NCBI GenBank assembly: GCA_022652945.1
Contig: JALCRV010000004.1
Location: 62,001-126,000 of the forward strand
Direction: 5' to 3'
From: Bacilli bacterium
Lineage (GTDB): Bacteria > Bacillota_I > Bacilli_A > RFN20 > CAG-288
DNA length: 64,000 nucleotides
Both the position numbers and the translations under genes were made by a program. The stretch's first letter is position 1. Each line of letters begins with the position of its first letter. Under the pieces are notes generated by a model. It did not search any database. It saw only the letters and a list, made by a program, of their open reading frames with translations, and had not been told where the DNA came from. Below are positions 1 through 64,000 of the stretch, one piece after another.

Positions 1-1532
1 GCTTGATTCCCGCCTGGGAAGTAACGGTAAGAAGGAGTGTCTTCCAGCTTTAAAGGGAAAGTCTCCGCTAGTTTCCCGGAAGGGTTAACCTTCCCGAAAA
101 CAAGATCAGCCATCCCTTCTCCTCCTCCTTCTCCTGGGAGGTAACATTCTAAAAGTCCCTTAATCGAATTGATAAAAGGCATCTCCACGGGCGCTCCGTT
201 AGTTAAGATCACCCCGACCTGCGGATTAACTAGGCAAATCTCCTCCAGCAATCTTAACTGATTAGAAGGTAAATTCAGACTGGTCCGATCGACCCCTTCG
301 GTAATAAGGCTATCAGCTAAGAAAAGCACAACTTTCTGATGCTTTTTAGCTAACTGAATAGCTTCGTCTATTAGCTCCAGATTATCTTCTTTTCCTTCAT
401 ACCCCGCAGCGTAAGGCAGTCTCTTCTTAAAAGCCAAAAACGCTTCATAAGGTGAGACCTCCTTATAAGCATTTACATGGGAAGAACCTTCCCCTTGAAA
501 AACAGGATGCTTACAGCAATCCCCGATTAAGCAGAAATCATCATCCTGCTTTAAAGGGAAAAAGCTCTCGTCATTCTTTAAAAGGACCATCCCGTTCTCC
601 GCTAACTCCACAGCTAAAAGATGGTCATTCACAAAATCAATAGGCTTAAGAGGTTTTTCTTCTACCTGACACTTATTAACTAAATCCTTAACTCTCCTGA
701 CACAGCTATCGATCTCATCTTCCGAAAGCTGCTGCTCCTCATAAGCTTTTAAAGCGACATCAAGAGTCGTCCGTCCGGAAAAAGGCATCTCTAAATCAGT
801 CCCGGCCTTAATAGCCTTCACTTTATCCCCCATCCCGCCCCAATCAGTCATCACCAACCCTTCAAAGCCCCATTCCTTCCTCAGCACATCTGTTAGAAGC
901 CTCAGATTATCTGAAGAATGGACTCCGTTAATCCGGTTATAAGAACTCATCACCGCCCAAGGCTGGCTCTTCTTCACAGCAATCTCAAAAGGCCTTAAGT
1001 AAATCTCCCTTAAAGTCCTTTCATCCACCTCAACGCTGATGGAACTGCGGTACGTCTCCTGATTGTTTGCAGCAAAATGCTTCAGACAAGCCCCGATTCC
1101 TTCTTTTTGAATCGCTTGCACATAACTGCTCGCTAACTGACCGGAAACCAAAGGATCCTCTGAAAGATATTCAAAAGAACGTCCGCATAAAGGCGAACGC
1201 TTAATATTAATCCCCGGACCTAAGACCACATTAACCCCTAAAGCCTTAGCCTCCTGACTGATAGCTTTGCCAAGCTTGGCAAAGCTATCAGGATCAAAGG
1301 AGGAAGCATTAAGGCTGGCGCATGGAAAAGAAACTGAAGGTAAGGAAGTCTTTAAAAGACTATCCTGATCCTTTTGCTCACCTTCGACTCTTAACCCGGA
1401 AGGGCCATCAGCCACGCGGATACTTGCTAAATGAAGAGAAGGACAAGGATAGGTATGCCACTCATCCTTCCCCATCAATAGACGAAGCTTTTCTTCCAAG
1501 TTTAAAGCGAAAGACGAATTATGGTTCGTCAT
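1..1532 (-). CDS. Glycoside hydrolase family 3 beta-glycosidase, C-terminus cut by window edge
   Basis: Translating the minus strand from the ATG at 1532 gives an open frame of 510 codons to the edge. The start follows an AAAGGAG ribosome site. GH3 hallmarks are visible: RVADGPSG (about residues 39-46), the conserved stretch around GRSFEYLSEDP (118-127), KHFAANNQE (151-159) and the nucleophile region LVMTDWGG with Asp230. The second alpha/beta domain begins near ENGMVLLKN. There is no signal peptide, so the enzyme is probably cytoplasmic and hydrolyses oligosaccharides brought in by the ABC transporter encoded just upstream, with which it forms an operon (68 bp gap). Substrate cannot be told; beta-glucosidase or beta-xylosidase are the usual activities. 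Confidence 0.93.
   Translation of the reverse strand, partial: MTNHNSSFALNLEEKLRLLMGKDEWHTYPCPSLHLASIRVADGPSGLRVEGEQKDQDSLLKTSLPSVSFPCASLNASSFDPDSFAKLGKAISQEAKALGVNVVLGPGINIKRSPLCGRSFEYLSEDPLVSGQLASSYVQAIQKEGIGACLKHFAANNQETYRSSISVEVDERTLREIYLRPFEIAVKKSQPWAVMSSYNRINGVHSSDNLRLLTDVLRKEWGFEGLVMTDWGGMGDKVKAIKAGTDLEMPFSGRTTLDVALKAYEEQQLSEDEIDSCVRRVKDLVNKCQVEEKPLKPIDFVNDHLLAVELAENGMVLLKNDESFFPLKQDDDFCLIGDCCKHPVFQGEGSSHVNAYKEVSPYEAFLAFKKRLPYAAGYEGKEDNLELIDEAIQLAKKHQKVVLFLADSLITEGVDRTSLNLPSNQLRLLEEICLVNPQVGVILTNGAPVEMPFINSIKGLLECYLPGEGGGEGMADLVFGKVNPSGKLAETFPLKLEDTPSYRYFPGGNQ
1258..1291. repeat. 34-bp perfect palindrome inside the GH3 gene
   Basis: Both halves (CTGATAGCTTTGCCAAG and its exact reverse complement) meet without a loop around the central AAGCTT. 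It lies in codons for about residues 81-92, just before the conserved EAKALGVN segment. The protein there reads like an ordinary GH3 helix, so the reading frame is not disrupted. Confidence 0.9.
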
Positions 1533-1600
1533 GAGCAATCATCTCCTTTCGGTTTTTTGAGGCTAGGCCTCTATATAAGTAAGACTAAATTTAACAGTAT

Positions 1601-3061
1601 TTAGGCGTTCTTAACCCGATCCATTACGGTAGTCAGCATATCGCTAGTAAGCTTAACTACACTCGCTTCAGAAGCCGAGCAAGCCCCGACGAAATACTTG
1701 TTATAATCCGCATCGTTATTAACCGCTGTCTTAATCGTCGGATATTCATCTTCATAAACCGTCGAAGAAGCTCCGCAGATGACATAAACCTTCTTGGCGA
1801 TCGCTTCTTCGATACCAGCGAGTCTTTGTCCCGCCGAACCATCGGTATTAATCATCACCGCATCGCACCCCGCATTAACTAAATCATCCACCGTGGCCTT
1901 AAAATCATTAGTCCCGGCCGTATAATACTGCGACTGGAAATTAAACTCAACATTATAAAGCGGAGCGATATAGTACTTCAGATAGTTGTTATACATAGTG
2001 GAAGCCGCATCGGTCTCACCGGTATGGATAACACCGATCTTATACTTAGTCCCGCTATTAGCGACAGAAGCATCGCTAGCCGCCTTATTAGCCTTCAGAT
2101 CCTGATAAGTAGATTTTCCTAAGTAAGACTGGAAAGCCGCTAAACGGGTCGCCTGGTCAGAGCTGCTCTCAAAGATCGCATCCATCTGAGCCTTGGTAAC
2201 TAACGGATTTAAGGCGGTTCCCGTTAAAGAGCCATCGGAAGGAATAGCCGTATCCGCATACATATTGTTAAAAAGCTCTTTCGAATTCACGTACCAGCTC
2301 GGATGATCAAGACTAACAGGAGTAGCGCTGATAGCCTTCCCTTCCAAAGCCGCATATAACATCGCAAAAGACGGGCCGACATAAGAAGAATAGTAAGCGA
2401 TCATCGAATCGATCACCCCGGCATTAAAGCCCGTCTGGTAATCGGAGGTAATCGCTCCGCAGCCATCGATAATCTTCGTATTCGGAGAATAGGTCGCTAA
2501 CTGACAATTCGAATAAACACCTAAACCGGAAGTATTGATCGCCAGATAGCTCGGCTGCGCCTGAGCGATAAAGGAAGCGGCGGCAGTCAAGACCTCGGTC
2601 AGATTTGTTCCGTTATAGTTAGGAATGATCTTGAAGTTATCAGCGTTCCAGTAGATATTATCAGCGAACGACACCGTCCATTTCGTATCATCGTATTTGG
2701 TCGCATCATCCCAGCCATCGGTGGTAATCCCTTGGTTCGCCCATGCCTGATGGAATCCGACGATTTCATCGTTAAGGATGTAACCTTTTCTCCACGGCTC
2801 CCAGCCGAGGGGGAAGACTGCGACCTTACCGTTTTTCGGCTCAGCGACAGCCGAAGAGACCACTTCAGAAGAAACGACACTGCTCCCCTGGGTCGAAGAA
2901 GCGACAACGGAAGAAGGAGTTAAAGAAGATAAAGAAGTAGCAGCGGAAGAAATCGAAGCAGCAACGGAAGAAGTTTCCTCGTAATTGCCGCATCCCGTCA
3001 ACGCAGTTAAAGTAAACACAGCTAACAGACAAAGGACCGACTTTTTGGAATTAGCTCTCAT
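1601..3061 (-). CDS. Sugar ABC transporter substrate-binding lipoprotein
   Basis: This is a 486-residue lipoprotein. A signal peptide ends in the lipobox LTGC (Cys24), followed by a Ser/Val-rich linker to about residue 75 that would tether the domain to the outer membrane face. The last third (from KYKIGVIHTGETDA) resembles the lobe fold of the periplasmic-binding-protein type 1 family used by RbsB-like receptors. The N-terminal half is less familiar, and the protein is well over the roughly 320 residues of RbsB. It lies 16 bp downstream of the permease genes, in an operon that ends with the GH3 enzyme, which points to a glycoside or oligosaccharide ligand. Start choice rests on the AAAGGAG site just upstream. 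Confidence 0.82.
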   Translation of the reverse strand: MRANSKKSVLCLLAVFTLTALTGCGNYEETSSVAASISSAATSLSSLTPSSVVASSTQGSSVVSSEVVSSAVAEPKNGKVAVFPLGWEPWRKGYILNDEIVGFHQAWANQGITTDGWDDATKYDDTKWTVSFADNIYWNADNFKIIPNYNGTNLTEVLTAAASFIAQAQPSYLAINTSGLGVYSNCQLATYSPNTKIIDGCGAITSDYQTGFNAGVIDSMIAYYSSYVGPSFAMLYAALEGKAISATPVSLDHPSWYVNSKELFNNMYADTAIPSDGSLTGTALNPLVTKAQMDAIFESSSDQATRLAAFQSYLGKSTYQDLKANKAASDASVANSGTKYKIGVIHTGETDAASTMYNNYLKYYIAPLYNVEFNFQSQYYTAGTNDFKATVDDLVNAGCDAVMINTDGSAGQRLAGIEEAIAKKVYVICGASSTVYEDEYPTIKTAVNNDADYNKYFVGACSASEASVVKLTSDMLTTVMDRVKNA

Positions 3062-3077
3062 GGCTTAATTCTCCTTT

Positions 3078-4205
3078 CTATAAACTCGAACAGAACGAAT
3101 CCGGCATCTGCTTTGCCAACTCTTCCCGATACGACTCTATTTTCTTTTCTTTCGCCTTCAGCTTATTTTTGCTGATAAAGGCAAAGAAAGAGCGGCCATC
3201 CAACAAGAGAATCAACAGAACAAACATCAATAAAGGCGGTGTCACTGACTGAGCGGTAACCGATAAAGTCGAACGACCAAAACCGTAGGTCAACAACGTC
3301 GCGGAAATAGAACCTAAAGCCAGACCGAACAGATCACTCGAGCACGCCCCGCAGATATCCCCGATAATCAGCGGGAGGAAATTAAAGACCTTCGTCACTG
3401 AGGAAAGGTTAGATTCCGACTTCAAGGAGCCGGTCAGGAAAACGTAGAAGATTCCGTATAGTCCCATCAAGGCCCCGCCTAAGGCGTAGCACCATAAGGC
3501 GTTCTTCTTCTCGTCAATTCCCCCGTTCACACTGACGACCTGATCGCTCTTTAAAGCGTTCTTGGCTAAGCGGAAACGGGAGTTGCCCATGAAGAAGAAA
3601 GAAAGAAGCAAGACTAAGAAAAAAGGAACTAAATACACCCAGGGATTGGTCTGAATGACCGTTAAGAACTGGGAGTACTTCTTAATGAGGATGTATCCGT
3701 TGCCCTGGGTGATGACGACGCTTAAAGATTCGCAGATCATACAGACCCCTAAGCTGATAACTAGCGGCGGTAATCTAATCAGAACGTAAGCCAGACCGGA
3801 TAAGATCCCGAGAATCAAGCCGTATAAGACACTCATCGGAATCATCAGTAAGACGCCAGTTTTCCCGGCGGGAGTCGTAAAGTAAGCGAGAATGGAGGCC
3901 AAAGCGCTGATGGAGCCTAAAGAGAAATCGATTCTTCCAGCTCGTAAGTTAATCGCTAAGCCTAAGACCATCATGAACATCAGAATCGACTGGAAGACGA
4001 CATTGGACATAATCAGAGTCTGGTTCGGAAAAAGCGAGTTATGGGAAACCGCAGCGAAGATATAAGCCACCAACAAAAACAAAGCGGGGATCGCTAAGGC
4101 CACAACATACCCACCGACTTTTTTCATCCACCTCGGCTTTAAAGGATCAGGTAATCTTTTGATACCTTTTTCCCTTAGGAGGCTAAGACGTTCTTCTTTA
4201 TTCAT
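3078..4205 (-). CDS. ABC sugar permease, RbsC/BPD_transp_2 family (first of two)
   Basis: A 375-residue polytopic membrane protein with about nine hydrophobic segments. Family features include the NLRAGRIDFSLG region near residue 105, matching the conserved loop of RbsC/MglC-type permeases. Both the N-terminal tail and the C-terminal tail are charged and probably cytoplasmic. It pairs with the permease at 4217-5212 as a heterodimer, as in nucleoside/CUT2-type systems with two permease genes. It starts 11 bp after the upstream permease stops and has a GGAGGAAGG ribosome site. Confidence 0.9.
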   Translation of the reverse strand: MNKEERLSLLREKGIKRLPDPLKPRWMKKVGGYVVALAIPALFLLVAYIFAAVSHNSLFPNQTLIMSNVVFQSILMFMMVLGLAINLRAGRIDFSLGSISALASILAYFTTPAGKTGVLLMIPMSVLYGLILGILSGLAYVLIRLPPLVISLGVCMICESLSVVITQGNGYILIKKYSQFLTVIQTNPWVYLVPFFLVLLLSFFFMGNSRFRLAKNALKSDQVVSVNGGIDEKKNALWCYALGGALMGLYGIFYVFLTGSLKSESNLSSVTKVFNFLPLIIGDICGACSSDLFGLALGSISATLLTYGFGRSTLSVTAQSVTPPLLMFVLLILLLDGRSFFAFISKNKLKAKEKKIESYREELAKQMPDSFCSSL

Positions 4206-4216
4206 TTTCCTTCCTC

Positions 4217-5212
4217 CTATTTAGGTAGCAGATTCGCTCTCTTCGTCCCGATATTGGCGATAAAGACAAAGAAGATATAAATGATGCCCTTCACCAAGCC
4301 GGAATAGTAAGAAAGATTTAAGACCACCATAATCTGCGAAATCAAAACCGAAGTAAAAGCGCCGAGCAAAGCCGAGGACACTCGGCTATGCGGACCTCCT
4401 GAAAGCGGCATCGCTCCGAAAACCAAGGCGATCATGACATCTAAACCTAAAGAAGAAGCGGTAGCGGTCGAGACGGTGCGGTTAGCAGGAATCCATAAGG
4501 CCGCCGCTAAGCCGACTCCGATTCCGGAGATGACATAAGCGAGAATAGTTGTCTTCAGGATGGAAATACCGCTTAACTCAGCATTGACCGGATTGGTCCC
4601 GATGGCTTTCGCTTGGCGGCCTAAGGGAGTGAAGCAGAAAATAAACTCAATCGCGAGGAAGAAAAGACCAAGGGCGAGAATCTTATACCAGAAGGCATCG
4701 GCGAATAAAGATGAATTAACGGTGATTCTCCCACCTTGCTGCAAACGTAAAAGATTAACTAATAAAGCGGAGATTACGGTTGTCGAAGCGATGGAGGCGA
4801 TGAAGACCGGAAGCTTTAAAAGACCCGCTAAAGCGGAATTAATTAACCCGATCAGAACCGCCACCGCAATCGCGACGATAAACAAAAGGAAGATATTCCC
4901 CGTGGAGTTATAAACAATCACTCCGCACATCGCTGACATAGCGCAGGCCGCCCCGAAAGAAAGATCAAAGCCACCCATGGCGTACATAAAGATTGCTCCG
5001 ATGGAAGCGATGGCCACCGTGGTGACCTGATTAAAGATCGTTGAGAGCAGATCCCCGAAGCCTCTTTTAGCAATCGCACCTCTCATCATTAAGACATAAG
5101 CGATAAAAAGAGCTATAAAGGCCAAAAACGGCACGAGTTTCATCAAAATATCGCTCTTGGAGTGTCCCTTCAGGGAAAAACTCAGCGGCGTTTCTTTTTT
5201 AGCGTTTTCCAT
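4217..5212 (-). CDS. ABC sugar permease, RbsC/BPD_transp_2 family (second of two)
   Basis: A 331-residue membrane protein with repeated hydrophobic segments. It carries the family-typical YAMGGFDLSFGA segment near residue 80, and the later GTNPVNAELSGI loop is the usual ATPase-coupling region. The GGAGGG ribosome site overlaps the end of the ATPase gene, indicating tight translational coupling. Together with 3078-4205 it should form the membrane channel of a heterodimeric CUT2-like importer. Confidence 0.92.
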   Translation of the reverse strand: MENAKKETPLSFSLKGHSKSDILMKLVPFLAFIALFIAYVLMMRGAIAKRGFGDLLSTIFNQVTTVAIASIGAIFMYAMGGFDLSFGAACAMSAMCGVIVYNSTGNIFLLFIVAIAVAVLIGLINSALAGLLKLPVFIASIASTTVISALLVNLLRLQQGGRITVNSSLFADAFWYKILALGLFFLAIEFIFCFTPLGRQAKAIGTNPVNAELSGISILKTTILAYVISGIGVGLAAALWIPANRTVSTATASSLGLDVMIALVFGAMPLSGGPHSRVSSALLGAFTSVLISQIMVVLNLSYYSGLVKGIIYIFFVFIANIGTKRANLLPK

Positions 5213-5221
5213 TTTTCCCTC

Positions 5222-7573
5222 CTAGATCATGTACTCCAAGATCTCCCGCTGGGTTAAAGCTGGATCTCTGGCGAATTCTTTTTTAATCGATCCATCTTTC
5301 ATCACTAATAAGCGATCGGACATCCCGATCAATTCCGGGAGCTCTTCAGAAATCAAAACGATGGATTTCCCTTCCATCTTCATCTGATAGAGCAGCTGAT
5401 AGATGAACTGCTTCACTCCGATATCCACACCGCGGGTCGGGCAATCAAGAATCAGAATCTCCGATTTATTCCCCAGCCATTTAGCTAATGACACCTTCTG
5501 TTTATTGCCGCCGGATAAATCGCTGACCGTCTGATTAGAGGAGGCGCATTTAATCGAAAGATCATCGACCTCTTTATCCACGATCTTCTTTTCCTTAAAG
5601 CGGAAAACCAACATGTTCTCCTTCACCAGATTTCTTAAAGAAGCCAAAGCGATATTCCCATGGATCGAATCATTTAAAGCCAAAGCCTCCAGATCACGAT
5701 CTTTCGAGACATAGCCGATCTTATTAGCCATCGCTACTCTTTCATTAGTAACCTCCCTATTTAAATCCTTCCCGCAGTAAACCTCGCCTTCATCCAAATG
5801 CAACGCCCCGAATAAAGCCTTGCCTAAAGCGTGCATCCCGCAATCGGCAATCCCGCCGATCCCGAGGATCTCTCCTTGATGCAACTGAAGGCTGACATTA
5901 TTTAAATCCGAGTTAAAATATCCTTCCTTCATTTCCAAGACAACATGGGAAGAAACTTTCTCGTTATAATCCTGACGGTAATAGTCCTTATTGATTTCTC
6001 TTCCGACCATCAGCTTCTTAATCTGATCTTCATCGAAAGAATCCTTGCTGAACTCCCCGACCTTTTGACCATCTCTTAAAATGGTCAGATAGTCACACTG
6101 GCTTAACAGTTCCTCGATATCGTGCGAGATAAAAAGAATCGCCTTACCTTGCTTCTTCAAATTAGCGATCGACTTATAAAGAAGCTGTCTGCCTTCCTCG
6201 GTTAAGTTATTCGAAGTCTCATCCAGAATCACAATCTGCGGATCCTTATTTAAAATCTTCGCCAACTCCACCAGCTTCCGATCCTGCAAAGAAAAAGCCC
6301 TGGCCGGCAAAGCGGGATTAATCCGCCCTAAGCCGATCTTCATCAAAGCCTTCACTGCTTCCCCGTTCATCTTCCTCTTATTGACAAAAGGATAAAACAC
6401 AATATCTAAAAACTTATTTAAAAAGCGATACCCGGCCTTCTCCTCTCTTAACGTCCCATCCTTAATATCCCTTAAAGACTTAGTAAGATAGGCCTTCAGG
6501 CTTCTTTGATCCTGCTTAACTTCCGCCTCTTTCTCTATATACTTCTCAGAAGCCGAATTAAGTTTCTTGTTCTTTTCCGACTCCAACTCTCTTCGATCTT
6601 CCTTCTCATCTTCCTTAAGAAGATAGAAGGCCTTCTTCCTTAAAGAGAGATCATCAGCTTCCTCTTCAATCTTTTTCTTATTCTCCTCGTTCTCCTGAGC
6701 TAAGTCTAAAAATCTCTTCTTAAACTCCTCTTCGATAACTCTCTTCTGCTTAACAAGTTCATCTTTCGCTTCAGCCATCCTTTGCTTAACGGAAAGACTA
6801 AAACTCTTCTTAAGATCGAGGGTGGACAGTTTATAAAAACGTTCAAAACTAGAAACGGCTTTTCTTAACTCCTGCTTTTCTGCTTTATAAGTCTTTAAAG
6901 CCAGAGAAGACTTCTCTTCCTCCGCCTTAAGCAAAGTCTGGTAAGACAATCTCATCCCCTTAAACTTCTTAGTCTCGCTTAAAAGCTTCTCCTTCTCCCC
7001 GCTTCGTTTCAGATTCCTCGCCATCTTTTTGAAGTCTTTTTGAGCTTTTCTGCTCTCCGCTTTATAACTTCTGATCAATTTCTGACTAGTTAAGAAAGGA
7101 TACTCGCCTTTCTCCCTGATCGACTCAGTTAACAGAAAAGTCTTCTTTCTTACTTCCTCGAAAGGCTGAAGATTAACTTTAAAGCCTTCCGAAAAGACCA
7201 CCTCTTCCTTCTCATCAAAAGAGAAAAAGTTATGTCCGGAAAATTGAGAATACTCACCTAAGAAAATATTCTCCGCAATGGAAATATCATCCGCGGTCCC
7301 TTTCTCCTGGACGCAGATACCAATCCCACCCTTTTGACCTAAAGCCTCCAACATCGTCTTCGGCTCCCAGGGCTGGCCCTTAAAAAGCATATAACCGCTC
7401 GTCGGCTTATATATTCCGCTCATCAAAGCCGACATCGTCGACTTCCCCGAGCCATTTTCTCCGATTAAACCATGAACCTGTCCAGGCTCCAACTGAAAGG
7501 AAAAACCGTTCAGAGCGATAGTCGGTCCGAACTTCTTCACGATATTCTGAGCCTGAAAAAGAATCTCTTTCAT
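5222..7573 (-). CDS. RbsA/MglA-type sugar ABC ATPase with a ~275-residue charged insertion
   Basis: Duplicated-NBD ATPase of the RbsA type (usually about 500 residues), here 783. I place the start at the ATG at 7573; a TTG two codons upstream (7579) is also open. Numbering from that TTG: Walker A GENGSGKS near 40-47, Q-loop Gln91, Walker B IVILDE near 449-454. Between the first-NBD Q-loop and signature region (about 120-395) lies a Lys/Glu-rich stretch that looks like a long helical hairpin or coiled coil, absent from RbsA relatives I know. The first signature is degenerate (FSLQDRK). The second NBD has LSGGNKQK and LILDCPTRG, i.e. Cys where the catalytic Glu is usual, and the degenerate Walker A normal for RbsA NBD2. 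It energises the two downstream permeases. Confidence 0.88.
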   Translation of the reverse strand: MKEILFQAQNIVKKFGPTIALNGFSFQLEPGQVHGLIGENGSGKSTMSALMSGIYKPTSGYMLFKGQPWEPKTMLEALGQKGGIGICVQEKGTADDISIAENIFLGEYSQFSGHNFFSFDEKEEVVFSEGFKVNLQPFEEVRKKTFLLTESIREKGEYPFLTSQKLIRSYKAESRKAQKDFKKMARNLKRSGEKEKLLSETKKFKGMRLSYQTLLKAEEEKSSLALKTYKAEKQELRKAVSSFERFYKLSTLDLKKSFSLSVKQRMAEAKDELVKQKRVIEEEFKKRFLDLAQENEENKKKIEEEADDLSLRKKAFYLLKEDEKEDRRELESEKNKKLNSASEKYIEKEAEVKQDQRSLKAYLTKSLRDIKDGTLREEKAGYRFLNKFLDIVFYPFVNKRKMNGEAVKALMKIGLGRINPALPARAFSLQDRKLVELAKILNKDPQIVILDETSNNLTEEGRQLLYKSIANLKKQGKAILFISHDIEELLSQCDYLTILRDGQKVGEFSKDSFDEDQIKKLMVGREINKDYYRQDYNEKVSSHVVLEMKEGYFNSDLNNVSLQLHQGEILGIGGIADCGMHALGKALFGALHLDEGEVYCGKDLNREVTNERVAMANKIGYVSKDRDLEALALNDSIHGNIALASLRNLVKENMLVFRFKEKKIVDKEVDDLSIKCASSNQTVSDLSGGNKQKVSLAKWLGNKSEILILDCPTRGVDIGVKQFIYQLLYQMKMEGKSIVLISEELPELIGMSDRLLVMKDGSIKKEFARDPALTQREILEYMI

Positions 7574-7653
7574 GCCCAAAGTATAAATAAAGCGCTTACA
7601 TATTAAGTAGCACTTTTTCCACTTATTATGAACAAATTCCGCTTATTAAAATC

Positions 7654-8886
7654 TCAGTTCTTTTCTTTCGCCAACGTCCCTTCCTTCAAGATCCTTTCCC
7701 GATAAGCGAAAGGAGTCTCACCGACAACTTTCCGGAAAGTCTTGATAAAGTAGGAAGGATTTGCAAAGCCTAAAGCAAAGCTGATCTCCGCTTCTGACTG
7801 AGTTGTATAAGCCAAAGCATTCTTCGCTCTTTCGATTCTTTCCTTTTTCACAAACTGGGAGAAAGTCATCTTCACTTCCTTCTTAAAAAGGCGGGAGAAA
7901 TAGCGGTAGGAAAACCCGGAGTCCTTAGCAGCCTTCTCCATACTTAACTCGGAAGCCAGATTATTCTGAATATAATCCACCGAGCGGGAGATCGCTTCGG
8001 AATAATTCATATTCTTTCGCTTGCTATCGTGGACTTTTTTAGTAATCTCCCCGATAAAGGCCTGGCTGATAGCCACGTAGGATGTCGCGTTCTCCGCTTC
8101 ATCCAGTTTCAAGATATACTCATCCGACATCGCATAAGCCACCGCCGGATTCAATCCCCCTTGCATCGCCGCTCTAGTCACCAAAGTAATCAGGCAAATA
8201 CAAAGATAAAGAGCATCTTTATTCGGATTCGCAGATAAAACCCCGAACCTCCCGTGATTAAAAAACCGCGCTAACTTCTCCGCCTCCGCTGTTCTTCCTT
8301 CCCTTACCGCCTGCAAAGCCTGCTGTTCCTGATCATAATTATATTTCTGCTTACCTTCCGAAAAACGATCTTCGATCGTCTGCTGAATCTCTTCAAAAGA
8401 AGGCGTGAGATTCTTCTCTGCGATCTCCAAGATCTTCCAAGGCGGGATAAACTTCCCAGTAAGCAAGAGACGGATCAAAGACACCAACTGCGCAAAAGAA
8501 GAAGAGATAAAAGTATCGATATTGGCGATGATGCTAGTTAAAGACGGTTTAGGTATAAAGGAAGCGAAAGACAAAAGCCTTTCTTCCCCATCCTGATTCG
8601 GCTTACCCAGAAAAGCTGGTCCGATTAAGCAATAACATTTTTTCTCCTGGGCAAAGCTAGTCGGAAAAACATAATATTCCTCGTACTCACCTAAAAGCAG
8701 AATCCGCGGATTCTGACTGGCCTCCATTAAATCGGCTGAATTTAAAAAGCCCTGAGCCAAAAAAGCCGGATAGATTTCCTTATTCGCTTCAAAAATCAGC
8801 TTTTTATCTGCGGAAAAGATAAAAACCGGGAGATGATTAACCTCGCTGATCAAATCCAAAGAATCCTTAATCTGAAGATTATCCAT
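7654..8886 (-). CDS. AraC-family transcriptional regulator with large N-terminal sensor
   Basis: The 410-residue protein ends in a double helix-turn-helix of the AraC type: ELSMEKAAKDSGFSYRYFSRLF and a second HTH around EISFALGFANPSYFIKTFRK (about 300-400). The N-terminal 280 residues hold a sensor unlike the sugar-cupin type. Together with the C-terminal layout it resembles YSIRK-type AraC regulators. It is the first gene of the ABC/GH3 operon, 74-80 bp ahead of the ATPase, so it most likely activates that operon in response to sugar. No clear Shine-Dalgarno precedes the ATG. Confidence 0.85.
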   Translation of the reverse strand: MDNLQIKDSLDLISEVNHLPVFIFSADKKLIFEANKEIYPAFLAQGFLNSADLMEASQNPRILLLGEYEEYYVFPTSFAQEKKCYCLIGPAFLGKPNQDGEERLLSFASFIPKPSLTSIIANIDTFISSSFAQLVSLIRLLLTGKFIPPWKILEIAEKNLTPSFEEIQQTIEDRFSEGKQKYNYDQEQQALQAVREGRTAEAEKLARFFNHGRFGVLSANPNKDALYLCICLITLVTRAAMQGGLNPAVAYAMSDEYILKLDEAENATSYVAISQAFIGEITKKVHDSKRKNMNYSEAISRSVDYIQNNLASELSMEKAAKDSGFSYRYFSRLFKKEVKMTFSQFVKKERIERAKNALAYTTQSEAEISFALGFANPSYFIKTFRKVVGETPFAYRERILKEGTLAKEKN

Positions 8887-8925
8887 AAATCGACATAAGG
8901 ATAAATCATTTTGACAGAATTTAAA

Positions 8926-8957
8926 ATAAGCAACCGGGCTCCCACCCGGTTGCTTAT
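8926..8957 (-). terminator. Rho-independent terminator of the SLC13/ArsB-type permease gene
   Basis: A perfect 13-bp stem (8926-8938 with 8945-8957) has a 6-nt loop and is followed on the minus strand by TTTT. It sits 28 bp after the permease stop codon and 39 bp before the AraC start. Confidence 0.85.
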
Positions 8958-8984
8958 GATACTTAAGCTTACTTATTCTTTGTA

Positions 8985-10313
8985 TTAAAGGCTCAGTCCC
9001 CAGACCAGCCAGATAAAGGCGTAACCGACTAAAACAGCAGCCATCGTAAACGGCACTCCAACCCTTAAGAAATCTTTTAAGGTCACTGTTTCCCCGTCTT
9101 TACGAAGAATACCGATAGCGGCGATATTGGCGGAAGCCCCGATCGGAGTTAAGTTACCGCCTAAGGTCGCTCCAGTTAACAGGCCGAAGTAGAAAACGTA
9201 AGGAGCGATCCCCGCTCCCCCGTTCATCTGCAAGGCGATGCCTTGAACAACCGGAAGCATGGTGGCTACGTAAGGGATATTGTCGATAAAGGCCGAAAGC
9301 AAAACGGAGACGAAGACAACCAAGGTATAAAGCAAGAACGGATTATCACCGGAGATCTTATAGAATAGATCAGCAATCGCATCGATAACTCCCGCTGTCT
9401 CAATACCTTTAATGACAATAAATAAGCCGAAGAGGAGGAGTAAGGTATCCCAGTCAAGACCGGTGAAGACGGTCTTAAAGGGAGTCCAAGTCTTTTTCTT
9501 AATGCTGTCTCTAGCTACCCCGATTAAACATAAGAAGATACAGATTAAACCGTTGCGGAGTCCGAAGATGGTTTTCCAGAACCCTTCCTCAGCCGGCTCG
9601 GGAATAAAGGAAGCGCAGATTAAAAGGACGATAGTTGAAAGGATCAGAATCGTCGGGAAGATGTCCTTGACTTCCGTCTCGACTTTCGCCTGGACCGGCT
9701 CCTTATTCTTTCTAAAGAGGAATAACAGGACGCCTAAGGAAGCTAAAGCCCCTAATTCCACCCCGAAGAAAATACTAGGTTTTCCTTGGAACCAGAAGAA
9801 ATCAAAGAAGTTCATCTTCGCGTAGGAGCCTAAAAGCATACTGGTCGTATCCCCGACCAGAGTCGCCGCTCCTTGTAAGTTAGAAGAAACAGCGATTGCA
9901 ATCAGAACCGGAACCGGAGAAATCTTAAGCTTTTTAGAAATCGCTAAGCCGACCGGAGCCACCATTAAGACCGTGGCGACATTATCAACAAAGGCGCTGA
10001 TAACCCCGGCGACTAAAGCCAACATACATACAGCCCACTTAACGTTAGGCACTTTCGTAATTAAAATTTCCGAAAGCTTGGTCGGCATCTTACTATCGAT
10101 GAACAGAGAGACGATACCCATCGTTCCTCCGATCATCATTAAGACGTTATAATCAACCGCACCTAAGGCATCTAAAGGAGTCAAAGCATAGACATTAAAT
10201 AGACCCAAAACGACAAATAACGCCGCCCCAGCTAAAGCAATCCAAGGGCGGTATTTCTGGAAGGCCAACATCAAAACGTAGATACAAAGAAAAATAATAA
10301 GCGCTAAAACCAT
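8985..10313 (-). CDS. ArsB/SLC13-type ion transporter family permease
   Basis: A 442-residue polytopic protein with the two-fold symmetric family signature: DNVATVLMVAPV in the first half and DNIPYVATMLPVV in the second. NLQGAAT and GGNLTPIGASAN form the re-entrant tip regions. These motifs are typical of the ion transporter superfamily containing ArsB, NhaD and SLC13 carriers. I cannot tell arsenite, sodium or carboxylate as substrate; no arsR or arsC neighbour is present. It is a single-gene transcript with its own terminator, promoter (10526-10555) and a long structured leader. Confidence 0.85.
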   Translation of the reverse strand: MVLALIIFLCIYVLMLAFQKYRPWIALAGAALFVVLGLFNVYALTPLDALGAVDYNVLMMIGGTMGIVSLFIDSKMPTKLSEILITKVPNVKWAVCMLALVAGVISAFVDNVATVLMVAPVGLAISKKLKISPVPVLIAIAVSSNLQGAATLVGDTTSMLLGSYAKMNFFDFFWFQGKPSIFFGVELGALASLGVLLFLFRKNKEPVQAKVETEVKDIFPTILILSTIVLLICASFIPEPAEEGFWKTIFGLRNGLICIFLCLIGVARDSIKKKTWTPFKTVFTGLDWDTLLLLFGLFIVIKGIETAGVIDAIADLFYKISGDNPFLLYTLVVFVSVLLSAFIDNIPYVATMLPVVQGIALQMNGGAGIAPYVFYFGLLTGATLGGNLTPIGASANIAAIGILRKDGETVTLKDFLRVGVPFTMAAVLVGYAFIWLVWGLSL

Positions 10314-10555
10314 TGTTCACTCCTCCTTACTAGGTTTTTAAGCGAGATAAAACTGTATATAAGGCCCCGTAAGCTTCCCTTCTTCAGTTTGTTAAGTAGC
10401 TGAAGAATCCATGTGGTTTTCTATCCTTTTCACTTACCTTAAGGGAAGAAAGTATACCTTACATTTCCTTTAAGGATTGAAGACTTAACTAAAAAGAAAA
10501 CCAAGAAAGCCTAGCCGACTTGAAAATTATATCAAGAGAAAGACAAATAAGGCAA
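10314..10555 (-). promoter_or_regulatory. Promoter and ~200-nt structured leader (possible cis-regulatory RNA)
   Basis: On the minus strand a promoter reads TTGCCT (10555-10550), an 18-bp spacer, then TATAAT (10531-10526). The resulting leader is about 200 nt. Inside it CTTCCC (10448-10443) can pair with GGGAAG (10379-10374), while GTAAG (10437-10433) can pair with CTTAC (10373-10369). These two helices cross, so they would form a pseudoknot. An 8-bp hairpin (10407-10400 with 10387-10380) abuts it. The order suggests a compact ligand-binding or control RNA. I do not recognise a known riboswitch class. A second -10-like TATACT lies at 10456-10451. Confidence 0.5.
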
Positions 10556-10773
10556 GAAAAAGCGATTGGTCAAAATAGGAGGATTGTATAGCCTAGGTTC
10601 TTTCTACGAACGTAATAAATATAAGACAGATTCCCGAAGAAGAAAGATACGCCAAAACTAGGCAGGTTTTAACTTGCTTGTGCTAAAAGCACAAACAAGA
10701 CATAACAAAAAGGCAAAAGGGCGACTCTCTTTTAAGGGTGAAAGAGAGAGGATCATATCCATCGTTTTTACCT
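10556..10773. other. Intergenic stretch without recognised features
   Basis: AT-rich DNA between the permease promoter and the first copy of the CGAGAA inverted repeat. No ORF, hairpin with T-run or repeat that I can support. Confidence 0.5.
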
Positions 10774-10815
10774 CTAATCGAGAACTTTACGTTTTTTAAC
10801 GTTTTTCTCGATTAG
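10774..10815. repeat. CGAGAA inverted repeat, copy 1 (3' end of ATPase gene)
   Basis: Arms CTAATCGAGAA (10774-10784) and TTCTCGATTAG (10805-10815) enclose a core with two ACGTTTTT units. The right arm contains the stop codon of the ATPase gene (10812-10814). Closely related copies lie at 12097-12136 and 12228-12269, so the gene is bracketed by the repeat family. Confidence 0.9.
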
Positions 10816-12086
10816 ATAATGTATTCTTTGCTTAGAGATTCATCATCCAAAAGGAATTCACATAAGCCTAAGACAAGATAGCCTTCCGGAGTGAAATGAG
10901 TTAAAGGCTTATTTCTCTGGATAAAAATCTTTCTGGCACCATCTTTGATTTGGCTGAAAGGATACTTTTCTTTCTTTTCCTTAGAAGGATTATCAATCAT
11001 ATAAGCTGACTGGATATAGATAGTTACCGCCCCTTTATGACAGACGAAATCCACTTCATGTTCATTATTTGTTTTCAAGCCCTCTCGGACTGAGCCAACA
11101 TCGACATTGTATCCTCTTATTCTCAGTTCTAAGTAAATCAGATTTTCCATCAGATGAGTTTCTTCTATCTGTCTAAAGCCCAATTTAGCATTCCTGAGGC
11201 CAAGATCCTCAGCGTAATATTTTTCTAAACCCCTTAAGTAATTTCTGCCTTTTACATCATAACGATCAGCCTTTTCAAACAAAAAGGCATCCGTCAGATA
11301 AGTGAAGTAGTTTTGAATCGTATCATCTGTAATCTTCACCCCGGAAGAATTAAGGACATTTTCTAACTTAGTTGAAGATGAATAGGCTCCTATATTGCTA
11401 TAAAGGGCATCGATAAGTTTATCTAAGGTTCGAGTCTTCCTGATTTTATAGCGATCATGAATATCGCATAGATAGACGGTCTCATGGAGTTTTCGCAAAT
11501 AATTGGTTTTAGTTAAATCATCCGGTAACTGGAAAAGAAATGGCATTCCGCCAAAAACCAGATAGCGATTTAAAGCTTCTTCTTTATCTCCACCATAAGC
11601 GGAATAGAATTCTTGAAAACGAAGTGGATAGATTTTAATCTCGTAACCACGATCAGCCAATTCGGTTGCCACATTCTTGCTTAAGAATCGAGAATTGCTG
11701 CCGGTTACATAAACATCGTATCTCTTATCGTCATTAAGTCCGTTTAAAGCATCAGCCATTTTTCTAGGATTAGGTGTCCCGTCTTTCTCTTCATCTATAT
11801 GTTGAGCTTCGTCGATGAAAAGATAATGTCTTTCATTATCGAGCGTTCTTTCTTTAATTGCCTTAAAAAGCAGATTGCTATCCCTTAAGGGCACATTTTG
11901 TTTATCTTCAAGATCAATAGCAATTATATGGTCCATTTTCACCCCATGCTCATTAAGCCAAGAACCATAAAGTTGGTTCAGCAAAGTGCTCTTCCCGCAT
12001 CTTCTGATGCCGGTAATGACTTTGATAGGTGAAGTATCCTTCATCGCGATGATTTGCTTCAAAAAATAAGGTCTTTCAATGGTCAT
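10812..12086 (-). CDS. Orphan AAA_14/DUF4143-type ATPase A
   Basis: P-loop protein of 424 residues if started at the ATG at 12086; an upstream ATG at 12122 is open but lies inside the inverted repeat and the promoter. MTIERPYFLKQI is a normal start for this family. Walker A is GIRRCGKST, Walker B HYLFIDEAQ, and YVTGSNSRFLS is sensor-like. The C-terminal half matches DUF4143, with an EVDFVCHKG strand followed by YIQSAY, where nuclease-like relatives have E-x-K. The -10 hexamer TATAAT (12098-12093) lies 6 nt before 12086, predicting a leaderless mRNA. Function of these widespread single-gene ATPases is not established. Confidence 0.85.
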   Translation of the reverse strand: MTIERPYFLKQIIAMKDTSPIKVITGIRRCGKSTLLNQLYGSWLNEHGVKMDHIIAIDLEDKQNVPLRDSNLLFKAIKERTLDNERHYLFIDEAQHIDEEKDGTPNPRKMADALNGLNDDKRYDVYVTGSNSRFLSKNVATELADRGYEIKIYPLRFQEFYSAYGGDKEEALNRYLVFGGMPFLFQLPDDLTKTNYLRKLHETVYLCDIHDRYKIRKTRTLDKLIDALYSNIGAYSSSTKLENVLNSSGVKITDDTIQNYFTYLTDAFLFEKADRYDVKGRNYLRGLEKYYAEDLGLRNAKLGFRQIEETHLMENLIYLELRIRGYNVDVGSVREGLKTNNEHEVDFVCHKGAVTIYIQSAYMIDNPSKEKKEKYPFSQIKDGARKIFIQRNKPLTHFTPEGYLVLGLCEFLLDDESLSKEYII

Positions 12087-12096
12087 ACTTATATTA

Positions 12097-12136
12097 TAGT
12101 CGAGAACTTCACGTTTTTCCATAGTTTTCTCGACTA
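12097..12136. promoter_or_regulatory. CGAGAA inverted repeat, copy 2, overlapping the promoter of ATPase A
   Basis: Arms TAGTCGAGAA (12097-12106) and TTCTCGACTA (12127-12136) surround CTTCACGTTTTT. The left arm abuts the TATAAT -10 box of the ATPase gene, so a protein bound here would cover the promoter. It is probably an operator. Confidence 0.7.
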
Positions 12137-12227
12137 GGAATCCTCCATAATGTTTTTTCTTAATTATTCCGATAATTAGCCTACTTTTTTATGCTTTTAC
12201 CGGAAATATTAAATAGTTTTTAAAATT

Positions 12228-12269
12228 CTAGTCGAGATTTTTACGTTTTTTAACGTTTTTCTCGACTAG
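12228..12269. repeat. CGAGAA inverted repeat, copy 3 (upstream of ATPase A)
   Basis: Arms CTAGTCGAGA (12228-12237) and TCTCGACTAG (12260-12269) flank two ACGTTTTT units. The inner part is nearly identical to copy 1, 1.4 kb away on the other side of the gene. Confidence 0.9.
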
Positions 12270-12514
12270 AAAATCTAACTTGAATTTTACTGAACTGAAT
12301 CATCAGCGAAATGAAGTAGATTCAAGTCTGTATGCCGACAATAGACCAGCCTTGTCATCCGCCGGAAAATAAACTTGATCAGTGCAAGTTTGTTAAATAC
12401 CCCAAAAAGACTGAAGTGGTAAAAGAAAGCAAAGCACTTTGAAATAAAGGGCTTTAAGGAAAAGCTTATAAAAGAAGCCACTTTAAAGCGGAGAATTCCT
12501 CTCGATTTTCGATT
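12270..12514. other. Intergenic stretch between ATPase cassettes A and B
   Basis: AT-rich, with no gene I can support. A 64-codon minus-strand frame (12287-12481) has no ribosome site and low-complexity Phe-rich composition. No terminator with a clear T-run was found for ATPase B. Confidence 0.5.
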
Positions 12515-13891
12515 TCAAATAACCAAGTCGCCCTTTTCCTTCAATTCATTCATAAAGAAAGAAAAATAATAATAAGGAATGGTAAGAATCTGGTTTTCTT
12601 TATCATATCCGTATTGGTTAGCCGAAACCTTAATAGCAATATCATGCTTGTTGTGATTTCTAAACTCAGCTAGCGAACTAAGAGTCCCGCGGTTCTTTTT
12701 GGAATCGAGCGGAATGATTCTTGAATTGATATCAAGCACAAACTCAAACTCGCTATCTCTTTTCCCTTTCCAGTAGAACAATCCATAGTCTCTAGCAGCC
12801 AGCTCAATTGAGATGTAGTTCTCATAGAAGACACCGGATAAAGCATTATCTTTATCCAAGATAAAGTTTTTGGCATTCAGACCACTCTCAAAAGTGAAAA
12901 TACCCATATCCGAAAGATAAAGACGATAGATTGACTCATTGTCTTCAATTAAAGGAGACGACACTTTCTCCTTTAAAAGACATGATTTATTGACCACACA
13001 AGCAGTCGTAAGCCAACCTATAGGATTAATAACATCCCTGTTCTTCGTCTTTTCTACCACCTGAGATGTTTTGAAGTTCTTATTTTCTTTGCTGAGTTGA
13101 GAATAAATGCTCTTATAAATAAGCCTGCTTCTGATGATCGATTCTTTAGATGCCTGATACAAATCCATATCGCTCAAGTAGTCGGTATATAATTCATTAA
13201 GTTTTTCAATAACCTTGGAGTAGGCTTCTATTTTATTGTCTTTATATTTCAAGAAAGTCTGAACTACTTCCGGCATTCCTCCGACAAAAAGATAGTCAGC
13301 GAAGATATCCATAAGCTCTTTATGCAAATCCGGACTCAGATTGCTTCTTTTCTGAAAATTATCTTTAACGAAATCAAAAGCCGGCTTTTTATAGTTATAC
13401 AAAAACTCATCAAAAGTCATAGGATAAACCATCAGCTGGTTAACCTTACCTACAGGGAAAAGAAAACCCTTATCAGCATTCTTCCCTCTTTTATGAGTCT
13501 GGCGGCTTATTTTTATTCTAACCAAGGACCCGGAGACAATAAGAGGAATATCCCTTCTCTTCTCACAGAAATGTTTCATCATTTGAATGATAGGAAGGCA
13601 TTCCTGAGCTTCATCGAAAATCAGAAGGTGGTCTTTATCGGGAATAAAATCATAATGAAGTTGAATGAAATCAAGCACCTTCTGCAAGCTATCATTAGCG
13701 TAAACATAATTGACAAAATCCGGATCGTCAGAACAGTCGATCCTTAGATATCTCCCCTTGAAATATTGCTTCGCAAACAGCTCTTCAATTAAGTAACTTT
13801 TTCCGACTTGCCGTGCTCCAAGAACCAAGAGCGGTTTTCTATCTTCGTCTTTAGCCCATTTAGCCAGATAATCTAGGTATTTTCTATACAT
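12515..13891 (-). CDS. Orphan AAA/DUF4143-type ATPase B
   Basis: A 458-residue ATPase. Walker A is GARQVGKSY near residue 24, Walker B HLLIFDEAQE near 90, with a conserved LIVSGSL segment. The VGGMPEVVQTF motif is typical of DUF4143 ATPases. The C-terminal part has a nuclease-fold-like strand (FEFVLDINSRIIPLDSKKN) with DSK in place of the E-x-K of active PD-(D/E)XK enzymes. It is only distantly related to ATPase A. Promoter TTGCTA, 17 bp, TATTAT lies on the minus strand within the first repeat unit, and a GGAG ribosome site precedes the ATG. Confidence 0.85.
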   Translation of the reverse strand: MYRKYLDYLAKWAKDEDRKPLLVLGARQVGKSYLIEELFAKQYFKGRYLRIDCSDDPDFVNYVYANDSLQKVLDFIQLHYDFIPDKDHLLIFDEAQECLPIIQMMKHFCEKRRDIPLIVSGSLVRIKISRQTHKRGKNADKGFLFPVGKVNQLMVYPMTFDEFLYNYKKPAFDFVKDNFQKRSNLSPDLHKELMDIFADYLFVGGMPEVVQTFLKYKDNKIEAYSKVIEKLNELYTDYLSDMDLYQASKESIIRSRLIYKSIYSQLSKENKNFKTSQVVEKTKNRDVINPIGWLTTACVVNKSCLLKEKVSSPLIEDNESIYRLYLSDMGIFTFESGLNAKNFILDKDNALSGVFYENYISIELAARDYGLFYWKGKRDSEFEFVLDINSRIIPLDSKKNRGTLSSLAEFRNHNKHDIAIKVSANQYGYDKENQILTIPYYYFSFFMNELKEKGDLVI

Positions 13892-13922
13892 ACTCTCCGC
13901 TCCTTTTCAATTACCATAATAT

Positions 13923-14056
13923 AATTAATTGCACCTTTTAGCAACTTTTCCGAGCAATTAATTACACCTTTTAACATGTTATGTAACTGAATTAATTGCA
14001 CCTTTTAGCACCTTTTCCAAGCAATTAATTGCACCTTTTAACATGCTTTAAGTCCT
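13923..14056. repeat. Four-copy phased repeat array upstream of ATPase B
   Basis: The 18-mer AATTAATTGCACCTTTTA recurs at 13923, 13956 (one mismatch, A for G), 13990 and 14023, so spacing is 33, 34 and 33 bp. The linkers alternate: copies 1 and 3 are followed by GCAMCTTTTCCRAGC, copies 2 and 4 by ACATG. The array therefore looks like a duplicated 67-bp unit. The nearest unit overlaps the -10/-35 spacer of the ATPase B promoter, so it is a likely operator array. Confidence 0.9.
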
Positions 14057-14402
14057 ATGACTATTAGCAAAGATTTAAACCCGGAAGCCTCCAGAAAGAA
14101 AGCATTTATTCAAGAAATTTTCCTTAAGATGTCCCTAACTCAGAATCCAAAATGCAAATAGCATAAATCAAATTATCAAGAAAGATCCTATAAAACAAAA
14201 AATCAGCGCGAACGATGATTTACATTTTCGCCATAAAAAATGTATCTCCTTTCTTTTCATCGTTTATGAATATAAAAAACCTTTATTAATGCCAGAAAAA
14301 AGCGAAGCTGAAAATGATTAAACGACGAAAGCTTTCAGTTCCATAGATTTTCTATAAAACTCATAAGCAAAGGAAAAGCCTTAAAAAAAGAAAAAATCCT
14401 TG
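14057..14402. other. Intergenic stretch before the PI-PLC gene
   Basis: AT-rich DNA with no supported gene, repeat or RNA. The next promoter lies at its right end. Confidence 0.5.
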
Positions 14403-14408
14403 TATACT
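14403..14408 (+). promoter_or_regulatory. -10 box directly before the PI-PLC start codon
   Basis: TATACT ends 7 nt before the ATG at 14416, which would put the transcription start at or next to the start codon. The -35 is weak (TTAAAA-like). Confidence 0.5.
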
Positions 14409-14415
14409 AAAGAAG

Positions 14416-15333
14416 ATGGAAAAACAAAGCTTAAAACATCTGATAATCGCTTCCGCCTTAGCTTTCGTCGTGACTTTAGGAACCACGATCTCTTTTTTAC
14501 CTATTAAAAGCAACGACTCCAAGAATCATCCGGATTGGATGAAGAGTCTGGCGGATTCAACATCCTTAACTTCCTTAACTCTTCCCGGCTCCCACGATGC
14601 CGCAGCTTTTTATTCTTTAGAAGATCTTGCCGGTAAGTGCCAAGATGCTTCGATTACCCAGCAATTGAATTACGGAGTCCGTTTCCTCGATGTCCGCTTA
14701 ATGAGCTACAAGGATAATCTCTATCTCTGCCATGGGGTCGTGAATGAAGGCATGGTCTTTAAAAGACTCGCTCAGGATGTCTATAAATTCTTAGATGCTA
14801 ATCCTTCTGAGACTATTATCATGTCCGTTAAGGAAGAAGCGAAAGCTCAGGCTTCCACTCAATCATTTGAAAGTCTTTTTTATACCGCGATTGAGCAATT
14901 TCTTCCTTACTGGTCTTTAGATACTTCCTTACCCTTATCTTTAGGAGCGGTCAGGAAGAAAATCATCCTCTTAAGCCGCTACGAACAGAACACCATCGGT
15001 ATCCAAGCCTATGAAGGCTGGGAAGACTCGACAACTTTCGATTTAAACCAAATGCATGTCCAGGATGCTTATAAGGTCTCCTCCAATGAAGAGAAATGGA
15101 GTCAGATCCAAGAGACCTTAACTTACGCTAAGGCCAATCCTTCGAAACTGACTTTAAATTTCTGCTCCGGTTACTTATTAAAAGGCTTCCCGCCTTCCTA
15201 TTCCGTCTCGACCGCTAAATATATAAATCCAAAAATCAAAGAGGAACTATCTAAGGATGCTAAAGGAATCCTTATCTGTGATTTTGTTACCCCGGAATTA
15301 GTGGATAAACTTCTAGAGGGCAATAACTTATGA
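14416..15333 (+). CDS. Secreted or membrane-anchored PI-PLC-like phosphodiesterase
   Basis: The 305-residue protein starts with a hydrophobic segment (about 9-30) that serves as signal peptide or anchor. The PI-PLC X-domain follows: LPGSHDA with His60, FLDVRL near 90-95, LYLCHG with His106, and the SVKEE strand. These match the two catalytic His and the acid/Arg residues of bacterial phosphatidylinositol-specific phospholipase C. It would cleave inositol phospholipids or related phosphodiesters outside the cell. The next gene overlaps its stop by ATGA, so the two are co-translated. Confidence 0.85.
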   Translation: MEKQSLKHLIIASALAFVVTLGTTISFLPIKSNDSKNHPDWMKSLADSTSLTSLTLPGSHDAAAFYSLEDLAGKCQDASITQQLNYGVRFLDVRLMSYKDNLYLCHGVVNEGMVFKRLAQDVYKFLDANPSETIIMSVKEEAKAQASTQSFESLFYTAIEQFLPYWSLDTSLPLSLGAVRKKIILLSRYEQNTIGIQAYEGWEDSTTFDLNQMHVQDAYKVSSNEEKWSQIQETLTYAKANPSKLTLNFCSGYLLKGFPPSYSVSTAKYINPKIKEELSKDAKGILICDFVTPELVDKLLEGNNL

Positions 15334-15764
15334 AAAAGGCCGGACAGATTATCGTCTTTATCGCCGGTCTGCTCTTCTTAGTCTTAGGAGCGGTCTTTGC
15401 CTTTATCGAAGGCAGATTGCTTTTCTCTTTAGACTATAAGCTTTATGCGGATCCCGTTTTCGGTTTCTTCTCCGCTTTCTTCCGCTTCTTAGCATCCCTG
15501 ATGTTCTTATCAGAAGGCATCTTATCCTTATTCATCTTCTCAAAGAAAGAACATCCTTTAATCTCAATCTATCTATATATCTTCTCCATCGCCTGCTGCA
15601 TCTTAGGAGCCATAATTACCTTTACGATTCTCGGTAGAGATGGGCCGACACCTTTCTATCTCTCCTGGCCTTTCTTCTTAATCAGCCTCCTTCATTTTAT
15701 AGGAGCCACTTTATTTTTCCTTAAGGCCACTGAAGAAAACAAGGTTGCTTATAAAGCCAAGTAA
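15330..15764 (+). CDS. Small four-helix membrane protein
   Basis: A 144-residue protein with four hydrophobic segments and a short charged C-terminus. I do not recognise a family. The ATGA overlap with the PI-PLC-like gene suggests a shared mRNA and possibly an accessory role. Confidence 0.75.
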   Translation: MKKAGQIIVFIAGLLFLVLGAVFAFIEGRLLFSLDYKLYADPVFGFFSAFFRFLASLMFLSEGILSLFIFSKKEHPLISIYLYIFSIACCILGAIITFTILGRDGPTPFYLSWPFFLISLLHFIGATLFFLKATEENKVAYKAK

Positions 15765-15922
15765 AAGAAACATCTCTCTTATCCTTTAAAGCATAAAAAA
15801 ACTTTTTAATATATCGAAAGAACAAAAAAGCGATAGAGTCAAAGAAAAAAGCTAAGGACAAAGCCATTATTGCTATAATATTCTTTGGAAGTGAAACCCT
15901 AAAGTTTCAAGGAGAAATAACT

Positions 15923-17626
15923 ATGAAACGTAAACAATTCTTATTGCCTTTAGCCTTCTTAACCGTTTTTGTCTTAAACGCTTGCGGCAATAACACTCAG
16001 ATTGCTCAAGAAAGCCATGACTATCCTTTTTACGTAAACTCACCAGATAACAAAAAGACAATTAATCTCACTTTCTTCAAAGGCCAAAAAGACATCCCTT
16101 ATATCTCTTTAGAGACTCTTAAAGACCTCCTTGAATCAACGATGGCTGATTCAGGGGAAAAAGGCTTCGCTTTATCTAGAACTGACTCGGGACAGAAAGT
16201 AACCTTCACTCGGGAAAACAAAGCCAGCGCCTCGTTCGACTTTCTAAACGATAATATTACTTTTTCTAACTATGATCTTTTCAACGCTTTGCCCTGCTCA
16301 AAAACAGCTTTGGACATCGACTCCTCTGATGACCTGGACGCTAATAATCAAAACATCTATCTCCAGCGTCAGAATGACAAGGGCTTTTACCGTCCAGGCG
16401 CAGAAATGGTCTTAGACTTAAAAGATTACGATCTCTCCATTTACTACCAAGGCGGGAAAGGTTATGTACCTCTTGCCCTAGCCTCCGATTTCTTCTTTGC
16501 TACCTATATGCCGACTCTAAGTTTCAACGGAGAGTCCGCTTTCCTCTTCCCCGGCTCGATGAAAGAATTCTCTGATATCTATTATCAAGTATCTCCAAAA
16601 GCAGTAAGCGCAGAGCTCTCCGCTTTCTCCTATCACGAGCTTTGTCTTACTCTCGACCACCTATACGGATTAAAAAAGCAACATGGCATCAACAATTTTG
16701 ATACCGTCTTCAGCCAGAACGGATTCAAAACTGATTTCTTAGGGACCGATCCTATAAAACAGGATATCGCTTATGAGAAATTAGCTTATGCCGTCTTAGC
16801 TGACTTCCACTCTAACTTCGTCGCTAACTCCCCTTTCGCCGGCAAAGAATCCACCCCTTCCAAGCAAGAAGGAATTACAACTTATGGAAGCCCGTCTTAC
16901 TTAAATAAATTCGCTGCTTTTACTAAAGTCGGCATGGCTCAAGCTACCGCCTTCCCGCAAGGCTGCCCGAGCTATCAAGTTATCGGCGATACCGCTTATG
17001 TGACCTTTAATTCCTTTGTTGGGCTAAGTCAAGACTATTACCTTACTGCCCCGAATGAAGAGGCCGCAGATACCTTTGGCATCTGCGCTTATGCCCATAA
17101 GCAAATCACCAACAACAGTTCGATTAAAAACGTCGTTCTCGATCTCTCCGCCAACACCGGCGGAGAAAGCCGAGCTGCCTTATTTACCTTAGCTTGGTTT
17201 TTAGGGGAGGCTAGCGTCAGCATTCAATCCGCCGCGACAGGAGGGGTCGCTACCACCGTCTACCGCGCAGATCTTAACCTCGACCACGTCTTCGATGAGA
17301 AAGATACTTTAGAAGACAAGAATCTGTTTTGTCTTATCTCCCCGATGAGTTTCTCCAGCGGGAACTTAGTTCCTTCCTTCTTTAAAAATTCCGGCAAAGT
17401 GACTTTATTAGGTCAAAACTCCGGCGGTGGAGCTTGTAACATCCAATCGCTCGTGACCGGAACCGGGACTTATCTCACCATCTCTTCTCAAAGAGTGCTT
17501 TCCAGAGTCTTCAATGGTTCTTATTACGATATCGATCAAGGTGTCGCCCCGGATTATCCTATCGTTAATCTTAATAACTTCTACGATCGTACTTGGCTTA
17601 CAAATATGATCGATTCTATCAAGTAA
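15923..17626 (+). CDS. Lipoprotein with C-terminal S41-type peptidase domain
   Basis: The 567-residue precursor has a lipobox LNAC with Cys21, so it is anchored on the outer membrane face. The C-terminal 250 residues resemble the tail-specific/C-terminal processing protease core: VVLDLSANTGGES, then SPMSFSSGN with a candidate nucleophile Ser, then GQNSGGGA and GVAPDYPI. The usual PDZ region is not obvious; residues 40-220 contain two beta-rich segments resembling the N-terminal region of S41 lipoproteins. Its promoter has TATAAT about 45 nt upstream and an AAGGAG site. Substrate is unknown. Confidence 0.75.
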   Translation: MKRKQFLLPLAFLTVFVLNACGNNTQIAQESHDYPFYVNSPDNKKTINLTFFKGQKDIPYISLETLKDLLESTMADSGEKGFALSRTDSGQKVTFTRENKASASFDFLNDNITFSNYDLFNALPCSKTALDIDSSDDLDANNQNIYLQRQNDKGFYRPGAEMVLDLKDYDLSIYYQGGKGYVPLALASDFFFATYMPTLSFNGESAFLFPGSMKEFSDIYYQVSPKAVSAELSAFSYHELCLTLDHLYGLKKQHGINNFDTVFSQNGFKTDFLGTDPIKQDIAYEKLAYAVLADFHSNFVANSPFAGKESTPSKQEGITTYGSPSYLNKFAAFTKVGMAQATAFPQGCPSYQVIGDTAYVTFNSFVGLSQDYYLTAPNEEAADTFGICAYAHKQITNNSSIKNVVLDLSANTGGESRAALFTLAWFLGEASVSIQSAATGGVATTVYRADLNLDHVFDEKDTLEDKNLFCLISPMSFSSGNLVPSFFKNSGKVTLLGQNSGGGACNIQSLVTGTGTYLTISSQRVLSRVFNGSYYDIDQGVAPDYPIVNLNNFYDRTWLTNMIDSIK

Positions 17627-17646
17627 AAAAAGATTAAAAGAAAAAT

Positions 17647-17705
17647 GATGTGTACCCTCTTAAAGACACTTAGCAGTGTCCAGAATTAAGGGTACACATC
17701 TTTTT
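17647..17705. terminator. Strong bidirectional terminator
   Basis: Perfect 12-bp outer stem (17647-17658 with 17689-17700), an inner GACACT/AGTGTC hairpin (17664-17679), and TTTTT after it. It separates the convergent S41 lipoprotein and antiporter genes. Confidence 0.9.
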
Positions 17706-17730
17706 ATAAACGATTTTTTAACTTGCTTAA

Positions 17731-19158
17731 TTATTTAGTCGGAGGAGTAGGAGGCAACTTCTTTTCAGGCTTGATTTCCTTAATTATCTCAACTTTATTC
17801 GGCCCCATCCCATCGATCTGGCCGGCTTTAATTAAGGCAATCTTGGTTACTAAGGCTCCCGCTAATTCATAAATCATCATCGTCGAAAGCACGACGCAGA
17901 CGATGATATCCCCGTAAGAATACCCATCTTTAAAAGGCATCGTAAAAGTCCTGGCGCTCGCCGTCGCTAAGCCGATTGCTACACCGGCTTGAGGCAGTAA
18001 CATAAAGCCTAAGTATTTACGGATATTCGGATCGCAGTTCTTCTCGGAGAAAGAACCGACATAAGCCCCGAGATACTTCCCTCCGGAACGAAGAACCAGA
18101 TAAAGAGCCGCTAAGGGCAAGAAAAGACCTAACAAAGCCGGATCACGATAATAAATCGAAAGATCAAGTTCCGCTCCGGAGATCACAAAGAACATCAGGA
18201 ACAACCCCGGAGTCAAGTGATCGATATTCCCTAAGACCTTCTCTAGCCCTTCCGCTTTATTGCAGTAGACCGCTCCGACCATCATCGCACAAAGAAGCGG
18301 CTGCAGTTGGAACTCATGAAGCGGATTCCCCTCTGGGAAGATCGTAAAGGAAGAAAGAGCACCGATCGCTAAAAGGAAAGCAGAGATCCAAATCGAACGA
18401 TTATCCCGACTCTTAAAGAACTTACCGATAAAGACCAAGAAAAAGCCAATGCCGATCCCTAAACCTAAGGAAATGAAAATCTCCATCAGCGGAATCACTA
18501 AAAGCGTATAGACATCGACCGTCCCGCCTGAGAGCGCCTTACCTAAGGAGAACAAAACGGAATAAAGAAGCAAGGCAATCGCATCATCCAAAGCGACGAC
18601 TGGAAGTAAAGTGTCCACCACTTTACCGTGGGCGTGATATTGTCTGATGACTAAGACCGTGGCGGCGGGAGCGGTAGCGGATGCGATAGCGCTCAGGGTT
18701 AAGATAATCCCCCACGGGAAAGCTTCCGGATCGATAAAGTGAGCGATCATACAACCTAAAAAGACCAATAAAGAAGCCCCTAAGGCTTCGGTAAAGGTCG
18801 TAACTAAGATTCTCTTGCCGGCTCTTTGTAAGGCGGTCTTATTAAAGGACTGACCGATGGTGAAAGCGATGAAGGACAGGGCGATACCGGAGATCCAAGA
18901 AATATCCATGACATTAATAGCCGGATTAGCGTTTGTTAAGGGGCTGCCAAAAAGGGTATGGAGACCTAAGATATCTTTCCCTCCGTTAATCCCATCCACA
19001 ATCGCTCCTAAACAATACGGACCGAAAAGGATCCCGACTAACAGATAACCGGTGACATTAGGAAAGTGGATAAGTTTCATCAGACGCGAAGAAAGAAGAC
19101 CTAAAATCAAAAAGACCATGATATAAAGCAAGGTAAAAGCGATGGAAGATGAAAACAT
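17731..19158 (-). CDS. Monovalent cation/proton antiporter (CPA2/Kef-like)
   Basis: A 475-residue protein with about 12 membrane segments and the CPA signature near the N-terminus (FPNVTGYLLVGILFGP, about 33-48). A later SAIASATAPAATVLVIR segment carries the core unwound helix, followed by VVALDDAIALLLYS with the ion-binding Asp pair. It exchanges Na+ or K+ for protons across the inner membrane. The C-terminus lacks a Rossmann (TrkA-N) domain. The small gene at 19174-19506 lies 15 bp upstream and probably supplies a regulatory subunit. Confidence 0.87.
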   Translation of the reverse strand: MFSSSIAFTLLYIMVFLILGLLSSRLMKLIHFPNVTGYLLVGILFGPYCLGAIVDGINGGKDILGLHTLFGSPLTNANPAINVMDISWISGIALSFIAFTIGQSFNKTALQRAGKRILVTTFTEALGASLLVFLGCMIAHFIDPEAFPWGIILTLSAIASATAPAATVLVIRQYHAHGKVVDTLLPVVALDDAIALLLYSVLFSLGKALSGGTVDVYTLLVIPLMEIFISLGLGIGIGFFLVFIGKFFKSRDNRSIWISAFLLAIGALSSFTIFPEGNPLHEFQLQPLLCAMMVGAVYCNKAEGLEKVLGNIDHLTPGLFLMFFVISGAELDLSIYYRDPALLGLFLPLAALYLVLRSGGKYLGAYVGSFSEKNCDPNIRKYLGFMLLPQAGVAIGLATASARTFTMPFKDGYSYGDIIVCVVLSTMMIYELAGALVTKIALIKAGQIDGMGPNKVEIIKEIKPEKKLPPTPPTK

Positions 19159-19173
19159 GTTCTGCTGCCTCTT

Positions 19174-19506
19174 TTAGAACGAGCCTTTAAAGAAAGTCAC
19201 AGGCCAAGCGAAAACAGCCCCTCTGATTTTCTTAAAGTCGCCCGTAAAGTCTTCGATTATCTTCGAGACAATCGGAAAGTCCTCTTCGTTGATAATCGAG
19301 AAGAAAGTCGGATTCTCCCTGACCTGGCCTCGTAAGGCATTGGTAAGAGAAAGGACGCTCGGTTCCTCTTCCCCGATTGAATTTACCAAGGTATTGAAGC
19401 TAGAAGCAGCAAGAAAGGTTCCGTTGTAGCCTTTAGCGTGCAACTGGTGCAAGAGTTCATCGATGCTACAGCCGGCTTCAAAGACGGCAAAGATAATTTG
19501 CTTCAT
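19174..19506 (-). CDS. Small PII-like protein, putative antiporter regulator
   Basis: I start it at the ATG at 19506, which has an AAAGGAG site 8 nt upstream; a longer frame to 19560 lacks one. The 110-residue product alternates strands and helices (MKQIIFAVFEAG, KGYNGTFLAASSFNTLV, TFFSIINEED) as in PII or cyclic-di-AMP receptor-like ferredoxin folds, but no diagnostic nucleotide-binding loop can be assigned. It shares a transcript with the antiporter, so a gating or nucleotide-sensing role is an inference from context. Confidence 0.6.
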   Translation of the reverse strand: MKQIIFAVFEAGCSIDELLHQLHAKGYNGTFLAASSFNTLVNSIGEEEPSVLSLTNALRGQVRENPTFFSIINEEDFPIVSKIIEDFTGDFKKIRGAVFAWPVTFFKGSF

Positions 19507-19673
19507 TAAAGTACTCCTTTCGCAGGAAAAACTATTAGCCGACTGCCTTTTTTTAGACAATAAGGTTCAGACCGATGTTCTCCTGAAGAAAAATTTACTA
19601 TGCGCCATCATTAAAGCACGAGGAAAGCCGGTATTCAAGTGAACACAAAGAATCAAAGTTGATCGGACTATCA

Positions 19674-19712
19674 CAAAAAAAGAAAGCGGCCTCCGCATTC
19701 AACTCGAGCCGC
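19674..19712 (-). terminator. Probable terminator of the TetR-kinase gene
   Basis: On the minus strand GCGGC and GCCGC form a short stem around a 17-nt loop and are followed by TTTCTTTTTTT. The stem is only 5 bp, so this is moderate evidence. It lies about 80 bp after the kinase stop. Confidence 0.5.
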
Positions 19713-19789
19713 GTGGGGAAAGAGGATAATATCGGACTTCTGAAGGTAAAGCCTCTTTAAAAATTCAACAATCTCGAAAGTACAGATGT

Positions 19790-22729
19790 CTATTTCTTCT
19801 GAATGGCGTTAGCTAAGGTAGCGTAGAAAGTAGTTGGATCGATTGGCTTGGATACGTGAGCGCTCATGCCGCAATTCAAAGATCGTCTGACATCATCCTC
19901 AAAAGCATCTGCGCTCATCGCGATAATCGGAACTCTCTTCGCGTCGCTTCGCTCAAGATTTCGAATCGCTTTTGTGGCTTCGAAGCCATCGCAAACCGGC
20001 ATGCGTAAATCCATCAAGATTGCATCGAAAGAAAATGGAGGCTGTTTTTGGAAAGCCTCAATGCCTTCCTTGCCATTATCAGCCGTAATCACGTTGATTC
20101 CCACCGAGTGTAAGAGGGTGATGGCAATTTCTTGATTGATGGCATTATCCTCGCAAAGTAATACTCTTTTACCACGAAGAAGGGTGGAATAATCCACACT
20201 CTTATCTTGATAAATTGCGGATTGATCCATCACTTTGAGAGGCAGATCGACACGGATGCAAGTGCCGGCTCCTAGAGATGAATTAACGCTGATCCGTCCA
20301 CCCATCAGCGTGACGATGCGCTTCACGATATTTAGACCCAGTCCGGTCCCGGAGGTCCCTTTGGCTTCCAGACGATTTTCTTGGGTAAAGGGCTCAAACA
20401 TCTGCTTCTGGAACTCTGCGCTCATACCGATGCCGTTGTCTTCGACTACCAAACGCCGAGTAAAAGGGGCTTCGCGGTTGTCCAGCTTTTCAAAGACCCA
20501 GCGGACTTGGCCACCGGAAGGCGTGTATTTAATTGCGTTGGAGACAAGGTTCAAAATGATTCTTTGGGTTTTAAGCTTATCAATCCAATAAATTTCCTTT
20601 AGGCCCATCGCCCCATCGCTCAGCAAACGGATGTGCTTTTGCTCAGCCATCGGTTTGATCACCGCTTCGACCCCTTCGAAAAGCTCTTGGGAAGTCACGG
20701 CCGCAGGTTGCAGGACATACTTGCCACTTTCAATCCGCGAAAGCTCCAAGGTGTCATTGACAATCGAAAGCAAGAGCTCGCTGGAGCACTTGATCTTTTC
20801 AAGATAATCTTGTTTTTTCACCGGGTCCTTTTCCTGGATGGCGAAATTGCAAAAGCCGATTACGCCATTGAGCGGGGTGCGGATATCGTGGCTCATCGAG
20901 GAAAGGAAAGCTGACTTGGCCTCATTGGCTTTCTCAGCTTCAAGGCGGGCTTTTTCGATGTTAATAATCTGATTTTTCTCCTGTCTGACCGCCGAGGTGA
21001 CATCGCTGCAAATGAGCAAGACATCGCTACTTTGTTTGGATAAATAGAAGAAATCCCATTCGCGGCTAACTTTTTTCTTGTCATAAAATCTGGAAAAGGT
21101 CTTTTGGTATTTCCCGGTTTTTTCCAAATGCTCCATCACGACGGGGAGGGCGAGATTTCGACCAAAGTTTTGTCGCTCATCTTCGGAGAGAACACTCGCC
21201 CGAACCTTGGTGAGGAAACTGACATAAGGTTCCTTAGTCCGTGGGGGGAAAAGAGCGAGGTTACTGCGCAGGATTTCGAATTCGCCGGTTGAATTATGCA
21301 GGATGCCAATGTATTCGAATTGCGATTCGACAACGCGAGCCAAAATCAGATCGTTGTTTCTCTTATCCGTGATGTCATAGGTATAAACCGAGCATTCGAT
21401 TTTGTGGTTATCAGGATTTTCGTAAGCGTTGACCTGGTAGGAAACCCATTGGGGGTTAGTTTGAGGGAGGCAACGTTGATATTCGTAACGGAAACTCCTC
21501 TCCCCCTGTTCAACCAGCTTGGTAATGCGTTCACGCCTAAATATTTTTTTGATATCTTCTTTATCGCTTGGAGAGACGGCGCTGTCAGCCATCATGTCAA
21601 TGCATTGGTCATATGTCATGCCTGAAATAAAAGGCATCGCGCCTTGATGAATGGTTCGGAAACTGATCAAGCGATTGTCGCTTATATTAGAGCGGCTGAT
21701 GGCAATCAGTTCTGGGGTAATGCTAAAATCGCTAATCGTAAAATCCGCGCGCTCATTTTTCTCGCGTTGAGCCTCTTGAGTGACGTCCAGCAAAAGGCCA
21801 AGCGCTTTTTCCGGATGCCCATTAGCGAATGAAACCACATGATAACTTATGCGGAAAAGACGCGGTCCCGAAGGATTGGTGGTCCAAATCTCGGCCGTGG
21901 CATTTATCCCGTCATTGACTTTGCCATAAAGGTCGAGCAACATCGCTTGATCTTCAAGAAGACAAGGCTTCAATAACGAGTCCGGGACGTTTGAAATAAC
22001 CCCATTCGGAGGCCAGCCAAGAGAGGCGAGATCGTAGGCGGCATAATCGCGGGGATCATAGGTTATCTGGCGATGAACAATATCGTATTCCCAAGCAAAG
22101 AAACCAACGCTCTTGCTAGCCTTTTTCAAGAGTTCGCCATTTGGACGGTTTTGATAAATGCCCTCGGGTGAAAACTCCTCGTAATTTTGAAGTAGTTTCT
22201 CAGTGATAATCGCCATGCTTTCGGGAGACTCACGGTAGGAAGAAGCTATCCATTTTTTTGACAGACTGTCCAGAGTCGAGGCCAAGAAAGATGGAAGGTA
22301 ATCGCGTTGGAAGTCATTCAAGAGCGCTGAGCGTTCCTTGGGCAAGAAACCATCGAAATTCTCGCTGATAACCTCTTCGAACAGATAACCAAGGTTATTG
22401 GCAAAAAAGAGTTCATAAAGAGGATGTTGTTGAACGAAGGTGTAGAAATAAATCATCTGCCCTCGCCCCAATTCGATGGTCTGATATGTTTTGAGAAATT
22501 CTTGATGAAGTTGAAATAGAAGGGTTTTGGCTAACGCCGCCAAACTGGAATAAGAACGATAGAAGGTAGGACGTGAAACAGACGCTTTTTGGCAGAGGTC
22601 AAAAATCGAAATCGCGGTGAAAGGCTTTTTCGAAAGAAGCTGCAAAAAAGCCTCTTCGATCTGACGTCTAGACTGTTCAGCTGCCAAAGGATTGGCAAGG
22701 TGCTTGTTTGCTCGCTGGATGGTAGACAT
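19790..22729 (-). CDS. TetR-type HTH fused to PAS sensors, histidine kinase and receiver
   Basis: A 979-residue soluble protein with unusual order. Residues about 20-70 are a TetR-family HTH (FTAISIFDLCQKASVSR, then PTFYRSYSS), followed by a TetR-like helical region to about 190. Two or three PAS-like segments follow. Then come the kinase H-box SMSHDIRTPLNGV near 610, ATPase motifs NLVSNAIKYTPSGG, DNGIGMS and GTGLGLNIVKR, and a receiver with ILMDLRMPVCDG and the SKPID Lys (about 850-979). No membrane segments. Promoter: TTGTAA, 17 bp, TATAAT, ending 7 nt before the ATG with no ribosome site. Codon use looks richer in TTG and CGN than in neighbours, hinting at transfer. It resembles the partial kinase at 61767. 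Confidence 0.88.
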   Translation of the reverse strand: MSTIQRANKHLANPLAAEQSRRQIEEAFLQLLSKKPFTAISIFDLCQKASVSRPTFYRSYSSLAALAKTLLFQLHQEFLKTYQTIELGRGQMIYFYTFVQQHPLYELFFANNLGYLFEEVISENFDGFLPKERSALLNDFQRDYLPSFLASTLDSLSKKWIASSYRESPESMAIITEKLLQNYEEFSPEGIYQNRPNGELLKKASKSVGFFAWEYDIVHRQITYDPRDYAAYDLASLGWPPNGVISNVPDSLLKPCLLEDQAMLLDLYGKVNDGINATAEIWTTNPSGPRLFRISYHVVSFANGHPEKALGLLLDVTQEAQREKNERADFTISDFSITPELIAISRSNISDNRLISFRTIHQGAMPFISGMTYDQCIDMMADSAVSPSDKEDIKKIFRRERITKLVEQGERSFRYEYQRCLPQTNPQWVSYQVNAYENPDNHKIECSVYTYDITDKRNNDLILARVVESQFEYIGILHNSTGEFEILRSNLALFPPRTKEPYVSFLTKVRASVLSEDERQNFGRNLALPVVMEHLEKTGKYQKTFSRFYDKKKVSREWDFFYLSKQSSDVLLICSDVTSAVRQEKNQIINIEKARLEAEKANEAKSAFLSSMSHDIRTPLNGVIGFCNFAIQEKDPVKKQDYLEKIKCSSELLLSIVNDTLELSRIESGKYVLQPAAVTSQELFEGVEAVIKPMAEQKHIRLLSDGAMGLKEIYWIDKLKTQRIILNLVSNAIKYTPSGGQVRWVFEKLDNREAPFTRRLVVEDNGIGMSAEFQKQMFEPFTQENRLEAKGTSGTGLGLNIVKRIVTLMGGRISVNSSLGAGTCIRVDLPLKVMDQSAIYQDKSVDYSTLLRGKRVLLCEDNAINQEIAITLLHSVGINVITADNGKEGIEAFQKQPPFSFDAILMDLRMPVCDGFEATKAIRNLERSDAKRVPIIAMSADAFEDDVRRSLNCGMSAHVSKPIDPTTFYATLANAIQKK

Positions 22730-22736
22730 GGATAGT

Positions 22737-22765
22737 ATTATAGCAAATAGGCAGTGACTTTACAA
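22737..22765 (-). promoter_or_regulatory. Near-consensus promoter giving a leaderless TetR-kinase mRNA
   Basis: TTGTAA (22765-22760), 17-bp spacer, TATAAT (22742-22737). The -10 ends 7 nt before the ATG, so the transcript should start at or beside the start codon. Confidence 0.7.
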
Positions 22766-22994
22766 ATGTAACACCGCATTAAAAAAAACAGTGATGAAAA
22801 GCGAAACCTCCTCATCAAGGAGCTAAGGCCTATCCTGCTGGAAAGAGAAAGCAAAAATTATCCAGCTGATGAACGCCTAATTAGGTAAATCTTTATTTCG
22901 TATATAAAAGCAAAACTCCACCTGGGGATTTTTCCTCGATTAGTTTTACTCGGTTTTTCTCGAAATATCGTTTAAAGCACTCAATAAAAGTTGA

Positions 22995-24002
22995 TTACTT
23001 TATCAAAGAATTCTTGCAGTGACCACTGGAAAGATATTCATCCATATTCTGAAGTGAGACTTCAACCATATCCTTTAAAGCCCCATCGGTAGCACTTCCG
23101 ACATGCGGAGTGATAAGGACTTTAGGATACAAAGCCAGCATTCTTTCCACCAAAGGATCTTTTAAGTCTTTGACCGAGGCGAAGGCGTGGTTAAAGATAC
23201 CCTTCTCATTAGGAATCACATCCAGGCCTAAGCCAGCTAGATGCCCATCCTCAACCGCCTTAACCGCCGCTTCGTTATCTAGTAATTCCCCGCGGGCGCA
23301 ATTAATGAGAATCGCATCTTTTTTCACCAAAGCAATCTTTTGCTCATCGACAAATTTATCGGTCTTTCCAGGCATATAGTTCATGTGAACGGAAATCAAA
23401 TCACTTTCTTTAAACAAAGTCTCGAGATCGACATATTCCACCACATCGCGGCATTTATCATTCGGATAAAGATCATAAGCGATAACTTTTGCTCCTAAGC
23501 CTTTAAAAAGCTTGCCGGTCGTATAACCGATTCTCCCGCAGCCTAAGATTCCGACCGTGCATTCACGGATTTCTCGGCTGAACATCTGATCATCGACTTT
23601 AAAATTCCCTGAAGCGGTCTTCATAGTAGCATAGGCGGCATTACGTAAAAGCATCATGCCTAAAGTCAAAGCCAATTCGCTGATAGCGTTAGGCGAATAG
23701 CCGGGAACAAAGGCTGTCTGGATTCCCAGTTCCTTACAGGCCGCTACATCGACATGGTTATATCCGGCGGTCCTAGTTAAATAATAACGTAACCCTCCTT
23801 TAGCCAAAAGTACCATCTTATCATGGGTAACTACACAGTTTCCCCTGACCATCACAATTGGGTAGCCTAAAGCATCCTGGTAATTCTCATCGTTCAAATA
23901 CTGACTTTTTAAGATCAGCTCATAACCATACTTCTGCCCTAAGCTATTAAAGGTCTCCTTTTCATAATCGCGGACACCGAAACAAATGATTTTCTTTTCC
24001 AT
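22995..24002 (-). CDS. D-isomer-specific 2-hydroxyacid dehydrogenase (D-lactate dehydrogenase-like)
   Basis: I use the ATG at 24002 (AAAGGAAA upstream); a longer frame to 24050 overlaps the transporter end. The 335-residue product has the Rossmann motif GILGCGRIGYTTG near 150, the Arg region NCARGELLD, and the catalytic-His region PHVGSATD near 297-304. It should interconvert pyruvate-type 2-oxoacids and D-2-hydroxyacids with NADH in the cytoplasm. It is co-transcribed with the AEC transporter 19 bp upstream, fitting fermentative lactate or a related acid. Confidence 0.9.
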   Translation of the reverse strand: MEKKIICFGVRDYEKETFNSLGQKYGYELILKSQYLNDENYQDALGYPIVMVRGNCVVTHDKMVLLAKGGLRYYLTRTAGYNHVDVAACKELGIQTAFVPGYSPNAISELALTLGMMLLRNAAYATMKTASGNFKVDDQMFSREIRECTVGILGCGRIGYTTGKLFKGLGAKVIAYDLYPNDKCRDVVEYVDLETLFKESDLISVHMNYMPGKTDKFVDEQKIALVKKDAILINCARGELLDNEAAVKAVEDGHLAGLGLDVIPNEKGIFNHAFASVKDLKDPLVERMLALYPKVLITPHVGSATDGALKDMVEVSLQNMDEYLSSGHCKNSLIK

Positions 24003-24021
24003 ATCTATATATTTCCTTTCT

Positions 24022-25176
24022 CTAGGCCGGGAAGAAACCCGAAGCCGCAATCACCGTCAGAATCAAAACCCAGAAGACGATACCGGGAATCGCGACAAAA
24101 GTCGAAACCAAGGAGATATCGCTGGCCATGACCTTCTCTTTTTCAAAATTGATGCAGTAAGCCACCGCCACTGTCGCCGGCGGGACCATCCACATCATAA
24201 CCGAGCTTTCAACGGTATAAACCGAAATCAAAGCCGGATATCCACAGGCGGTGGCAATCGCTTCAACTCCGTAAAGCAAAGCTAAGACAAAGGCCGGAGC
24301 TAAGAAGACTTTTAAGCCGCTATAGATCCAGGCGAACTTATCTAAGGCTGCTTCCTTAAAGGAAACACCGCCTAAGGTGCAGCCGATTGCTAACCAGACC
24401 AAAGGAGAAGATAGCCCACCTAAGACAGCAGCGGTCTGATGAATCCAAGGTAAGGAAACATCAAAGCGCCAGAACGGAACATATTTAATCTCTGCCCCGG
24501 TAGCGACTGGAGCTAACCAATCGGTTCTTAAAGTCCACCAGTTCTGCTCATAAGAACCAGGGATGGCCTGCAGCACCCATAAAATCAAACCGGCGAAAGT
24601 CGCGATGATAATAGGATTGAGGAAGATCTTTTTCATCGTGGCCTTAAAGGAAGTCTCCGGTGTCTGACCAATCTTCGTACCGGAGACCGCCAGATAAGCA
24701 TAAGAATAAAGGAAGACACGGTAAGCGACATTTAACATATTCGAATCGTTATAGGCTTGCTTACCGAAGATGGCGCTGATCAGCGGCTGAGCAAAGAAGG
24801 TCGTGCTGCCGAAGGCGAAAAGAACCGATAGAACTAAGCGCTTAGTCGGATCTTTAATCCAGAGGAAGATGGCCCTACCTAAGAAGATAAAGATGATATA
24901 GATGACAAAGCCAAAAATGAAGTTAACCAGCGCATCGACCCCACCGGAAGTGGTGAAAGTTACCATAAACGAAGTAAAGGCTAGACAAGGCAAGGCGACG
25001 TTCATGACGACTTTAGTTAAAGTCTTCCCCGTCCCTTGAGGGAAAATCTTTAATTTAGTTAAAAAGAAGCCTAAAAGAATGATGATGATTGTCTTAGCGA
25101 TCGCCGTCCAGAGACTGGTGGACGACATCGCCTTAGCGATATTGTCGGAGATAGAGACCGCAGCAAAGATATCCAT
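24022..25176 (-). CDS. Auxin efflux carrier (AEC) family organic-acid transporter
   Basis: A 384-residue membrane protein with about ten hydrophobic segments in two halves and the AEC-type N-terminal pattern (GKTLTKVVMNVALPCLAF). Family members such as MleP carry malate, lactate or other 2-hydroxyacids. The adjoining D-2-hydroxyacid dehydrogenase supports a hydroxyacid substrate. Start ATG at 25176 with a GGAGGA site. Confidence 0.85.
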   Translation of the reverse strand: MDIFAAVSISDNIAKAMSSTSLWTAIAKTIIIILLGFFLTKLKIFPQGTGKTLTKVVMNVALPCLAFTSFMVTFTTSGGVDALVNFIFGFVIYIIFIFLGRAIFLWIKDPTKRLVLSVLFAFGSTTFFAQPLISAIFGKQAYNDSNMLNVAYRVFLYSYAYLAVSGTKIGQTPETSFKATMKKIFLNPIIIATFAGLILWVLQAIPGSYEQNWWTLRTDWLAPVATGAEIKYVPFWRFDVSLPWIHQTAAVLGGLSSPLVWLAIGCTLGGVSFKEAALDKFAWIYSGLKVFLAPAFVLALLYGVEAIATACGYPALISVYTVESSVMMWMVPPATVAVAYCINFEKEKVMASDISLVSTFVAIPGIVFWVLILTVIAASGFFPA

Positions 25177-25543
25177 TAATGAAATCCTCCTACCTACTTA
25201 TTACGATAATACGAACAAAAAAGGCCTGCTATTCATTTTTTATCTGGCCCGGTCGAATTATCGAATTAGCGATTTTAAATATTTGTTTATTTTAACTAAC
25301 ATTAATTCCCGGATTCTTTGGTATTTTTGTTAAACCTCAAATCAGTTTCTTATTATCCGTTCTTTTTCTGTATCAGGTATCGAAAGACTATTTTGAAGAC
25401 TGCAAGAATCAGACTCTTTAAGGGCTTAATTGTTACCAAAAGGAAAAAGCTGTTCGATCATTAGGCTTTTAGTCAGCTTAAAAAGACGCTAAATATCATG
25501 TTCAAATAAGATTTTAAAATTCAATAGCGTTTTAAATAAATAC
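25177..25543. other. Intergenic stretch, no gene
   Basis: Holds the 5' region of the AEC transporter and the 3' side of AlbA_2 gene C. The only repeat seen is an 8-bp tandem TCGAATTA at 25253-25268. No terminator with a T-run was recognised. Confidence 0.5.
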
Positions 25544-26971
25544 CTATTTGGAAAAGAATTTTTGAAGCGGACTTTGTGGCTTTTGGGGAATACTCATTAA
25601 TAATTTCCCTTCTTTAACAAGGGGGTCTACAAATTTTCTCATGGCATAATTAACTCCAACGCCTAGGAATGCAGCTAACTCATTCCTTGTTTTGGGCTTT
25701 TGGCAAAAAGCGATGATACTTTCCGGGTCAGAGTGGCCTTTTTCTTTTAGATAATCAAGATTTTTAAAAATTGCAGCGAATTGGCCTCGTCTTACTTCAA
25801 AAACTGGACGAGGCAAAGAAAAATCTTCTAAGGCTTTCTTTATGGTTGGGATTCCGGAAAAACGGTTCTCTGACTCGCCAAGATATTCCATCGCCGTCAC
25901 CAAGGCAGGATTTCTAGTCTCCGGAGTAATTTCTCCAAGTTGCGAGGGATCAATATCGCCAAGAATACCACCAGGATTTTTTATTTCAATTCGATCATCA
26001 TACATTTCTACTACAACGGGGATACTTTCGCTATATCGACTGTAATCACGGTGCTCAACAGCATTAAGAAGCGCTTCACGAATGGCTATAGGAGGATACT
26101 CATAACGATCAGCTCTTCTGCCATCTTCACCAATAATGGTGTAATGCTTTAAATTTGCCAAGATAAAATCATAGGCCTGGCTAATCATTTCACCAGCGGC
26201 GCCTTTAAATGATCTGTTTGCCGTAAATCTCGCCCCATTGTCAGCCAAGGAGCCCATTTCTTTGCCGGGGATTCTAACAACATTAATGGAAAGCCTCGGA
26301 AAATAGGCATCTGGAAAATGAGAAAGGGTTATTAAGCCTGCGAGAGTTGGCTTGTCTTCCTTTGATAATCCCAGAAGTTCTAAAGACTGTGCATCGGAAA
26401 TGGACTGTAGATTGGGACGGTTTTTCCGAGCATTATCAAGTAATTTTCCCTGTAAAGCGGGATCGTAGTCTATAAAAGCAGCTTCTTTGATGACACGAAG
26501 GTCCTCACGGACACGATTGTGCCAAGCATCATAAGAATAGATTTCAAATTCAGTCATTTTTTCATCGGCTTCACCAACCCGAACATAGGAACCTCCAAGC
26601 CTTCCGGCGGGGCGATAATAGCAAGGCCGCTTGGCATAAAAGCAAGCGGGAATCTCAGCTGATACGACAAAAACGCCAGGTTTAAATTCCAATTCTGTAA
26701 AAACAGCCCGGACAGGTGGTTCCATTTCAGAACATTGAGACTGGATTCGTTTTTCAAGATCAGCGACATTATAGACACCATTGACATTAAAGCCATTTTC
26801 TTCATCAATGCCGAAAAGAATCGTGCCTCCTTCATCTTGATTGGAAAAAGAAGAAAGAGTGTCCCGGCACTTCGGGCAACCTCCATCGGCCTTTTTCAGC
26901 TCGATGGCTTGAGATTCAAATTTCCGATCAATGACCTCATTAACCAAAGCGCTTAGTTCTTCAATTTCCAT
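25544..26971 (-). CDS. AlbA_2 (Schlafen-like) domain regulator C with GHKL ATPase-like domain
   Basis: The 475-residue protein begins with an AlbA_2 domain: SQAIELKKADGG, then CRDTLSSFSNQDEGGTILFGIDEE, then YVRVGEADE. A GHKL ATPase-like segment (IREALLNAVEHRDYS, EIKNPGGI) lies near 290-340, and a winged-helix-like C-terminus (RNELAAFLGVGVNYAMRKFVDPL) near 435-460. This is the architecture of COG2865-type predicted transcriptional regulators. It stands alone between unrelated genes, with a GGGGA ribosome site and the 21-bp phased repeat array upstream. Autoregulation through that array is my inference. Confidence 0.85.
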   Translation of the reverse strand: MEIEELSALVNEVIDRKFESQAIELKKADGGCPKCRDTLSSFSNQDEGGTILFGIDEENGFNVNGVYNVADLEKRIQSQCSEMEPPVRAVFTELEFKPGVFVVSAEIPACFYAKRPCYYRPAGRLGGSYVRVGEADEKMTEFEIYSYDAWHNRVREDLRVIKEAAFIDYDPALQGKLLDNARKNRPNLQSISDAQSLELLGLSKEDKPTLAGLITLSHFPDAYFPRLSINVVRIPGKEMGSLADNGARFTANRSFKGAAGEMISQAYDFILANLKHYTIIGEDGRRADRYEYPPIAIREALLNAVEHRDYSRYSESIPVVVEMYDDRIEIKNPGGILGDIDPSQLGEITPETRNPALVTAMEYLGESENRFSGIPTIKKALEDFSLPRPVFEVRRGQFAAIFKNLDYLKEKGHSDPESIIAFCQKPKTRNELAAFLGVGVNYAMRKFVDPLVKEGKLLMSIPQKPQSPLQKFFSK

Positions 26972-27021
26972 GATAATTCCCCAGCTTTATGATTTGATTT
27001 TAAAACAAAATCTGAAGTTTA

Positions 27022-27175
27022 ACAACAGATTTTGATAGTTTAGCAACAGTTTTTAATAGTTTTGTAACACTTTTAAACAGTTTTATAACTGTTTTGCAAC
27101 ACTTAGCAACACTTTTATTGCGTTTTGCAACAGTTTTATATAGTTTGATAACAGATTTACGTGGTTTAGTAACAG
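27022..27175. repeat. Nine-copy, 21-bp phased repeat array upstream of AlbA_2 gene C
   Basis: The core GYAACAG (variants ACAACAG, GTAACAC, ATAACTG, GCAACAC) starts at 27022, 27043, 27064, 27085, 27106, 27127, 27148 and 27169, exactly 21 bp apart. One extra copy at 27096 sits at the half-period (11 then 10 bp). Flanks are T-rich on both sides. The exact two-turn spacing places all sites on one face of the helix, as expected of a cooperative operator. Confidence 0.92.
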
Positions 27176-27216
27176 ATAATTAATACCTGACAAGCCATTA
27201 TTAAAGAGCTTGTTAA

Positions 27217-28899
27217 TTAATCTGCTTCTTCTTTATGAGTTAACTCCTCAAACGAAACGACAGCTTTTTTCTTAAAGAACACAATCCCATGTGCGAAAAC
27301 TGGATAGTCTTCCCGTTGCCTTAGTTCTTCAACATAATCCATCGCCTTGATTTGGTTTACGGCTTTTTTACTTTCAGCTTCAAGCCGTGGTGTAGATGTC
27401 TTTGAACGGAAATACTTAATTTCGATTACTGCACCGAAATGATTTTTGGTCTTGGGTAAAATCAAGATATCACACCGTCCGCTCCCGGCTGTCTGTTCGC
27501 TCTTGACCACACAATCCCCAAAAAGCAAAGCACTGATGGCGAGAACAAGAATCTGGTAATTCTTCTCGTCCGAGAAGTCAAACGATGAAAAGGCAGAAAG
27601 CAAGATGTCCTCTATTGATTTTGAAAGGCGACTTGGTTTCCCAGACATGAAAGCATCTCTCAGGCGATAAAAAGAGTCCATCTTATCAGCTGGGATGAAA
27701 CGGTTTTTGATTTCAGATTCAAACGTTTCCCCAACCTCTTTGTTGGGAATCCTAACTTTAAATACCGAGCCATCAATTCTTTCCGAGGCAGACAAATAAC
27801 CTGTTGCAGCCAAAAAAGATAGCAGGACATCCTTCGATGCCGAGAGTGCCCGATAGCTGATCGAGGTGTCAATGACGGCGAATGCTTCTCCTCCCGAAAA
27901 GATGTCACTAAGAGAATTGAGGGTGTTTCCGTCAGCTTCTGCCAGCAGTTCACCCAGCACCGAATTCTCACCTGTATTCGTCCAATATGGTTCAAAGACT
28001 CCGGATCTTGCGAATGAAAGAATCGACCACGGATTATAGATAGTCTCATCTCCAAATCGGTAACCGCCATACCAGTCACCAACCTTCGTAAATTCCGTAT
28101 CTTTTCCATAATACTTAAGAAGACTGGCGGTTTCTTCTTCCGTAAAGCCAAAATAACCGTCAAAGCCGTGACCGGTAATCGAGTTAACCAAAAGGTTATT
28201 AAGCCCTGAAAAAAGCGATTCTTTGGCAACCTGCAAAACTCCGGTGATTGCAGCTAGACGGAGGCTATCGTTACCTTTGAGCGCCTGACTATAAAATGGC
28301 TGAAAGAAGGTGATGGCGTTTTCGTAAAAGCCATTCTCTCGAGCACTTTCAATCGGGGTGTCGTACTCATCGAGAAGAACAACCACTCTTTTTCCATAAA
28401 AGTTATAGAGGAAATGAGAAAGTTTCACTAAGGAAGACGAAAAAGCTACAGCATCAGCTCCACCATCGACGATTGATTGAAAATAGTTCTTTTCCTGCTC
28501 GGTTAAAACATTTCCGCTCACGATATTGGCATAGCGCGAATATTCAGCCGAGATTACATCCTTACAACGTCTCAGGAGTTCGTTAAAACTAGTTCCTCTC
28601 ACGTCTTTCATCGTTATCCGGATTACCGGCGAGCTACCTAGTTGAGAAAGATAGCGTTCACCAGCCCGGGATATAGCTTTATTTTCAAAATAAGACTCAT
28701 TATTCTCGCCTTGTTCAAAAAAAGTCTTTAGCATCGACAAGGCAAGAGATTTGCCAAAGCGACGAGGACGCGTAAAAAGGACAGCTGATCCTAAGGGTAA
28801 ATCCAGCAATTCCTTTATCAGCATCGTCTTGTCGACATAATAGCAGTCTTTTGCTACATCCTTATAGTTCTCAATCCCAATGGGCAATTTCAATTCCAT
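27217..28899 (-). CDS. AAA-ATPase-like protein D with PD-(D/E)XK nuclease-like C-terminus
   Basis: 560 residues. The N-terminus matches the AAA-ATPase_like family (DVAKDCYYVDKTMLIKELL, then TRPRRFGKSLALSML as Walker A, VVVLLDEYDTPIE as Walker B). The C-terminus carries a PD-(D/E)XK-like core: GRCDILIL followed by AVIEIKYF, i.e. Asp and E-x-K. Such proteins are common, often multicopy, in gut bacteria and their role is undetermined. The ATG has an AAGGAG site and a TATTAT -10; four tandem repeats lie about 50 bp upstream. Confidence 0.88.
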   Translation of the reverse strand: MELKLPIGIENYKDVAKDCYYVDKTMLIKELLDLPLGSAVLFTRPRRFGKSLALSMLKTFFEQGENNESYFENKAISRAGERYLSQLGSSPVIRITMKDVRGTSFNELLRRCKDVISAEYSRYANIVSGNVLTEQEKNYFQSIVDGGADAVAFSSSLVKLSHFLYNFYGKRVVVLLDEYDTPIESARENGFYENAITFFQPFYSQALKGNDSLRLAAITGVLQVAKESLFSGLNNLLVNSITGHGFDGYFGFTEEETASLLKYYGKDTEFTKVGDWYGGYRFGDETIYNPWSILSFARSGVFEPYWTNTGENSVLGELLAEADGNTLNSLSDIFSGGEAFAVIDTSISYRALSASKDVLLSFLAATGYLSASERIDGSVFKVRIPNKEVGETFESEIKNRFIPADKMDSFYRLRDAFMSGKPSRLSKSIEDILLSAFSSFDFSDEKNYQILVLAISALLFGDCVVKSEQTAGSGRCDILILPKTKNHFGAVIEIKYFRSKTSTPRLEAESKKAVNQIKAMDYVEELRQREDYPVFAHGIVFFKKKAVVSFEELTHKEEAD

Positions 28900-28950
28900 G
28901 GCCTGTCTCCTTAATATAATAATACGCCATTTTTACTGGGAAAACTATCT

Positions 28951-28990
28951 CTTGCCTACTTTTGCCTACTCTTGCCTACTCTTGCCTACT
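28951..28990. repeat. Four tandem 10-bp repeats upstream of gene D
   Basis: (C/T)TTGCCTACT repeats four times with no spacer, so one unit per helical turn. It lies just upstream of the -35 region of gene D. Confidence 0.92.
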
Positions 28991-29069
28991 TTTTTAACCG
29001 ATTACCCCGCATAAAACGGAAGGCTTTTTTCATTTTTAACGATGATTCAAGCAGAAAAACCAAAGAGTA

Positions 29070-29942
29070 TCAGTTCTTCTCCTGGGCTTTAGATAGAAGC
29101 AGATAAGCCTTAGGAGTAAGGCCGTATTCTTTTTTAAACGCTCTAAAGAAATGGGTGTAATCAGCAAAGCCAGCCTGCAGATAGACCTCTCTGATCGGCT
29201 GTCCTTTTTCAATGAAGACCTTAGCGGCCAGCAGTCTCCTTTTCAGAATATATTGATGAGGAGTCGTATTAGTCTCTTTTCTAAAAAGATGAGAAAGATA
29301 ATACTTATCGATATATAAAGCCTGGGCTAAAGAACCTAAAGAAAGATCCCCGCTTAAATGAGAATCGATATAATCCATCGTCTTTAAAACGGTCTGATTA
29401 TATTCCGGCTTCTCCAAGACTTCTTTGTTACCTTGTAAGAAACGGCAGATCTCTAAAAGGATTCTTTCCAGGATCAGATGGCTTTCGATATCATCGCCGT
29501 AATGCTGCTCTTTAGAGTAGTCCATCAAAGATAAAAGATGCGTCTGTAAGAAAGAAGAGAGATTCTCATCTCTGATCAGATGGTTTCCTCTCTGAGAGCA
29601 GAGTTTAAAAGAAGAAGATAAGTCAGTCTTCGAAGAAGAAAGTTTATCTAGATAACGAGGATTAATCCAAACGACGATTCTTTCGTAGTAATGAGAAGAT
29701 TCCTTCACATCCAGCTGATGAAGATGCTTAGGAGGAATCAATAAAAGATCCCCTTTTTGCAACTTATAATGCCCGTTCTCGACGATGTAAGAGGCCTCCC
29801 CGGACATAAAAAAGTACATCTCATAAAAATCGTGGGAGTGCATCTGCACAGTCCCAAAATCTTTGTTCTTATAGTAGCTGATCTCATAGTCGGGGCGACT
29901 CATCTGCTGGGATGAACGCCAGGCGCTCGCTCTTAATTGCAT
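29070..29942 (-). CDS. AraC-family regulator, likely activator of the sulfoquinovose operon
   Basis: 290 residues. An N-terminal cupin sugar-binding domain (MHSHDFYEMYFFMSGE, then KGDLLLIPPKHLHQL) is followed by a double HTH (DLSLGSLAQALYIDKYYLSHLF and REVYLQAGFADYTHFFRAFKK, about 195-270). It is transcribed away from the sulfosugar operon, across a 270-bp shared control region, the usual layout for a pathway-specific activator. TTGCAT, 16 bp, TAGAAT (29954-29949) ends 6 nt before the ATG, so the mRNA is probably leaderless. Inducer (sulfoquinovose or a glycoside of it) is inferred. Confidence 0.85.
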   Translation of the reverse strand: MQLRASAWRSSQQMSRPDYEISYYKNKDFGTVQMHSHDFYEMYFFMSGEASYIVENGHYKLQKGDLLLIPPKHLHQLDVKESSHYYERIVVWINPRYLDKLSSSKTDLSSSFKLCSQRGNHLIRDENLSSFLQTHLLSLMDYSKEQHYGDDIESHLILERILLEICRFLQGNKEVLEKPEYNQTVLKTMDYIDSHLSGDLSLGSLAQALYIDKYYLSHLFRKETNTTPHQYILKRRLLAAKVFIEKGQPIREVYLQAGFADYTHFFRAFKKEYGLTPKAYLLLSKAQEKN

Positions 29943-30019
29943 AAGACTATTCTAGACTGTTAAGCAATTAATGCAAGTTTAAAGACATTTTTACTAACAT
30001 ACTAGCAAAAAATGTTTTA

Positions 30020-30025
30020 TATAAT
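30020..30025 (+). promoter_or_regulatory. -10 box of the sulfoquinovose operon
   Basis: TATAAT in a TTTATATAATATTAT context with no recognisable -35, consistent with a promoter needing an AraC-type activator. Confidence 0.45.
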
Positions 30026-30047
30026 ATTATTGTAAACCCTTACATTT

Positions 30048-30091
30048 AAGCCTCTTTTCTCTCCCTTTGTGATAAAGAGACAAAAAGGCTT
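30048..30091 (+). promoter_or_regulatory. Leader hairpin of the sulfoquinovose operon
   Basis: AAGCCT (30048-30053) pairs with AGGCTT (30086-30091), extended by TTTT/AAAA and an inner CTTT/AAAG stem. It precedes the terminator-like hairpin in the same leader. Confidence 0.55.
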
Positions 30092-30116
30092 CAAACTTCC
30101 AAGGTTCAAATCAATG

Positions 30117-30180
30117 AAAGACTTAATCAAAGAAAGCAGCGATCAGTCATCCTCCGCTTTCTTTTTTCAGTCTTTTTTTT
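30117..30180 (+). terminator. Terminator-like attenuator in the operon leader
   Basis: The outer stem AAAGACT/AGTCTTT (30117-30123 with 30169-30175) and inner stem AAGAAAGC/GCTTTCTT (30130-30137 with 30156-30163) are followed by TTTTT. There is no upstream plus-strand gene to terminate, and only 32 nt separate it from the first start codon. It therefore most likely attenuates the operon. Confidence 0.65.
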
Positions 30181-30212
30181 ATTTTAAAGATTAGAAAAGA
30201 GGATCTTTCAGC

Positions 30213-31139
30213 ATGTTAAAAGTTGAAATCTCCGGTTTCTACGATGAAGCTTCCCCGCTTCTTGATGAACAGCTCGCCCTTTGTAAAAAACTGGGCGGAC
30301 ATTATATCTGCCCTCGAGAAGTCGATAAGAAAAACATCGCTGATTATACTTATGAAGAATTCGTCGAGAAAATAAAGCCACGCTTAGACAAAGCGGGGAT
30401 TTTGTTCTCTTCTATCGGTTCCCCGATCGGTAAAATCCCTTGGGACGATGATGAAGCCTTTAATAAACAGAAGAAGCAACTGCTTGAGCTTATTAAGATC
30501 GCTCAGGAAATGAAATGCGAATATATCCGTATCTTCGCTTTCTACGTCGAAGATAACGAAAAAGAAAAAGCTTATCCGACCATCGTTAAGAAAATGAAAG
30601 AATTCTTGGCCTTAGTAAAAGGCCAGGGCGTTAAGTTACTCTTGGAAGATGAAAAAAAAGTCTACGGCTCCGCTCCTGAAGAAATCCTTAGACTCTACCA
30701 GGATCTTTCTGATCCTTCTTTAGCCCTCTGCTTCGATGCTTCTAACTATATCCAATGCGGACATGATGCCTTAGAGGCCTTCCATCTTCTAAAAGACCAT
30801 ATTTCTTATATGCATTTAAAAGACTGCTCTAAGTGGGGAGTAGAAGTTCCTTTCGGGCTCGGGGAAGGACATTATGAAGAAATCCTTCAGGAACTATCCG
30901 AAATGAATTACCAAGGCTTTTTCACCTTGGAGCCTCATCTTTTCTGGTATGCAGATTTAAAAAAGAAAGTCTATCTGAATCCGCTCGGATTCATCACGGA
31001 AAAGAATAAATATAAAGCTTTCCGCTTAATCAACAAAGCGGAAAAGATTAAGTATTTCTCCTTCCCTACCCGAAAGGAAGTCTTCGTCTGGCAGTTTACA
31101 AGAGTTCAACAGGCTTTAAATAAGGAGGCTCAGAAATGA
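30213..31139 (+). CDS. TIM-barrel sugar isomerase/epimerase or 3-oxo-glycoside lyase-like protein
   Basis: 308 residues of the xylose-isomerase-like TIM-barrel (AP endonuclease 2) superfamily. Putative metal-ligand segments are LLLEDEKK near 141-148, CFDASNYIQCG near 172-182, MHLKDCSK near 198-205, and FTLEPHLFW near 240. It is the first operon gene and overlaps the Gfo/Idh/MocA gene by ATGA, so the two act together. In the C-glycoside pathway (DgpA/DgpC) the same family pair oxidises and then cleaves glycosides. A comparable role on sulfoquinovosides is an inference; a plain sugar epimerase is the alternative. Confidence 0.8.
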   Translation: MLKVEISGFYDEASPLLDEQLALCKKLGGHYICPREVDKKNIADYTYEEFVEKIKPRLDKAGILFSSIGSPIGKIPWDDDEAFNKQKKQLLELIKIAQEMKCEYIRIFAFYVEDNEKEKAYPTIVKKMKEFLALVKGQGVKLLLEDEKKVYGSAPEEILRLYQDLSDPSLALCFDASNYIQCGHDALEAFHLLKDHISYMHLKDCSKWGVEVPFGLGEGHYEEILQELSEMNYQGFFTLEPHLFWYADLKKKVYLNPLGFITEKNKYKAFRLINKAEKIKYFSFPTRKEVFVWQFTRVQQALNKEAQK

Positions 31140-32287
31140 AAAAGGTCCGTTACGGGATTATCGGCATCGGTAAGCAAGGCAGCTTCTACGCTTCCTTCTT
31201 CAAAGACTTCCCGGATTTTTTAAAGGATTCAGAATTGACGGCGGTATGTGATATCTCCTCTCAAAGAGAAGAGTGGGCCAAAGAGAACTTAAAAGGCATT
31301 CCTTTCTATAAGGATTACCACGACTTAATTAACAGCGGTAAGGTTGATGCGGTGATTATTGATACCCCGCATTACTTCCATCCGGAGATCGCCTGCTTCG
31401 CCTTTCAAAAAGGCCTTCACGTTCTCTCTGATAAGCCTTCGGGAGTTTACTTACTACAAGTAAAGGAAATGAACGAAGAAGCTAAAAAGCATCCGGAGTT
31501 GCTCTTCGGGATGATCTTCAACCAAAGAACAGATAATCTGTACATCAAAGCGAAAGAACTGATCGAGCAAGGAAAGTTAGGAAAACTGACTAGAGCCGTC
31601 TGGATCATCACCGACTGGTACCGCCCGAAAGCCTATTACGCTCAAGGTGGCTGGCGAGGGACCTGGGCAGGAGAAGGGGGAGGAGTCCTCTTAAATCAAT
31701 GCCCTCATCAATTAGATCTCTTGACCTGGTTTATGGGCATCCCGACTAAGGTCTACGCGGATCTTTCCACCGTCGGCAGAAAGATCAATGTTGAAAACGA
31801 TGTGACCGCGATGATGGAATTCCCTTCGCAAGCGAAAGGAGTCTTCATCACTTCCACCCACGATGCTCCAGGGACTAATAGATTAGAAATCACCGGAGAA
31901 AAAGGAAGAATCATCATCGAGAAAGGCCAGTTGATCTTAACGGAGAATGAAGAAGCGGAGCCGATCTTCAGCGAGCATAATACGGAATTCTGGGGTAAGC
32001 CGAAGAATACAGAAACCATCTTCACCGAAGAAGAAATAAAGCCGCCGTTTAATAAAGATATCCTTCAACATCTAAGAATCATCGCTAACTTCACCGAGGT
32101 GCTTCTCGATCGGAAGAAGAAACTGATCGCTCCAGGGGAGGAAGGCATCAACGGCTTAACTCTATCTAACGCCATCCACCTCTCCGGCTGGACTAAGAAG
32201 GAAGTGAGATTGCCTCTTGATGATCAGCTCTTCCTAGCTGAACTGAAGAAAAGAATCGAAGAAGAAAAGACTTCATCAAATAAATAA
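31136..32287 (+). CDS. Gfo/Idh/MocA-family NAD(P)-dependent oxidoreductase
   Basis: 383 residues. The N-terminal Rossmann motif GIIGIGKQGSFYA lies near 8-20, the family catalytic Lys in LSDKPSGVY near 98-106, and the C-terminal sugar-binding region GGGVLLNQCPHQLDLL near 181-196. Family members oxidise sugar hydroxyls, often at C3; the NAD-dependent sulfoquinovosidases (GH188) and DgpA-type glycoside 3-dehydrogenases belong to this superfamily. In a sulfoquinovose operon both are plausible. The start overlaps the previous stop (ATGA). Confidence 0.85.
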   Translation: MKKVRYGIIGIGKQGSFYASFFKDFPDFLKDSELTAVCDISSQREEWAKENLKGIPFYKDYHDLINSGKVDAVIIDTPHYFHPEIACFAFQKGLHVLSDKPSGVYLLQVKEMNEEAKKHPELLFGMIFNQRTDNLYIKAKELIEQGKLGKLTRAVWIITDWYRPKAYYAQGGWRGTWAGEGGGVLLNQCPHQLDLLTWFMGIPTKVYADLSTVGRKINVENDVTAMMEFPSQAKGVFITSTHDAPGTNRLEITGEKGRIIIEKGQLILTENEEAEPIFSEHNTEFWGKPKNTETIFTEEEIKPPFNKDILQHLRIIANFTEVLLDRKKKLIAPGEEGINGLTLSNAIHLSGWTKKEVRLPLDDQLFLAELKKRIEEEKTSSNK

Positions 32288-32301
32288 AAAAGGAGAAAAA
32301 C

Positions 32302-33858
32302 ATGGAAAACGAAGTGAAACAGGAAGAGAAGAAGCAGAACTACGAATTCATCGGACGCACCAGCGGTTTAGCCTCTAAAGACTTCATGGGCTACGCCTTG
32401 GTCGACTTTGCGGGGTGTCTGACTTTCAGCCTTGTCACCACCATTCTTCAGAAGTATTACACCGATATCCTTCTCCTTAGCCCGTGGTTCATCATGTGGA
32501 TGTTCATCGGAGCGAGAGTCTGGGATGCGATCAACGACCCGATGATGGGTAGAATCGCTGATACTTTAAAGGTCGGTAAAGATGGACGTTATCGTCCGTG
32601 GCTCCGCTGGGCCGCTATCCCTCTAGCCATTACGACAATCCTGATGTTTATCCCTTGGCCCGGGATGACCGCGGCTGATGGTGCTCAACCGATCTTGACG
32701 ATGATTTACGCTACGGTGACTTATGTTTTCTACGGGATGGCTTATACGACATTACAGATTCCTTACGGCTCATTGGCTAGCGTTGTCACCACCGATGATA
32801 AAGAACGTAATAAACTCTCAATCTGGCGTTCAGCTGGTGCGGCTTTAGGTTCGATTCCTGTCTTGATCTTGACTTCTTTCTTCGCTTATAAGACCCGTGT
32901 CGATGCTTCCGGCAACCCGGTGCTAGGAGATAACGGCTTAAAGATTCAGGATATGCAGGGATTACCGGTGATTATCGGTGTCGTCATTATGTCCGTGATC
33001 GCTTGCGGTTTGCTTTTTGTCTCTTTCCATCTGAATAAAGAAAGAGTCCAGACTGCTCCTAAACCCAAGAGAGAAAAAGGTGAGACTTGGCATATTATCA
33101 AAGCCTTGGTCTCCAACCGTTCCTTCTTGATGATCAGTATCGCCGGTATGCTCTTACTGGCCGGACAGATGTTCACTCAAAGCTACTACCTCTATCTTTT
33201 TAACGATTTCTTCTCGAAGAACTGGATGAACCTAGTTTCCATGGTCTGCACGTATGGACCGATGCTGATCACGATGTTCTTAGCCCCGAAGACCGCTAGA
33301 AAGTTCGGTAAAAAGGAAGTCTGCGGTGTCGGTGGTGTCTTAGCTGGCTTAGCTAACTTTGCCCTCTTCTTCTGTAAGCCTCTGATGCCGGGCGCTTGGT
33401 GGTTATTCTTGTTCCTCTGCTTTGTCAGCGGTGTCGGCCTTTCGTTTATGGTCTTGCAAATTTGGGCTATGGCGACCGATGCGATCGATGATATCGAAGT
33501 CAAGACAGGCTTAAGAGAAGACGGAACCGCTTATTCGGTCTTTATGTTCTTCCGTAAACTCGGCCAGGTCATCGCGGCAGTCGCGGTGAATGGAGCCTTG
33601 ATCGGAATGAATTACCTCGTTGAAAAAGGCGCTAAACAGACTCCGGCGACTTTAAATGTCATGTACGATTTAGCCACCATTATCCCCGCCGTTCTCTTCG
33701 GATTGATGGGTGTGGTGCTGCTAGTCTGGTTCCCGCTTTCTAAAAAACGTGTTGCGGATTTACAGGGTGAAAAGGAAAAGCTTCTGAAGGAACAATTCTC
33801 TTCTAATAAGATCGGTATCGCTGGCGAAGAGAAAAAAGAAGAAAAGAAGGAAGCCTAA
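32302..33858 (+). CDS. GPH-family sugar:cation symporter
   Basis: 518 residues with 12 predicted membrane helices and glycoside-pentoside-hexuronide family marks: DFAGCLTFSLVTTILQKYYTD near the N-terminus, the conserved WDAINDPMMGRIAD loop near 73-86, and GRYRPWLRW near 95-103. It would import sulfoquinovose, its glyceryl glycoside or a related sugar with Na+ or H+. It is the only importer-like gene of the operon. A GGAG site lies 7 nt upstream of the ATG. Confidence 0.9.
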   Translation: MENEVKQEEKKQNYEFIGRTSGLASKDFMGYALVDFAGCLTFSLVTTILQKYYTDILLLSPWFIMWMFIGARVWDAINDPMMGRIADTLKVGKDGRYRPWLRWAAIPLAITTILMFIPWPGMTAADGAQPILTMIYATVTYVFYGMAYTTLQIPYGSLASVVTTDDKERNKLSIWRSAGAALGSIPVLILTSFFAYKTRVDASGNPVLGDNGLKIQDMQGLPVIIGVVIMSVIACGLLFVSFHLNKERVQTAPKPKREKGETWHIIKALVSNRSFLMISIAGMLLLAGQMFTQSYYLYLFNDFFSKNWMNLVSMVCTYGPMLITMFLAPKTARKFGKKEVCGVGGVLAGLANFALFFCKPLMPGAWWLFLFLCFVSGVGLSFMVLQIWAMATDAIDDIEVKTGLREDGTAYSVFMFFRKLGQVIAAVAVNGALIGMNYLVEKGAKQTPATLNVMYDLATIIPAVLFGLMGVVLLVWFPLSKKRVADLQGEKEKLLKEQFSSNKIGIAGEEKKEEKKEA

Positions 33859-33867
33859 CTGTAAAAA

Positions 33868-35070
33868 ATGGCTAGTCTCGTATTTAAAACCCCATGCGGG
33901 CAGATTTCAGGGCAAGAAGAAAACGGCATCGGGAAATTCCTCGGGGTCCGTTTTGCGACCGCTTCCCGTTTTGAAAAGCCCGTCGTAGTTACTAAATGGG
34001 ATGGGATTTATCAAGCGAATAAGATGATGCCGGCTTGTTACCAGTACCGGGCTTTCTACGATGAAAGCCTGGCGACTCCTTTCTACTATAAGGAGTTTAG
34101 GGAAGGTCTGAGTTTCACTTATTCAGAAGACTGCTTATCCTTGAATATCTTCATTCCGTTAAAAGCATCAAAAGCTCCGGTGATTCTTCATTTCTTCGGT
34201 GGAAGTTTCACCCGTGGCTCTAACGATGAAAAGCCCCTGGATGGTACGGCCTTAGCTAAAAAAGGCATGATCTTCATCGCTGGCTCTTACCGCCTTAATG
34301 CCTTTGGGAAAGTCACCTATCAAGGCTCACCATATAATCTAGCCTTATACGATATGTGGGCCGCCTTAACCTGGGTTAAGAACAATATCGCCGCTTTCGG
34401 AGGTGATCCAGATAATATCACTTTGATGGGTCAATCCGCGGGAGCAATCTCTATCCAAGCTCTCTTATTCAATCCGGATTTCCGTAAGGAAGTAAAAGGC
34501 GCTGTCCTTTTAAGCGGAGGCGGATTTAAAAAAGGACTGTTCGCTCCTAAATCCCCTTACCTCATCAAAAGATTCTCCAAAAGACTTAAGGGCGATTTAA
34601 AGACGATGGAGCCTAAAGAACTCTTCGATCAGTTCTACTTAAACGAAAAGAAAGATAAATTATCTTCTTTTACTTTCCTGCCGGTTTACGATGAAATACT
34701 GATTAGAAAGAAAGACCATAAGAAGATGCCTCCTGATATGCCGCCTTTAATGATCGGCAGCGTTAAGAACGATATCGTCTCCTTCCTGTTGCCTAAAAAG
34801 ATCAGAAAGTATCAAAAACATTCCAAGACTCCTGTTTATGTCTACCGTTTTATGCATGAATTGCCGGGTGGAAGCAAGACTAACTTCCATTCCGCGGATC
34901 TCTGGTACTTCTTCGCTTCCCTTTCCCATTCCTGGAGAAAGGAAACGGAGGAAGATAAGAAATTAGAAGACTTAATGACTGATTACTTAGTCAATTTCGC
35001 TGCCCATCAAGATCCGAATAAAGAAGGGCTAGCAAAGTGGGACTTAAAAGAAGAAAGGATATTCTTATGA
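33868..35070 (+). CDS. Carboxylesterase type B-like enzyme, no signal peptide
   Basis: 400 residues, shorter than the usual 490-550 of type B esterases. The FGGDPDNITLMGQSAGAI motif contains the nucleophile elbow GQSAG, and SEDCLSLNIFIP and HFFGGSF mark the family core and oxyanion hole. A C-terminal FHSADLWYFF segment carries the probable catalytic His. In this operon an attractive role is removing acyl chains from the sulfolipid SQDG or other acylated sulfoquinovosides. The lack of a signal sequence puts it in the cytoplasm, so it would act after uptake. Confidence 0.82.
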   Translation: MASLVFKTPCGQISGQEENGIGKFLGVRFATASRFEKPVVVTKWDGIYQANKMMPACYQYRAFYDESLATPFYYKEFREGLSFTYSEDCLSLNIFIPLKASKAPVILHFFGGSFTRGSNDEKPLDGTALAKKGMIFIAGSYRLNAFGKVTYQGSPYNLALYDMWAALTWVKNNIAAFGGDPDNITLMGQSAGAISIQALLFNPDFRKEVKGAVLLSGGGFKKGLFAPKSPYLIKRFSKRLKGDLKTMEPKELFDQFYLNEKKDKLSSFTFLPVYDEILIRKKDHKKMPPDMPPLMIGSVKNDIVSFLLPKKIRKYQKHSKTPVYVYRFMHELPGGSKTNFHSADLWYFFASLSHSWRKETEEDKKLEDLMTDYLVNFAAHQDPNKEGLAKWDLKEERIFL

Positions 35071-37049
35071 GCTCAGATGAGAAAAGATTAAAGCTACAAG
35101 ATTACTTTATTAATCAGCTGACGACAGGCGGGATTTATCTGCTCTTGGCAAAAGGCAAAGCGAAATACAAGATGGATCGCGGGTCTTTTACCACTCACGA
35201 TTTTATTTATGATAGGCATAAATTGACCTTTAAGGAAAAAGACGGAGAGAATTATATCTTCGCTTCCGGAAAGATCCAAGCGGAGATTTCCTTAGAGATG
35301 AATCAAGATGGCTTTAAGATGCACTTTAAAGCTCCGGAAGCCTTTAACCGTTTCACCTTACATTTTGAGTCTTTTAAAGATGAACATATCTACGGTGGCG
35401 GTGAACAGTTCACTCACCTTGACTTAAAAGGCAAGGATGTCCCTATCTGGGTCAGCGAGCATCAGCAGGTTAAAAAGATCGCCAAGAAGTTTTTAAGGGA
35501 GAAGCTCTTCGGAGTCAATCCGGATTATAAGGCCAAATATAAAGACCATCAGACTTATTACTCTTCCCCTTCCTTCCTTTCCAGCCAAGATTATTTCGTT
35601 TATGTCCACGAGGACTCCTACGGCTGTCTGCACTTTAAGAAAAACGAAACCTTAATCTGCTTTAGACAGGTCCCGACCTCGATCAGTTTCCTCTTCGGAA
35701 ACAGCCATGAGGATATCTTAGAAAGATTAAGTAAGTTTGTCGGGATTCAACCGCCGCTTCCTGATTTTGTCTCCCAGGGAGCCATCATCGCTTCCCAAGG
35801 TGGAAGTCAAATCATGCTGGAGCGTTATGAAAAACTAAAAAAAGAAGGAGCGAAAATCTCCGGAATCTGGTGTCAGGATTGGTCCGGGCAGATTGTCACG
35901 GAATTCGGAAGCCAGGTTTACTGGAACTGGGAAGTGGATGATAAGCTCTATCCTAACTTAAAAGAAACCATTAAGAAACTTAATGCGGAAGGTGTGAAAT
36001 TCCTCGGTTATATCAACACCTTCTTAAAAGAAGATACCCACCTTTATAACGAAGCGAAGAAGCTGGATTATCTAGTGAAGAATAAAAAGGGCGAGCCATA
36101 CCTGATTAAATCTACGACCTTCTTAGCAGGCATCGTGGATCTTACTAACCCTTCCGCTTATAACTGGTATAAGGAAATCATTAAGACGAATATGATTGAC
36201 TTAGGTCTCTCCGGTTGGATGGCGGATTTCGGTGAGTACCTACCTACCGATGCTGTGATTTACGCTCCCTCCGCCGAGAAAGCCCATAATCGCTGGCCGA
36301 CTCTCTGGGCTAAATGCAATTACGACGCCATCAGAGAGCGCGGTAAGGAAAAGGAAATCTTCACCTTCTCAAGAGCCGCTTACGGACATACGACCAAATA
36401 CGTCAATTCGATGTGGAACGGTGATCAGCATGTCGATTACTCCGATGAATACGGCATCGGCAGCGTCATCCCCGCCACCTTATCGATGGCTTGTTCCGGA
36501 GTCGGCATCGCCCATTCGGATATCGGTGGTTATACGACCGTCCTCCATATGAAACGAAGCGTTGAATTAATTAAGCGCTGGTCGGAACTGAATATCTTCT
36601 TCCCCGTCTACCGCTGCCACGAAGGCAACAGGCCGAAAGTCAATGCGCAGGCTTATTCTGATGAGGTTAAAGAAGAATTCAGCCGCAATTCCCGCTTATT
36701 CGCCGCTTTAAAGCCCTATCGAGATCATCTCTATAGCGCTTATCAGGAGAAAGGATTACCATTTATAAGGCCTTTGTTCATCTATGAGGAAAAAGAGGAG
36801 GCTTATAAAGAGCAGAAAGAGTTTATGTGCGGTGAGGATCTTCTTATCTCCCCGGTCTTAAGAGAGGGAGTCAAAGAAAAGAAAGTCCATCTGCCGGAAG
36901 GAGAATGGATTCAACTCTTCACCGAAGAGAAGTACGAAGGCGGAGACTACCTGATTAAAACACCTCTAGGCTTACCCATCGCCTTCTATCGAGCCGACAG
37001 TCAGTTTAAAGAGCTATTCAAGGAATTAAAAAAGGAGATAGAACAATGA
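35067..37049 (+). CDS. sftG: GH31 sulfoquinovosidase (YihQ-like)
   Basis: The start is the ATG at 35067 that overlaps the esterase stop (ATGA). The 660-residue protein aligns along its length with E. coli YihQ as I recall it: GGGEQFTHLDLKG, WCQDWSG, SGWMADFGEYLPTD, HSDIGGYTT, HEGNRP and the C-terminal FYRADS. By that alignment the nucleophile is Asp387, the acid/base Asp453, and sulfonate-pocket residues Gln244, Gln270, Trp286 and Tyr489 are kept. The position of YihQ Arg301 is Gln283 (FGSQVYW), so the QQRWY motif reads QQQWY. It should release sulfoquinovose from glycosides such as SQ-glycerol, with possibly altered specificity. Confidence 0.87.
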   Translation: MSSDEKRLKLQDYFINQLTTGGIYLLLAKGKAKYKMDRGSFTTHDFIYDRHKLTFKEKDGENYIFASGKIQAEISLEMNQDGFKMHFKAPEAFNRFTLHFESFKDEHIYGGGEQFTHLDLKGKDVPIWVSEHQQVKKIAKKFLREKLFGVNPDYKAKYKDHQTYYSSPSFLSSQDYFVYVHEDSYGCLHFKKNETLICFRQVPTSISFLFGNSHEDILERLSKFVGIQPPLPDFVSQGAIIASQGGSQIMLERYEKLKKEGAKISGIWCQDWSGQIVTEFGSQVYWNWEVDDKLYPNLKETIKKLNAEGVKFLGYINTFLKEDTHLYNEAKKLDYLVKNKKGEPYLIKSTTFLAGIVDLTNPSAYNWYKEIIKTNMIDLGLSGWMADFGEYLPTDAVIYAPSAEKAHNRWPTLWAKCNYDAIRERGKEKEIFTFSRAAYGHTTKYVNSMWNGDQHVDYSDEYGIGSVIPATLSMACSGVGIAHSDIGGYTTVLHMKRSVELIKRWSELNIFFPVYRCHEGNRPKVNAQAYSDEVKEEFSRNSRLFAALKPYRDHLYSAYQEKGLPFIRPLFIYEEKEEAYKEQKEFMCGEDLLISPVLREGVKEKKVHLPEGEWIQLFTEEKYEGGDYLIKTPLGLPIAFYRADSQFKELFKELKKEIEQ

Positions 37050-37726
37050 AATACTACTTGGATTCCGCTAAGTTAGATGAGATCGAATTCGCTTACGAGA
37101 ACTACAAAATCGACGGTGTCACGACTAATCCGCGTCACATTATGGATTCGGGAAAGCCTTTCTTAAAGGCCATCACCGATATCGCGGATTGGATCAAAGC
37201 CAAGAAATTAGATGGTAAGGATGTCTTCCCGGTTTCCGTCGAAATCAATCCGCATCTTAATGATCCGGAAGAGATGATTAAGGAAGCGAAGAAGATTGCG
37301 AAGATTTCCGAAAACTTCATCATTAAGATTCCCTGCACCTTAGCTGGTGTTAAAGCCGCTAAGAAGTTGGAAGATGAAGGCATCAGAACAAATGTGACTC
37401 TAGTCTTCTCCCCGTCCCAGGCGATTCAGGCCGGAAGAATCGGCGCTTATTATGTCTCACCTTTCGTCGGCTGGAAAGAAGCCAGCGGCGAAGATGGGAT
37501 GACTTACTTAAAGGAAATCGCTGAGATCTATAAAGAGAAAGGCTATAAGACTCTGATTATCGGAGCCGCCATCAGAAACGGAAGACAGATAGCTGAGTTA
37601 GCACGCGCCGGGGTCGATATCGTCACCTGCTCTTTAGCGGTTTATGAAGATTCCTTCCAGGATCCGTTCACCACTTACGGCTTAGGTAAGTTCTGCGATG
37701 CCTGGGATCATACGAAAGGCAATTAA
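37046..37726 (+). CDS. sftT: 6-deoxy-6-sulfofructose transaldolase
   Basis: 226 residues of the short transaldolase (TalB/fructose-6-phosphate aldolase-like) fold. The Schiff-base Lys94 lies in FIIKIP, DGVTTNP near 23-29 is the family N-terminal motif, and NVTLVFSPSQA plus YYVSPFVGW line the barrel. Within this gene set it should split 6-deoxy-6-sulfofructose into sulfolactaldehyde and pass the C3 unit to glyceraldehyde 3-phosphate, giving fructose 6-phosphate. The ATGA overlap with the GH31 gene indicates coupling. Substrate assignment rests on context, not on residues I can verify. Confidence 0.86.
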   Translation: MKYYLDSAKLDEIEFAYENYKIDGVTTNPRHIMDSGKPFLKAITDIADWIKAKKLDGKDVFPVSVEINPHLNDPEEMIKEAKKIAKISENFIIKIPCTLAGVKAAKKLEDEGIRTNVTLVFSPSQAIQAGRIGAYYVSPFVGWKEASGEDGMTYLKEIAEIYKEKGYKTLIIGAAIRNGRQIAELARAGVDIVTCSLAVYEDSFQDPFTTYGLGKFCDAWDHTKGN

Positions 37727-37728
37727 GC

Positions 37729-38562
37729 ATGAAAGTCGGTTTTATCGGACTGGGCATCATGGGGATGCCCATGGCGACTAATATTTTCAAAAAATATCCG
37801 GTCATCGGTTTCGATGTGATGAAAAAGGACACCCCCTTTCCTTTCGCTTCTTCTTATCAAGAAGTCGTTGAGGAGTCTGATGTCATCATTACGATGGTTC
37901 CGAAAAGCGAACATATGATCGCCGTCTATACGGAACTGAAGAAATATCTGAAAAAAGGCCAGATCTGCATCGATATGTCCACCATTTATCCGGAAGTGAC
38001 TAAAAAGGTCCATGCGGAATTGATGGAAATGGGTATCCCTCTCCTCGATTGCCCGGTTGTTAAGAGTCAACCGGCGGCCGTCGCTGGGAAGTTAGGTATC
38101 TATGTCGGCGGTGAAAAAGAAGTCTTTACGAAAGTTAAGCCGATCTTGGAATGCATGGGAGAGAACATTATCTATATGGGACCTTCCGGCAGCGGCATCC
38201 TGATGAAGATTATCCATAACGGCTTAGTCGGTCAGATTCAAAACGGGGTTAACGAGATGCTTAATCTCGCTGCTAAAGCCGGCTTAGATCTTAACGATGT
38301 CATCAAAGCCATCGGGTATGGTGGCGGGCAGAATTTCTACCTCGATGGCAAAGGCAAGAATATCTTACAAGGTACTTATCCCACCGCCTTCTCCGTAGAG
38401 AATATGGATAAGGATGTCCATTTCGGCAAGCGTTTATTAGATGTCTATCAAGTTAAGGCCCCGGGGCTAGAAAATGTCTGCCGGGTCTATGAAGAAGCGA
38501 TGAAGGAAGGGTTAGCTCATGCTGACTTCTCCGCCACCTACGAAATCGTTAAAAAGGAGTAA
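37729..38562 (+). CDS. 3-sulfolactaldehyde reductase (beta-hydroxyacid dehydrogenase family)
   Basis: 277 residues. The NAD-binding motif GFIGLGIMGMPMA starts near residue 4, the substrate loop DCPVVKSQPAAVAGK spans about 107-121, and the catalytic Lys160 sits in LMKIIHNG. This is the family of YihU, which reduces sulfolactaldehyde to 2,3-dihydroxypropane-1-sulfonate with NADH. An oxidising role or another hydroxyacid substrate cannot be excluded. It has a 2-bp gap to the transaldolase gene. Confidence 0.85.
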   Translation: MKVGFIGLGIMGMPMATNIFKKYPVIGFDVMKKDTPFPFASSYQEVVEESDVIITMVPKSEHMIAVYTELKKYLKKGQICIDMSTIYPEVTKKVHAELMEMGIPLLDCPVVKSQPAAVAGKLGIYVGGEKEVFTKVKPILECMGENIIYMGPSGSGILMKIIHNGLVGQIQNGVNEMLNLAAKAGLDLNDVIKAIGYGGGQNFYLDGKGKNILQGTYPTAFSVENMDKDVHFGKRLLDVYQVKAPGLENVCRVYEEAMKEGLAHADFSATYEIVKKE

Positions 38563-38565
38563 ATC

Positions 38566-39894
38566 ATGAGAAAAGCCAGAATCGGTGTTGTCTGTCTCTG
38601 CCGCAAGACTTTCGATTATATTACCGCCTGGAAGTTATTCCAGGAACGGATTGAAGAAACGAAGAAAGATGATTCAGTCGAATGGGAAGTCTTCTCTAAA
38701 CCTGTCTATGAACCTTTAGAAGGTGAAGAAGCCGCAAGCTTTTTACTAGAAAGCAAAGTGGATGCTGTCGTTTTAGTTTCCGCCACTTTCCATCTCGGCC
38801 ATCTCGCCTTAATTATCGATAAAAGAGTTAATAAGCCCATCTTACTCTGGGGCTTTAATGAACTGCCGTACGATGGCGGAAAGATCAGATTAAACGCCGT
38901 CTGCGGTGTTAATCTGAACGCTTCCAATCTTTATAAGAGCGGCAATACCACTTATATCGTCCACGTCGGAGATGAAATCGATAAAGATTTCATCTTAGCT
39001 ATCAAGATGAAAGTCGCGATTGAAAATGCCTCGATCGGTTTAATCGGTTACCGCGCCCAAGGCTTCTTCAACGTCGGAGTCGATGAACTCCATCTTTTCC
39101 ATGAGACGGGGACCTTAATCAGCCACTACGAGCTTTCCGCTTTGTTCGGCGGTGAAGCGAAAGAAGAAGATATCCAAAGAGAGAAAGCCTTCGTCTTAAA
39201 GACTTTCGATACCAGCAAGGTCAATGAACAGCAGGTCAACCTGCTGGCGAAATTGATCGTGTTAGCCAGCGATTTTATGTTAAAAGAGAAGCTCGATGTG
39301 ATCGCAATCCGCTGCTGGCCGGAATTCGCTAAGACTTACGGCATCTCCCCGTGCGCGATGATGTCAGTCTTACAATCGAGAGGGATGCTTTTGGCCTGTG
39401 AAGGCGATGTCGAAGCGGCTTTAAGCATGCTGGCGGTGAAAGCGGGAGGCGAAAAGACACCCTTTATGGCCGATCTTTCGCAAGTCAATTACCAAGAGAA
39501 TTACGCTTTGCTTTGGCATGATGGAGTCGCTCCTTGTAACCTTTGGGATGGTAAATGCGTCCGTGGCTTAGAGACTTATTTTGCCGGTGGCAGAGGGGTC
39601 ACCGCTGACTTTGTCCTCAAGGAAGGCAAGATGTCGATTATGAGAATCGATACCGCTTTAGGTAAGACTCGCTTATTCTATGCGGAAGGCGAAGCGGTTC
39701 CGATGAAGAAAGAACTAGCCGGGACTTATGCGAAAGTCATCTTTGATATCCCGGTCGATAAATTGATCGATATCGTCACCTATACCGGAGTCGCCCACCA
39801 TGTCATCATGGGCTACACCCAGTATCGGAAAGCTGTCCATTATCTAGCTAGGATCAAAGGCTGGGAATTGATCGATGAAAACACCAAGGTCTAA
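38566..39894 (+). CDS. sftI: Sulfoquinovose isomerase (fucose/arabinose isomerase-like)
   Basis: 442 residues of the L-fucose/L-arabinose isomerase-like superfamily. The N-terminal Rossmann-type domain starts RKARIGVVCLCRKTFDY; central motifs are GYRAQGFFNVGVDE and HETGTLISHYEL; the C-terminal half holds IAIRCWPEFAKTYGISPCAMMS. In sulfo-transaldolase clusters this family is the SQ-to-sulfofructose isomerase. It probably uses a metal ion with acidic ligands in the C-terminal half. It overlaps the next gene by 20 bp. Confidence 0.83.
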   Translation: MRKARIGVVCLCRKTFDYITAWKLFQERIEETKKDDSVEWEVFSKPVYEPLEGEEAASFLLESKVDAVVLVSATFHLGHLALIIDKRVNKPILLWGFNELPYDGGKIRLNAVCGVNLNASNLYKSGNTTYIVHVGDEIDKDFILAIKMKVAIENASIGLIGYRAQGFFNVGVDELHLFHETGTLISHYELSALFGGEAKEEDIQREKAFVLKTFDTSKVNEQQVNLLAKLIVLASDFMLKEKLDVIAIRCWPEFAKTYGISPCAMMSVLQSRGMLLACEGDVEAALSMLAVKAGGEKTPFMADLSQVNYQENYALLWHDGVAPCNLWDGKCVRGLETYFAGGRGVTADFVLKEGKMSIMRIDTALGKTRLFYAEGEAVPMKKELAGTYAKVIFDIPVDKLIDIVTYTGVAHHVIMGYTQYRKAVHYLARIKGWELIDENTKV

Positions 39895-40480
39895 TTCCTT
39901 CAAGGAATACGGCATTCTCCTGGAAGGAGATTTCCAGGAGATCGTCGAATATCTAGAGAAGAATTCCCTCCTTCCCGAGCAAGGAAACATTTATGTCGCT
40001 GATGATCCGGAATTTGGAAAACTCGCTTCTTCTCTCGCTATCAAAGAGAAGTATTTCGTCGGCGAAATGCAGGCGGGATACTGCAACGGACAGAATGAAC
40101 TCTTGAATTGCTTGGAGTACCACGGCTGCCCCGAGGTCGATATCGCGGCGACAGATTTAGTCTTGCTTCTGGCTAGTCAGAAAGATGTGGTTAACAAAGA
40201 AATACAAACGGAGAAAGTCGTGCCTTTCTTTTTAAAGAAAGGAGAAGGCGTGCTCCTTTATCCTGGCACTTTCCATTTCTCACCTTGTAAGCAAGAAAAG
40301 GGCGGTTTCCGCTCGGCGGTCTTCCTTTCTAAAGGAACTAATGCTCCTTTAAAAGAAGTATCCTTAGATCCTTCTTACTTCAAAGTCAATAAATGGCTTT
40401 TTGCCCATAAAGAAGCTAAACAAGCTTCTTTAGGTGCCTATATCGGCTTAAAAGGTGAAAATCTGAAAGTCAAATGGTAG
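39875..40480 (+). CDS. sftX: DUF4867-family protein of the sulfoquinovose pathway
   Basis: 201 residues. Conserved-looking elements are the EMQAGYCNG segment near 66-74, HGCPEVDIAATD near 87-98, and a cupin-like segment YPGTFHFSPC near 133-142. From memory, DUF4867 proteins accompany sulfo-transaldolase clusters and have been called SftX, with a mutarotase-like or sugar-processing role suggested but not, to my knowledge, proven. It is translationally coupled: the start lies inside the isomerase gene and its stop overlaps the exporter start. Confidence 0.75.
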   Translation: MKTPRSNSFKEYGILLEGDFQEIVEYLEKNSLLPEQGNIYVADDPEFGKLASSLAIKEKYFVGEMQAGYCNGQNELLNCLEYHGCPEVDIAATDLVLLLASQKDVVNKEIQTEKVVPFFLKKGEGVLLYPGTFHFSPCKQEKGGFRSAVFLSKGTNAPLKEVSLDPSYFKVNKWLFAHKEAKQASLGAYIGLKGENLKVKW

Positions 40481-41193
40481 AGCAGATCCTTTTTCTTTTA
40501 GTTATCTTCTTCGCTAATATCATCCAAGCCCTGACAGGTTTTGCTGGTACGGTTTTAGCGATGCCTTTTTCTATCTTATTAGTCGGGACTGAGACTTCGA
40601 AAGCAGTTTTGAATCTGATCGCAATCCCGGTCAGTATCTACATCGCTATCCGGGAAAGAAAAAGCATCAAATGGAAAGAGGGACTGATTATGTTCCTCTT
40701 AATCGGAGCGGGATTCGGCATTGGTTTTGGCTTGGAGTTTCTGCCTCTAGATGCTTCGATTCTTTTAAAAGTCTACGGCTCCATCATTATCGCTGTCGCC
40801 TTGGCTTTCTTATTTCTAATCCACCCTGATACGATGAAAATACCTGACTGGATCCTTTATATTCTCTTGGTTCTAGGGGGTATCCTTCATAAGCTTTTTG
40901 TCTCCGGAGGTCCATTAGTTGTGATTTATGCGATGGCGAAATTCAAAGATAAGAATGAATTCCGAGCCACTTTATCCGTCATCTGGATTATCCTTAATTC
41001 CATCATGTTCGGACAGCATATATATCTGGGTTATTTTACTTCCCAAGTTTGGATTCTTTTCGCAATAGGTTTCGGACTGACGATCGGCAGCATCTTTATC
41101 GGCAAGTTCTTAGTCGATAAAGTCTCGCTCCCGGTTTTCATGAAAATAACTTATGTTCTGCTGCTGATTTCGGGAGCCACTTTATTATTCTGA
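40474..41193 (+). CDS. TSUP/TauE-family sulfonate exporter
   Basis: 239 residues and about eight hydrophobic segments, with the TSUP N-terminal motif ALTGFAGTVLAMPFSILL near 15-32 and its repeat-half echo ILHKLFVSGGPLVVIYAM near 137-154. This family exports sulfite, sulfolactate or dihydroxypropanesulfonate in other sulfosugar clusters, so it should expel the C3 sulfonate made by the reductase. It is the last operon gene; the ATG overlaps the previous stop. Confidence 0.87.
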   Translation: MVEQILFLLVIFFANIIQALTGFAGTVLAMPFSILLVGTETSKAVLNLIAIPVSIYIAIRERKSIKWKEGLIMFLLIGAGFGIGFGLEFLPLDASILLKVYGSIIIAVALAFLFLIHPDTMKIPDWILYILLVLGGILHKLFVSGGPLVVIYAMAKFKDKNEFRATLSVIWIILNSIMFGQHIYLGYFTSQVWILFAIGFGLTIGSIFIGKFLVDKVSLPVFMKITYVLLLISGATLLF

Positions 41194-41300
41194 AGCAAAA
41201 AAGTCTCTTTACTAAAAGAAGAAATAGTAAATCCTACTAGAAAACATTTGGCGTTCAGAATCAAATTCTTTTTTGTTTCATATTGTTTTATGGGTTTTTA

Positions 41301-41320
41301 TGTATTACATTTGTATTACA
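41301..41320 (+). promoter_or_regulatory. Direct repeat before the toxin-antitoxin pair
   Basis: TGTATTACA occurs at 41301-41309 and 41312-41320, 11 bp apart, one helical turn. It lies just before the antitoxin ribosome site and is a plausible autoregulatory operator. Confidence 0.6.
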
Positions 41321-41332
41321 GGAGAGAAAACT

Positions 41333-41554
41333 ATGGGTATTTCAATCAGAATGACGGATGAAGAAATTAAATTAGCGAAAGATTATGCAAAGCTTCACGG
41401 GATAAGCTTAAGCCAAGCGCTTAAAAATGCCCTTTTTGAAAAGATTGAAGATGAATTGGATATACAGCTTGCTGATGAATCTTATGCCAAATACTTAAAA
41501 AACGGCAAGCATTCAATAAGCGCTGAAGAAGTCGAAAAGAAGTATGGCATATAA
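41333..41554 (+). CDS. RelB/DinJ-type ribbon-helix-helix antitoxin
   Basis: I start at the ATG at 41333 after a GGAGAG site. The 73-residue protein begins with a ribbon-helix-helix DNA-binding part (MGISIRMTDEEIKLAKDY) and a helix LSQALKNAL. A C-terminal helical tail would wrap the toxin. It overlaps the toxin gene by 11 bp, the usual antitoxin-first order, and should repress its own promoter. Confidence 0.85.
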   Translation: MGISIRMTDEEIKLAKDYAKLHGISLSQALKNALFEKIEDELDIQLADESYAKYLKNGKHSISAEEVEKKYGI

Positions 41555-41813
41555 GCTCAGTTATTCGGAGGATGCCTTAAAAGACTTAGAAAAACTAGAT
41601 AATTCCGTAAGGCGGATGATTCTTCACTGGTTGAAAAAAAACATCGAAGAAACAGTAAATTCCCGTCTTCACGGTAAGGAATTAGTAGGCAATCTAAGAG
41701 GCTACTGGCGTTATCGAGTCGGGAATTATAGAATCATCATGGCTATCGATGACAATGAGGCGGTCGTGCTAGCCTTAAGAATCGGCCATCGGAGCACCAT
41801 TTACGACATCTGA
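41544..41813 (+). CDS. RelE/ParE-family toxin
   Basis: 89 residues with the RelE fold pattern: YKLSYSEDALKDLEKLD at the N-terminus, then GKELVGNLRGYWRYRVGNYRIIMAI. The GYWRYRVGNYRI segment is diagnostic of RelE-type mRNA interferases. The C-terminal Arg/His (RIGHRSTIYD) are probable catalytic residues. It would cleave ribosome-bound mRNA when free of antitoxin. Confidence 0.88.
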   Translation: MAYKLSYSEDALKDLEKLDNSVRRMILHWLKKNIEETVNSRLHGKELVGNLRGYWRYRVGNYRIIMAIDDNEAVVLALRIGHRSTIYDI

Positions 41814-41826
41814 AGGTAAAAAGACA

Positions 41827-41886
41827 AAAAAGCGCACCTTAAGTTAAGGATACATTCAGGTATCTTCCTAAAAAGGTGCGCTTTTT
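41827..41886. terminator. Bidirectional terminator
   Basis: Arms AAAAGCGCACCTT (41828-41840) and AAGGTGCGCTTTT (41873-41885) form a 13-bp perfect stem with flanking A and T runs, between the toxin gene and the convergent Rieske gene. Confidence 0.85.
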
Positions 41887-41891
41887 AATCT

Positions 41892-42869
41892 TTATTCTTC
41901 GTTATTGCCTTTTTTCAACTGATCTCTTCTTAAACGGAAAGCGATAATCGGGGCATCCCCAGGGACAAGATTCTCTCCCATCTGCAGTTCACTCTTTTTC
42001 GGGAGCTGAGTAATAACGACTTTCCGATCCTGATGAAGAATTATCCGATCAGCGAGATTCCCTAACCTTTTCATCAGCCACTTTGAAAGCGGAAGATGGA
42101 TAACATTCTGGTAAAAGCGCATATAGATCATCGTATGTTCATCATCGATCGGGGCGAAGACCGCCATGACACGAATCTTCTTAGCTATACAGTTCTGCCA
42201 GATATTCGGCATCTGGAATTGTAGATGGAATTTCTTCTCAAAGTCTTTAACTTCGTCAGCCTTTAAAGCGACTTGTCCTTCATCTTTTACGTCATCGACA
42301 TAATATGTCATCCGGTTATTTTCCCAGGTAACTAAAGGACCATTCACGACTGATTTATGGCCACGGCCAATCGTGGAATTATGGACAAAAGGCAGGTGGA
42401 CGACATCGAGTTGATTCTCGATGGCTCGGGTGTAATGGACACCCCAGACTTCGTGGAACTCTCCGTAAGAAAAGCCTTTTTCCAACTCCTCGAAGAACGG
42501 AATCTCTTCGCTGGCTTTTTCTTTATCTCCATACCAAAGGAAGATAAAACCAGCTTTTTCTTTAACTAAATAAGAATTAACCCGATAGTTATCATTGACT
42601 GGGCAGGCTTTCCCGTTGGCCGGGATTAAAGTAACCTTCCCCGTCCCATCGTATTCAAAGCCGTGGAAAGGACATTGGATTTCCCCGTGGACAATCTTAC
42701 CGGGAGCTAAAGAAGCTCCCCGGTGGCAACATTTATCCGCAATACAGTTGATCTTTCCTTCTTCATCACGCCAGAAGACTAGCTTTTCACCCATACGAGT
42801 GACACCGTAAGCTTTATGCTTCTTTACTTCTTTGGAAGACAAGACGGCATACCATTGATTCCAAATCAT
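41892..42869 (-). CDS. Rieske non-heme iron oxygenase, alpha-subunit type
   Basis: 325 residues. The Rieske [2Fe-2S] site is Cys47-x-His49 and Cys66-x2-His69 (CCHRGAS, CPFHG). The mononuclear iron site is D-x2-H-x4-H (Asp155, His158, His163, in LDVVHLPFVH). This is the catalytic subunit of ring-hydroxylating or O-demethylating oxygenases such as vanillate demethylase or pheophorbide oxygenase. No reductase or beta subunit adjoins it; the rubredoxin/flavin reductase fusion at 49505 is a possible electron donor. Such an O2-using enzyme is unexpected in a presumed gut anaerobe. Substrate unknown. Confidence 0.88.
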   Translation of the reverse strand: MIWNQWYAVLSSKEVKKHKAYGVTRMGEKLVFWRDEEGKINCIADKCCHRGASLAPGKIVHGEIQCPFHGFEYDGTGKVTLIPANGKACPVNDNYRVNSYLVKEKAGFIFLWYGDKEKASEEIPFFEELEKGFSYGEFHEVWGVHYTRAIENQLDVVHLPFVHNSTIGRGHKSVVNGPLVTWENNRMTYYVDDVKDEGQVALKADEVKDFEKKFHLQFQMPNIWQNCIAKKIRVMAVFAPIDDEHTMIYMRFYQNVIHLPLSKWLMKRLGNLADRIILHQDRKVVITQLPKKSELQMGENLVPGDAPIIAFRLRRDQLKKGNNEE

Positions 42870-43149
42870 GTTCTTTCCCCCTTTACATAATAAACGAAGT
42901 AATTTAGACGGCTGAACAAAAGATAATAAACGGCTAAGAATGAGAAAACGTCGACTCTTTAAAAAACCGAGCTAGTTCTGCAGGAATAATCATCGAAATA
43001 AGAAAAAATCCAAAAATGAAATTCTATATTATTAGCATAGCAAAGCGAGGTATCACTAGCAAACCACCAAACGCATTTACCGATAAAGCGAATCAAACAT
43101 GATGATTGAATACACAATTTAAATTTAAGTGGAAAATGTCTCAACAATA
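42870..43149. other. Intergenic stretch before ATPase E
   Basis: AT-rich region holding the divergent 5' ends of the Rieske and ATPase E genes. No gene or RNA that I can support; the operator begins at its right end. Confidence 0.5.
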
Positions 43150-43193
43150 TTGACAACTATTTAGTTGACAACTAAACAGTTGTCAGCTAAAGT
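43150..43193 (+). promoter_or_regulatory. TTGACAACTA operator and promoter of ATPase E
   Basis: TTGACAACTA occurs at 43150-43159 and 43165-43174; the second is part of the palindrome TAGTTGACAACTA (43162-43174). An inverted CAGTTGTCA follows at 43177-43185. The second TTGACA (43165) with TAAAGT (43188-43193) at 17 bp makes a promoter that the repeats overlap. Confidence 0.75.
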
Positions 43194-43208
43194 AAAGGCA
43201 AGGGAGAT

Positions 43209-44627
43209 ATGAAAAAGATGAGATTCTTTGGTCGAACAGAAGAGCTGGACACCTTACGTTCTGGGTTAGCCACTGATAATTATCAAGGCTTTTTGATTTA
43301 TGGTCGGCGCCATGTAGGTAAAAGCGCCTTGATTATGAAAGCCGTCGAAGGAATTAACGGATTGGTTGTTTTTTATCAATGCATCAAAGCCCCCGATAAA
43401 GTAAATATAGACGGCATCTTCCGAGAATATCAAAAAGCAAGCGGAGATTCACTTGCCGTTTCGTTTAATGATCTCTCCTCTCTGGTCGAATATATAATTT
43501 CCAGACAAAAAGACAAGAAGCTTATTCTTGTATTAGATGAATACCCTTATTGGAGAGAATCCTCCGATTTAAATAAAGATGGCTTGGATTCCGCTCTGCA
43601 ACAATGTATCGACCGAGTGATGGCCAGAGCCAACACTAAGTTAATTATCAGCGGCTCATATCTTTCAGCAATGGAAGAAATAAGCCAGGAGAAGTCGCCT
43701 TTGGCGGGTCGTTTAAGAAAAAGCATCTATTTAAAACCGATGGATTATTATGAAGCTTCCTTATTTTATCCATCTTATTCATCGCGGGACAAAATTATTG
43801 CATATGCCGCTTTTGGCGGATTGCCTTTTATCTTAGAAACCATCGATTCTTCAAAGGATGTCCTGACAAATATTGAGAATCTTTATCTAAAACACGACGG
43901 CGAGTTATTTAAGTTAATTCCGCTTCTAATCGGCGAAGAAATCGGGAAAACCGGAATGGGAGAAACTCTTTACGAACAAATAGTGAAAAGCGAAAAAAAG
44001 CCGAATTTAAAAGAACTATCTTCTCTTTACCAAACTCGATTCACTAAAGAATGGATACGTAAATGCCTGGAAAGCCTTGTCGCTATGGATGTCATCGAAA
44101 AGGTCTTCCCTATCGGCGAGACCAACGAAAAGGTCTTTCGTTATATCGGGGCTGAGAATGCCTTCGATTTCTATTTCCGTTATGTCAGGCCGAATGAAGA
44201 CAGCATATTACTAGGAAATGGAAAGATAGCTTTTAATCTGTTCAAGGAAGATTTCTTAAAATCTTACACTCCGAAGATTTTTGAAAAAGCTGCCAAGGAA
44301 TTCCTGATTCGTGCCTCTCGTAAAGGTTTGATCAGCCCCTCTATTAAGAACATCGGAACTTACTTTTACGACATTGGCAACGAAAATAACGGCCAATTTG
44401 ATATTGTGACTTTAGATGAGAAGGGCTATATCTTTTACGAATGTAAATTCCATGATTTGCTGAAAGAAAATATCCAAGAAGAGAAAGAGCAAATTGCTTC
44501 TCTCCCTTCTTTCGCCCCTCATCCTTATGCTTTAGCCTTCTTTTCTTTGGATGATAAGTCTAAGGCCGAGAAGAAAGAATATAAGACGATAGCCTCGGAA
44601 GAAATGTTCAATGCCGATTTATTATAG
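43209..44627 (+). CDS. Orphan ATPase E with DUF234/PD-(D/E)XK-like C-terminus
   Basis: 472 residues. The ATPase_2-type N-terminus has Walker A YGRRHVGKSAL near 30-40, Walker B LILVLDEYPYW near 97-107, and SGSYLSAME. The C-terminal DUF234-type region carries a nuclease-fold core: QFDIVTLDEKG followed by FYECKFH, i.e. Asp and E-x-K. It sits alone between the Rieske and ogt genes, with GGGAG before the ATG. Function unknown; see the cassette finding. Confidence 0.87.
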   Translation: MKKMRFFGRTEELDTLRSGLATDNYQGFLIYGRRHVGKSALIMKAVEGINGLVVFYQCIKAPDKVNIDGIFREYQKASGDSLAVSFNDLSSLVEYIISRQKDKKLILVLDEYPYWRESSDLNKDGLDSALQQCIDRVMARANTKLIISGSYLSAMEEISQEKSPLAGRLRKSIYLKPMDYYEASLFYPSYSSRDKIIAYAAFGGLPFILETIDSSKDVLTNIENLYLKHDGELFKLIPLLIGEEIGKTGMGETLYEQIVKSEKKPNLKELSSLYQTRFTKEWIRKCLESLVAMDVIEKVFPIGETNEKVFRYIGAENAFDFYFRYVRPNEDSILLGNGKIAFNLFKEDFLKSYTPKIFEKAAKEFLIRASRKGLISPSIKNIGTYFYDIGNENNGQFDIVTLDEKGYIFYECKFHDLLKENIQEEKEQIASLPSFAPHPYALAFFSLDDKSKAEKKEYKTIASEEMFNADLL

Positions 44628-44641
44628 AGGCTTATTAAATA

Positions 44642-45148
44642 GTGAAAGACGATTATAAAGAAGGACGATTTAAAAAGATCAGAAATCCGAAGGGCTTAAC
44701 TTCCTTAAGCTTTTCAACATCTTTAGGAATCTTTACGATCAAAGGAGATGAGAAACAGATTTTTTGTGTTTCCTTAGATGAAGGTAGTAAAGATAACGCA
44801 TCATCTTCCCCGCTTTTAAAAGAAGCCCAAAAGCAGATTGAGGAATATCTAAAGGGTGAAAGGAAAGTATTTTCCTTACCTCTTTTAATCCAAGGGACGC
44901 CTTTTCAAAAGCTTGTTTATGAAGAAACAAGAAAGATTCCTTACGGGGAAACGAGAACATATAAGGAAATCGCTAAGAATATTAACCACCCTTTAGCTTA
45001 TAGGGCAGTCGGACAAGCCTTAAATAAGAATCCTCTTCTCTTATTAGTTCCTTGTCACAGAGTTATCGGCAGCGATCATTCTTTAACGGGTTTTGCTTCA
45101 GGCTTAAAACTTAAGCAGCAGTTATTAGATCTAGAAAGAAGGAAATAA
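44642..45148 (+). CDS. ogt: Methylated-DNA-protein-cysteine methyltransferase
   Basis: 168 residues beginning with GTG at 44642, 14 bp after the ATPase E stop. The acceptor motif PCHRVIG with Cys138 and the recognition helix region YRAVGQALNKNP mark an Ogt/MGMT that removes O6-methylguanine adducts from DNA. It is probably read through from ATPase E and is followed after 1 bp by the hydrolase gene. Confidence 0.92.
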   Translation: MKDDYKEGRFKKIRNPKGLTSLSFSTSLGIFTIKGDEKQIFCVSLDEGSKDNASSSPLLKEAQKQIEEYLKGERKVFSLPLLIQGTPFQKLVYEETRKIPYGETRTYKEIAKNINHPLAYRAVGQALNKNPLLLLVPCHRVIGSDHSLTGFASGLKLKQQLLDLERRK

Positions 45149-45149
45149 A

Positions 45150-46094
45150 ATGCCTATCTGGTTAATCCTCGTAATTGTCATCGCTTCTCTGCTTCTTATA
45201 ACTTTACTTATCTGGCTGTTTCTGTCGTTTTCTCTTTTCCACGCCTGTTTTGATAGAAATTACTCTCCAAGTCGAATCTTTAATGATGAAAGAATCGAAC
45301 TTGATCATTCTAAAGGGGATAACTGGTTAGAAGCCCATAAAGTCGAGGGGGTGAAATGTCTATCTAAAGATGGCCTTCATTTAGTCGGAAGCTTAGTGAT
45401 TAACCAGGAGCAGACTTCCCTTTACGTCATCGCCATCCACGGCTTTCACGGCTTATGGACTTCACATGTTGAATTAATGTCCGAGTTAGATGAAAGGATC
45501 AAGGCTAATTACTTACTTATCAATCAAAGAGGATCGGGTCTTTCCGAAGGCCGTTGGACTTCAATGGGAGTAAAAGAAAAGGAAGATTTACTTCAATGGA
45601 TTGAATTCTTAAAGAAAAGAGACCCGAAATGTAAAATCATTCTTTATGGAGCTAGCCTTGGCGGTTCGACAATTCTGATGTCCTTAGATAAGATAGATGA
45701 GCATGTCTGCTGCGGTATCGCCGATTCCGCTTTCGCCGATCCTTATGAGCAAACAATCTATACCGCTTCTAAAAGCTTAAAAGGCTTAGCGCGCCCGGCG
45801 ATGTGGGGAGCTAATCTTTTAGCTCAGCTTTTCCTTCACATTAACTTAAAAGACCAGACCGAAGAAAAAGCCGAAAGAAATAATAAGACTCCCATCTTAC
45901 TTATCCATTCGGCGGAGGATAATTTTATTCCGCCTTTGAATCTAGAAAAGAATTACGAAAGATTAAATGACAAGATGCTTAAAGAAAAGCGTTTATTTGA
46001 GCATGGTAAACACGCTTTGATTTTCTGGTCCAACCGTCAGGAATATCTAAAAACAGTCCTTGATTTTCTTAATGAATCACGAGCCATCGATTAA
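45150..46094 (+). CDS. Membrane-anchored alpha/beta hydrolase
   Basis: 314 residues. The N-terminal hydrophobic helix (about 3-30) anchors it. The nucleophile elbow is YGASLGGS, with the acid near HSAEDNFIP and catalytic His in GKHALIFW. It resembles YqkD/FrsA-like serine hydrolases of unknown substrate. Its last 94 bp are duplicated at 47786-47879, beyond the AlbA_2 gene. Confidence 0.85.
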   Translation: MPIWLILVIVIASLLLITLLIWLFLSFSLFHACFDRNYSPSRIFNDERIELDHSKGDNWLEAHKVEGVKCLSKDGLHLVGSLVINQEQTSLYVIAIHGFHGLWTSHVELMSELDERIKANYLLINQRGSGLSEGRWTSMGVKEKEDLLQWIEFLKKRDPKCKIILYGASLGGSTILMSLDKIDEHVCCGIADSAFADPYEQTIYTASKSLKGLARPAMWGANLLAQLFLHINLKDQTEEKAERNNKTPILLIHSAEDNFIPPLNLEKNYERLNDKMLKEKRLFEHGKHALIFWSNRQEYLKTVLDFLNESRAID

Positions 46095-46127
46095 CTAAGT
46101 TAGCTTTACGCCACCTTCAGAAACGCC
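46001..46127. repeat. Flanking direct repeat, left copy
   Basis: About 127 bp covering the hydrolase 3' end and the following bases, matching 47786-47913 at roughly 75-85% by eye. Past the hydrolase stop it matches the 3' end of the MATE gene, but here that frame has in-frame stops. Confidence 0.8.
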
Positions 46128-46156
46128 CTTTCAAATAGTTTTTTTCATTTGCACAA

Positions 46157-46268
46157 TTGAACATATTAGGAGTTAAATTTTACATATTGAACATGTTATT
46201 TGACATATTAAACATGTTTTTGAACAAGTTTGACATATTATTGAACAAGTTATAGACTATGGTAGAAT
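46157..46268 (+). promoter_or_regulatory. TTGAACATATT repeat array and promoter of AlbA_2 gene F
   Basis: TTGAACAWGTT-like units start at 46157, 46187, 46208, 46220 and 46241, and TTGACATATT units at 46200 and 46230. Many steps are close to 10-11 or 21 bp. The last unit supplies the -35 (TTGAAC, 46241-46246), followed by a 16-bp spacer and TAGAAT (46263-46268) with an extended TATGG element. The operator therefore overlaps the promoter. Confidence 0.8.
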
Positions 46269-46279
46269 CGAGTAAAAGT

Positions 46280-47710
46280 ATGGACATTAACGAAGCACAA
46301 AACCTAGAAGAAGGCCAAAATATCGAACTTAAAGAAGCCCAAGGAGGCCTTCCAAACAGTTTATGGGAAACATATTCATCTTTTTGCAACACTTCCGGGG
46401 GACGGATTTATTTGGGACTCCGCGAAATGAAGCCAAAGCCCAACCTTATTTTAGGCATTAACAATCCAGAAAAAATGATTGCAGATTTTTTCACCACTTT
46501 GCGCAATAAAAATAAAACAAGCGCTGCCTATGTGAACGAAAACGATGTCAAGGTGATTAAGATAGGGGATAAATCTATCATTGAAATAAATGTACCCGAA
46601 GCCCCACGAAATGCTAAACCGGTCTTTGTGAACAACAATCTTTCTCTCTCCTACATGCGTCTAGAAGATGGAGACCACCTGATGGATGAAGGCGAAAGAA
46701 GATCATTTCTTATTGATAACTCAACTGAATCCTATGATCTCCAGGGAAATGTTTTTACCCTCAGTATGGAGGACGTGAACATTGATACACTCCACAGATA
46801 TCGTGCAGAAATGGATACAAGGAATCCTAAAAACATCTATAAAGCACTTAACGATGAAGATTATTTGAAGGCTATCGGCTGTCTGGTGAAAGGTGCCAAT
46901 GACAAATATGTCTTGACAAATGCAGCCGTGCTCTTTTTCACCTCATATCCAAAAATCATCAGCATTTTTAATTATTATCTTTTAGATTACCGCTTGGCAA
47001 AAGATCCTGCAGATAAGTGGCAAGACCGTTTGGTCGTCGATGATTTAAGTTGGTCGGGAAATATGTTCGATTTTTATCTAAATGTTTACGAGAGAATCGT
47101 TCCTTATCTTCCCAAGCCTTATCATTTTGAAAACGGCCGTGACGTTGGCAACTTGGAGTTACAAGATGCGCTAAAGGAAGCTCTTGCAAACACCTTAAGC
47201 AACTATGCTCTTCCGCTTTCAGAACCGCTTCTCATCCTCAATAAAGGCAACTCCATTGTCTTTAGGAATCCCGGAAGAATAAAAGTAGGTCTTGCCCAAG
47301 CCCTTCAAGGCGGAAAAAGCGTGCCCAGGAATGTCGGGATAATTACCTTGTTCCGTTTAATAGGAGTCGCAGATAAGGCAGGAACAGGTATTCCCAAAAT
47401 ATTCAAGGCGGCAGAAGATTTTTCGCTTCCTAAACCGTTTTTAACTGAACAAGCCTATCCCGAGGAAACGCTCTTGACGCTTTTCTTAACTCCGATTATG
47501 GATGAAAAGCTTACAACGGATTTAAAGAAAACCGACCTGATTGCCCTCCTTAACCAAAAAGGAGATAACGGTCTCTCCGTGAAAGATGTAATGGAGACTT
47601 TCCATTTTAGTCGTACAACCGCCTCAGGAATTTTAAACTCTTTAGAAAAAGAAGGAACCATTAGAACCAATGGCAAGCTCACAGCAGGTAAAAAATACTT
47701 TATAAAATAA
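46280..47710 (+). CDS. AlbA_2 (Schlafen-like) regulator F with GHKL-like and winged-helix domains
   Basis: I start at the ATG at 46280, 11 nt after the -10 and without a ribosome site; the upstream ATG at 46259 lies inside the promoter. The 476-residue protein has an AlbA_2 domain (EGQNIELKEAQGG, then YSSFCNTSGGRIYLGL), a GHKL-like part (LQDALKEALANTLSNYA, IVFRNPGRI) near 300-340, and a C-terminal winged helix (LSVKDVMETFHFSRTTASGILNSL). It is a distant paralogue of gene C with the same layout. It sits between duplicated flanks, suggesting insertion. Confidence 0.85.
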   Translation: MDINEAQNLEEGQNIELKEAQGGLPNSLWETYSSFCNTSGGRIYLGLREMKPKPNLILGINNPEKMIADFFTTLRNKNKTSAAYVNENDVKVIKIGDKSIIEINVPEAPRNAKPVFVNNNLSLSYMRLEDGDHLMDEGERRSFLIDNSTESYDLQGNVFTLSMEDVNIDTLHRYRAEMDTRNPKNIYKALNDEDYLKAIGCLVKGANDKYVLTNAAVLFFTSYPKIISIFNYYLLDYRLAKDPADKWQDRLVVDDLSWSGNMFDFYLNVYERIVPYLPKPYHFENGRDVGNLELQDALKEALANTLSNYALPLSEPLLILNKGNSIVFRNPGRIKVGLAQALQGGKSVPRNVGIITLFRLIGVADKAGTGIPKIFKAAEDFSLPKPFLTEQAYPEETLLTLFLTPIMDEKLTTDLKKTDLIALLNQKGDNGLSVKDVMETFHFSRTTASGILNSLEKEGTIRTNGKLTAGKKYFIK

Positions 47711-47785
47711 CCAGTAATTAAAAAAGATATGCTTGAGTCGATGCCTTAAAACAACAAGGCATGATGAAAGGAAATAGCAATTTTA

Positions 47786-47879
47786 GCACGGCAAACACGC
47801 TTTGATCTTCTGGTCCAACCGTCAGGACTATCTAAAAACAGCCATTTATTTTCTCGCTGAATCCCGAGCTATCGATTAA
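47786..47879 (+). pseudogene. 3' remnant of an alpha/beta hydrolase gene
   Basis: Translates without stops to a C-terminal tail parallel to residues 284-314 of the hydrolase at 45150 (HGKHALIFWSNRQ conserved, later residues diverged), ending in the same AID and stop. No start or upstream part exists. Its stop overlaps the MATE stop on the other strand. Confidence 0.8.
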
Positions 47880-47913
47880 CTAAGTTTACTTTCCCGCCAC
47901 TTTCCTTTACGCC
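47786..47913. repeat. Flanking direct repeat, right copy
   Basis: Matches 46001-46127. Here the MATE 3' end is intact and the hydrolase part is only a remnant, the mirror image of the left copy. Confidence 0.8.
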
Positions 47914-49216
47914 AAAGGAAGACTAAGGAACCGGCGCGGAAAAGCGAATCAATTGTTAAACCAATCCAGCAACCGATTAAGCCTAAGCCTAAATAATTGC
48001 CGAATAAGTAGGTGCCTCCAACAATAAAAAGCCAGCAGGAGAAAATCCCGATAATCATCACAATCAGGCCTTCTCCCGCCACCTGAAGAGAACGTACTAA
48101 AATGACATTGATGATTCTTCCGACTTCTAAAAGAACATCGATAGAGAGAATCTCCACCGCCAGAAGCGCTGCGGCGGAAGGATTTTCCGCTGTCCTCATT
48201 AAAAACAAGAATAAAGGATAACCGATTCCGACTAGTCCAAGAGAAAAGGACATCCCGATAAGTAAAGACATTTTAATAACATCTTTAACTAAAAGATCAG
48301 CCTTGTCATATTCCTTCTCACCGATAAACTCTCCTTCTTCAACCTGGCTCTCCTGAATAAGACCGCTGGCGAAGATATAGGCGACAACCACCAAAGTATT
48401 AACAAAACCAGCGATATTTCCTGCGCTTATCCCATAGCCGTTGATAGCGACTAAGATTATCAGGTTAGCGAAGTTATATGATAAATTCTCAATTACGCAA
48501 AACAAACCGATCGAAAACATCTTTCCATAAAGCTTAAAAGGAAAAGGAAACATCATCTTTATAGATAAAGAGATATGGATTTCCTTCCAGTAATAATAAG
48601 CGTAAAGAATAAAAGCAACTACACGGGAAATCGATAAAGCTAAAGCCATCCCGACGATTCCCATTTTAAAGACGAAAAGAAATAAAGCCCCTAAGCCGAG
48701 ATTCAATAGAGCGGTTGAAGCGGAAACCCACGTCAAAATCCGATTCTTTTTATACGCCCTTAAGAAAGTGGCCAAGGAAGAAGACATCGCTTGGAAAAGG
48801 ACGAAGCAGGCGATATATAGAATATATTCGTTAGCGGAAGGGATGACTGTCGGATCGACTTTCATCAGATGGAAAGCAAAATCAGAACAAAATATCAGAA
48901 CGAAGGAAATGATCAATCCAAAAATCACATTGGTATAAAAAGACAAGGCATAGATTTTCTCCGCCCCTTCATCCTTAGCTCCTCTCATCCTGGCGATCAT
49001 CACGATCGAGCCGACCGCAAGAATATTCACCGCGACAATGATGATATTGTAAAAAGTGTTGGCTTGGACAATCGCATTAACCATCACTTGGTCATAAGCG
49101 ATCATCAACTGTCCGAGATTACTGATAATCGTGGCGATTATCTGCTCAAGAAGAGCGGGGAGTGAAACAATGAGCGTCGTCTTATTACGACGAAACAGTT
49201 CTTTGATTTTAGCCAT
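47876..49216 (-). CDS. MATE-family multidrug/antimicrobial efflux pump
   Basis: 446 residues with 12 predicted helices in two homologous halves. The N-terminal half begins SLPALLEQIIATIISNLGQLMIAY, and the second half carries GLFCVIENLSYNFANLIILV, typical of MATE cation antiporters. Unlike the best-known members it has no N-terminal drug-regulator neighbour. It would export organic cations using Na+ or H+. Confidence 0.88.
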   Translation of the reverse strand: MAKIKELFRRNKTTLIVSLPALLEQIIATIISNLGQLMIAYDQVMVNAIVQANTFYNIIIVAVNILAVGSIVMIARMRGAKDEGAEKIYALSFYTNVIFGLIISFVLIFCSDFAFHLMKVDPTVIPSANEYILYIACFVLFQAMSSSLATFLRAYKKNRILTWVSASTALLNLGLGALFLFVFKMGIVGMALALSISRVVAFILYAYYYWKEIHISLSIKMMFPFPFKLYGKMFSIGLFCVIENLSYNFANLIILVAINGYGISAGNIAGFVNTLVVVAYIFASGLIQESQVEEGEFIGEKEYDKADLLVKDVIKMSLLIGMSFSLGLVGIGYPLFLFLMRTAENPSAAALLAVEILSIDVLLEVGRIINVILVRSLQVAGEGLIVMIIGIFSCWLFIVGGTYLFGNYLGLGLIGCWIGLTIDSLFRAGSLVFLWRKGKWRESKLS

Positions 49217-49504
49217 AAGCGGAGCACCTTTATCTTATGCTTAGATGTAAATCCATCTAAGATCCTTTGCATTTCTTTATCGGCTTTTTAACGCGCATTT
49301 AGTCATTTCAGATAGGATTTGCTGTCTTATTTAATATCGAATACAAATACTCTAGGCTTCAAGCACAACAGATACAAGACAAAAAGGCACCAAAATACAT
49401 CAAAAATCAAAATAGTTAATTTTGACAACAGAAAAGTACATAATTACTGTTAAGTATTTGGCTTGTGGTATCCTAATAGAGAAGAAAAAAAGAAAGGCAT
49501 TTAT

Positions 49505-50281
49505 ATGAAATTCACTTGTGGCATCTGCGGTTACGTCTACGATGAAGAAAAGACAGGCGTGAAGTTCGCTGATTTGCCGGATAATTGGGTTTGCCCGGTC
49601 TGCGGAGCTGGAAAAGCAGCCTTTAAAAAGGTCGAAGAAGCCCCCGTTATCGAAAGAGCTTCCCTCTTTACGATTTCTTACGGGTTATTCGTCCTGACCA
49701 CGAAAGACGGAAATAAGCATAACGGCTGCATTATCAATACATTAACCCAGGTCACCGATACTCCGACTCAGATTCAGATTACGGTTCAAAAGAAGAATTA
49801 CACCTGCGAGTTGATTCAGAAGAGCAAGGTCTTCAATATCTCGGTCCTGTCCGAGGAAGTCCCCTTCTCTATCTTCCAACGTTTCGGGTTCCAATGTGGC
49901 AGAACTGTCGATAAATTCGCTGGATTCGATGAGAAAGCCTTAAGCGCCAACGGGCTTTATTTCCTCACCTCTTACGCCAACGGCTTAATCTCCGCCAAGG
50001 TCGTAAAGGAGATTGATTTAGGTACTCATATGATGTTTATCGGAGAAGTAACTGAAGGCCGTGTCCTTTCTAAAGTACCGTCAGTCACTTACACTTACTA
50101 TCAGGCTCATATTAAACCTCGTCCGGCTGCTCCTCAGACCGCCGGGGATAAATGGGTCTGCAAGATCTGCGGATACATTTATGACGATGCGAAAGAAAAG
50201 ATTAAGTTTGTCGATCTGCCGGATACCTGGCTTTGCCCTTTATGTAAGCATCCGAAATCAGATTTTGAAAAAGTAAAGTAA
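49505..50281 (+). CDS. Rubredoxin-flavin reductase-rubredoxin fusion
   Basis: I start at the ATG at 49505 after AAAGG; an in-frame upstream ATG at 49463 lacks a ribosome site. The 258-residue protein has an N-terminal rubredoxin (CGICGYVY and CPVCGAGK, about 4-45), a flavin reductase-like FMN domain (about 55-205), and a second rubredoxin at the C-terminus (CKICGYIY and CPLCKHPK). High-molecular-weight rubredoxins usually carry one rubredoxin. It probably shuttles electrons from NADH to oxygen- or peroxide-reducing partners in an anaerobe. Confidence 0.9.
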
Positions 50282-50291
50282 TAAATTCCTG

Positions 50292-50329
50292 AAGAGCTTG
50301 GTTGTCATCTTTAACCCAAGCTCTTTTCT
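50292..50329 (+). terminator. Terminator of the rubredoxin fusion gene
   Basis: AAGAGCTTGG (50292-50301) pairs with CCAAGCTCTT (50316-50325), followed by TTCTTTT. Confidence 0.8.
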
Positions 50330-50402
50330 TTTACAAAAAAATATTCCTTAAGCGACTAAAAGATTGCTTTTTCTTCACTATTTATAATGAAGGAGAAATG
50401 TT

Positions 50403-51326
50403 ATGAAACGCAATTCCTTAAAAGCTGTCGTTCTTTCCTTAGCAATTATCAGTTTATTAGGAAGCTGTGAGACGTCCCTACCGCTTATTTCCTCCGTTTC
50501 AGAAAATAGCAGTCACAACGTTAACGTTTCTAATAATTCCTTAAGTTCATCAATAGGAAAAGACTCCTCTTCTTCCCTTGATAAGGATAGATACCCTCTA
50601 ATCATCGACAGCGGAGCGGATCTCATCTCCGAAAAACTTCTCGACTCCTATCCAGCCGGTGAAAGAGTCGTCGTTAAGACATATATATTATATGATGCTG
50701 ATATCATCGTTCACCTCGATGGCCAAAGACTGGAAATGGCACCGTTGGATATCGGCAAGTACTTCATTTTCCAGATGCCGGCTCACGAAGCTCATTTACG
50801 CCTTGAAGTCTCCGCCCAAAGATATTTTGAAGCAAAATACGATTACGGCAACATAGTCTCAGGCCAAGCCACTTTGCTTTTAGATGATATGCTGCCTTTC
50901 GTCGATTTGAATAAGTACAGTCCCAAGAAACCGCTCGGTGGGGATATGTTCTGTTTAGAATACACCGGGAATTTTGTAGTTAAGGAGACTTACCCGGCTC
51001 AAGTAGATACTTCCCAACTAGAAATCATCAACGTATTTCAGATTCCGACTCAGGTTATCCAAATCGATGAAGCAAATATCAATCGTTATTACACCCATCA
51101 GAATGATTTTGTTATCTTCCCCGATGAAACCTTTAAGACTCTGGATTTCTATCTGAAATACTTCAGCACATCCTTACTTTATGGAACGGTAGCCCAAGGG
51201 CAAAGTGCCCTCCCGCAAGAAAAAGACAGCAAAACTTCTCAAGCATCCCCGGATATCGCCATCACCCCGATTCAGGCTTTCTTCTCCTACGATCCTCGCG
51301 GTAATATAAAGACTCCTCAAGCATAA
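50403..51326 (+). CDS. Hypothetical lipoprotein
   Basis: 307 residues with a signal peptide ending in a lipobox LGSC (Cys22) and a Ser/Asn-rich linker to about residue 60. The rest is beta-rich without a family I recognise. The C-terminus has a low-complexity Ser/Lys/Pro segment. It is a single gene between two terminators, with AAGGAG before the ATG. Confidence 0.75.
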   Translation: MKRNSLKAVVLSLAIISLLGSCETSLPLISSVSENSSHNVNVSNNSLSSSIGKDSSSSLDKDRYPLIIDSGADLISEKLLDSYPAGERVVVKTYILYDADIIVHLDGQRLEMAPLDIGKYFIFQMPAHEAHLRLEVSAQRYFEAKYDYGNIVSGQATLLLDDMLPFVDLNKYSPKKPLGGDMFCLEYTGNFVVKETYPAQVDTSQLEIINVFQIPTQVIQIDEANINRYYTHQNDFVIFPDETFKTLDFYLKYFSTSLLYGTVAQGQSALPQEKDSKTSQASPDIAITPIQAFFSYDPRGNIKTPQA

Positions 51327-51330
51327 CTGA

Positions 51331-51372
51331 AAAAGACGGCCTAGGACCTTTCCCCCTGCAGCCGTCTTTTTT
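51331..51372. terminator. Bidirectional terminator
   Basis: AAAAGACGGC (51331-51340) pairs with GCCGTCTTTT (51361-51370) with flanking A and T runs, between the lipoprotein and the convergent pyrophosphatase gene. Confidence 0.85.
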
Positions 51373-51378
51373 AGTGAT

Positions 51379-51912
51379 CTATTGTTCGTGGTAGAAATCT
51401 TTATAAGCCTGAATCGAGTCTTCAACGATTTTCTTAGCGGCATCTGCATCCTTCACTTCATGGACGGAGGTCTGCTTATTCTCCAGCTCCTTATAGACCT
51501 TGAAGAAATGCTGCATTTCTTCGAAAATATGACTTGGCAATTCGTGGATGGATTGATAGCCGGAGTAATTAGGATCTCCGACCGCCACCGCGATGATCTT
51601 ATCGTCATCCATACCTTGGTCGACCATGGAGATAACACCGATCGGACGGCATTTGATTTCCGTTAAAGGAATCAAAGGCTCCGAACAGAGGACTAAGACA
51701 TCGAGCGGATCTTTATCTTTCGCAATCGTCCGCGGAATAAATCCGTAGCTAGCCGGATAATGAGTCGAAGTGAAAAGAATACGGTCGAGAATCAAAAGGC
51801 CGGTCTTCTTATCCAATTCATATTTCATATTGGAGCCTTTGGCAATTTCGATGACGGCGATAAATTCTTCAGGTTTAATGCGAGCGGAGTCGATATCGTG
51901 GAAAATATTCAT
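51379..51912 (-). CDS. ppa: Soluble inorganic pyrophosphatase, family I
   Basis: 177 residues. The family signature is DKDPLDVLVL (Asp metal ligands). Also present are the N-terminal KYELDKKTG segment and MVDQGMDDDKIIAVA, whose acidic residues bind Mg2+. It hydrolyses pyrophosphate from biosynthesis in the cytoplasm. Alone in its transcript, with an AAAGAGAG ribosome site. Confidence 0.93.
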   Translation of the reverse strand: MNIFHDIDSARIKPEEFIAVIEIAKGSNMKYELDKKTGLLILDRILFTSTHYPASYGFIPRTIAKDKDPLDVLVLCSEPLIPLTEIKCRPIGVISMVDQGMDDDKIIAVAVGDPNYSGYQSIHELPSHIFEEMQHFFKVYKELENKQTSVHEVKDADAAKKIVEDSIQAYKDFYHEQ

Positions 51913-52117
51913 AAAGTTCTCTCTTTCAATTTTACTGACAAATTAAATATATAACTTAATCGGCTGCTAGTCACGAAGAAATGGAGCATTTTCGATTTAA
52001 ACTAACGATTTTTTAAAAGAATTGCCGGATATATTGAAAAATCATAAAAAAGGCTAAAAAAAGAAAAACAATTTTACATCGATGATGCTATACTTTTTTA
52101 AAAGGGAGGAAAATAAA

Positions 52118-52459
52118 ATGTACTGCCCTAAATGCAACGCTTCGATTCCCGACGATTCAAATATCTGCCCTTACTGCGGTTATCCGATTAGAACAGTTTA
52201 CCCTGCCGAGAACGAAAGCGAAAAGAAAGAAGTCGTTTACGTAAGCGCTCCTTCCCATGATTACCACGCCATCGCCATCCTCGCTTTGGTCTTCGGTATC
52301 CTCGGGGGTGTCTTAGGTCTGATCTTCGCTATCATCGGCTTAGTGAATAGCGATGATGAGAGCGATCGGAATATGTGCAAAATCGGTCTAGGAGCCTTTA
52401 TCTTCTGGGTCGTCGCCTATTTAGTTATCGTCTTTATAAGAATCGGAGTTGCCGCTTAG
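52118..52459 (+). CDS. Zinc-ribbon protein with two membrane segments (DUF4190-like)
   Basis: The start is the ATG at 52118 after AGGGAGGA; a longer frame from 52082 lacks a site. The 113-residue product opens with a zinc ribbon CPKC-(x)-CPYC (about 3-22), a short acidic linker, then two hydrophobic helices with GGVLGLIFAIIGL. Such small proteins are common in Firmicutes; the function is unknown. Confidence 0.8.
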   Translation: MYCPKCNASIPDDSNICPYCGYPIRTVYPAENESEKKEVVYVSAPSHDYHAIAILALVFGILGGVLGLIFAIIGLVNSDDESDRNMCKIGLGAFIFWVVAYLVIVFIRIGVAA

Positions 52460-52473
52460 TCAATTATCTTATC

Positions 52474-52508
52474 AAGGCCGGGCAATCTATCTTCTCCCGG
52501 CCTTTTTC
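52474..52508 (+). terminator. Terminator of the zinc-ribbon gene
   Basis: AAGGCCGGG (52474-52482) pairs with CCCGGCCTT (52496-52504), followed by TTT. Confidence 0.85.
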
Positions 52509-52516
52509 AATCCACG

Positions 52517-52551
52517 AAAAAAGGCTTCTAAGGTTTAAGCCTAGAAGCCTT
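52517..52551 (-). terminator. Terminator of the large secreted repeat protein gene
   Basis: On the minus strand AAGGCTTCTA and TAGAAGCCTT (52551-52521) form a 10-bp stem, followed by a run of T (from 52522 down to 52517). Confidence 0.85.
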
Positions 52552-52563
52552 CTAGTCAGATAA

Positions 52564-55500
52564 TTAACGAGCGATGAAGAAGAAAGCGGAAGGAGCGGAA
52601 GAGCCAGCGTAGAACGTCGCTGACTGCCCGTTATCGTTGACCTTACGGCCAGTGATGATCTTTAATAACTTCGTTTTGGTGACTTCGATCGAAGTGACCT
52701 GGTAGTCGGTGAGGTTCTTAGTAGCATCGTTAGCTAACCAAGCCGCGACGTACTCATTGTAACGAGTCATATTCTCGCTCGCGGCGATGTTATTCCAAGC
52801 CGTGAGAGAGACTTCGATATCGATAAGACCTAAAGCGGTCATGATCTTATTATCATCTCCGCCGCCTTTGACCACCAATTCAGTGAGGTTATTATCCTCA
52901 TCGTGGATTAAGCTGACCAAAGCGTTATCGAAGGACATCAGGTTAATCGAGATGATCTTATTAAGAGCGACATCGAGCGCGTAAGTCTTAGTCGAAGCGG
53001 TGTAGACCGCCGAATTGACATACTGGGAATAATCCTTGGAAATCGTCACATCCGAGGAAGTGGTCGAACCTAACCCAGCCGCGTTGAGCTTATCATAAAG
53101 GGTACCTAAGATCAGCCCGTTGCCGCCGATTGCCGACTCCAGATTCAAGGAGAAGTCGACGACGTAGTAGAAGATATTCTTCAAGACTTCATCGGTCGTC
53201 AGATGGAAGTTCTTGGAATAGTAATTAGTCGAACCGCCATCATCGTTTCTGGTCTGGCAGACATAAGCCCCCGCATCATCGATAAAGTACTCAGTGCAGT
53301 AGAAGCCTTTCTTGGTAATATCGGTAGAAGTGGTATTATTCAAAGCCAGATAAGCGTGCGTCTTGCCATCTTCAACTAAGATGTGAGCGGTGCAGTAAGT
53401 CTTCATGGCGGAGATGGAGAATAAGCTCATCACCGCTCCCAGATTGAACACACCGTGCAGTTCGAAGTAGTTGACCTCGGTGGTCTTTAAGCCCATCTTC
53501 ACGAGGAGTTTAAGATTATCAAGATCGATGAACTTCGACTTATTCGCATCCGTATAGGCCATATAAGTCGGATTGACGGAAGTATCGTAAGCTCTTAAAT
53601 CCAAGGTGGCCTTGATCAGCATGCCATCATAAGGCAGTTCAAGGTAAGCCTGGGTGATCGAATCGGTGGTCGGATCGTAAGTGAACTTCACCGTCATCAG
53701 ATTAGTATTCCCTTCGATAGTGGCGACCGACTTATCGAAGAAAGCCGGATTGACTTTCATCGTCAAGGTCGTATCGGTGATATCGATCTCCGGAATCAGA
53801 TTATTAACAATCAAGGAATAATCCTGGTTCTTGATCGCCGCCATAATCGGGAGAGAATCAGTCGCGGACTGCAGCTGTTTCACATACTTATTCAACAGAT
53901 TCGTCTCATCCATATTTTTAACCTGATCGATGATATCGAGCACGGTCTGATTATGGAGGACTAAGTGCATATGATCGTTATATTCAGCGACGGTCTCACC
54001 TTCTTTTTCACCATTTAAGGTGATGGTGGAATAGCCGAATTCAATCTTATGCTGAGTCGCATCGGATTCCTTGACGGTCAACTGACCAGCTCCGGAAAGA
54101 TCTTCTTTCGACTTAATTCCCGTATTGACGTTAGCTAAGCCGCTGATCGAAGTAGTCTTGGAATCCTTAGTTAAGGAAGCATCGACTCCGACTTGGAACT
54201 TATCCAAAGTATTCGGCAGATTGATAAACGACTGAATCGGATGATCGAGGCAAGTATAAGAAGCTAACTCACTCGCCGGTTTCTTAAAGGAAGCGAAGTC
54301 CTTCAGCTTCAGATCGAAGTTAATAGAATTCGAATCGAAGGAGAAGCCTTTAATCGAAAGATCGGTAATCGAAGAATCATCGGTATCGACTTCAATCGTC
54401 GCAGCGGTGATCTTATCTTTCAAAGAAGTATTCTGGAAGATATAAGGGATATTCAAGACAATCAGCATCTTATTCGGATCCATATTATCTTTATCAATCG
54501 AGATAAATGATTCTAAAGGTCTGATATATCCGCCTTTAATCGCATCGAGATCCGCCTTTAAGACCGCGGAATTCTTAATCCCGTTAATCACTTCATCCAT
54601 CGCCCCGAAGGAGAGAGAAGAACTGACGCCCGTCTTCTCCTGAGCTAAGGAATAAATCGAACCGATCTCCGCTCCGGAGACATAGTTCTTAAAGTTAGTA
54701 TCGTAGGAGAAATAAAGGCTCTGATCTTGATAGCAGGCATCAAAATCATGGATGGCCCCACCCTTATTCTGGGCTTGGAGCGCCGTATCCAAAGACTGCA
54801 TGGACAGATGATAATCGCCAAACTTCTTCTCCGAGAAAGCCGTAGCGGAAGTATCAAAGCCAGTTAAATCGCCATCGATCGCCCCGGATAGGACATAAGA
54901 AGTCCCGGCCTTGGTGGAAATATCCATCGAATAAGCCGTCGAGAACTGCTTAGCCTTCACAATCGAGGAAATGCTCTTATAAAGCGGAACGATCGCTTTG
55001 TAATCTTTATAGGAATTAGTATCGATATTATCGATGCCAGCGAAAGAAGCGAACTTCAGATCAAAATCGAAATTGAACTTTTGATATTGCAGATTAGAGA
55101 GGCTGATCTTCGTGAAAGTCCCATCTTCCAAGGTCTCGATCTTCGCGGTGATATCATAATCACCTAAAGCGAAAGCCGAAGCGTTGATCACGAAGGAAAT
55201 CCCGGTATTATCAATCACGAAATCCTTGATAATCCCCTCCGGGACATCATACCCGTTGGAGAATAGATTCTTCAAGATCGTCAAAGTCGAATTGGCTTCA
55301 CTAGTCACCCCTTCCAAGGTCGAAGAGGACATCTCATCAGAAACTGAAGAGAACACATCGCTTAAAGAAGCCTGGCTGACCTTGCCCTTGAAGAGCTGGT
55401 TAATCTGCATATACAAAGTCGAATCCATAAAGTAGACAGCGGCGGAGTTGGTGTTGTTATTGATGCCCTGGTCATCGATCTTGACCTGATACTTACCCTT

Positions 55501-56538
55501 AGTGACATCTGAACTCACCCCGGTAAGATCACCGTTCATTCCGATTGTGATATCGTGCTCCGGAATCGAACCATCATCGGTCGTCAGACGGAAATTCATC
55601 TGGGCGCCGAAGTTCTTCTTTTTAGCGAAATCAGCGATGGTCGAGCAAAGAGAAGAAGCGGTCTTATTAACGGTATCAATTCCGACATAAGAAGATTTCT
55701 CAGCCTCGGTCATATCTACGTAAGCGCCTTTTTCAGCCATGGAGACATTGATGCCGAGACCGACATTCAATTTATCGTTAATAGTAATAAGCCCGTTATT
55801 GATCACACCGACATAAGTCAGGAAATAATTCTTATCGCACTTTAAGACCAGATTAAGATCCTTTAAAGTAGTCGAGCCGAAAGTCAAAGAGCCCATCGGA
55901 ATCGCATATTCCCAGCCCTCGCTGGTCTGAGTCTCATCGGCATTGCCGATCGCGCTTAAGATCGGCTTAAGCATATCCTCAAGCTTTTCAGTCTGGATAT
56001 CGATCTTCGGAGTCCCTAAGCCCAAATCAGCAAACTCGTTATAAATATCTAAGACGGTCGAATAAGCTGAATTGACCTGAAGAGAATACTTCTTATCTAA
56101 GTAATTGAAATAAACGTAATCGTTATTCTCGTAAAGGACCTTTAAAGACTGATCGATTCCGGTGTACTTTACGTTAACGTTAGCCTTGAACTTAAAGCCA
56201 TCCGTATTCGAAAGATCGACTTCGGTCTCTGAAAGATTGAGTTTAACTGTATCCTTGATCTCCGGAGTCTTCAAGCTGACAAAGCCCGAAGAAATACGGA
56301 AATCTCTGGAATTCATGGCATTCTTAATAACCTTAGCTAACCCGGAATCCTCCGTTAAGGACTCATTGCCCGACCAGAAGAAGTCAGAGGATTGAGAGCT
56401 GGTAGCAGAAGAGGAGGAAGTCTCCCCGGCCTTCTTAGTAGCACCCGTAGAAGACGAACCTTCCAAAGCGTAAGTGACCGACCCCGCCAAGGTGGCCGCC
56501 AGGATACCGACTAAGCAGTAAGTAAATGATTTTCTCAT
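52564..56538 (-). CDS. 1324-residue secreted repeat-domain protein
   Basis: It starts with a signal peptide or anchor helix (about 8-25) and a Ser/Thr-rich linker to about 55. The remainder looks like repeated beta-rich modules of roughly 220-270 residues, beginning near 80, 313, 535, 780 and 1050. Each contains pieces such as GxxxGDLTG, YLDKK- or YFMDSTLYMQI-type strands and acidic turns. The build recalls LolA/LppX-like half-barrels, but I cannot assign a family. It follows the 56557-57735 gene by 18 bp in an operon, suggesting a secreted complex. Its own terminator ends the transcript. Confidence 0.82.
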   Translation of the reverse strand: MRKSFTYCLVGILAATLAGSVTYALEGSSSTGATKKAGETSSSSATSSQSSDFFWSGNESLTEDSGLAKVIKNAMNSRDFRISSGFVSLKTPEIKDTVKLNLSETEVDLSNTDGFKFKANVNVKYTGIDQSLKVLYENNDYVYFNYLDKKYSLQVNSAYSTVLDIYNEFADLGLGTPKIDIQTEKLEDMLKPILSAIGNADETQTSEGWEYAIPMGSLTFGSTTLKDLNLVLKCDKNYFLTYVGVINNGLITINDKLNVGLGINVSMAEKGAYVDMTEAEKSSYVGIDTVNKTASSLCSTIADFAKKKNFGAQMNFRLTTDDGSIPEHDITIGMNGDLTGVSSDVTKGKYQVKIDDQGINNNTNSAAVYFMDSTLYMQINQLFKGKVSQASLSDVFSSVSDEMSSSTLEGVTSEANSTLTILKNLFSNGYDVPEGIIKDFVIDNTGISFVINASAFALGDYDITAKIETLEDGTFTKISLSNLQYQKFNFDFDLKFASFAGIDNIDTNSYKDYKAIVPLYKSISSIVKAKQFSTAYSMDISTKAGTSYVLSGAIDGDLTGFDTSATAFSEKKFGDYHLSMQSLDTALQAQNKGGAIHDFDACYQDQSLYFSYDTNFKNYVSGAEIGSIYSLAQEKTGVSSSLSFGAMDEVINGIKNSAVLKADLDAIKGGYIRPLESFISIDKDNMDPNKMLIVLNIPYIFQNTSLKDKITAATIEVDTDDSSITDLSIKGFSFDSNSINFDLKLKDFASFKKPASELASYTCLDHPIQSFINLPNTLDKFQVGVDASLTKDSKTTSISGLANVNTGIKSKEDLSGAGQLTVKESDATQHKIEFGYSTITLNGEKEGETVAEYNDHMHLVLHNQTVLDIIDQVKNMDETNLLNKYVKQLQSATDSLPIMAAIKNQDYSLIVNNLIPEIDITDTTLTMKVNPAFFDKSVATIEGNTNLMTVKFTYDPTTDSITQAYLELPYDGMLIKATLDLRAYDTSVNPTYMAYTDANKSKFIDLDNLKLLVKMGLKTTEVNYFELHGVFNLGAVMSLFSISAMKTYCTAHILVEDGKTHAYLALNNTTSTDITKKGFYCTEYFIDDAGAYVCQTRNDDGGSTNYYSKNFHLTTDEVLKNIFYYVVDFSLNLESAIGGNGLILGTLYDKLNAAGLGSTTSSDVTISKDYSQYVNSAVYTASTKTYALDVALNKIISINLMSFDNALVSLIHDEDNNLTELVVKGGGDDNKIMTALGLIDIEVSLTAWNNIAASENMTRYNEYVAAWLANDATKNLTDYQVTSIEVTKTKLLKIITGRKVNDNGQSATFYAGSSAPSAFFFIAR

Positions 56539-56556
56539 AAGGATAAATCCTTTCTA

Positions 56557-57735
56557 TCAAGCAGCTGGATATAGATCCAAGCCGTTAAAAACTGTGTCTG
56601 CAATGTCCGGAACCTTGACCTCGACGGTCTTATCTCCGGAAACGAAGCTCGAAGAAGCGGAACGGAAGTAGTACTGTGTCATCTCCTGGGTCGCGGACGA
56701 ATTGATGAAGGAGACCTTAACGCTGTACTTATCGGAGAAATGAGAACTGATAAGCCCCAAATCCTCACCTAGCTCGAAAGTCAACTTGCTGGAGGTGAAG
56801 CTCGGATAGGAAGCTAAGTTCCCCGTTTTCTTCATTTGGACCGAGTAATAGGAATTAGCCGTCTGGGGATCTAAATCGAACTCCAGATGGTAACCTTGCT
56901 CAGTCTTCGTAAAAGAAGAAGTCAACACCGTCGAAGCGAAAAGAGAATAAACTACGACTCCATCAACGAAGTGCTTGGTGGTGTCTTTACTCTGGGTGTA
57001 GACTTCAGCATCATCGGTAAGGTATTTATCCGGGATGGGAGTTACAGCGGAAGTGGAGACATCGCTACAGTAGTAAGCGCCTTTATTCAGCTTTCCGTAA
57101 GTCTGGATATAGTCGTCGTAGGAATAGACCTCAGTCGGCTTAATCCCCTCCGCCGCCCAATCGGAAGCATGTTTGCATTCGTAGGCGGTGACGTTTCCGT
57201 CTTTCTTATCGTAGAAGCGGAAGGCGGTATCGATATGGATCAAAGTCGAATTAGTCGCCGAGATATTCTGATTGAAGACGGCTTCAGGTGAGGAATAAGT
57301 TCCCGACTGAATGTCCGATTCAACCCCGGAAGAAATAACCACGGCTTTCCCGACTGTCAGAGCATAAGGGGAAGAGGACTGAAGATAAGAAGCGTACTGA
57401 TAGATGAGGTAGGGCTTATCCTTATAGTCTTCAAGGATGGTGCCTTTATCCAAGGAAGCTTTGACCAACTTCGCTTTCTGAGCGGGAGTCGTATTGTCGT
57501 TATTATCGTTAACCGGGAGGTTAATCGATCCGACATCGGGGTGATTGTTCCTATAAAGAAGAATGCCACCGATCGCTCCAAGCCCCGCGGAGACTACACC
57601 GATACAGCAAGCGACGATCACCGTCTTTCGCTGTCTTTGGCGCAGAGTCAACGACTTAGCTTTCTTTTGGGATTTGACACCCGATTCTGAAGATGCGGGT
57701 TTCACTTCCTCACTCGTCTGATTCTTATTGTCCAT
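56557..57735 (-). CDS. Single-pass anchored extracytoplasmic protein
   Basis: 392 residues. A cytoplasmic charged N-terminus (about 1-35) precedes one membrane helix (VIVACCIGVVSAGLGAIGGILL). The extracytoplasmic part is Ser/Thr/Asp rich with no recognised family. It is translated just before the large repeat protein, so it probably helps anchor or export it. Confidence 0.75.
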   Translation of the reverse strand: MDNKNQTSEEVKPASSESGVKSQKKAKSLTLRQRQRKTVIVACCIGVVSAGLGAIGGILLYRNNHPDVGSINLPVNDNNDNTTPAQKAKLVKASLDKGTILEDYKDKPYLIYQYASYLQSSSPYALTVGKAVVISSGVESDIQSGTYSSPEAVFNQNISATNSTLIHIDTAFRFYDKKDGNVTAYECKHASDWAAEGIKPTEVYSYDDYIQTYGKLNKGAYYCSDVSTSAVTPIPDKYLTDDAEVYTQSKDTTKHFVDGVVVYSLFASTVLTSSFTKTEQGYHLEFDLDPQTANSYYSVQMKKTGNLASYPSFTSSKLTFELGEDLGLISSHFSDKYSVKVSFINSSATQEMTQYYFRSASSSFVSGDKTVEVKVPDIADTVFNGLDLYPAA

Positions 57736-58001
57736 AAACCTCTTATTTCCCTTGCGGGTACAAATAAAATCTAAAACCCATTAAGAAGGCAAGTCAACGA
57801 AGGAATCGTTTTTTTACGACACCGGCCATTCACTGTCCTAAAAAGGATAGGGTTTTATGTGTGGACAATGATAATATTGTAATAGTTAGAGCACTAAAAA
57901 AAGTCTATTTGTAAGCCCCAAGATACTTTATGAATATACGACACTTTTCAAAAATACCTTTTTTCTTCGATATTTTCTTCACTTGAAGCAGTTCAAAGAA
58001 A
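57736..58001. other. Intergenic stretch with the promoter region of the anchored-protein operon
   Basis: Contains a near-palindrome CAATGATAATATTG (57867-57880) and a short CCTAAAAAGGATAGG hairpin. No gene. The -10 and -35 could not be assigned with confidence. Confidence 0.45.
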
Positions 58002-58022
58002 AAGAGGCCTTCTAAGCCTCTT
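57992..58022 (-). terminator. Terminator of the lipid kinase gene
   Basis: On the minus strand AAGAGGC (58022-58016) pairs with GCCTCTT (58008-58002), followed by TTTCTTTG. It lies about 30 bp after the stop. Confidence 0.7.
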
Positions 58023-58051
58023 ATATAAGAAAAACAAGTCTTAAATAAAGC

Positions 58052-58975
58052 CTAATCTTCTGAGGGGATAACTAAAGGCAAAGCGGAAGGAAGAATCTCG
58101 GCTGTCAGATGATCAGTTAAAAAGACTTCTCCATCGATCGCGTAAGGGACTTGTTCATCCGACCAGAATTCGACTTTATGGCATTTACGATAGATCACGA
58201 CATCGCTGACCTTTGGGGAGGAGACATGTTCACCCGAGCGGAACAGTTTCATAAAATTTGCTACTTTGGTTTTTCTCACTCTTTTAATCAAGCAGACATC
58301 GATTAAGCCATCATCGATTTTCGCTTCTGGGCAGCAAAGAAAACCCCCGCCGTAACAATATCCGTTACCGATTGCAATCAATAAGGTTTCCCCTTTAAAG
58401 ACTTCTTCCCCGTCGAAACTGACTTTCATATACTGATGGATCCTTCCAAGGATGGTTGTAAAAGCGGAAATCCGATAAGCGGTCGGACCGGAGACGAAAG
58501 GCAGGTTTTTATACTTCAGCATATTGTAAGTCACCTTGCCGTCAAATCCGGCGTTGGTGATATTAGCGCAGTATTTATCGCCGATCTTTAAGATATCGAT
58601 TCTCTTAGTTTGTCCTCTTATCGCCTTATCTAAATCACAGAATCTAGCGAGATCATGGAAATTCTTAGCGAAATCATTCCCGCTGCCGGAAGCGAAGCAA
58701 TCAACCTCGGCATTCTCGTGTCCGATAGCTCCATTTACAACATCGTAAAGAGTTCCGTCTCCCCCGCAGGCGTAAAAGCGAATCTTTTCAGTCGAAGGGT
58801 GATTATTTAAATATTCTTTAACGAATCTTTGAGCATCAGCTTTATATTGAGTCACATAGATCTCATAATCTATTTTTCCGTCGTACGACTTAAGTTTCTC
58901 CCTGATTTCGGGCGAGTGGTCGTATTTCCCGGCTTTAGGATTAATCACGAAAACGTGTTTAAGGGTATCCAACAT
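58052..58975 (-). CDS. Diacylglycerol kinase-family lipid kinase
   Basis: 307 residues. The DAGK catalytic pattern is seen: VINPKAGK near 10-17, the nucleotide loop GGDGTLYDVVNG near 74-85, and CFASGSGNDFAKN near 93-105. IDGEVF near 284 completes the C-terminal beta-sandwich. It phosphorylates diacylglycerol or a related lipid at the inner membrane. TATAAT at 58990-58985 is only 9 nt before the ATG and no ribosome site is evident, so its mRNA is probably nearly leaderless. Confidence 0.9.
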   Translation of the reverse strand: MLDTLKHVFVINPKAGKYDHSPEIREKLKSYDGKIDYEIYVTQYKADAQRFVKEYLNNHPSTEKIRFYACGGDGTLYDVVNGAIGHENAEVDCFASGSGNDFAKNFHDLARFCDLDKAIRGQTKRIDILKIGDKYCANITNAGFDGKVTYNMLKYKNLPFVSGPTAYRISAFTTILGRIHQYMKVSFDGEEVFKGETLLIAIGNGYCYGGGFLCCPEAKIDDGLIDVCLIKRVRKTKVANFMKLFRSGEHVSSPKVSDVVIYRKCHKVEFWSDEQVPYAIDGEVFLTDHLTAEILPSALPLVIPSED

Positions 58976-59027
58976 ACTTTTTTAATTATACATTGTTCCA
59001 AAGCAAAAAACGGACAATCGCAAATTA

Positions 59028-59058
59028 TTGACTTAAACTTAACTTTAAGTCATATAAT
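59028..59058 (+). promoter_or_regulatory. MerR-type promoter of the flavodoxin operon
   Basis: TTGACT (59028-59033) and TATAAT (59053-59058) are separated by 19 bp, longer than the usual 17. Between them lies the dyad GACTTAAA-CTTAAC-TTTAAGTC (59030-59051). The overlong spacer with a central dyad is the MerR hallmark; the MerR gene in this operon is the obvious regulator. Confidence 0.85.
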
Positions 59059-59078
59059 GCAGAAAGAGGTATATCAAA

Positions 59079-59606
59079 ATGGATTTCCAGAATAAAAAGG
59101 TCTTAGTGGTCTATTTCTCCCGCGCCGGAAAGAATTATCTAAGCGGCAGAATCATCAGCTTAAGGGTCGGCAATACGGAGCAGCTCGCCAAAATTATCGC
59201 TAGCCAGACCGGCGGTGATTTATTTAAAGTGGAAAGAAAAGAAGCTTACGATGATGACTATTACCGCTGCACGGAAGAAGCGAAAAAAGAGCAGGACGAA
59301 AAAGCCCGCCCGGCTTTAAAAGAACATATGAAAGATCTTTCTTCTTACGATATTATCTTCCTCGGCTCTCCTGATTGGTGGTCTTCTCTGCCGATGCCTT
59401 TATTTACTTTCATCGAAGAAAATAAACGCTTGGAAGGAAAAGAAGTCTATCCTTTTATTACCCATGAAGGTTCTGGGATGGGACATATCTTAAACGATTT
59501 AAAAAAGGAATGTCCGAAAGCGATCATTCACGATGGTTTAGCGATCCAAGGCAGCTATGTCATGGATTCAGCTACAGTCGTCAGAGACTGGTTAAAGTCT
59601 TTATAA
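59079..59606 (+). CDS. Flavodoxin-like protein
   Basis: 175 residues. The FMN phosphate loop is YFSRAGKN near 13-20 (SRAG variant), with GSPDWWSSLPMPLFTF near 95-110 and THEGSGMGH near 127-135 as the other FMN loops. It resembles the short NAD(P)H-dependent flavodoxins (Flavodoxin_4). It is probably an electron carrier or flavin reductase under MerR control, with AAAGAGG before the ATG. Confidence 0.88.
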   Translation: MDFQNKKVLVVYFSRAGKNYLSGRIISLRVGNTEQLAKIIASQTGGDLFKVERKEAYDDDYYRCTEEAKKEQDEKARPALKEHMKDLSSYDIIFLGSPDWWSSLPMPLFTFIEENKRLEGKEVYPFITHEGSGMGHILNDLKKECPKAIIHDGLAIQGSYVMDSATVVRDWLKSL

Positions 59607-59657
59607 ATCATTTATCATAAAGTAAGAAGCAATCAGATAACTAAAAGGAGGAAACAC

Positions 59658-60032
59658 ATGACAATCGGTGAAGCTAGCGCCAAATATGACATCCCTTGTC
59701 CGACTTTGCGCTTTTATGAAAAAGAAGGACTGATTAAATCCCACCGCAAAAAATCGGGAATCAGAGACTATACCGAGGAAGATTGCCGTCAGATTGAGTT
59801 TGTTACCTGCATGCGTCATGCCGGACTCTCTATCGAGGCCTTAAAAGAATATCTCTCCCTTTTCGCTAAAGGGGATAAGACGATTCCTTTAAGAATCGAA
59901 CTGCTTAATAAACAAAAAGAAGAACTCCTGGAGAAAAAGCAAGCCATTGAAGCCTCCTTAGCAAGGCTGGAATATAAGATCTCTCATTATCAGGAAATCC
60001 TCCTGATGGAAAAAGGAAAGGAAACCAAATAA
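59658..60032 (+). CDS. MerR-family transcriptional regulator
   Basis: 124 residues. The N-terminal winged HTH reads TIGEASAKYDIPCPTLRFYEKEGLI, followed by a coiled-coil dimerisation helix (about 75-115) and no long effector domain. It is likely to bind the dyad at 59030-59051 and control its own operon. The signal is unknown; no conserved Cys effector set is evident apart from single Cys residues. AAAGGAGG precedes the ATG. Confidence 0.9.
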   Translation: MTIGEASAKYDIPCPTLRFYEKEGLIKSHRKKSGIRDYTEEDCRQIEFVTCMRHAGLSIEALKEYLSLFAKGDKTIPLRIELLNKQKEELLEKKQAIEASLARLEYKISHYQEILLMEKGKETK

Positions 60033-60033
60033 C

Positions 60034-60549
60034 ATGGAAAACGAATTTAAAGAAATCCGACCTGAAGAACTGAAAGATAATCCCTTTAAAATAATCGGCA
60101 AGGACTGGATGCTAATCACCGCCGGAAATAAAACTCACGCCAACGCCATGACCGCTTCCTGGGGCGGGATCGGAAGGCTCTGGGAAAAGGATGTCGTCTT
60201 TATCTTTGTCAGGCAGTCGAGATATACCAAGACTTTACTCGATCAGGAAAGCGGGTTCTCCTGCGCCTTCTTTGATCATCAGAAGTATCTAAAAGAGCTC
60301 GCTTATATGGGCTCCGCTTCTGGACGAGAAGAAGATAAGATCAAGAAAGCCGGATTCTCTTTATCTTTTGAAAAAGAGATTCCTTATCTTAACCAAGCCC
60401 GCCTCGTCTTTATCTGCTCAAAACTCTCGAAGTCTTCTTTATCGGAAGAGACGATCCTCGATAAGAAAATCCTTACCGATATTTACGGTGATAATGATTT
60501 CCATCATCTCTACGTCGGAGAAATCAAGAAAGTCCTGATTAAAGAATAA
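60034..60549 (+). CDS. Flavin reductase-like FMN-binding protein
   Basis: 171 residues of the flavin reductase-like domain family (split-barrel FMN binding), with ITAGNKTHANAMTASWGG near 30-47. It begins 1 bp after the MerR stop, completing a flavodoxin-MerR-flavin protein operon. It probably reduces free FMN/FAD or passes electrons to the flavodoxin. Confidence 0.85.
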   Translation: MENEFKEIRPEELKDNPFKIIGKDWMLITAGNKTHANAMTASWGGIGRLWEKDVVFIFVRQSRYTKTLLDQESGFSCAFFDHQKYLKELAYMGSASGREEDKIKKAGFSLSFEKEIPYLNQARLVFICSKLSKSSLSEETILDKKILTDIYGDNDFHHLYVGEIKKVLIKE

Positions 60550-60663
60550 ATAAAAGAAGAAACCGCCATTCCTTTAACTCCTTATTAAAAAAAGGAGATG
60601 ACTTTTTACCCTTTCAGGTCTTCTTTTTGGTGTTATAGTAAATTAAGAAAAGACAAAGAAGAC

Positions 60664-61179
60664 ATGAAAGCCATCAAAGCGGATCCGGAAATCGTCAATC
60701 TCATTATCTTAGAAGGCAAGGATATCTTCGCCTCAGCTAATATGCAAAAAGAAAAGATCTTCCCGATGCACGGGGGAGTCTCGACTTTTGAGCATTCGAT
60801 TTCGGTCGCTTACTACGCGGTCTATCTAGCCAAAAAGAAAAACAAGAAAATCGATACCCGCAGCGTCATCCGTGGAGCCCTCCTTCATGACTTTTTCCTT
60901 TACGATTGGCACGTCCATGCCAAATGGCATAAGCTTCACGGCTTCCGCCATGCCCGCTGGGCTTATCTGAACGCCAAAAAAGAATTCGAGTTGAATAAAA
61001 TCGAAGAGGACATCATCCTCAAGCATATGTTCCCTGTTAATCTAAGACTTCCTAAATACCGAGAAAGCATCTTAGTAGATTGGGCGGATAAAGTCTGCGC
61101 CCATTATGAAATCCATCATAATGCTCCTTTGATCTATATCGAAGAACTAGATACTAAGCCCATCTTAAAAGCGGCTTAA
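60664..61179 (+). CDS. HD-domain phosphohydrolase
   Basis: I use the ATG at 60664; a longer frame from 60598 spans the promoter (TATAGT). The 171-residue protein shows an HD pattern: GGVSTFEHSISVAYYA, then RGALLHDFFLYDWH (the HD pair), HGFRHARWA, and ILKHMFPVN. These metal ligands are those of HD phosphohydrolases. Substrate unknown, possibly a nucleotide. Confidence 0.85.
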   Translation: MKAIKADPEIVNLIILEGKDIFASANMQKEKIFPMHGGVSTFEHSISVAYYAVYLAKKKNKKIDTRSVIRGALLHDFFLYDWHVHAKWHKLHGFRHARWAYLNAKKEFELNKIEEDIILKHMFPVNLRLPKYRESILVDWADKVCAHYEIHHNAPLIYIEELDTKPILKAA

Positions 61180-61197
61180 TTTAACTTAAGATCAAGA

Positions 61198-61770
61198 CTA
61201 TCCGTTCTTTTTAGCCATCTTAATCCCCGAATGGTATTTAACGTACAGAGGCATTTTTTCTTTGATGATTTTTAACATCTCTTCCGGGCTGGAGCAGGAG
61301 AAAATCCTATCATCGAAACCTTCGTAGCGGGTATGTTCATCTAGTTTAATCCCCGCGACTTTGCTAGCCCAGCCGCCGCAATTCTTAAAAGCGACAATCG
61401 GGCGATATAAAGCCCAGGCCGCACAGATTTCCGATAAAGTACCAGCTCCACCCCCGATCGCAACCACGAAATCGCAATCGGTGACAATTCCCGAGCGCAT
61501 GATATCTAACCCGGTCGGGATCACGATATCCGCTAAACCATCCTGATCGTTTTTATCGAAAGAAGGCAGGATGGCGATCGTATCGCCTTCCTGATAAGTC
61601 GAAGCGCTTCTAGCTCCTTTATAGACTTCTTCCATCACCCCGCCCATCCCGCCAGCCTGAATCCGATAACCGGCTTCATCCAGGGCCTTACCTACCTGAA
61701 AAGCAATCTTTTCTTCTAGGCTTCCTTTTACTAAAGAGCGATCTCCGATAACTGCGATTATTTTTTTCAT
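61198..61770 (-). CDS. LOG/TIGR00725-family protein
   Basis: 190 residues of the SMF/DprA-LOG Rossmann family. It has the GGMGGVMEEVYKGA segment near 40-53 and the PGGxGTxxE-type motif here as IGGGAGTLSEICAAW near 106-120, with Gly for Pro at the front. Relatives are nucleoside 5'-monophosphate phosphoribohydrolases. It overlaps the hybrid kinase stop by 4 bp (ATGA), so it is translated with it. Confidence 0.82.
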   Translation of the reverse strand: MKKIIAVIGDRSLVKGSLEEKIAFQVGKALDEAGYRIQAGGMGGVMEEVYKGARSASTYQEGDTIAILPSFDKNDQDGLADIVIPTGLDIMRSGIVTDCDFVVAIGGGAGTLSEICAAWALYRPIVAFKNCGGWASKVAGIKLDEHTRYEGFDDRIFSCSSPEEMLKIIKEKMPLYVKYHSGIKMAKKNG

Positions 61771-64000
61771 TTTCCTTCTTCTTTCTTGAATAAAAGATTA
61801 TTTAAAGTCTCATAGAGCAACTCAGGTTCGATCGGCTTAGCTAGATGCGCATTCATCCCCGCGGTTTTCGATTCCTCTTTTTCTTCATCGTAAGCGTTAG
61901 CGGTTAAAGCGACAATCGGCAGACTCTTAGCATCCGGCCGCTCCAGATTTCTTATATGTCTTGTCGCCTCTAAGCCATCCATGACTGGCATTCTGATATC
62001 CATCAAAACCGCATCGAAGAAGAAAGGAGGATTCTTCTTAATAATATCCAAGCCTTCCTGTCCATCTTCCGCTAAGGTGACAATCGCCCCGGCTTCTTCG
62101 AGGATATAACGGATAATCTCCTGATTCAAAGGATGATCCTCGCAGACAAGGATCTTCTTATTCTTCAAGAAGGCCTTATCCTCAGCTTCCGTCTTCTGCT
62201 TCGCTTCAGACTTTTCAAAATCGGAAGCTAAGACGGTCTTAAACTCGCCGGTAATCGTATAAGAGGTACCCTTGCCGAGTTCAGAATTTACTTGGATTGT
62301 ACAGTTCATCAGATCAAGCATGCTCTTCACGATCGCTAAACCTAAACCCGTCCCGCTTTCCGCTTTCTGACGGTATTCTTTTCTCTCTTCCTGGCTAAAA
62401 GGCTTAAATAGGTGTTTCTGAATGAATTCTTCTGACATCCCGATGCCCGTATCGGAGACGATCGTCTTCAGATGGATAAGATTATCCTTTACCAGATACT
62501 CATCTAATTCGTAAGTGATCCTCCCGCCTTCCGGTGTAAATTTCACCGCGTTAGAAAGTAAATTAAAGAAGACCTGATTGATTCTTAACTGATCCATCAG
62601 AGGAAAACGATCGGTAACAATGCGTTTAGTCTTTAACTCAAACTTGATATTCTTCTGATCGCAGAGAGGCTTAATGACGGAATTAAGATAATCGACGAAA
62701 ACCTTCGGATCATAAGGAGCCGGATGCAACTCAATCGAGCCCGACTCGACTTTTGCCATATCCAGAATATCGTTAACGAGGCCGAGGAGGAATTTTGAAG
62801 AAGTCGAGATTTTTTCGAGACAGTCATCGGTAGAAGGAGGATTCTTATTTTCCTTAGCGATATATGTCATCCCGATAATTCCGTTCATCGGGGTACGGAT
62901 ATCGTGGCTCATCCGTGAAAGGAAATCAGATTTGGCTTTCGAGGCTTCCTCAGCTTTCTTCACCGCTTCATTCAGTTTCTGAATCTGTTCCTGCTCGCGG
63001 ACGTAGGAGAGAGTGATATCACGCTTGCAGGCCAAAATGAAATTATGCTTTTTACCTAAGTAATAATACTTAATCTCTTTTCTTCTCTGCTCGCCTTTTA
63101 CCATCTGGAAGAAAGAGAAGGTATAAGAATCAGAAGTCTTCAAGGCTTCTTCCGCCGTAGATAAAACAAACTGCTTGGTAAAATCCGCCCGATCTTTTTC
63201 ACAGACGAAATTATCTCTTAAATATGCAGCGTTTTCATCGTAAATAGATGATATATAAGGAACCGCATCATCGTGGCTAGCCTGCTCGATACGTAAGCTG
63301 ACTTGCCCACTTTTAGTATCCACGACCGTGAAGGCATCAAACTCTTTAGAGGTCAGTTTTTCCTCGATCATTCCCTTGATAGCTTTCGAGGTCGTATCGA
63401 CGGAATTGAATGTAGCTTCCACATCGTGGTTATAAGGATTCTCAATCATATTAAAGTAAGCGGTGATAAAACGGACTTTACCATCTTCAAAGCGACGAGA
63501 GTATTCATATTTCAAAGAGAACTTTCCTTCTTTGAACTGAGAGATCAGTCGTTCTCTATTGAAGAAAGCTTGGAATTCCTCATTAGTTTTTTTATCGTCG
63601 ATAATCTGACCTAAGAGATTTAAAAAATCAGAGAAGGTCGAAACCTTTTGATGATTAATCTCCGGGACATTTGAGTCGACATTCTCCAGAATCTGGTCAG
63701 AAGTCAGATCGACGCGGAAAAAGACCAGCGAATCTTCATTTAATTGAAGCATATCGTGCAAGACTTTTTTATAATGGAGTTCGTTTTTCTTCTCTTCATC
63801 GACAAACTGGGTCACTCCGTGTCCCCAGTAAGCCTTACCTTTTTCATCGAAAACCATCTGGCAAAAAACATACTCGTAATGATGCTCTCCTAGATCGTTA
63901 GTAAACCCGACCGTGCAGGAAGCGGAAGGCTTACCGGCATAAAGCTCATCGTACATTTTCTTTAAAACCGGGCGATCTTCTTCATCGACACCAGGCAAAA
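61767..64000 (-). CDS. Hybrid histidine kinase with receiver, N-terminus cut by window edge
   Basis: An open frame of about 744 codons entering from beyond the window. It has PAS-like sensor segments, the H-box RMSHDIRTPMNGIIG, ATPase motifs NLLSNAVKFTPEGG, DTGIGMS and GTGLGLAIVKS, and a C-terminal receiver with VLMDIRMPVMDG and the KPIE Lys. The receiver closely parallels that of the TetR-kinase (IRNLERPDAK versus IRNLERSDAK), so the two kinases are paralogues. Whether it too has a TetR part cannot be seen. No transmembrane segments in the visible region. Confidence 0.88.
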   Translation of the reverse strand, partial: LPGVDEEDRPVLKKMYDELYAGKPSASCTVGFTNDLGEHHYEYVFCQMVFDEKGKAYWGHGVTQFVDEEKKNELHYKKVLHDMLQLNEDSLVFFRVDLTSDQILENVDSNVPEINHQKVSTFSDFLNLLGQIIDDKKTNEEFQAFFNRERLISQFKEGKFSLKYEYSRRFEDGKVRFITAYFNMIENPYNHDVEATFNSVDTTSKAIKGMIEEKLTSKEFDAFTVVDTKSGQVSLRIEQASHDDAVPYISSIYDENAAYLRDNFVCEKDRADFTKQFVLSTAEEALKTSDSYTFSFFQMVKGEQRRKEIKYYYLGKKHNFILACKRDITLSYVREQEQIQKLNEAVKKAEEASKAKSDFLSRMSHDIRTPMNGIIGMTYIAKENKNPPSTDDCLEKISTSSKFLLGLVNDILDMAKVESGSIELHPAPYDPKVFVDYLNSVIKPLCDQKNIKFELKTKRIVTDRFPLMDQLRINQVFFNLLSNAVKFTPEGGRITYELDEYLVKDNLIHLKTIVSDTGIGMSEEFIQKHLFKPFSQEERKEYRQKAESGTGLGLAIVKSMLDLMNCTIQVNSELGKGTSYTITGEFKTVLASDFEKSEAKQKTEAEDKAFLKNKKILVCEDHPLNQEIIRYILEEAGAIVTLAEDGQEGLDIIKKNPPFFFDAVLMDIRMPVMDGLEATRHIRNLERPDAKSLPIVALTANAYDEEKEESKTAGMNAHLAKPIEPELLYETLNNLLFKKEEGK

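Follow-up and report, generated by a model that had tools for sequence, protein, structure and literature searches.

Free-standing TetR regulators, which are one-component systems, and hybrid histidine kinases, which belong to two-component signalling, represent two standard designs of bacterial sensing. A gene located at 19790..22729 on the minus strand of the 64,000-nucleotide stretch analysed here (hereafter the window) seems to bring both designs together in one polypeptide, which raises the questions of whether the joint is genuine, whether each half is complete, and which end of such a protein would be its output. A previous sequence-only reading had described a single 979-residue frame with a TetR helix-turn-helix (HTH), PAS-like sensors, HisKA/HATPase domains and a receiver; ORF reading, Pfam and homology searches bear this description out, its coordinates being exact and the coding strand being the minus one (ATG at 22729, stop ending at 19790).

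The reading frame and its joint

The frame runs over 979 aa without interruption, in the order TetR, three PAS-like modules, HisKA, HATPase_c and receiver, and the plus strand of the same stretch is stop-rich and devoid of any such frame. The presence of TetR_N and HisKA in one protein, a check proposed along with the sequence-only reading, was found by Pfam for both domains in the 979-aa chain, TetR_N remaining below cut-off. The TetR and PAS-like parts meet in a junction linker of 13 residues (22139..22177, minus strand; residues 185-197). When the fusion gene was scanned for internal starts, neither an ATG nor a start codon with a Shine-Dalgarno sequence was found at codons 173-252, so that the kinase would not readily be made alone. 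Codon usage and GC3 are alike across the joint, namely -0.02 and 0.47 in the TetR part and 0.00 and 0.50 in the PAS part, and the codon bias of all parts of the gene lies below the mean of the window's genes. The Pfam scan of the 979-aa protein and the other domain searches reported no membrane domain, and the fusion protein appears soluble.

These features bear on a trivial origin of the gene by assembly or binning, i.e. a chimeric contig in which a TetR gene has been joined in frame to a kinase gene. The source genome is a draft of 20 contigs and the joint occurs in no second genome searched, as would be expected of such an artefact; yet the joint keeps the frame and falls just where the TetR domain stops and a PAS module begins, its two sides agree in codon usage and GC, and two domain borders are unlikely to be joined in frame by chance. 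This explanation is very unlikely. Relatives with the TetR and kinase parts in split genes had been named beforehand as the observation that would speak for it, and no split orthologous pair was found in the genomes searched. All in all, the joint looks real, and the gene looks to unite two complete units, a TetR-type regulator and a soluble sensor kinase that has its receiver.

The N-terminal regulator and the kinase half

The TetR/DhaS-like regulator (22178..22687, minus strand; residues ~15-184) comprises an HTH at residues ~18-67, which carries 'SVSRPTFYRSY' at residues 50-60, and a TetR_C_8 domain at residues ~101-181. In the full-length Pfam scan, both domains are matched at the N-terminus near their cut-offs (TetR_C_8 9e-5, TetR_N 0.002). 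With the first 200 aa scanned alone, TetR_C_8 reaches 26.6 bits, above its curated cut-off of 26.1; TetR_N gives 18.3-21.1 bits for the fused HTH, its cut-off of 24 not being reached even with this shorter query (21.1). Of the 21 sequences in the TetR alignment, TetR_N detects just 14 at E<=0.01, so that its sub-threshold score is a property of the subfamily. The sequence-only reading's identification of the N-terminus as a TetR is upheld by homology, as residues ~13-186 match free-standing TetRs from other genomes of the order and class (E down to 5e-15, 24-31% identity), phmmer against the PDB retrieves the TetR structures 3o60 (8e-7) and 3kkc (3e-6), and a family profile that combines the fused domain with 20 free-standing relatives picks out in the PDB 4mk6, a dihydroxyacetone kinase regulator (3e-30), and DhaS 2iu5 (1.5e-20).

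In leave-one-out profiles, the fused TetR was ranked among 21 sequences, 20 of them free-standing TetRs. The whole domain scores 121 bits (rank 10), its C-terminal TetR_C_8 domain 48.3 bits (rank 11) and the HTH alone 64.9 bits (rank 14), the latter inside the range of the free-standing members; such mid-rank scores leave the TetR part without sign of decay. AlphaFold2 returned a pLDDT of 42 for the TetR part alone, modelled without homologous sequences, and a helical TetR region with pLDDT 34-57 per block in the full-length model, and a search of viral contigs for TetR loci that would deepen the structure alignment yielded none. With its fold resting on homology, the N-terminus is predicted to be a complete, undecayed TetR regulator of the DhaS/TetR_C_8 type. 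As in the regulators of this type (PF14278; DhaS 2iu5, 4mk6, Lin0861 3o60), both the HTH and the C-terminal domain are matched over the whole length, but the members found here are free-standing, whereas the TetR of the 979-aa protein is fused to a kinase; in the phylum sample, none of the open frames holding the TetR_C_8 matches listed is longer than 265 aa. By analogy with these homologues, the fused TetR head would bind DNA as a dimer.

Beyond the linker come three divergent PAS-like sensory modules (21002..22138, minus strand; residues ~198-576), also present in other soluble hybrid kinases of the genome. This segment stays below the Pfam thresholds (PAS_4 E 0.25); it can be aligned with soluble hybrid kinases elsewhere in this genome that do carry PAS domains, and the AlphaFold2 model displays three helix-plus-sheet modules in it with moderate confidence. 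Next are the kinase core (20234..20920, minus strand; residues 604-832), in which Pfam places HisKA at 604-669 and HATPase_c at 717-832, and the receiver (19820..20164, minus strand; residues 856-970; Response_reg 76.6 bits), all of them far above cut-off (HATPase_c 1.4e-26, Response_reg 2.2e-21, HisKA 8.2e-18). The kinase motifs are intact, namely the phospho-acceptor H614 in the H-box, the N-box, DNGIGM and GTGLGL, as are the receiver residues, namely the acidic pair E860-D861, the phospho-acceptor D907, the S of MSADA and the K of SKP, and the hybrid kinase ShkA and HK853 rank among the top PDB matches in Foldseek. Judged by its motifs, the kinase half is a catalytically complete hybrid histidine kinase with receiver, and homology predicts kinase activity for the fusion protein.

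Origin, distribution and expression of the gene

The closest paralogue, a kinase of 1338 aa encoded on contig 11, is 38% identical to the fusion along the entire PAS-HK-REC tail. The soluble PAS hybrid kinases of the same genome, of which this is one, have in common with the fusion a tail of PAS-like modules, HisKA, HATPase_c and receiver; at the N-terminus, they carry more PAS domains where the 979-aa fusion has its TetR. The other hybrid kinases scanned likewise bear PAS domains N-terminally (one, in a relative, also GAF) and none of them a TetR, and the receiver of the fusion resembles that of the TetR-less paralogues. The simplest reading would be a module swap, by which a TetR came to stand in place of the outer PAS domains at the sensor end. 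The family of soluble PAS hybrid kinases is amplified in this genome. At 61770-64000 on the minus strand, the window holds a second one, a 1183-aa open frame running into the window edge and paralogous to the fusion's kinase half.

Fused relatives were sought with residues 1-585 in the own genome, in 78 relatives, and in 279 genomes of the order, 395 of the class and 392 of the phylum, these samples overlapping; no second TetR-kinase fusion was found in the relatives or in the order, class and phylum samples. Apart from the window itself, the matches listed cover the TetR part or the PAS part, never both. Those to the TetR part are free-standing (open frames up to 453 aa among the 78 relatives), and the kinase match starting earliest among those listed, at residue 152, begins with a PAS domain and has GAF further in. 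In scans of genome contigs, which reach near relatives only, exact-peptide patterns from residues 1-578 returned 0 relatives, and the PAS-HK tail of the closest pair returned just 4 distant kinase loci and no fusion; plasmids (residues 1-600) and viral contigs (residues 1-578) contained no fused relative either. The sequence-only reading had called this kind of fusion unfamiliar, in line with which the literature searched describes no TetR-kinase fusion; PMC3018481 was discarded as a match, the text hit being 'tetrad'. The fusion is a singleton as far as searched, i.e. a rare arrangement seen in one draft genome.

Such a distribution would suit a recent neutral or non-functional fusion in one lineage, with its halves uncoupled or the gene on its way out: no orthologue turned up in the order, class and phylum samples or the near-relative contig scans, and codon bias under the window-gene average in all parts goes in the same direction. 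Against this stand 979 codons without stop or frameshift, the intact catalytic residues and HTH, and a consensus promoter, and a fusion of this kind is regarded as improbable.

The promoter lies at 22737..22765 on the minus strand and consists of TTGTAA and TATAAT separated by 17 nt, with 10/12 consensus matches and an extended -10. As the -10 ends 7 nt upstream of the ATG, the fusion mRNA is probably leaderless; no Shine-Dalgarno precedes the start, while many genes in this genome do have one. TATAAT also occurs just ahead of the ATGs at 12086 and 58975. Overlapping the -35, a perfect palindrome, TTACATTTGTAA (22760..22771, no strand assigned), is a candidate autoregulatory operator for the TetR head. 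An equally good palindrome occurs in 219 of 500 shuffled versions of the promoter stretch, and the genome holds three exact copies, of which the promoter copy alone lies outside a gene; the palindrome hints only faintly at autoregulation. A terminator-like hairpin (22792..22817, minus strand) separates the upstream dehydrogenase gene from the fusion promoter, and with its own promoter and this hairpin upstream the fusion gene is probably transcribed alone, i.e. monocistronic. Rfam gave no match in 17000-26000.

All genes across 17731-25176 are on the same strand as the fusion. Upstream, a D-2-hydroxyacid dehydrogenase (VanH/D-lactate dehydrogenase-like) and an AEC-type transporter are encoded at 22995-25176 (minus strand); downstream are a 113-aa protein without domain match and then a Na+/H+ antiporter gene. 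The transporter-dehydrogenase pair was considered as a regulatory target, which is not evident, the pair being kept in six relatives without the TetR-kinase, at 50-71% identity. In three of these six, a LysR-looking gene stands beside the pair, and the window has no such gene. As for the 113-aa protein (19174-19515, minus strand), which has no Pfam or NCBIfam match and is encoded directly upstream of the antiporter gene (17731-19158), a role as a small antiporter regulator is conceivable.

Possible working and known counterparts

TetR regulators form homodimers, as do histidine kinases. With both halves normally homodimeric, homology leads one to expect the fusion as a homodimer as well, in which the paired HTHs would be at one end and the receiver at the opposite end, with the TetR dimerisation domain adjoining the PAS/kinase stalk. 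The TetR head would bind an operator, which may lie in the gene's own promoter, and its DNA affinity would shift with the conformation or the phosphorylation of the PAS/kinase dimer, transmitted along the dimer axis that both halves share; at the same time, phosphate would go from the receiver to the free HPt of the genome, as in a classical hybrid kinase. A domain-swap protein with a TetR DNA-binding output coupled to the state of its PAS/kinase part is the reading tentatively favoured here, with a little less than an even chance of being right, and the coupling of the two ends, as well as its direction, is a guess. The intact HTH, the gene's own promoter and, weakly, the palindrome over the -35 are the grounds for favouring it; the complete domains and catalytic residues, the undecayed TetR, the lack of an internal start and the uniform codon usage also speak for it. 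Conversely, no orthologue was found in the genomes searched, so that no conservation points to selection; the TetR occupies the N-terminus, which is the kinase's input end, and the receiver is like those of the paralogues that lack a TetR. Known DNA-binding hybrid systems have the DNA-binding domain behind the receiver.

The TetR could instead serve as input, its ligand pocket or its DNA occupancy acting as sensor in place of the outer PAS domains, with an output that the kinase and its receiver would relay to the free HPt and on to a response regulator, and DNA binding being secondary or a tether. The location of the TetR at the N-terminal sensory end, where the paralogues carry PAS domains, and the standard receiver fit this alternative, as does a genome with one free HPt and DNA-binding response regulators. 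The HTH, however, is as well preserved as in free-standing TetRs, and pure sensing would not need it in the long term, even though a recent fusion would show an equally intact HTH; a TetR working as input is possible but doubtful.

The sequence-only reading had gone further in proposing a complete phosphorelay in a self-contained sensor-regulator, which is not supported in this form: Pfam finds no Hpt match in the protein, and the genome's sole HPt match (contig 1:133856-134047) is free-standing, within another open frame of 124 codons. A self-contained phosphorelay, i.e. HK-REC-HPt in one chain, was rejected on this ground. The genome has 23 receiver matches, many in hybrid kinases, and this suggests that the single HPt is a shared phosphorelay hub; it also encodes several DNA-binding response regulators. 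Given the free-standing HPt and these regulators, transfer of phosphoryl groups to other proteins is no less plausible than control of the TetR in cis. That phosphorylation from H614 to D907 directly gates DNA binding by the TetR in cis, without a separate response regulator, is possible but less likely than not; if true, the protein would amount to a soluble hybrid two-component system with another DNA-binding family and a reversed domain order.

Returning to the favoured DNA-binding output, the fusion of complete versions of both designs suggests that a kinase can have its sensor end occupied by a DNA-binding regulator. The protein would offer a test case for the gating of a one-component regulator in cis by kinase conformation, or the reverse, and, though known from just a single draft genome, a natural template for phospho-controlled TetR switches.

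Hybrid two-component systems (HTCS) of the Bacteroides type carry a C-terminal AraC-type HTH behind the receiver. Like the fusion, they hold kinase, receiver and DNA-binding domain in one chain; in Bacteroides, they are membrane sensors with the DNA-binding domain tied to the receiver, and an interaction between both suppresses DNA binding without phosphorylation (PMC11253607). In contrast, the fusion appears soluble and its DNA-binding domain is TetR-type and at the other end, ahead of the sensors; Pfam matches no AraC HTH in the protein, whose chain ends at the receiver. The fusion was thus rejected as a Bacteroides-type HTCS, both domain order and DNA-binding family being different. The HTH-PAS one-component regulator FG214, in which the PAS state controls HTH release, has HTH and PAS in one chain as the fusion does, and is presented, in the part of the source drawn on here, without kinase or receiver, which is a different combination (PMC13060918). 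The principle of coupling has precedents elsewhere, in HTCS (PMC11253607) and, within that part of its source, in FG214 (PMC13060918). A hybrid kinase tied to a DNA-binding domain is a known idea; its TetR version is a new combination.
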